11,882 nt of DNA, taken from positions 1 to 11,882 of the forward strand of contig OMIW01000015.1 of the NCBI GenBank assembly GCA_900299205.1, in the 5' to 3' direction. Below are positions 1-11,882 of the stretch, piece by piece (position 1 is the first letter of the stretch; every line of letters starts with the position of its first letter). The notes beneath the pieces are model-generated. The model saw only the letters and a program-made list of their open reading frames with translations. It was not told the origin of the DNA and made no database searches. Source of the DNA: Pseudomonadota bacterium (GTDB taxonomy: Bacteria > Bdellovibrionota_C > UBA2361 > OMIW01). The position numbers and the translations under genes were made by a program.

Positions 1-378
1 AGCCAAGAGAACAGGTGGTACATAACACCCTCCCGTTTTAGTTCGAAATCATCCCGTCGGCCTTAGTATTGCTCATCCCATCGGTGGCGAGCACTAAAAA
101 AAGGGAAAATTGAAAAACCTCGGAGGAATAGCCCCTCCATGGCAAATGCGGGTGAGACGCTGGTGGTTGATTAAATGAGAGCACACCGATAGATTAATCG
201 AACAGCGTGCCGTATGAGCCGGATATGTCCGAATAAGTGAGGAGAAAGCTGCCGATACCATTCAGTGGAGCTCGATCCAGTGCTTTGTGCCCTCCACGCG
301 AGAAATGGGGTATATTTGTGGGCGTTAGTTGCTACAAGACGCTGCGTCCGCAAGCTTCGCCCGACCATAAGAGAACGC
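1..378. other. Upstream region of waaA, no supported gene
   Basis: No convincing coding region lies here. All three plus frames meet stops within the first 66 bases, so at most a short tail of an upstream gene could be present (for example the frame ending at TAG 39-41), and this cannot be verified. Visible elements are a 12-nt direct repeat, TCATCCCRTCGG at 49-60 and 73-84, and a GGAGG/CCTCC inverted repeat at 122-126/134-138. There is also a possible 11-residue leader ORF at 139-174, whose GGAGG lies 12 nt upstream, which is long for a ribosome site. Confidence 0.5.
167..195 (+). promoter_or_regulatory. Possible sigma70-type promoter for waaA operon
   Basis: TTGATT (167-172) is followed after 17 bp by TAGATT (190-195), each a partial match to the consensus boxes. 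Transcription from here would give a leader of roughly 180 nt before the chosen waaA start. This is pattern matching only, and the -10 box matches just four of six bases. Confidence 0.25.
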
Positions 379-1671
379 ATGCACCAAACCGTGCTATTTG
401 CCATCTACGCCACCCTGACGACTATCGCAGCCCCATTTGCGGCGGGATTGCTTGCAATCCGTCCCCGTGGTCGTGCGCGGCTTCGTGAGCGGTTCGGCTT
501 TTGGGGGGTGTCACGGGGGGCGTATGTCTGGTTCCACGGCGCGTCGGCAGGGGAGCTCAAGGGAATGGGGCCGGTGCTCGCGGAATGGCGACGTCGATTC
601 CCTGATGATCGCATCCTCGTGACAGCAACAACAGTAACGGGGCTTGAGGTCGTGGGCGCGTTGGCTGATGAGGTGCGGTTGTTGCCGTTCGATGGTTGGC
701 CCTTTATTAAGCGAGCGCTTCGTGGGCTGCGGATCTCCCTTTTTGTTGCGACCGAGACTGAGATCTGGCCCTCGCTGTTGTCGTTTCTTTCGGGTCGGGA
801 TGTTCCGTGTTGTCTGGTTAATGGGCGCATTTCTCAACGGTCGTTCCCCCATTATTGGCGTGTGCGGGACGTAGTAGGTCCTGCACTCTTGCGATTCGGG
901 TGGATAGGCTGCGGCGATCGTGATTCGTATGCGCGTTTCAGGGCGCTTGCCAGCGGCAGTAGTTCTGCGATTCCGGGACTTGATCAGATCGAGATGGCGG
1001 GGAATACCAAGTTCGATGTTGCGCGGCCCATTGCTCCCGGTCGAGGTGATCCCTTTTGGGATGGGTATCGCGATGACTCGCGGCCGACGATCGTGTTGGG
1101 GTGTATCCGCCCGAGTGAAGAGGATTGGTGGTTTGCGGCGATAGCAAGGCACCTGTCGGCGAGCGATGCGGGGCAACCGCGGCTTCGGGTAGTAGTTGCT
1201 CCCCGTCATAGGGAGAAGTTCGGTTATTTCGCCGAGCGTCTCGAAGCGGCCCAGTTGCCGTTTCAGCTCAGATCCTCGGGCACCTACGATCGCTCACGGC
1301 CGGTCGTGGTATTGGATCAGTTCGGTGAGCTTGCCCAGGCGTATGAGGGCGCTTCTGTTTCGTTCATTGGTGCGACCCTGATACCGTTGGGGGGACACAA
1401 TCCCCTTGAGGCGGCTGCGTGGGGAAGTTATGTCGTGGTAGGGCCGTCATTTGATACATACCAGCCGTTGATCGAGGAATTGGTTCAGCGGGGAGCGGGG
1501 GCGGTGATTCATTCAGCGGACGATATCGAGCGGATAGTAGGGGAGGTTATATCGGCACCGGATGCGATACGGACCCGGGGGCAAGAGGGCTTGGTCGTAT
1601 GGCAGTCTCAGCAGGGGGCAACGGCGCGGGTAATCGAACAGCTAGTCGCTTTCCGAGGTAGGATTTCGTGA
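379..1671 (+). CDS. waaA: 3-deoxy-D-manno-octulosonic acid (Kdo) transferase
   Basis: This GT-B glycosyltransferase transfers Kdo from CMP-Kdo to the lipid A precursor at the inner face of the cytoplasmic membrane, joining lipid A to the LPS core. From the ATG at 379 the protein has 430 residues, the usual family length. A hydrophobic N-terminal anchor spans about residues 3-25. The conserved HGASAGE (53-59) carries the catalytic-base Glu59, followed by TETEIWP (125-131), GNTKFD (208-213), APRHREKF (274-281) and the CMP-Kdo-binding GGHNPLEAAAWG (338-349). The frame stays open to a GTG at 265, but that adds 38 residues before the membrane anchor, so ATG 379 is preferred even though its ribosome site (AAGAGA) is weak. 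lpxK starts 10 nt downstream, so the two are almost certainly co-transcribed. Whether it adds one, two or three Kdo units cannot be read from sequence. Confidence 0.95.
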   Translation: MHQTVLFAIYATLTTIAAPFAAGLLAIRPRGRARLRERFGFWGVSRGAYVWFHGASAGELKGMGPVLAEWRRRFPDDRILVTATTVTGLEVVGALADEVRLLPFDGWPFIKRALRGLRISLFVATETEIWPSLLSFLSGRDVPCCLVNGRISQRSFPHYWRVRDVVGPALLRFGWIGCGDRDSYARFRALASGSSSAIPGLDQIEMAGNTKFDVARPIAPGRGDPFWDGYRDDSRPTIVLGCIRPSEEDWWFAAIARHLSASDAGQPRLRVVVAPRHREKFGYFAERLEAAQLPFQLRSSGTYDRSRPVVVLDQFGELAQAYEGASVSFIGATLIPLGGHNPLEAAAWGSYVVVGPSFDTYQPLIEELVQRGAGAVIHSADDIERIVGEVISAPDAIRTRGQEGLVVWQSQQGATARVIEQLVAFRGRIS

Positions 1672-1681
1672 GAGGTGCCGT

Positions 1682-2758
1682 GTGAGTATCCGGGGAATCG
1701 TGTCGCTTAAGCCGCCCGAAAATCGCGCAGTACACGCATCTTTGAGCGCCCTCTCATATTTTTACGGCGCTGTCGTGGATCTGAGGAATTGGCTTTACGA
1801 CCGGCATTTCCTCCCGACGTACCATTCTCCCCTTCCGGTGGTTTGTGTCGGAAATCTGGTTGCAGGTGGCTCGGGGAAGACGCCGCTGGTGCTTGCGCTT
1901 GCTGCTGCACTCAAAGCTCGGGGGCATACTCCCGTGATTCTTTCTCGCGGGTTCGGTGGGAGGCTGCGGGGGCCGCACCTGGTGGGAGATTCTGATAGTG
2001 TTGAATGTGTTGGTGATGAGCCACTCCTGATGGCGCGGCGTGGTCTGTGCGCCGTGGTAATCGCACGAGATCGGGTTTCTGGCACCCGTTTTATCGAGGG
2101 CATGGGATGTGCGACGGTTATCCTTCTCGATGATGGATTTCAGCACCGAAGGCTCGGCCGCATCTGCAACCTTGCGTGTTTTTTTGCGGGCTCAGATGAG
2201 GCCATCGAGGCGATAGTGAAGGGCTCGCTCCTGCCGGTGGGTCGATTTCGTGAGGATAGGAGTGCAGGATTGCGGCGGGCCGATGGTGTGGTGTTCTCAG
2301 ACCGAGGGGGAAGGATGACGGATGAGATGCTTTCCCTGGCAGGGAAGGTCATTCCACCATCACTGCCCGTGTATCACGTGAGGGCTCAGGCAGAACCGCC
2401 GATACGGGGAGGGGAGTTCCTCGCACCTGGCCCCGTCTGGCTCCTGAGCGCGATCGCGAACCCTGATGGTTTTCGTCAAGCGATGGAAGGGGCGGGATAT
2501 CCGGTTATCGGAGAATCACGATTTCCTGATCATCACCAATTTTCCCCAGCGGAGCTCCAGAGCGTTATCGGAGCAGCCAAGATGGATAACGGGGCTGAGT
2601 GTTCGATCGTGTGTACGGAGAAGGATTGGGTAAAGCTTGCCACGGATGTCCGTGATACGGTTTGGGTCGCGAAGCTGAGCGTTTATATACCGCACGAATT
2701 GATTTCCATGATTGACTCGAAGATTGCGGCTCATCGCTTACAGTCTCCATTCGCCTGA
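1682..2758 (+). CDS. lpxK: Tetraacyldisaccharide 4'-kinase (lipid A 4'-kinase)
   Basis: LpxK phosphorylates the 4' position of tetraacyldisaccharide-1-phosphate to give lipid IVA, the acceptor used by the WaaA encoded just upstream. The 358-residue protein has the family N-terminus (NWLYDR at 36-41), a P-loop GNLVAGGSGKTP at 57-68, GDEPLL at 111-116, the Walker-B/metal motif DDGFQHRRL (150-158), a LLPVGRFRE segment near 183-191, FPDHHQF (281-287) and TEKD (312-315). The start is GTG 1682 with AGAGG at 1671-1675 and 6-nt spacing; that ribosome site begins on the last base of the waaA stop. The waaA-lpxK gap is 10 nt, typical of translational coupling. No key residue seems to be missing. Confidence 0.96.
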   Translation: MSIRGIVSLKPPENRAVHASLSALSYFYGAVVDLRNWLYDRHFLPTYHSPLPVVCVGNLVAGGSGKTPLVLALAAALKARGHTPVILSRGFGGRLRGPHLVGDSDSVECVGDEPLLMARRGLCAVVIARDRVSGTRFIEGMGCATVILLDDGFQHRRLGRICNLACFFAGSDEAIEAIVKGSLLPVGRFREDRSAGLRRADGVVFSDRGGRMTDEMLSLAGKVIPPSLPVYHVRAQAEPPIRGGEFLAPGPVWLLSAIANPDGFRQAMEGAGYPVIGESRFPDHHQFSPAELQSVIGAAKMDNGAECSIVCTEKDWVKLATDVRDTVWVAKLSVYIPHELISMIDSKIAAHRLQSPFA

Positions 2759-2787
2759 ACTGACGAAATGTTAAGAGGGGGTATCAA

Positions 2788-4077
2788 GTGATGATCGCTC
2801 ATCAAGATTCTTGGGTTAATAGTGCTAATCGAGGTGACTATTCGATTGCGAATCTTCCTTATGGGGTATTCCGTGATCGGGGTGATGTGGGGGTAGGGGT
2901 AGCAATCGGAGATGAAATTCTCGACCTCTCGGCGGTAATGGCGCTTGGTTATTTTGAAGGGCTCGCGAGAGAACTACCCGCACTCGCCGGACAGGAGATC
3001 TTCGCGGCGTCATCGCTCAACCGATTTATCGCAGGTGGTCCTACGGTGTGGCGGGCGGTTCGCTCTCGGATTCAGGAGCTTCTCTCTGCCCGTAATAATG
3101 AGATGGCGAAATTCGCGAGTCAGGTGTTCCGTAAACGAGCAACGACCGAGTTGTTGTTACCGGTTGAAGTTGGTGATTACACCGATTTTTATAGCTCAAT
3201 TCAGCACGCGACAAACGTCGGTAAGTTGTTCAGACCCGATAACCCCCTCCTTCCTAATTGGCGCCATCTTCCGATTGGGTATCACGGTCGCGCATCCTCC
3301 ATCGTTGTATCGGGCACAGAGATCACCCGCCCGAGTGGGCAGGTGCTTCCTCCGGGTGCAGAGGTGCCTGTGTTTCAGCGCACTAATGCCCTCGATATTG
3401 AGCTTGAACTTGCATTTATTGTGGGGGCGACAACTGCTCTTGGGGAGACGATCCCGGTTGCGTCAGCGGAGGAGGCGATCTTCGGAGTTGCTCTTTTCAA
3501 CGACTGGACGGCCCGCGATATTCAAAAGTGGGAATACGTTCCATTGGGCCCGTTCCTTGGAAAAAATTTTGCGTCTTCGATGGCTTCGTGGATCACTCCG
3601 ATGGATGCGCTTGAACCGTTTCGGGTCGCCGGTCCGATGCAGGAACCGCCTCCGCTCCCCTATTTGCGAACGACGGGGCGACACCACTTTGATATCGAGC
3701 TCTCGGTGACTCTTGAAGGCGTGGAAGGGGAGTCGGTGACGATGTGCCGGACAAATGCACGCCACCTTTACTGGAGTATGGCTCAACAACTGGCCCATCA
3801 TACCTCCAATGGCTGTAACGTGCGGGTAGGGGATGTGATGGCTTCAGGGACGATTAGTGGCGATAAGGCGGGTTCGTGGGGCTCGCTGCTTGAGGCGACG
3901 TTCGGAGGCAAAACGCCGATTCAGGGACCGGCGGGGAGAGATCGGCGATTTCTCGAGGATGGCGACACGGTGACGATCCGGGGTTGGGCGGAGCGAGGGG
4001 ATGTTCGGATTGGATTGGGAGAGGTTGTGGGGAGAATTCGGGGGGGGCATAAGGACGACGGAACTGCCGGCAGATAG
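2788..4077 (+). CDS. fahA: Fumarylacetoacetase (fumarylacetoacetate hydrolase)
   Basis: This cytosolic enzyme hydrolyses 4-fumarylacetoacetate to fumarate and acetoacetate, the last step of the homogentisate branch of tyrosine degradation. The 429-residue protein is full length and aligns with mammalian FAH at an offset of 6-7 residues. Metal ligands correspond to Asp133, Glu205, Glu207 and Asp239. The catalytic His is His140, with Tyr135, Arg149, Tyr165, Gln246 and Lys259 also retained (motifs DYTDFYSSIQHATNVG, DIELELAF, NDWTARDIQKWEY). It starts at GTG 2788, or at the adjacent in-frame ATG 2791, behind a purine-rich AAGAGGGGG at 2773-2781. It lies 29 nt after lpxK on the same strand, so it is probably in the same transcript. 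No other tyrosine-pathway gene is visible in the window. The placement in a lipid A operon is odd, but the enzyme identification is firm. Confidence 0.97.
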   Translation: MMIAHQDSWVNSANRGDYSIANLPYGVFRDRGDVGVGVAIGDEILDLSAVMALGYFEGLARELPALAGQEIFAASSLNRFIAGGPTVWRAVRSRIQELLSARNNEMAKFASQVFRKRATTELLLPVEVGDYTDFYSSIQHATNVGKLFRPDNPLLPNWRHLPIGYHGRASSIVVSGTEITRPSGQVLPPGAEVPVFQRTNALDIELELAFIVGATTALGETIPVASAEEAIFGVALFNDWTARDIQKWEYVPLGPFLGKNFASSMASWITPMDALEPFRVAGPMQEPPPLPYLRTTGRHHFDIELSVTLEGVEGESVTMCRTNARHLYWSMAQQLAHHTSNGCNVRVGDVMASGTISGDKAGSWGSLLEATFGGKTPIQGPAGRDRRFLEDGDTVTIRGWAERGDVRIGLGEVVGRIRGGHKDDGTAGR

Positions 4078-4109
4078 AGGAGTCTTGGCCTATAGAGGAG
4101 TCTTAGCCT
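4074..4109 (+). repeat. 18-bp tandem duplication over the fahA stop codon
   Basis: Two abutting 18-nt units, 4074-4091 and 4092-4109, differ at a single position (ATAGAGGAGTCTTRGCCT). The first contains the fahA stop TAG (4075-4077). A partial echo, GAGGAGTCCG, follows near 4135-4144. It looks like a recent slippage duplication; no function is evident. Confidence 0.85.
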
Positions 4110-4184
4110 GGTGTGCTCCGTGGTTTTGATAATCGAGGAGTCCGAACGCTGGAAGAGTGGCTCGCCACAACGAACGCGAAGAGG

Positions 4185-4251
4185 GAAAAACCGGTGCAGT
4201 CTCGATTCGAGGACCGCACCGGGAAATGAAAAACCGAATCGGGAAAAACCG
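4185..4251. repeat. Three copies of GAAAAACCG
   Basis: The exact 9-mer GAAAAACCG occurs at 4185-4193, 4228-4236 and 4243-4251. On the minus strand each reads CGGTTTTTC, and the 4185 copy forms the U-tract end of the terminator hairpin. The other two could be remnants of duplicated terminator tails. Confidence 0.7.
4186..4222 (-). terminator. Rho-independent terminator for the PIN-PhoH gene
   Basis: On the minus strand, CCGGTGC (4222-4216) pairs perfectly with GCACCGG (4197-4191), and an inner CTCG/CGAG pairing closes the apical loop. Five T residues follow immediately (4190-4186). It lies about 113 nt downstream of the phoH2 stop in the correct orientation. The plus strand lacks a T-run after the hairpin, so it serves the minus-strand gene only. 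Confidence 0.65.
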
Positions 4252-4262
4252 TCGGGTAGAGG

Positions 4263-4300
4263 GCGGTCGAAGGGGGTGGGGTGCCCAAGCGGTCGACCGC
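4263..4300. repeat. Inverted repeat GCGGTCGA / TCGACCGC
   Basis: Perfect 8-bp arms at 4263-4270 and 4293-4300 enclose a 22-nt loop. The right arm is itself part of a 12-bp palindrome, GCGGTCGACCGC (4289-4300). It lies between the phoH2 stop and the terminator and may be 3' mRNA structure or a protein-binding dyad. Confidence 0.6.
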
Positions 4301-4334
4301 GCATCAGGGGGGCCACTTCGCACAGGTCCCTCCG

Positions 4335-5753
4335 TTACAAGAGAAGAGCTGCCATGGAGGCAAGCGGTGAGCGCAGTCCCTCTTTGAGAGTGATGTGCCC
4401 TGACAGTTCCTGGGTGCGGAACCTCTCAATAGTAACGGCGAGGCCATTAGCGTTGGGGGAGACACCTCCATGAGGGCTGTCGACCTGATGGAGATCGCCG
4501 AGAAGGACCACCTTCGAACCTTCACCTGCTCGGGTGATGATAGTCTTTATCATCTTTAGAGTAAGGTTTTGAGCCTCATCCACGACGATAAAGGATGAAC
4601 GGATACTCCTTCCCCGAAGGTAGGTTATCGGCTCCTTTCTCACCTCAACAAGAGAGCTGGGGGCAGAATATGCCGCCATGTCATTGAGCTGCCCCTTGGA
4701 GCGTTGACTCTGACGTCCACGCCCCTGCAAAGAGGGGTAGTGGTTCATCAGGTCTCGTCCACTGAGAGCCATTTCTCGAATGACCGCCAAATTGTCCTCA
4801 AAGCAGTCCATGTAAGGACTGATCTTCTTCGTGACATCTCCCGGGACGGAGCCAGGGTCCCTTCCAATCGGTTCAAGTGCCCTTGTCACGATCACCTCTG
4901 CATACCTACCATGTACGACCTGATGAAGGCCGGAAGAGAGAGTAAGCAGTGTCTTACCGGTGCCTGCGGTGCCAGTAATAGTCACCACGGGTATTGCCGG
5001 ATCGAGCAGCAGATGAAGAGCCAGCTGTTGTTCGCGATTCTTCGCCGTAATCCCCATGACACTTGAAAGAGCCTCGGGATTGAGGGGAAGAATTTGCGCA
5101 CAATCTGCACTCACGATTCCGAGCGCAGTCTCATCTCCGACGGTAACCGAGACCGTTTCATGAGGACTCATCGACGGCTTCGGCTGTTTTGCCACAGTCG
5201 AAGCGGTTCCTTTGGAGAGGGCTTCGAAGATCGTTTGCTTCGCTGACTCAGAACCGATGATCTCACGGTGGCCCGTGTAGACCTCGCTCCGTGATACCTT
5301 CCATTCCTCGCCTTTGATGCGAAGAAGATCGGCAGCAAGTTGGACGCCAAAGTCGTTGGTGAGGAGCACCACCGACTCATAGAGACGGCGCACACGATAG
5401 GCCGTCGCAAGGATGCGAAGATCCGACTCGTTCGAGACATGGGCTCTCAGCATGGACCGCACAATCGCGAGGTCGCTTTCGTCATAGGTCATCCACTGCA
5501 CCGTCTCACCGGAAGGAAGAGTGACTCCTCGCTCGAGGGAGCCCTGCTTCTTGAGTTTCTTGAGGGCGCGAAGCGCATCTCGTGCTTGCCTTGAACGCAC
5601 ATCGTCATCACGGCTTCGTGGTGACTTGAGCTTGTCGAGCTCATGGAGCGCCTCGAGCGGGATGAGGACGGTGGTCGGACCCAGAGACGTCAGGACATCC
5701 GGGTGGCTCATCAACACATTGGTGTCGATGACGAAACAACTACCCCTTTCCAT
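4335..5753 (-). CDS. phoH2: PIN-domain / PhoH-family ATPase (PhoH2-type)
   Basis: The 472-residue protein fuses an N-terminal PIN nuclease domain (about 5-150) to a C-terminal PhoH ATPase domain (about 228-465). PIN acidic residues are visible as Asp10 (VIDTNVL), Glu38, Asp111 (NESDLRILA) and Asp134 (LTNDFG). The PhoH half has Walker A GTAGTGKT (261-268), VTRALEPIGRDPG (289-301), VPGDVTKKISPYMD (303-316), RGRSIRSSFIVVDEAQN (380-396, Walker B) and LLGDLHQVDSP (417-427). Known PIN-PhoH proteins (mycobacterial PhoH2, Bacillus YlaK type) are sequence-dependent RNA helicase/RNases, so a role in RNA processing or decay is inferred. The start is ATG 5753 with AAAGG 6 nt upstream. It is transcribed alone, convergent with fahA, and ends at a good terminator. 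All expected catalytic motifs are present. Confidence 0.93.
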   Translation of the reverse strand: MERGSCFVIDTNVLMSHPDVLTSLGPTTVLIPLEALHELDKLKSPRSRDDDVRSRQARDALRALKKLKKQGSLERGVTLPSGETVQWMTYDESDLAIVRSMLRAHVSNESDLRILATAYRVRRLYESVVLLTNDFGVQLAADLLRIKGEEWKVSRSEVYTGHREIIGSESAKQTIFEALSKGTASTVAKQPKPSMSPHETVSVTVGDETALGIVSADCAQILPLNPEALSSVMGITAKNREQQLALHLLLDPAIPVVTITGTAGTGKTLLTLSSGLHQVVHGRYAEVIVTRALEPIGRDPGSVPGDVTKKISPYMDCFEDNLAVIREMALSGRDLMNHYPSLQGRGRQSQRSKGQLNDMAAYSAPSSLVEVRKEPITYLRGRSIRSSFIVVDEAQNLTLKMIKTIITRAGEGSKVVLLGDLHQVDSPHGGVSPNANGLAVTIERFRTQELSGHITLKEGLRSPLASMAALLL

Positions 5754-5777
5754 ATAAAACCTTTGCGAAACCCCTCC

Positions 5778-5807
5778 TCTCTAGCAGCTTTAGTCCTCAC
5801 CTGTCAA
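5778..5807 (-). promoter_or_regulatory. Candidate promoter for phoH2 (TTGACA)
   Basis: A perfect -35 box TTGACA reads on the minus strand at 5807-5802, followed after 18 bp by a weak -10, TAGAGA (5783-5778). Transcription would begin near 5771, leaving a leader of about 18 nt that still includes the ribosome site. Confidence 0.4.
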
Positions 5808-5859
5808 AGAGACATCCGCTCACACAACCAACACAAAAAAAAGGGCTCCAATTTTACCG

Positions 5860-5865
5860 ATTATA
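5860..5865 (-). promoter_or_regulatory. Alternative -10 element TATAAT for phoH2
   Basis: A perfect minus-strand TATAAT lies about 107 nt upstream of the phoH2 start. No good -35 sits at 16-18 bp; the nearest TTGACC (5897-5892) is 26 bp away. It is an alternative to the TTGACA candidate nearer the gene. Confidence 0.25.
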
Positions 5866-5921
5866 TTTCCCCCTTAAATCCGCATTTTTGGGGTCAATTC
5901 GGAACTTCTCCTACCATCCTC

Positions 5922-5951
5922 TTGAAGTACACTCCCCCTGTCAGGTATACA
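5922..5951 (+). promoter_or_regulatory. Candidate promoter for the DUF4405-like gene
   Basis: TTGAAG (5922-5927), an 18-bp spacer and TATACA (5946-5951) form a plausible sigma70-type promoter. Transcription would start near 5958 and yield a leader of about 37 nt before ATG 5995. An 8-mer, TACACTCC, at 5928-5935 and again at 5948-5955 is spaced exactly 20 bp across this promoter and could be a paired operator half-site. An A10T5 tract follows at 5959-5973. Confidence 0.4.
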
Positions 5952-5994
5952 CTCCTTGAAAAAAAAAATTTTTCTCCCCCATCCCGTTTCTGCC

Positions 5995-6378
5995 ATGACC
6001 AAAACATCCGCCCTCAAGCTCGTTAACGGACTCCTTTATGTCGTCAGCACCTGCCTTTTCTGTTCAGGGCTTGTTCTTGAGTACCGGCTTGAGGGACGGG
6101 GACTGCGGGGAGCCCAGCTTTTAATGATGACGAAGCATACCTGGACGGAGGTGCACTTCATCTTGGGTTTATCGACAGCGACCCTTGTAGTGGCCCACCT
6201 CTGGCTCAATTGGGGATGGATCGTAAAAGTCGCAACGAGTGGGGCGCGGTCTCGGTTGATAGGAACCGTCGGATTTGCCGTTTTTGCCATCGGTATAGCG
6301 CTGCTCGCGCCCATTACCCTCCCCGATGACCAGCAACCGCAAGAGTCGGGACGCGGTCAGTGGCAGTGGTGGCGATAG
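5995..6378 (+). CDS. Small three-helix membrane protein, DUF4405-like
   Basis: The 127-residue integral membrane protein has three predicted transmembrane helices, at about residues 8-29, 54-75 and 88-107, and a charged C-terminal tail ending QWQWWR. The TKHTWTEVHFILG...HLWLNW pattern (47-73) matches what I know of the DUF4405 family: histidines, Trp, then H-x-x-L-N-W at the helix end. His54 and His68 are 14 apart in one helix, a spacing found in haem-ligating helices of b-type cytochromes, so haem binding is possible but inferred. ATG 5995 was chosen over TTG 5956 because 5956 lies upstream of or at the likely transcription start; no strong ribosome site is visible. The last 65 nt overlap the 3' end of the convergent KfrA-like gene. 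Function is unknown. Confidence 0.7.
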   Translation: MTKTSALKLVNGLLYVVSTCLFCSGLVLEYRLEGRGLRGAQLLMMTKHTWTEVHFILGLSTATLVVAHLWLNWGWIVKVATSGARSRLIGTVGFAVFAIGIALLAPITLPDDQQPQESGRGQWQWWR

Positions 6379-7219
6379 AGGCGGGGGCGAGCTGCGAACT
6401 GAGCATATGAGAGAGCTGCCCGAGCTGTGTGGTTAGTTCTGTATACCGGGTCCGTTCATGTGCGATGTGCTCCCGCAGAAGGGTAACCTCGCGTTGAAGC
6501 CCCTCGCGTTCTCCTTGGCTCGAGAGAGTGCTGCCCTGCAACTCCTCGATCCGTTCGCGAGCAATTGTGTTTTCCCCGCGCAGTGCAGCCTGCTCCTGCA
6601 GAAGCCTTTCGACGGTGGCCGAGTGATTAGCAACCGCTTCTCGGTTACTCTGTTCCTGTTCGGCGATCGTTCCTCGAAGGTTCGCGATGATCTGTGTGCG
6701 TTCGTCGAGCTCTCGTTTCGCTTCGCCTAAAAGACGCGCGGCGTGCTCATAATCGGTGACCGCCCGAGCCTTGGCTGCCTCAGCGCTTAATCGCCGGGTC
6801 TCGACCATCACCACCTCTTCTCGAGCTCGAGCTAGCTCAGCGCGCACCTCTTCCAGCTTTCCCTGAAGGGTGTCGACCATCTGTGATGCGGCCTCAAGAT
6901 CCTGAAGGGTGCCTGCGTGATGTGATTCAAGCTCTTCCCGCAAAGCCGCCGTTTTGCGCGCCATCGATGATTGAGCTACTCGCCATACCTCTCGCGCGAA
7001 TCCTCGCGAAGCGGTGACGAGAAGCTCAGGAAGTTCACTCTCATTAGCTCCCGAACCGCCACTCTCATCCCGTGCTTCCCGCCACAGTCGGAGATATTTC
7101 TGAATTGTCGAGAATGAACCGCTCCCAAGGTGCATACGCACCTGCAAATAGGTCGGTTCAGAGCCATTTTGCGCAAGTGAATCAGCCGCTTCAAATACTT
7201 GTTCTTTGGTAATTGCCAT
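6314..7219 (-). CDS. KfrA-type DNA-binding coiled-coil protein
   Basis: The 301-residue protein opens with a KfrA N-terminal-type helix-turn-helix region (about residues 1-50), recognisable from ITKEQVFEAADSLAQNG, PTYLQVRMHLG and GSFSTIQKYLRLW. A low-complexity linker (51-65) follows, then a long Glu/Arg/Ala/Leu-rich coiled coil from about 85 to 275, and a short tail. KfrA was described on IncP and related plasmids as an autorepressing DNA-binding protein with an extended alpha-helical tail; chromosomal relatives exist with unknown roles. The ATG at 7219 is preceded by CGGGG 5 nt away. A 7-bp-arm inverted repeat at 7245-7266, between the start and the likely promoter, is a natural candidate for an autoregulatory operator. 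It is divergent from the PAS-protein gene and overlaps the membrane-protein gene at its 3' end. Family assignment is fairly sure; role is not. Confidence 0.82.
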   Translation of the reverse strand: MAITKEQVFEAADSLAQNGSEPTYLQVRMHLGSGSFSTIQKYLRLWREARDESGGSGANESELPELLVTASRGFAREVWRVAQSSMARKTAALREELESHHAGTLQDLEAASQMVDTLQGKLEEVRAELARAREEVVMVETRRLSAEAAKARAVTDYEHAARLLGEAKRELDERTQIIANLRGTIAEQEQSNREAVANHSATVERLLQEQAALRGENTIARERIEELQGSTLSSQGEREGLQREVTLLREHIAHERTRYTELTTQLGQLSHMLSSQLAPASIATTATDRVPTLAVAGHRGG

Positions 7220-7244
7220 CCAATACCCCGTTTTGCCAAAGGCT

Positions 7245-7266
7245 AGATCCGCGAACAGACGGATCT
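7245..7266. promoter_or_regulatory. Inverted repeat, possible KfrA-like operator
   Basis: AGATCCG (7245-7251) and CGGATCT (7260-7266) are perfect 7-bp arms around an 8-bp centre, 25 nt upstream of the KfrA-like start codon. A minus-strand GATAAT (7291-7286) could be the -10 box, placing the repeat in the early transcribed region where a bound repressor would block transcription. That it is bound by the adjacent protein is inference. Confidence 0.5.
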
Positions 7267-7456
7267 TAGCGGTAACCTTACCCCGATTATCTTTAATCGA
7301 AAAGGGAGCAGAGGCTGACTATGAGAGGCGTTTGCGCGAAGTTCTGCTCAGAGAGGATCCCCGGCGACTTCGCACGCATCGTAACTCCAGGGTTCTTCCG
7401 TGGGCTGTGGTGGCATCCATTGCCCCATCTGTTTACCAGGTCCGAGAATATAGACC

Positions 7457-8473
7457 ATGAGCGAAATTACTCTCCTTGCCGTGATATCAACCGCATCCCT
7501 TGCTACGCAGCTCCGAGCATACATGCAGGCGTATCAGCCCCGATTCCAGCTCCATGTGGTGCCTACCTCTGCAGAGGCTCTTGCGTTGATGCGTGAGCGT
7601 CAATTTGACACGGTGTGGTTTGAGTATCATGAACGCGCGACCGGTCTTGCTGAAGTAGCTATGATGTTTGCCCCGGGCGAATTGATTGCCCTCGTCAATG
7701 ATCATGAGGAGGCGGCGTCGAGCCTCGATCAGGGGGCTACCTCGATTGTTTTTCGGAGTGACGATCTCTCTGCATGGCCCACATCGGTTCGATTAACCGA
7801 GGTCGCCATTGGCCGCGAAGCACAGTTACGCGCGCTCCAGCTGACAGAGCAGCGATTCGAAGCGGCAATTCGAGGTGCTCACCTCGGGCTTTGGTATTGG
7901 TCTGTCGCTCATCGAACCCTCGCGATTGACGAGCGGTGGCGTCGGATTCTCGGGTATACCCGCGGTGAAGAGCTAAAAACGGGAGACGTGCCCTGGGTAG
8001 GTCTTACGACGGAGGAGCACGAGCACCGAACGCGCGAAGCGATTCAAAAATGTCTATCACGAACCTCCGATTTCTTTTCTCTCGATATCCCCCTGACCGG
8101 ACCAAACGGACTGGAGCGAACAGTCCTTGTCGTGGGAGGAGTTCCTCATCGTACGAAGCGGGGGGAGCCCATTCAGATGGCCGGGGTGCTTTTTGATCTC
8201 AATCAAAGGCAGGGTTCGTTGGGGAACGTCCATCCTCATCTCAGTGGAGCCAGTATCGCGGAGGGCATCGCTGCAAATAAGGTCCTCGACAACCTCGTGC
8301 GAGAAACGCGCACACAGCTGAGCACTATCATCGGTTACGGAGATATGATCATGCTCGATGAATCAATCCCCACAACCTGCAAAGAAGCAGCGGCTGCCAT
8401 TCTAACCTCGGCAAGGGCACTTCTTAAAACCACTCAGCAGGCGAACAGCCCTGCCTCCCGATTGCCGCTCTGA
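7457..8473 (+). CDS. Degenerate receiver-PAS-HisKA-like signalling protein
   Basis: The 338-residue protein has three parts. Residues 4-115 resemble a receiver fold (LLAVIST, FDTVWFEYH, QGATSIVFRSDD), but the phospho-acceptor Asp is replaced by Glu56, the acidic pair after strand 1 by Ile10-Ser11, and the conserved Lys by Arg100. Residues 131-250 form a PAS/PAC domain (RFEAAIRGAHLGLWYWS, ERWRRILGY, then a C-terminal VLFDLNQRQ). Residues 270-330 look like a HisKA dimerisation helix pair: NLVRETRTQLSTIIGY fits the classic N-[LM]-S-H-E-L-R-T-P-L pattern, with Arg282 at the histidine position and Gln287 at the proline. The protein stops with no ATPase domain. It therefore cannot phosphorelay in the usual way and may act as a PAS sensor or scaffold. 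The start is ATG 7457; an in-frame TAG at 7451 rules out extension. It is divergent from the KfrA-like gene. Confidence 0.75.
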   Translation: MSEITLLAVISTASLATQLRAYMQAYQPRFQLHVVPTSAEALALMRERQFDTVWFEYHERATGLAEVAMMFAPGELIALVNDHEEAASSLDQGATSIVFRSDDLSAWPTSVRLTEVAIGREAQLRALQLTEQRFEAAIRGAHLGLWYWSVAHRTLAIDERWRRILGYTRGEELKTGDVPWVGLTTEEHEHRTREAIQKCLSRTSDFFSLDIPLTGPNGLERTVLVVGGVPHRTKRGEPIQMAGVLFDLNQRQGSLGNVHPHLSGASIAEGIAANKVLDNLVRETRTQLSTIIGYGDMIMLDESIPTTCKEAAAAILTSARALLKTTQQANSPASRLPL

Positions 8474-8686
8474 TCTTCCTCTGGCGGTCAACCGAGCTAT
8501 ATCGCACATTTTCGCGATTATCGAGGATAACCTCTCCAGCGCGGTCGGGTGTTCTCGGATGCGGGGGAAGAGTTTGGTGATGTCGCCCCCTTTCGTACCC
8601 ATAACTGTCCGATAACCTAGCCTTTGACCCGTTTCGAATCGTTTTTGCTTGAGAACACTTCAAAACTCGAATGACGAGGCAGTATC
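8474..8686. other. Spacer between PAS-protein gene and cca
   Basis: No gene is supported here. It holds a small perfect hairpin, TTATC/GATAA, at 8518-8530, and a looser GGGGG/CCCCC pairing (8563-8567 with 8586-8590) followed by TTTCGT, which may be weak termination structure after the upstream gene. The cca ribosome site GAGG is at 8676-8679. Confidence 0.4.
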
Positions 8687-10213
8687 ATGAGAGATGGGTT
8701 TTCAGAGCGGTTACCTCCTGACCTCATCTTTGGGAAGGACTCCTCTCTCAGAGATACCGTGGTTGCGCTTGCAAAGGGGATATCGGCGCTCCCTCGGCTT
8801 TCATCCGATGCTCCCGTTCCTCACCTTCTCCTCTACGGAGGGGGAGTCCGTGATATTCTTCTCGGCGAGCGGCTGCGTGATGCGGACATTCAGGTGTATG
8901 GAGTCCCCCCCGATCGGCTTGAAGCCCTTCTTCACCATTTATTCCCAGGGGCGGTTGAGCGGGCGGGCAAAGAGTATGAGATTTTGAAAGTTTCGATGCC
9001 GCGCCGGGGATCGCGCCGAGTTCATGATGTCATCGATATCTCCATTCCGCGGGCTAAGACGGGAGGGGTCAGCCGATTTGAGGAGGGCGATCCATGCCTC
9101 TTTCCCCTACAGGCGACCCGCTACCGAGATTTTACGATTAACAGCATGTCCCTCGATCCGGTGCTTGGCATAGTGTATGACCCGTATGAAGGACAAAAGG
9201 ATCTTCACGCGCGTCGGCTTCGGTTGGTCGATGAGCAGACTTTCTGGCTACGGGGAGTCCACGTATTACGAGGGTGTCAGTTCGTATCCCGTTTTGGGCT
9301 CACAATCGAGGATAATACCCGCAGGGTGATGTCCGACATGAGCGCGGACCAAGTTGTTGATAGGATTCCCGCGAATGCGGTCCGCGAAGAGATACGGAAA
9401 CTTCTCTTGGTGGGGCGGAAGCCAAGCGCAGGGCTGATCTGGCTTCATCGGTTTGGCCTTCTTGAGCGGTACTTTCCGACAATGATTGCAAAACAGAGCC
9501 GAGCCGATTTCTCCGAGTGGCTCACCCGTTTTGATCGGTGTGTACGGACTGGGCGGACCTGCCGTATGTATCCCGATCACATTCTCATCGCGCAGCTGGC
9601 GCTATTATTCGCGCCGCTCTGTCGAATTAAGCGAGAAGAAGACCGGATAGATGCCATTCAGAAGAGCCTCTCGTCGATCTGCTTCTCCGGCTTCCAGCAC
9701 GCATCGGTCGCCGAAATAGTGACCCTCATGTTACATGATCTGACCCCCAACAACGATCAGGTTAATCGACGACTGGGGAGAGCGCTCCCTCACCGAGGAG
9801 TGCGACATCCACGAGGCAGTGAGATCACAACGGCCTCAGCTGAGGCCATCTTAGCCAACCGTATCAGCTCGACCATCTTCACTCCAAAACCAGCGATGGC
9901 GCTCGCGCTTGCGAGCTATTGGTCACGGTCATTCAGTGAGATGCTCCACCTGTGCGATCAAGCGAAACAATCGTCGGAGGATGAACCAACCAGTCGTGGT
10001 CACCACATTCTGAGTGCCGATGAGGTGGATACGGTGCTTGGTCAGGACGCCACTCTCGAACGCCGAACGGAGGCCATGGCAGAGTTGAGTGCACGTCGCT
10101 ACGAGTTAGTGACCCGAGCACGAGCACGGGACTACCTCAAAAAGGTGGTCAGTCAGGGGATGAATGTCAGGGAAAAGGTGCCCAGCAGTGACGAAATCGC
10201 GGAGGCATTCTGA
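8687..10213 (+). CDS. cca: CCA tRNA nucleotidyltransferase / poly(A) polymerase family
   Basis: This class II nucleotidyltransferase most likely adds or repairs the 3' CCA of tRNA. The head carries YGGGVRDILLG (50-60) followed by the metal-binding pair Asp65 and Asp67 in DADIQVYG, a probable third acidic residue around 114-117 (HDVIDIS), and RDFTINSM (147-154) with DPYEGQKDL (165-173). A neck/helical body follows (VREEIRKLLL about 235-245; LHRFGLLERYFP). At 508 residues it is longer than typical bacterial CCA enzymes near 400-450, and I see no HD phosphohydrolase motif in the C-terminal half. Relatives of this family also include poly(A) polymerases and single-nucleotide (A- or CC-adding) enzymes, which sequence reading cannot exclude. 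ATG 8687 has GAGG 7 nt upstream. It is transcribed toward the Imm-domain gene with a 43-nt gap. Confidence 0.85.
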   Translation: MRDGFSERLPPDLIFGKDSSLRDTVVALAKGISALPRLSSDAPVPHLLLYGGGVRDILLGERLRDADIQVYGVPPDRLEALLHHLFPGAVERAGKEYEILKVSMPRRGSRRVHDVIDISIPRAKTGGVSRFEEGDPCLFPLQATRYRDFTINSMSLDPVLGIVYDPYEGQKDLHARRLRLVDEQTFWLRGVHVLRGCQFVSRFGLTIEDNTRRVMSDMSADQVVDRIPANAVREEIRKLLLVGRKPSAGLIWLHRFGLLERYFPTMIAKQSRADFSEWLTRFDRCVRTGRTCRMYPDHILIAQLALLFAPLCRIKREEDRIDAIQKSLSSICFSGFQHASVAEIVTLMLHDLTPNNDQVNRRLGRALPHRGVRHPRGSEITTASAEAILANRISSTIFTPKPAMALALASYWSRSFSEMLHLCDQAKQSSEDEPTSRGHHILSADEVDTVLGQDATLERRTEAMAELSARRYELVTRARARDYLKKVVSQGMNVREKVPSSDEIAEAF

Positions 10214-10221
10214 CCCAAAAT

Positions 10222-10255
10222 GATACCGGCTCGGCTATTGGGCCCTCTGGGTATC
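10222..10255. terminator. Weak hairpin in the cca / Imm-gene convergent gap
   Basis: GATACC (10222-10227) pairs with GGTATC (10250-10255), with an inner GGC/GCC pairing across a bulge. The hairpin occupies almost the whole 43-nt gap between two converging stop codons, which suits a bidirectional terminator, but no T-run follows on either strand. Confidence 0.3.
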
Positions 10256-10256
10256 C

Positions 10257-11024
10257 TCAACATGACATCTTGTCGGAATCACTCCCTGAAGAGCCACCAA
10301 TCCGTTTCGCAATACGAGGAATCTGCTCGGAGCGTTCCTGCAAATCCGATGACTCGCGCAACGGACGACCTTTGTGCAGATTAATCGCAGAAAGGTCGGC
10401 GACGAACCGAGAAAAATCAAAGAGTAGCTTTCGAATCTCATCGTTTTGTCGAGCGAATCGCCGCACCGTATTCTGAAACGTCGGATCGGCATCGACCGCG
10501 CTCTGACTGAGGGCATTTCGGAGAAGCGCAGAGAGAGCGGCCAACGCCTGCGCCGAAGAGCGGAGGCGGTCATGGAGCCCAGAGAGAAGGAGACAGCGAT
10601 GTTCTTCAAAGCGAGTGTAGGCGACCTCAGAGGGGAGAAATTTCTGACCCAGCAGCCGTTTCCCATCACGGGCGGTGCGCTCAGCCGCATCGAGCATCCC
10701 CAGAAGCTCGCCCTTTTCCGCAATATACCGAGCCGCCACGGAAAGGGTACGGAGCTCTTCCTGCAATCTTCCGCCCTCAGGGGTGATATCCTCGACCTCA
10801 GAAGACATCGGTTCTCTTGCCAGCTCCCGAGACGAAGCCGGTGGCCGAGAGAGTGCGAGGATCAGACAAACCATATAGCCGATGCCCGTCCATCCGAGAG
10901 AGGCATTTAATGAGGCAATGCGTCGCAGGTTGGGGTTGCGGTTAATGGATGCGATTATCGTGGGGAGGAGATAGAGACCAAGGAGCCCAACAAGGCGGAG
11001 CATCGCGTACACCGAAAATATCAT
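10257..11024 (-). CDS. Imm-type superinfection-immunity domain protein with helical C-terminus
   Basis: The 255-residue protein begins with two transmembrane helices (about 5-27 and 43-60). The text around them, LYLLPTIIAS, NPNLRRIASLN and LGWTGIGYMVCLILALS (43-59), matches the superinfection immunity (Imm_superinfect) family named after phage T4 Imm, which blocks DNA entry by a second phage. Many chromosomal members are short membrane proteins of unknown role. Here the domain is followed by a predicted cytoplasmic, Arg/Glu/Leu-rich largely helical region of about 190 residues (ELRTLSVAARYIAEK; EEHRCLLLSGLHDRLR; ARQNDEIRKLLFDF), which I do not recognise. The start is ATG 11024; an internal ATG at 11003 would leave the membrane domain nearly intact, and neither has a clear ribosome site. 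A defence role is possible but not shown. It lies 258 nt downstream of the gene at 11283-11762. Confidence 0.7.
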   Translation of the reverse strand: MIFSVYAMLRLVGLLGLYLLPTIIASINRNPNLRRIASLNASLGWTGIGYMVCLILALSRPPASSRELAREPMSSEVEDITPEGGRLQEELRTLSVAARYIAEKGELLGMLDAAERTARDGKRLLGQKFLPSEVAYTRFEEHRCLLLSGLHDRLRSSAQALAALSALLRNALSQSAVDADPTFQNTVRRFARQNDEIRKLLFDFSRFVADLSAINLHKGRPLRESSDLQERSEQIPRIAKRIGGSSGSDSDKMSC

Positions 11025-11282
11025 AGGAGCTGAGCGGTTGAAGAGATTGAACCGGACCGTTTGCCGGTTGAGAGTATCTCACCTATCCAAGGTAAGCCAG
11101 GAGGAAAGGGGACACGGTCAGGGGGCTCCCGTCGTTAGTAAACAGATGAGACGACGGCGAAAAGAAGAGACGAGGAAGCTGAACGAATCGACAGTAAGCC
11201 TTCAATAAAACCATTTCTTTGGAGAGGGCGGGGTATAGCGTGAACTATACCCCTGATCGCTAGCGTATGCTAGAAATCGTCC
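11025..11282. other. Structured spacer rich in inverted repeats
   Basis: No protein gene is supported. Four inverted repeats lie within 225 nt: AACCGG/CCGGTT (11050-11055/11064-11069), CCGTCGT/ACGACGG (11129-11135/11151-11157), GGGGTATAG/CTATACCCC (11230-11238/11245-11253) and CTAGC/GCTAG (11260-11264/11269-11273). CGGTTGA also repeats directly at 11035 and 11065. The region separates two minus-strand genes and could hold a terminator for one, the promoter of the other, or a small RNA. Confidence 0.5.
11230..11253. repeat. Perfect 9-bp-arm inverted repeat
   Basis: GGGGTATAG and CTATACCCC are perfect complements around a 6-nt loop CGTGAA. It lies 30 nt past the stop of the 11283-11762 gene in that gene's transcript. 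No T-run follows on either strand, so it is not a standard intrinsic terminator. A 3'-protecting hairpin or an operator dyad are alternatives. Confidence 0.75.
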
Positions 11283-11762
11283 TCACTCCGTCCAGTAACA
11301 GACCGCACTACGGTAGTCGTGATGTGGTACGTCCGGAACGTCATCGCCATCATACTCCTCGGCAAACAACTCGTTGTAGAGCGCCTGAACCTCGGGGATC
11401 TCGGGGATCAAAGTGTCCCTCTCCGAGAGAAGGATATAGTAACCTCCTCTCACCTCGATGTATTTGTGCAACTTTTCGCAACAGTTTGTCGGGGGGTACA
11501 GGGCGATAAAGCCCTCCCCCGACGGAATGAAGGTGACTTCTTCAGAACCCACAGCCTGGGGTGAGATCGAAGTTATCAGAATAGGGTGCCCATCCTCCAA
11601 GTGTGTCAGCTGGGTCTGACTCAGCGAGGCTACGAATGACCTCAAAATAGGGGTCTCTTCGAGATCCGAGGGGGCATACGCCTCCAGGGTAATCCTGCAC
11701 TCATCGCAGGAATCTTGAACAACCGAGAAGAAGGTTTCGGTTCGATTGACAAATTTCGTCAT
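11283..11762 (-). CDS. Acidic protein of unknown function
   Basis: I do not recognise this 159-residue protein. It is strongly acidic, especially at the C-terminus (EEYDGDDVPD at 135-144), has no transmembrane segment or signal peptide, and appears to be a single alpha/beta domain (TFIPSGEGFIALYP, RGGYYILLS). Cys19-x2-Cys22 and Cys94-Cys95-x3-His99 could together bind a metal such as zinc, but this is only a residue pattern. The open frame extends to a TTG at 11816. ATG 11762 is preferred because the extra codons would run through a long inverted repeat (11792-11866). Neither start has a clear ribosome site at normal spacing, although GGAGGAGG lies just after the TTG. Regulation through that hairpin leader is possible. 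Confidence 0.6.
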   Translation of the reverse strand: MTKFVNRTETFFSVVQDSCDECRITLEAYAPSDLEETPILRSFVASLSQTQLTHLEDGHPILITSISPQAVGSEEVTFIPSGEGFIALYPPTNCCEKLHKYIEVRGGYYILLSERDTLIPEIPEVQALYNELFAEEYDGDDVPDVPHHDYRSAVCYWTE

Positions 11763-11791
11763 GGTTAAATCCGACTTAAGTGAAAGAAAGG

Positions 11792-11866
11792 CAACGAAGA
11801 CTCGCGCCTCCTCCAAAACACAGCCACTCTCTCCCGCTGTATTATCGAGGAGACGCGCCTTCGTTG
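11792..11866. repeat. Long imperfect inverted repeat (75 bp)
   Basis: Left arm 11792-11813 and right arm 11847-11866 pair as CAACGAAG/CTTCGTTG (8 bp), a 3:1 internal loop, CGCG/CGCG (4 bp), one mismatch and CTCCTC/GAGGAG (6 bp). An inner ACAGC/GCTGT (11820-11824/11836-11840) continues in register around an 11-nt loop. It ends 29 nt upstream of ATG 11762, so in RNA it would be a long 5'-leader hairpin of the acidic-protein gene. A minus-strand GATAAT (11846-11841) lies inside it. Confidence 0.75.
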
Positions 11867-11882
11867 AGAATCTTGTTTCCCC

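Follow-up and report, generated by a model that had tools for sequence, protein, structure and literature searches.

How a two-component protein might still serve its cell once the residues that handle phosphate have been replaced is the question raised by a 338-codon open reading frame in the window analysed here, a stretch of 11,882 bases that is also the full length of its contig in a draft genome (206 contigs, ~90% complete). The frame is intact and uninterrupted, and an in-frame TAG at 7451-7453 places its start at or after 7457. It lies between a divergent upstream gene for a KfrA-type DNA-binding protein and a downstream gene, starting at 8687 and thus 213 bases after it, for a tRNA nucleotidyltransferase/poly(A) polymerase-type protein; the contig also encodes waaA/kdtA, lpxK, a fumarylacetoacetase, PhoH, and a small DUF4405 membrane protein. 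No two-component gene was found among these contig neighbours, so the contig indicates no partner. A scan for consensus promoters and terminators gave nothing that clearly exceeded shuffled sequence, and neither an RNA family nor a tRNA was found within the window. A first-pass annotation, made from the letters alone, had read the protein as a receiver-like domain, a PAS domain, and a HisKA-like helix; this three-part anatomy was recovered here (Table 1) by a receiver subfamily profile, by Pfam PAS_3 (E 3.3e-7), and by hhalign (93%), respectively.

Table 1. Coordinates in the window of the gene, the predicted domains, and the replaced residues.
Feature	Position	Strand	Evidence
ORF, 338 aa: pseudo-receiver, signalling helix, PAS, pseudo-HisKA hairpin (predicted order)	7457..8473	+	ATG to TGA; normal codon usage
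Predicted degenerate receiver domain of alternating strands and helices (five of each), residues 1-118	7457..7810	+	Subfamily HMM, AF2 model, structure matches
Ile10-Ser11 replacing acidic pair	7484..7489	+	Sequence and alignment; second Asp in 21/21 rows
Glu56 (GAG) replacing phospho-Asp	7622..7624	+	Sequence; Asp in 21/21 aligned receivers
Ala78-Leu79-Val80, without Ser/Thr at switch-Thr position	7688..7696	+	Alignment; Ala78 or Val80 per gap placement
Arg100 (CGG) replacing conserved Lys	7754..7756	+	Sequence; Lys in 21/21 aligned receivers
Predicted long helix, residues 104-141, receiver-to-PAS connector	7766..7879	+	AF2 model; same linker type in REC-PAS kinases
PAS domain (PAS_3), residues 125-252	7829..8212	+	Pfam, PDB match
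HisKA/DHp-like helical hairpin, residues 263-329, no ATPase domain following	8243..8443	+	hhalign, sub-threshold Pfam, AF2
Arg282 (CGA) replacing phospho-His	8300..8302	+	Sequence; His in 18/19 (95%) aligned rows
Gln287 replacing H-box Pro	8315..8317	+	Alignment; Pro as general there as His at 282

The Pfam receiver model (PF00072) did not match the 338-residue protein at E values up to 10, and an hhalign comparison of the N-terminal part with 22 of the genome's own receivers was not significant (9%). With the receiver of kinase L013 as a starting point, 26 receivers that lead through a long helix into PAS or HisKA were gathered; residues 1-125 scored 11.4 bits with the resulting profile, and 10,000 shuffles reached at most 8.7. 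L013, a receiver-PAS-HWE kinase from the same class, was itself the best colinear match, aligning through both receiver and PAS across residues 32-252 at ~21% identity; unlike the protein studied here, it has an intact receiver (LLDYRLG, K) and an HWE kinase domain in place of the hairpin. An AlphaFold (AF2) model made from a 35-row alignment (pLDDT 85.7) placed a (beta-alpha)5 fold, a long helix, a PAS fold, and a two-helix hairpin in colinear order, with the strands of the receiver part at 4-9, 30-35, 52-56, 75-80, and 96-99. In structure comparisons, residues 1-135 of this model matched NtrC1 (Z 17.2, rmsd 2.2 over 133) and dozens of further receivers at Z 14-16. The receiver fold that had been proposed from the letters was thus recovered by structure prediction, in a model whose alignment contained receiver as well as kinase rows and which is therefore not independent evidence. 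A single-sequence AF2 model of residues 1-130 (pLDDT 46) was too poor for use and starts strand-helix-strand-helix. N-terminal matches in the PDB to a mannosyltransferase, a designed TIM barrel, and an ABC transporter were partial, had E values above 0.01, and were set aside as chance. Despite the failure of Pfam, the N-terminal part is probably, though not certainly, a receiver homologue, the homology being statistical and the score modest.

The middle of the protein was the one part that a Pfam search of the whole sequence detected. PAS_3 scored 30.9 bits there against a cut-off of 25.6 (residues 156-244), and residues 126-252 matched 3mr0, the PAS domain of a sensory-box kinase/regulator (E 4.6e-5). 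On these matches, the presence of a PAS domain is certain.

For the C-terminal part, hhalign against 13 HisKA sequences gave 93% (P 2.9e-7), or 85% when the query was the whole protein, and kinases from related genomes aligned without a break from PAS into HisKA, reaching residue 327; the hairpin helices of the AF2 model span residues 263-300 and 306-329. Pfam HisKA (PF00512) gave the isolated C-terminal piece 14.5 bits, under its cut-off of 26.9. The profile searches suggested by the first-pass annotation therefore divided by method: HisKA was recognized by hhalign and missed at the Pfam cut-off, and the receiver was recognized by the subfamily profile and missed by Pfam. This part of the protein shares homology and a predicted two-helix hairpin with HisKA domains but not their phospho-accepting His (Arg282), and the protein can be classed as a pseudo-histidine kinase in the sense of a histidine kinase relative lacking one or more histidine kinase functions. 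A reading as an AmiR-like pseudo-receiver with an ANTAR domain, prompted by the RNA-binding LOV receptor 6hmj among the fold matches, was rejected: at E values up to 10, Pfam lists HisKA but not ANTAR.

The second HisKA helix brings the frame to its close, and HATPase_c was found neither in the 338-residue protein nor in the six-frame translation of 8401-8720, which bears out the earlier statement that an ATPase domain is missing. An intact kinase shortened by assembly or sequencing error might be imagined in a draft genome of this many contigs, in which another kinase (C49, described below) also lies in two frames. The lack of an HATPase signal in all six frames downstream, with the next gene so close, speaks against such an error, as does the fact that an indel cannot replace His and receiver residues, and we consider it extremely improbable.

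The replacements reported by the first-pass annotation at the phospho-Asp (Glu56), acidic-pair (Ile10-Ser11), Lys (Arg100), and phospho-His (Arg282) positions all stand, both by direct reading and in the 35-row alignment, and two further losses came to light: the switch position holds neither Ser nor Thr, and Gln287 stands where the H-box has Pro. The alignment columns show a change at each of the five receiver positions: Ile10, Ser11, Glu56, the switch-Thr position, and Arg100. Judged by its sequence, the domain fits the description of a pseudo-receiver (PsR/ALR), with receiver homology and with phospho-Asp and other key residues replaced. Because these receiver residues are changed, residue 282 is Arg, and the ATPase domain is missing, no known path is left by which phosphate could enter or leave, and on the evidence of its sequence the protein cannot take up, generate, or pass on phosphate by the usual chemistry.

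The first-pass annotation had also suggested that Glu56 mimics phospho-Asp and so locks the receiver in one state. Replacements of D to E and of K to R are common in pseudo-receivers, Glu being the commonest replacement at the phospho-Asp position and a mimic of phosphorylation in some regulators (PMC12632262), and a D55E HupR structure was among the fold matches. The same review suggests, however, that mimicry works through the conserved Thr and Lys, and notes that it has been disproved in some pseudo-receivers (PMC12632262); here the Thr and both acids are gone and the Lys has become Arg, which leaves the domain without the residues that would read the phosphate. The suggestion is thereby weakened, and we regard an active receiver locked by Glu56 as very unlikely.

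Orthologues of the protein were found neither in 57 related genomes, nor in 45 genomes of the phylum (which are also those of the class), nor in viral contigs; the other matches from these searches were PAS-domain proteins, mostly kinases. A pattern scan of 84,980 species genomes, sensitive to close relatives only, returned 15 pattern matches, of which none was confirmed. Synteny did not lead to an equivalent site: searches with the downstream nucleotidyltransferase gave distant matches only, and a PhoH scan gave only distant relatives, mostly from spirochaetes. Intact receiver-PAS-HisKA kinases were identified outside the phylum (L092, L096, L101, and L104) and in the same class (L136), and similar intact kinases without a scored PAS domain occur in the same class (L138 and others). 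The first five are cytoplasmic kinases that share with our protein the domain order, the helical linker between receiver and PAS, and the passage from PAS into HisKA helices; in contrast to it, none of them has lost Asp, Lys, His, or the ATPase domain, whereas our protein stops after HisKA. The ATPase domain is present in kinases of this domain order wherever the frame could be read to its end, and among the HisKA frames retrieved, the others without a scored ATPase domain either ran into the edge of a contig or locus, were divided by a break in the frame, or belonged to the C99 protein described below. Identity to the same-architecture kinases is ~13-20% in the 35-row alignment. Relatives with Asp, His, and ATPase, which the first-pass annotation had named as a sign of lineage-specific decay if they were orthologues, were thus found as distant cousins but not as orthologues.

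These cousins bear on whether the protein is a lineage-specific remnant, that is, a receiver-PAS-HisKA-ATPase kinase that has lost its ATPase end and is drifting without function. The cousins are intact, no orthologue that keeps the shortened form was found, all of the replaced residues would be expected to drift after loss of the ATPase domain, and a recent loss of that domain in an already divergent kinase is possible. The losses at the two ends may even be, in evolutionary terms, a single event, because nothing protects receiver chemistry once the ATPase domain and the His are lost. Against drift stands the frame itself, which is open over its 338 codons and has the codon usage of its neighbours in the receiver, PAS, and hairpin parts alike. 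Of the positions that are hydrophobic in the family, 34/40 in the receiver, 24/32 in PAS, and 11/14 in the hairpin have stayed so, so that the core is kept while pocket residues have changed; hydrophobic residues occupy 22%, 11%, and 17%, respectively, of the family-polar columns. In simulations of neutral substitution, the frame stayed open in 4.6% of runs at 0.1 changes/site and in 0.45% at 0.2 changes/site, yet the receiver part has diverged beyond recognition by Pfam. The earlier description of a frame maintained without visible decay is therefore upheld, and the open frame, codon usage, core positions, and neutral runs together favour use over decay; the remnant reading seems to us rather unlikely.

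All in all, the protein is somewhat more probably than otherwise a non-enzymatic adaptor of two-component signalling, a pseudo-receiver/pseudo-histidine kinase that acts by binding. On this adaptor reading, its ancestor would have been a sensor kinase with the order receiver-PAS-HisKA-ATPase, and it would now be a pseudo-two-component protein of the cytoplasm. Two copies may pair through the DHp-like hairpin and the long helix between receiver and PAS, or one copy may pair in this way with a complete kinase that the cell also makes, and the PAS domain might sense a small molecule or redox state and alter the dimer. A HisKA domain or some other partner could dock on the receiver-like domain, and docking would tune the kinase/phosphatase balance of the putative kinase partner. 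The genome supplies candidates for such a partner, with 12 HisKA and 16 HATPase matches that include complete kinases. More tentatively still, and with considerable doubt on our part, the protein could be a natural dummy subunit in which the binding surfaces of both phosphorelay ends surround a PAS sensor and the chemistry has been removed, so as to enter kinase dimers or mask kinase surfaces in response to a signal.

A different use would be that of a stand-alone ligand sensor or scaffold, with pseudo-receiver and PAS binding ligands or a non-kinase partner and the hairpin making a homodimer only. Many pseudo-receivers do work via ligands or non-kinase partners (PMC12632262), AmiR, CikA, and FrzS offer models, and the contig has no adjacent kinase gene. 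The 338-residue protein lacks any recognizable DNA-binding, RNA-binding, or enzymatic output domain, however, and the fact that it has kept a DHp-like hairpin suggests that its partners have one too; we consider a stand-alone role unlikely.

The adaptor reading has parallels in known systems. Like the pseudo-histidine kinases DivL (Caulobacter) and RetS (Pseudomonas), which regulate another kinase by contact, our protein is histidine kinase-like. DivL lacks the phospho-His, and both DivL and RetS keep an ATPase-like domain; our protein differs from them in having no such domain and in adding a dead receiver. DivL acts on CckA (PMC4211667, PMC5361649), which is also directly inhibited by a receiver-like protein (PMC9430884), and RetS works in the GacS network (PMC11330419). 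In ShkA, the pseudo-receiver binds the HisKA domain of the same protein and prevents autophosphorylation for as long as c-di-GMP is not bound (PMC7010744, PMC12632262), and the switching of bacterial pseudo-receivers has been described as unknown (PMC12632262). With bacterial pseudo-receivers our protein shares a predicted receiver fold without catalytic residues, but those whose sequences were analysed in PMC12632262 still score as PF00072 and ours does not. The phospho-Asp is absent from ~2% of receivers and the phospho-His from 0.9% of HisKA domains (PMC12632262). Pseudo-receivers and pseudo-histidine kinases are thus each already known, and it is the presence of both dead ends in one protein that is unusual; a limited search of open-access text found no description of both in one protein without an ATPase domain. 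In a protein of this kind, what the domains do by binding is set apart from what they do by chemistry.

Other degenerate signalling proteins were observed in the same genome. At least one other kinase, the 463-aa C132 (L029:1015-2403, -), begins with a receiver-like domain in which Glu takes the place of the phospho-Asp and Arg that of the Lys. It resembles our protein in placing this Glu/Arg domain ahead of HisKA but differs in that its HisKA and HATPase domains are intact, and the two receiver-like domains have no sequence match to each other. The 523-aa C99 protein (L032:508-2076, -) carries a HisKA H-box, VVHDLNN, and an intact C-terminal receiver, with no recognizable HATPase domain between the two. 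On the strength of C132 and C99, pseudo-signalling proteins therefore recur in this genome.

Several minor observations were made along the way. C184 (L049:1879-2379, -) is a lone degenerate receiver-like protein of 167 aa that adjoins a normal single receiver. A break midway through the HATPase domain, from a frameshift or an assembly error, divides the hybrid kinase C49 into two overlapping frames (L028:526-2031 and 1923-2681, +). In the related genome G035, a HisKA-HATPase kinase, C64 (L182:1281-2245, +), is interrupted by two stop codons. Elsewhere in the window, a 177-aa frame at 11283-11816 (-) had zero Pfam matches, and a 255-aa protein at 10257-11024 (-) combines an N-terminal membrane segment of the superinfection-immunity type (Imm_superinfect, E 3.8e-14) with a long helical C-terminal part. 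The KfrA-type protein at 6314-7219 (-), a type associated with plasmid replication regions, has a long coiled coil and lies on a contig that also carries LPS genes.
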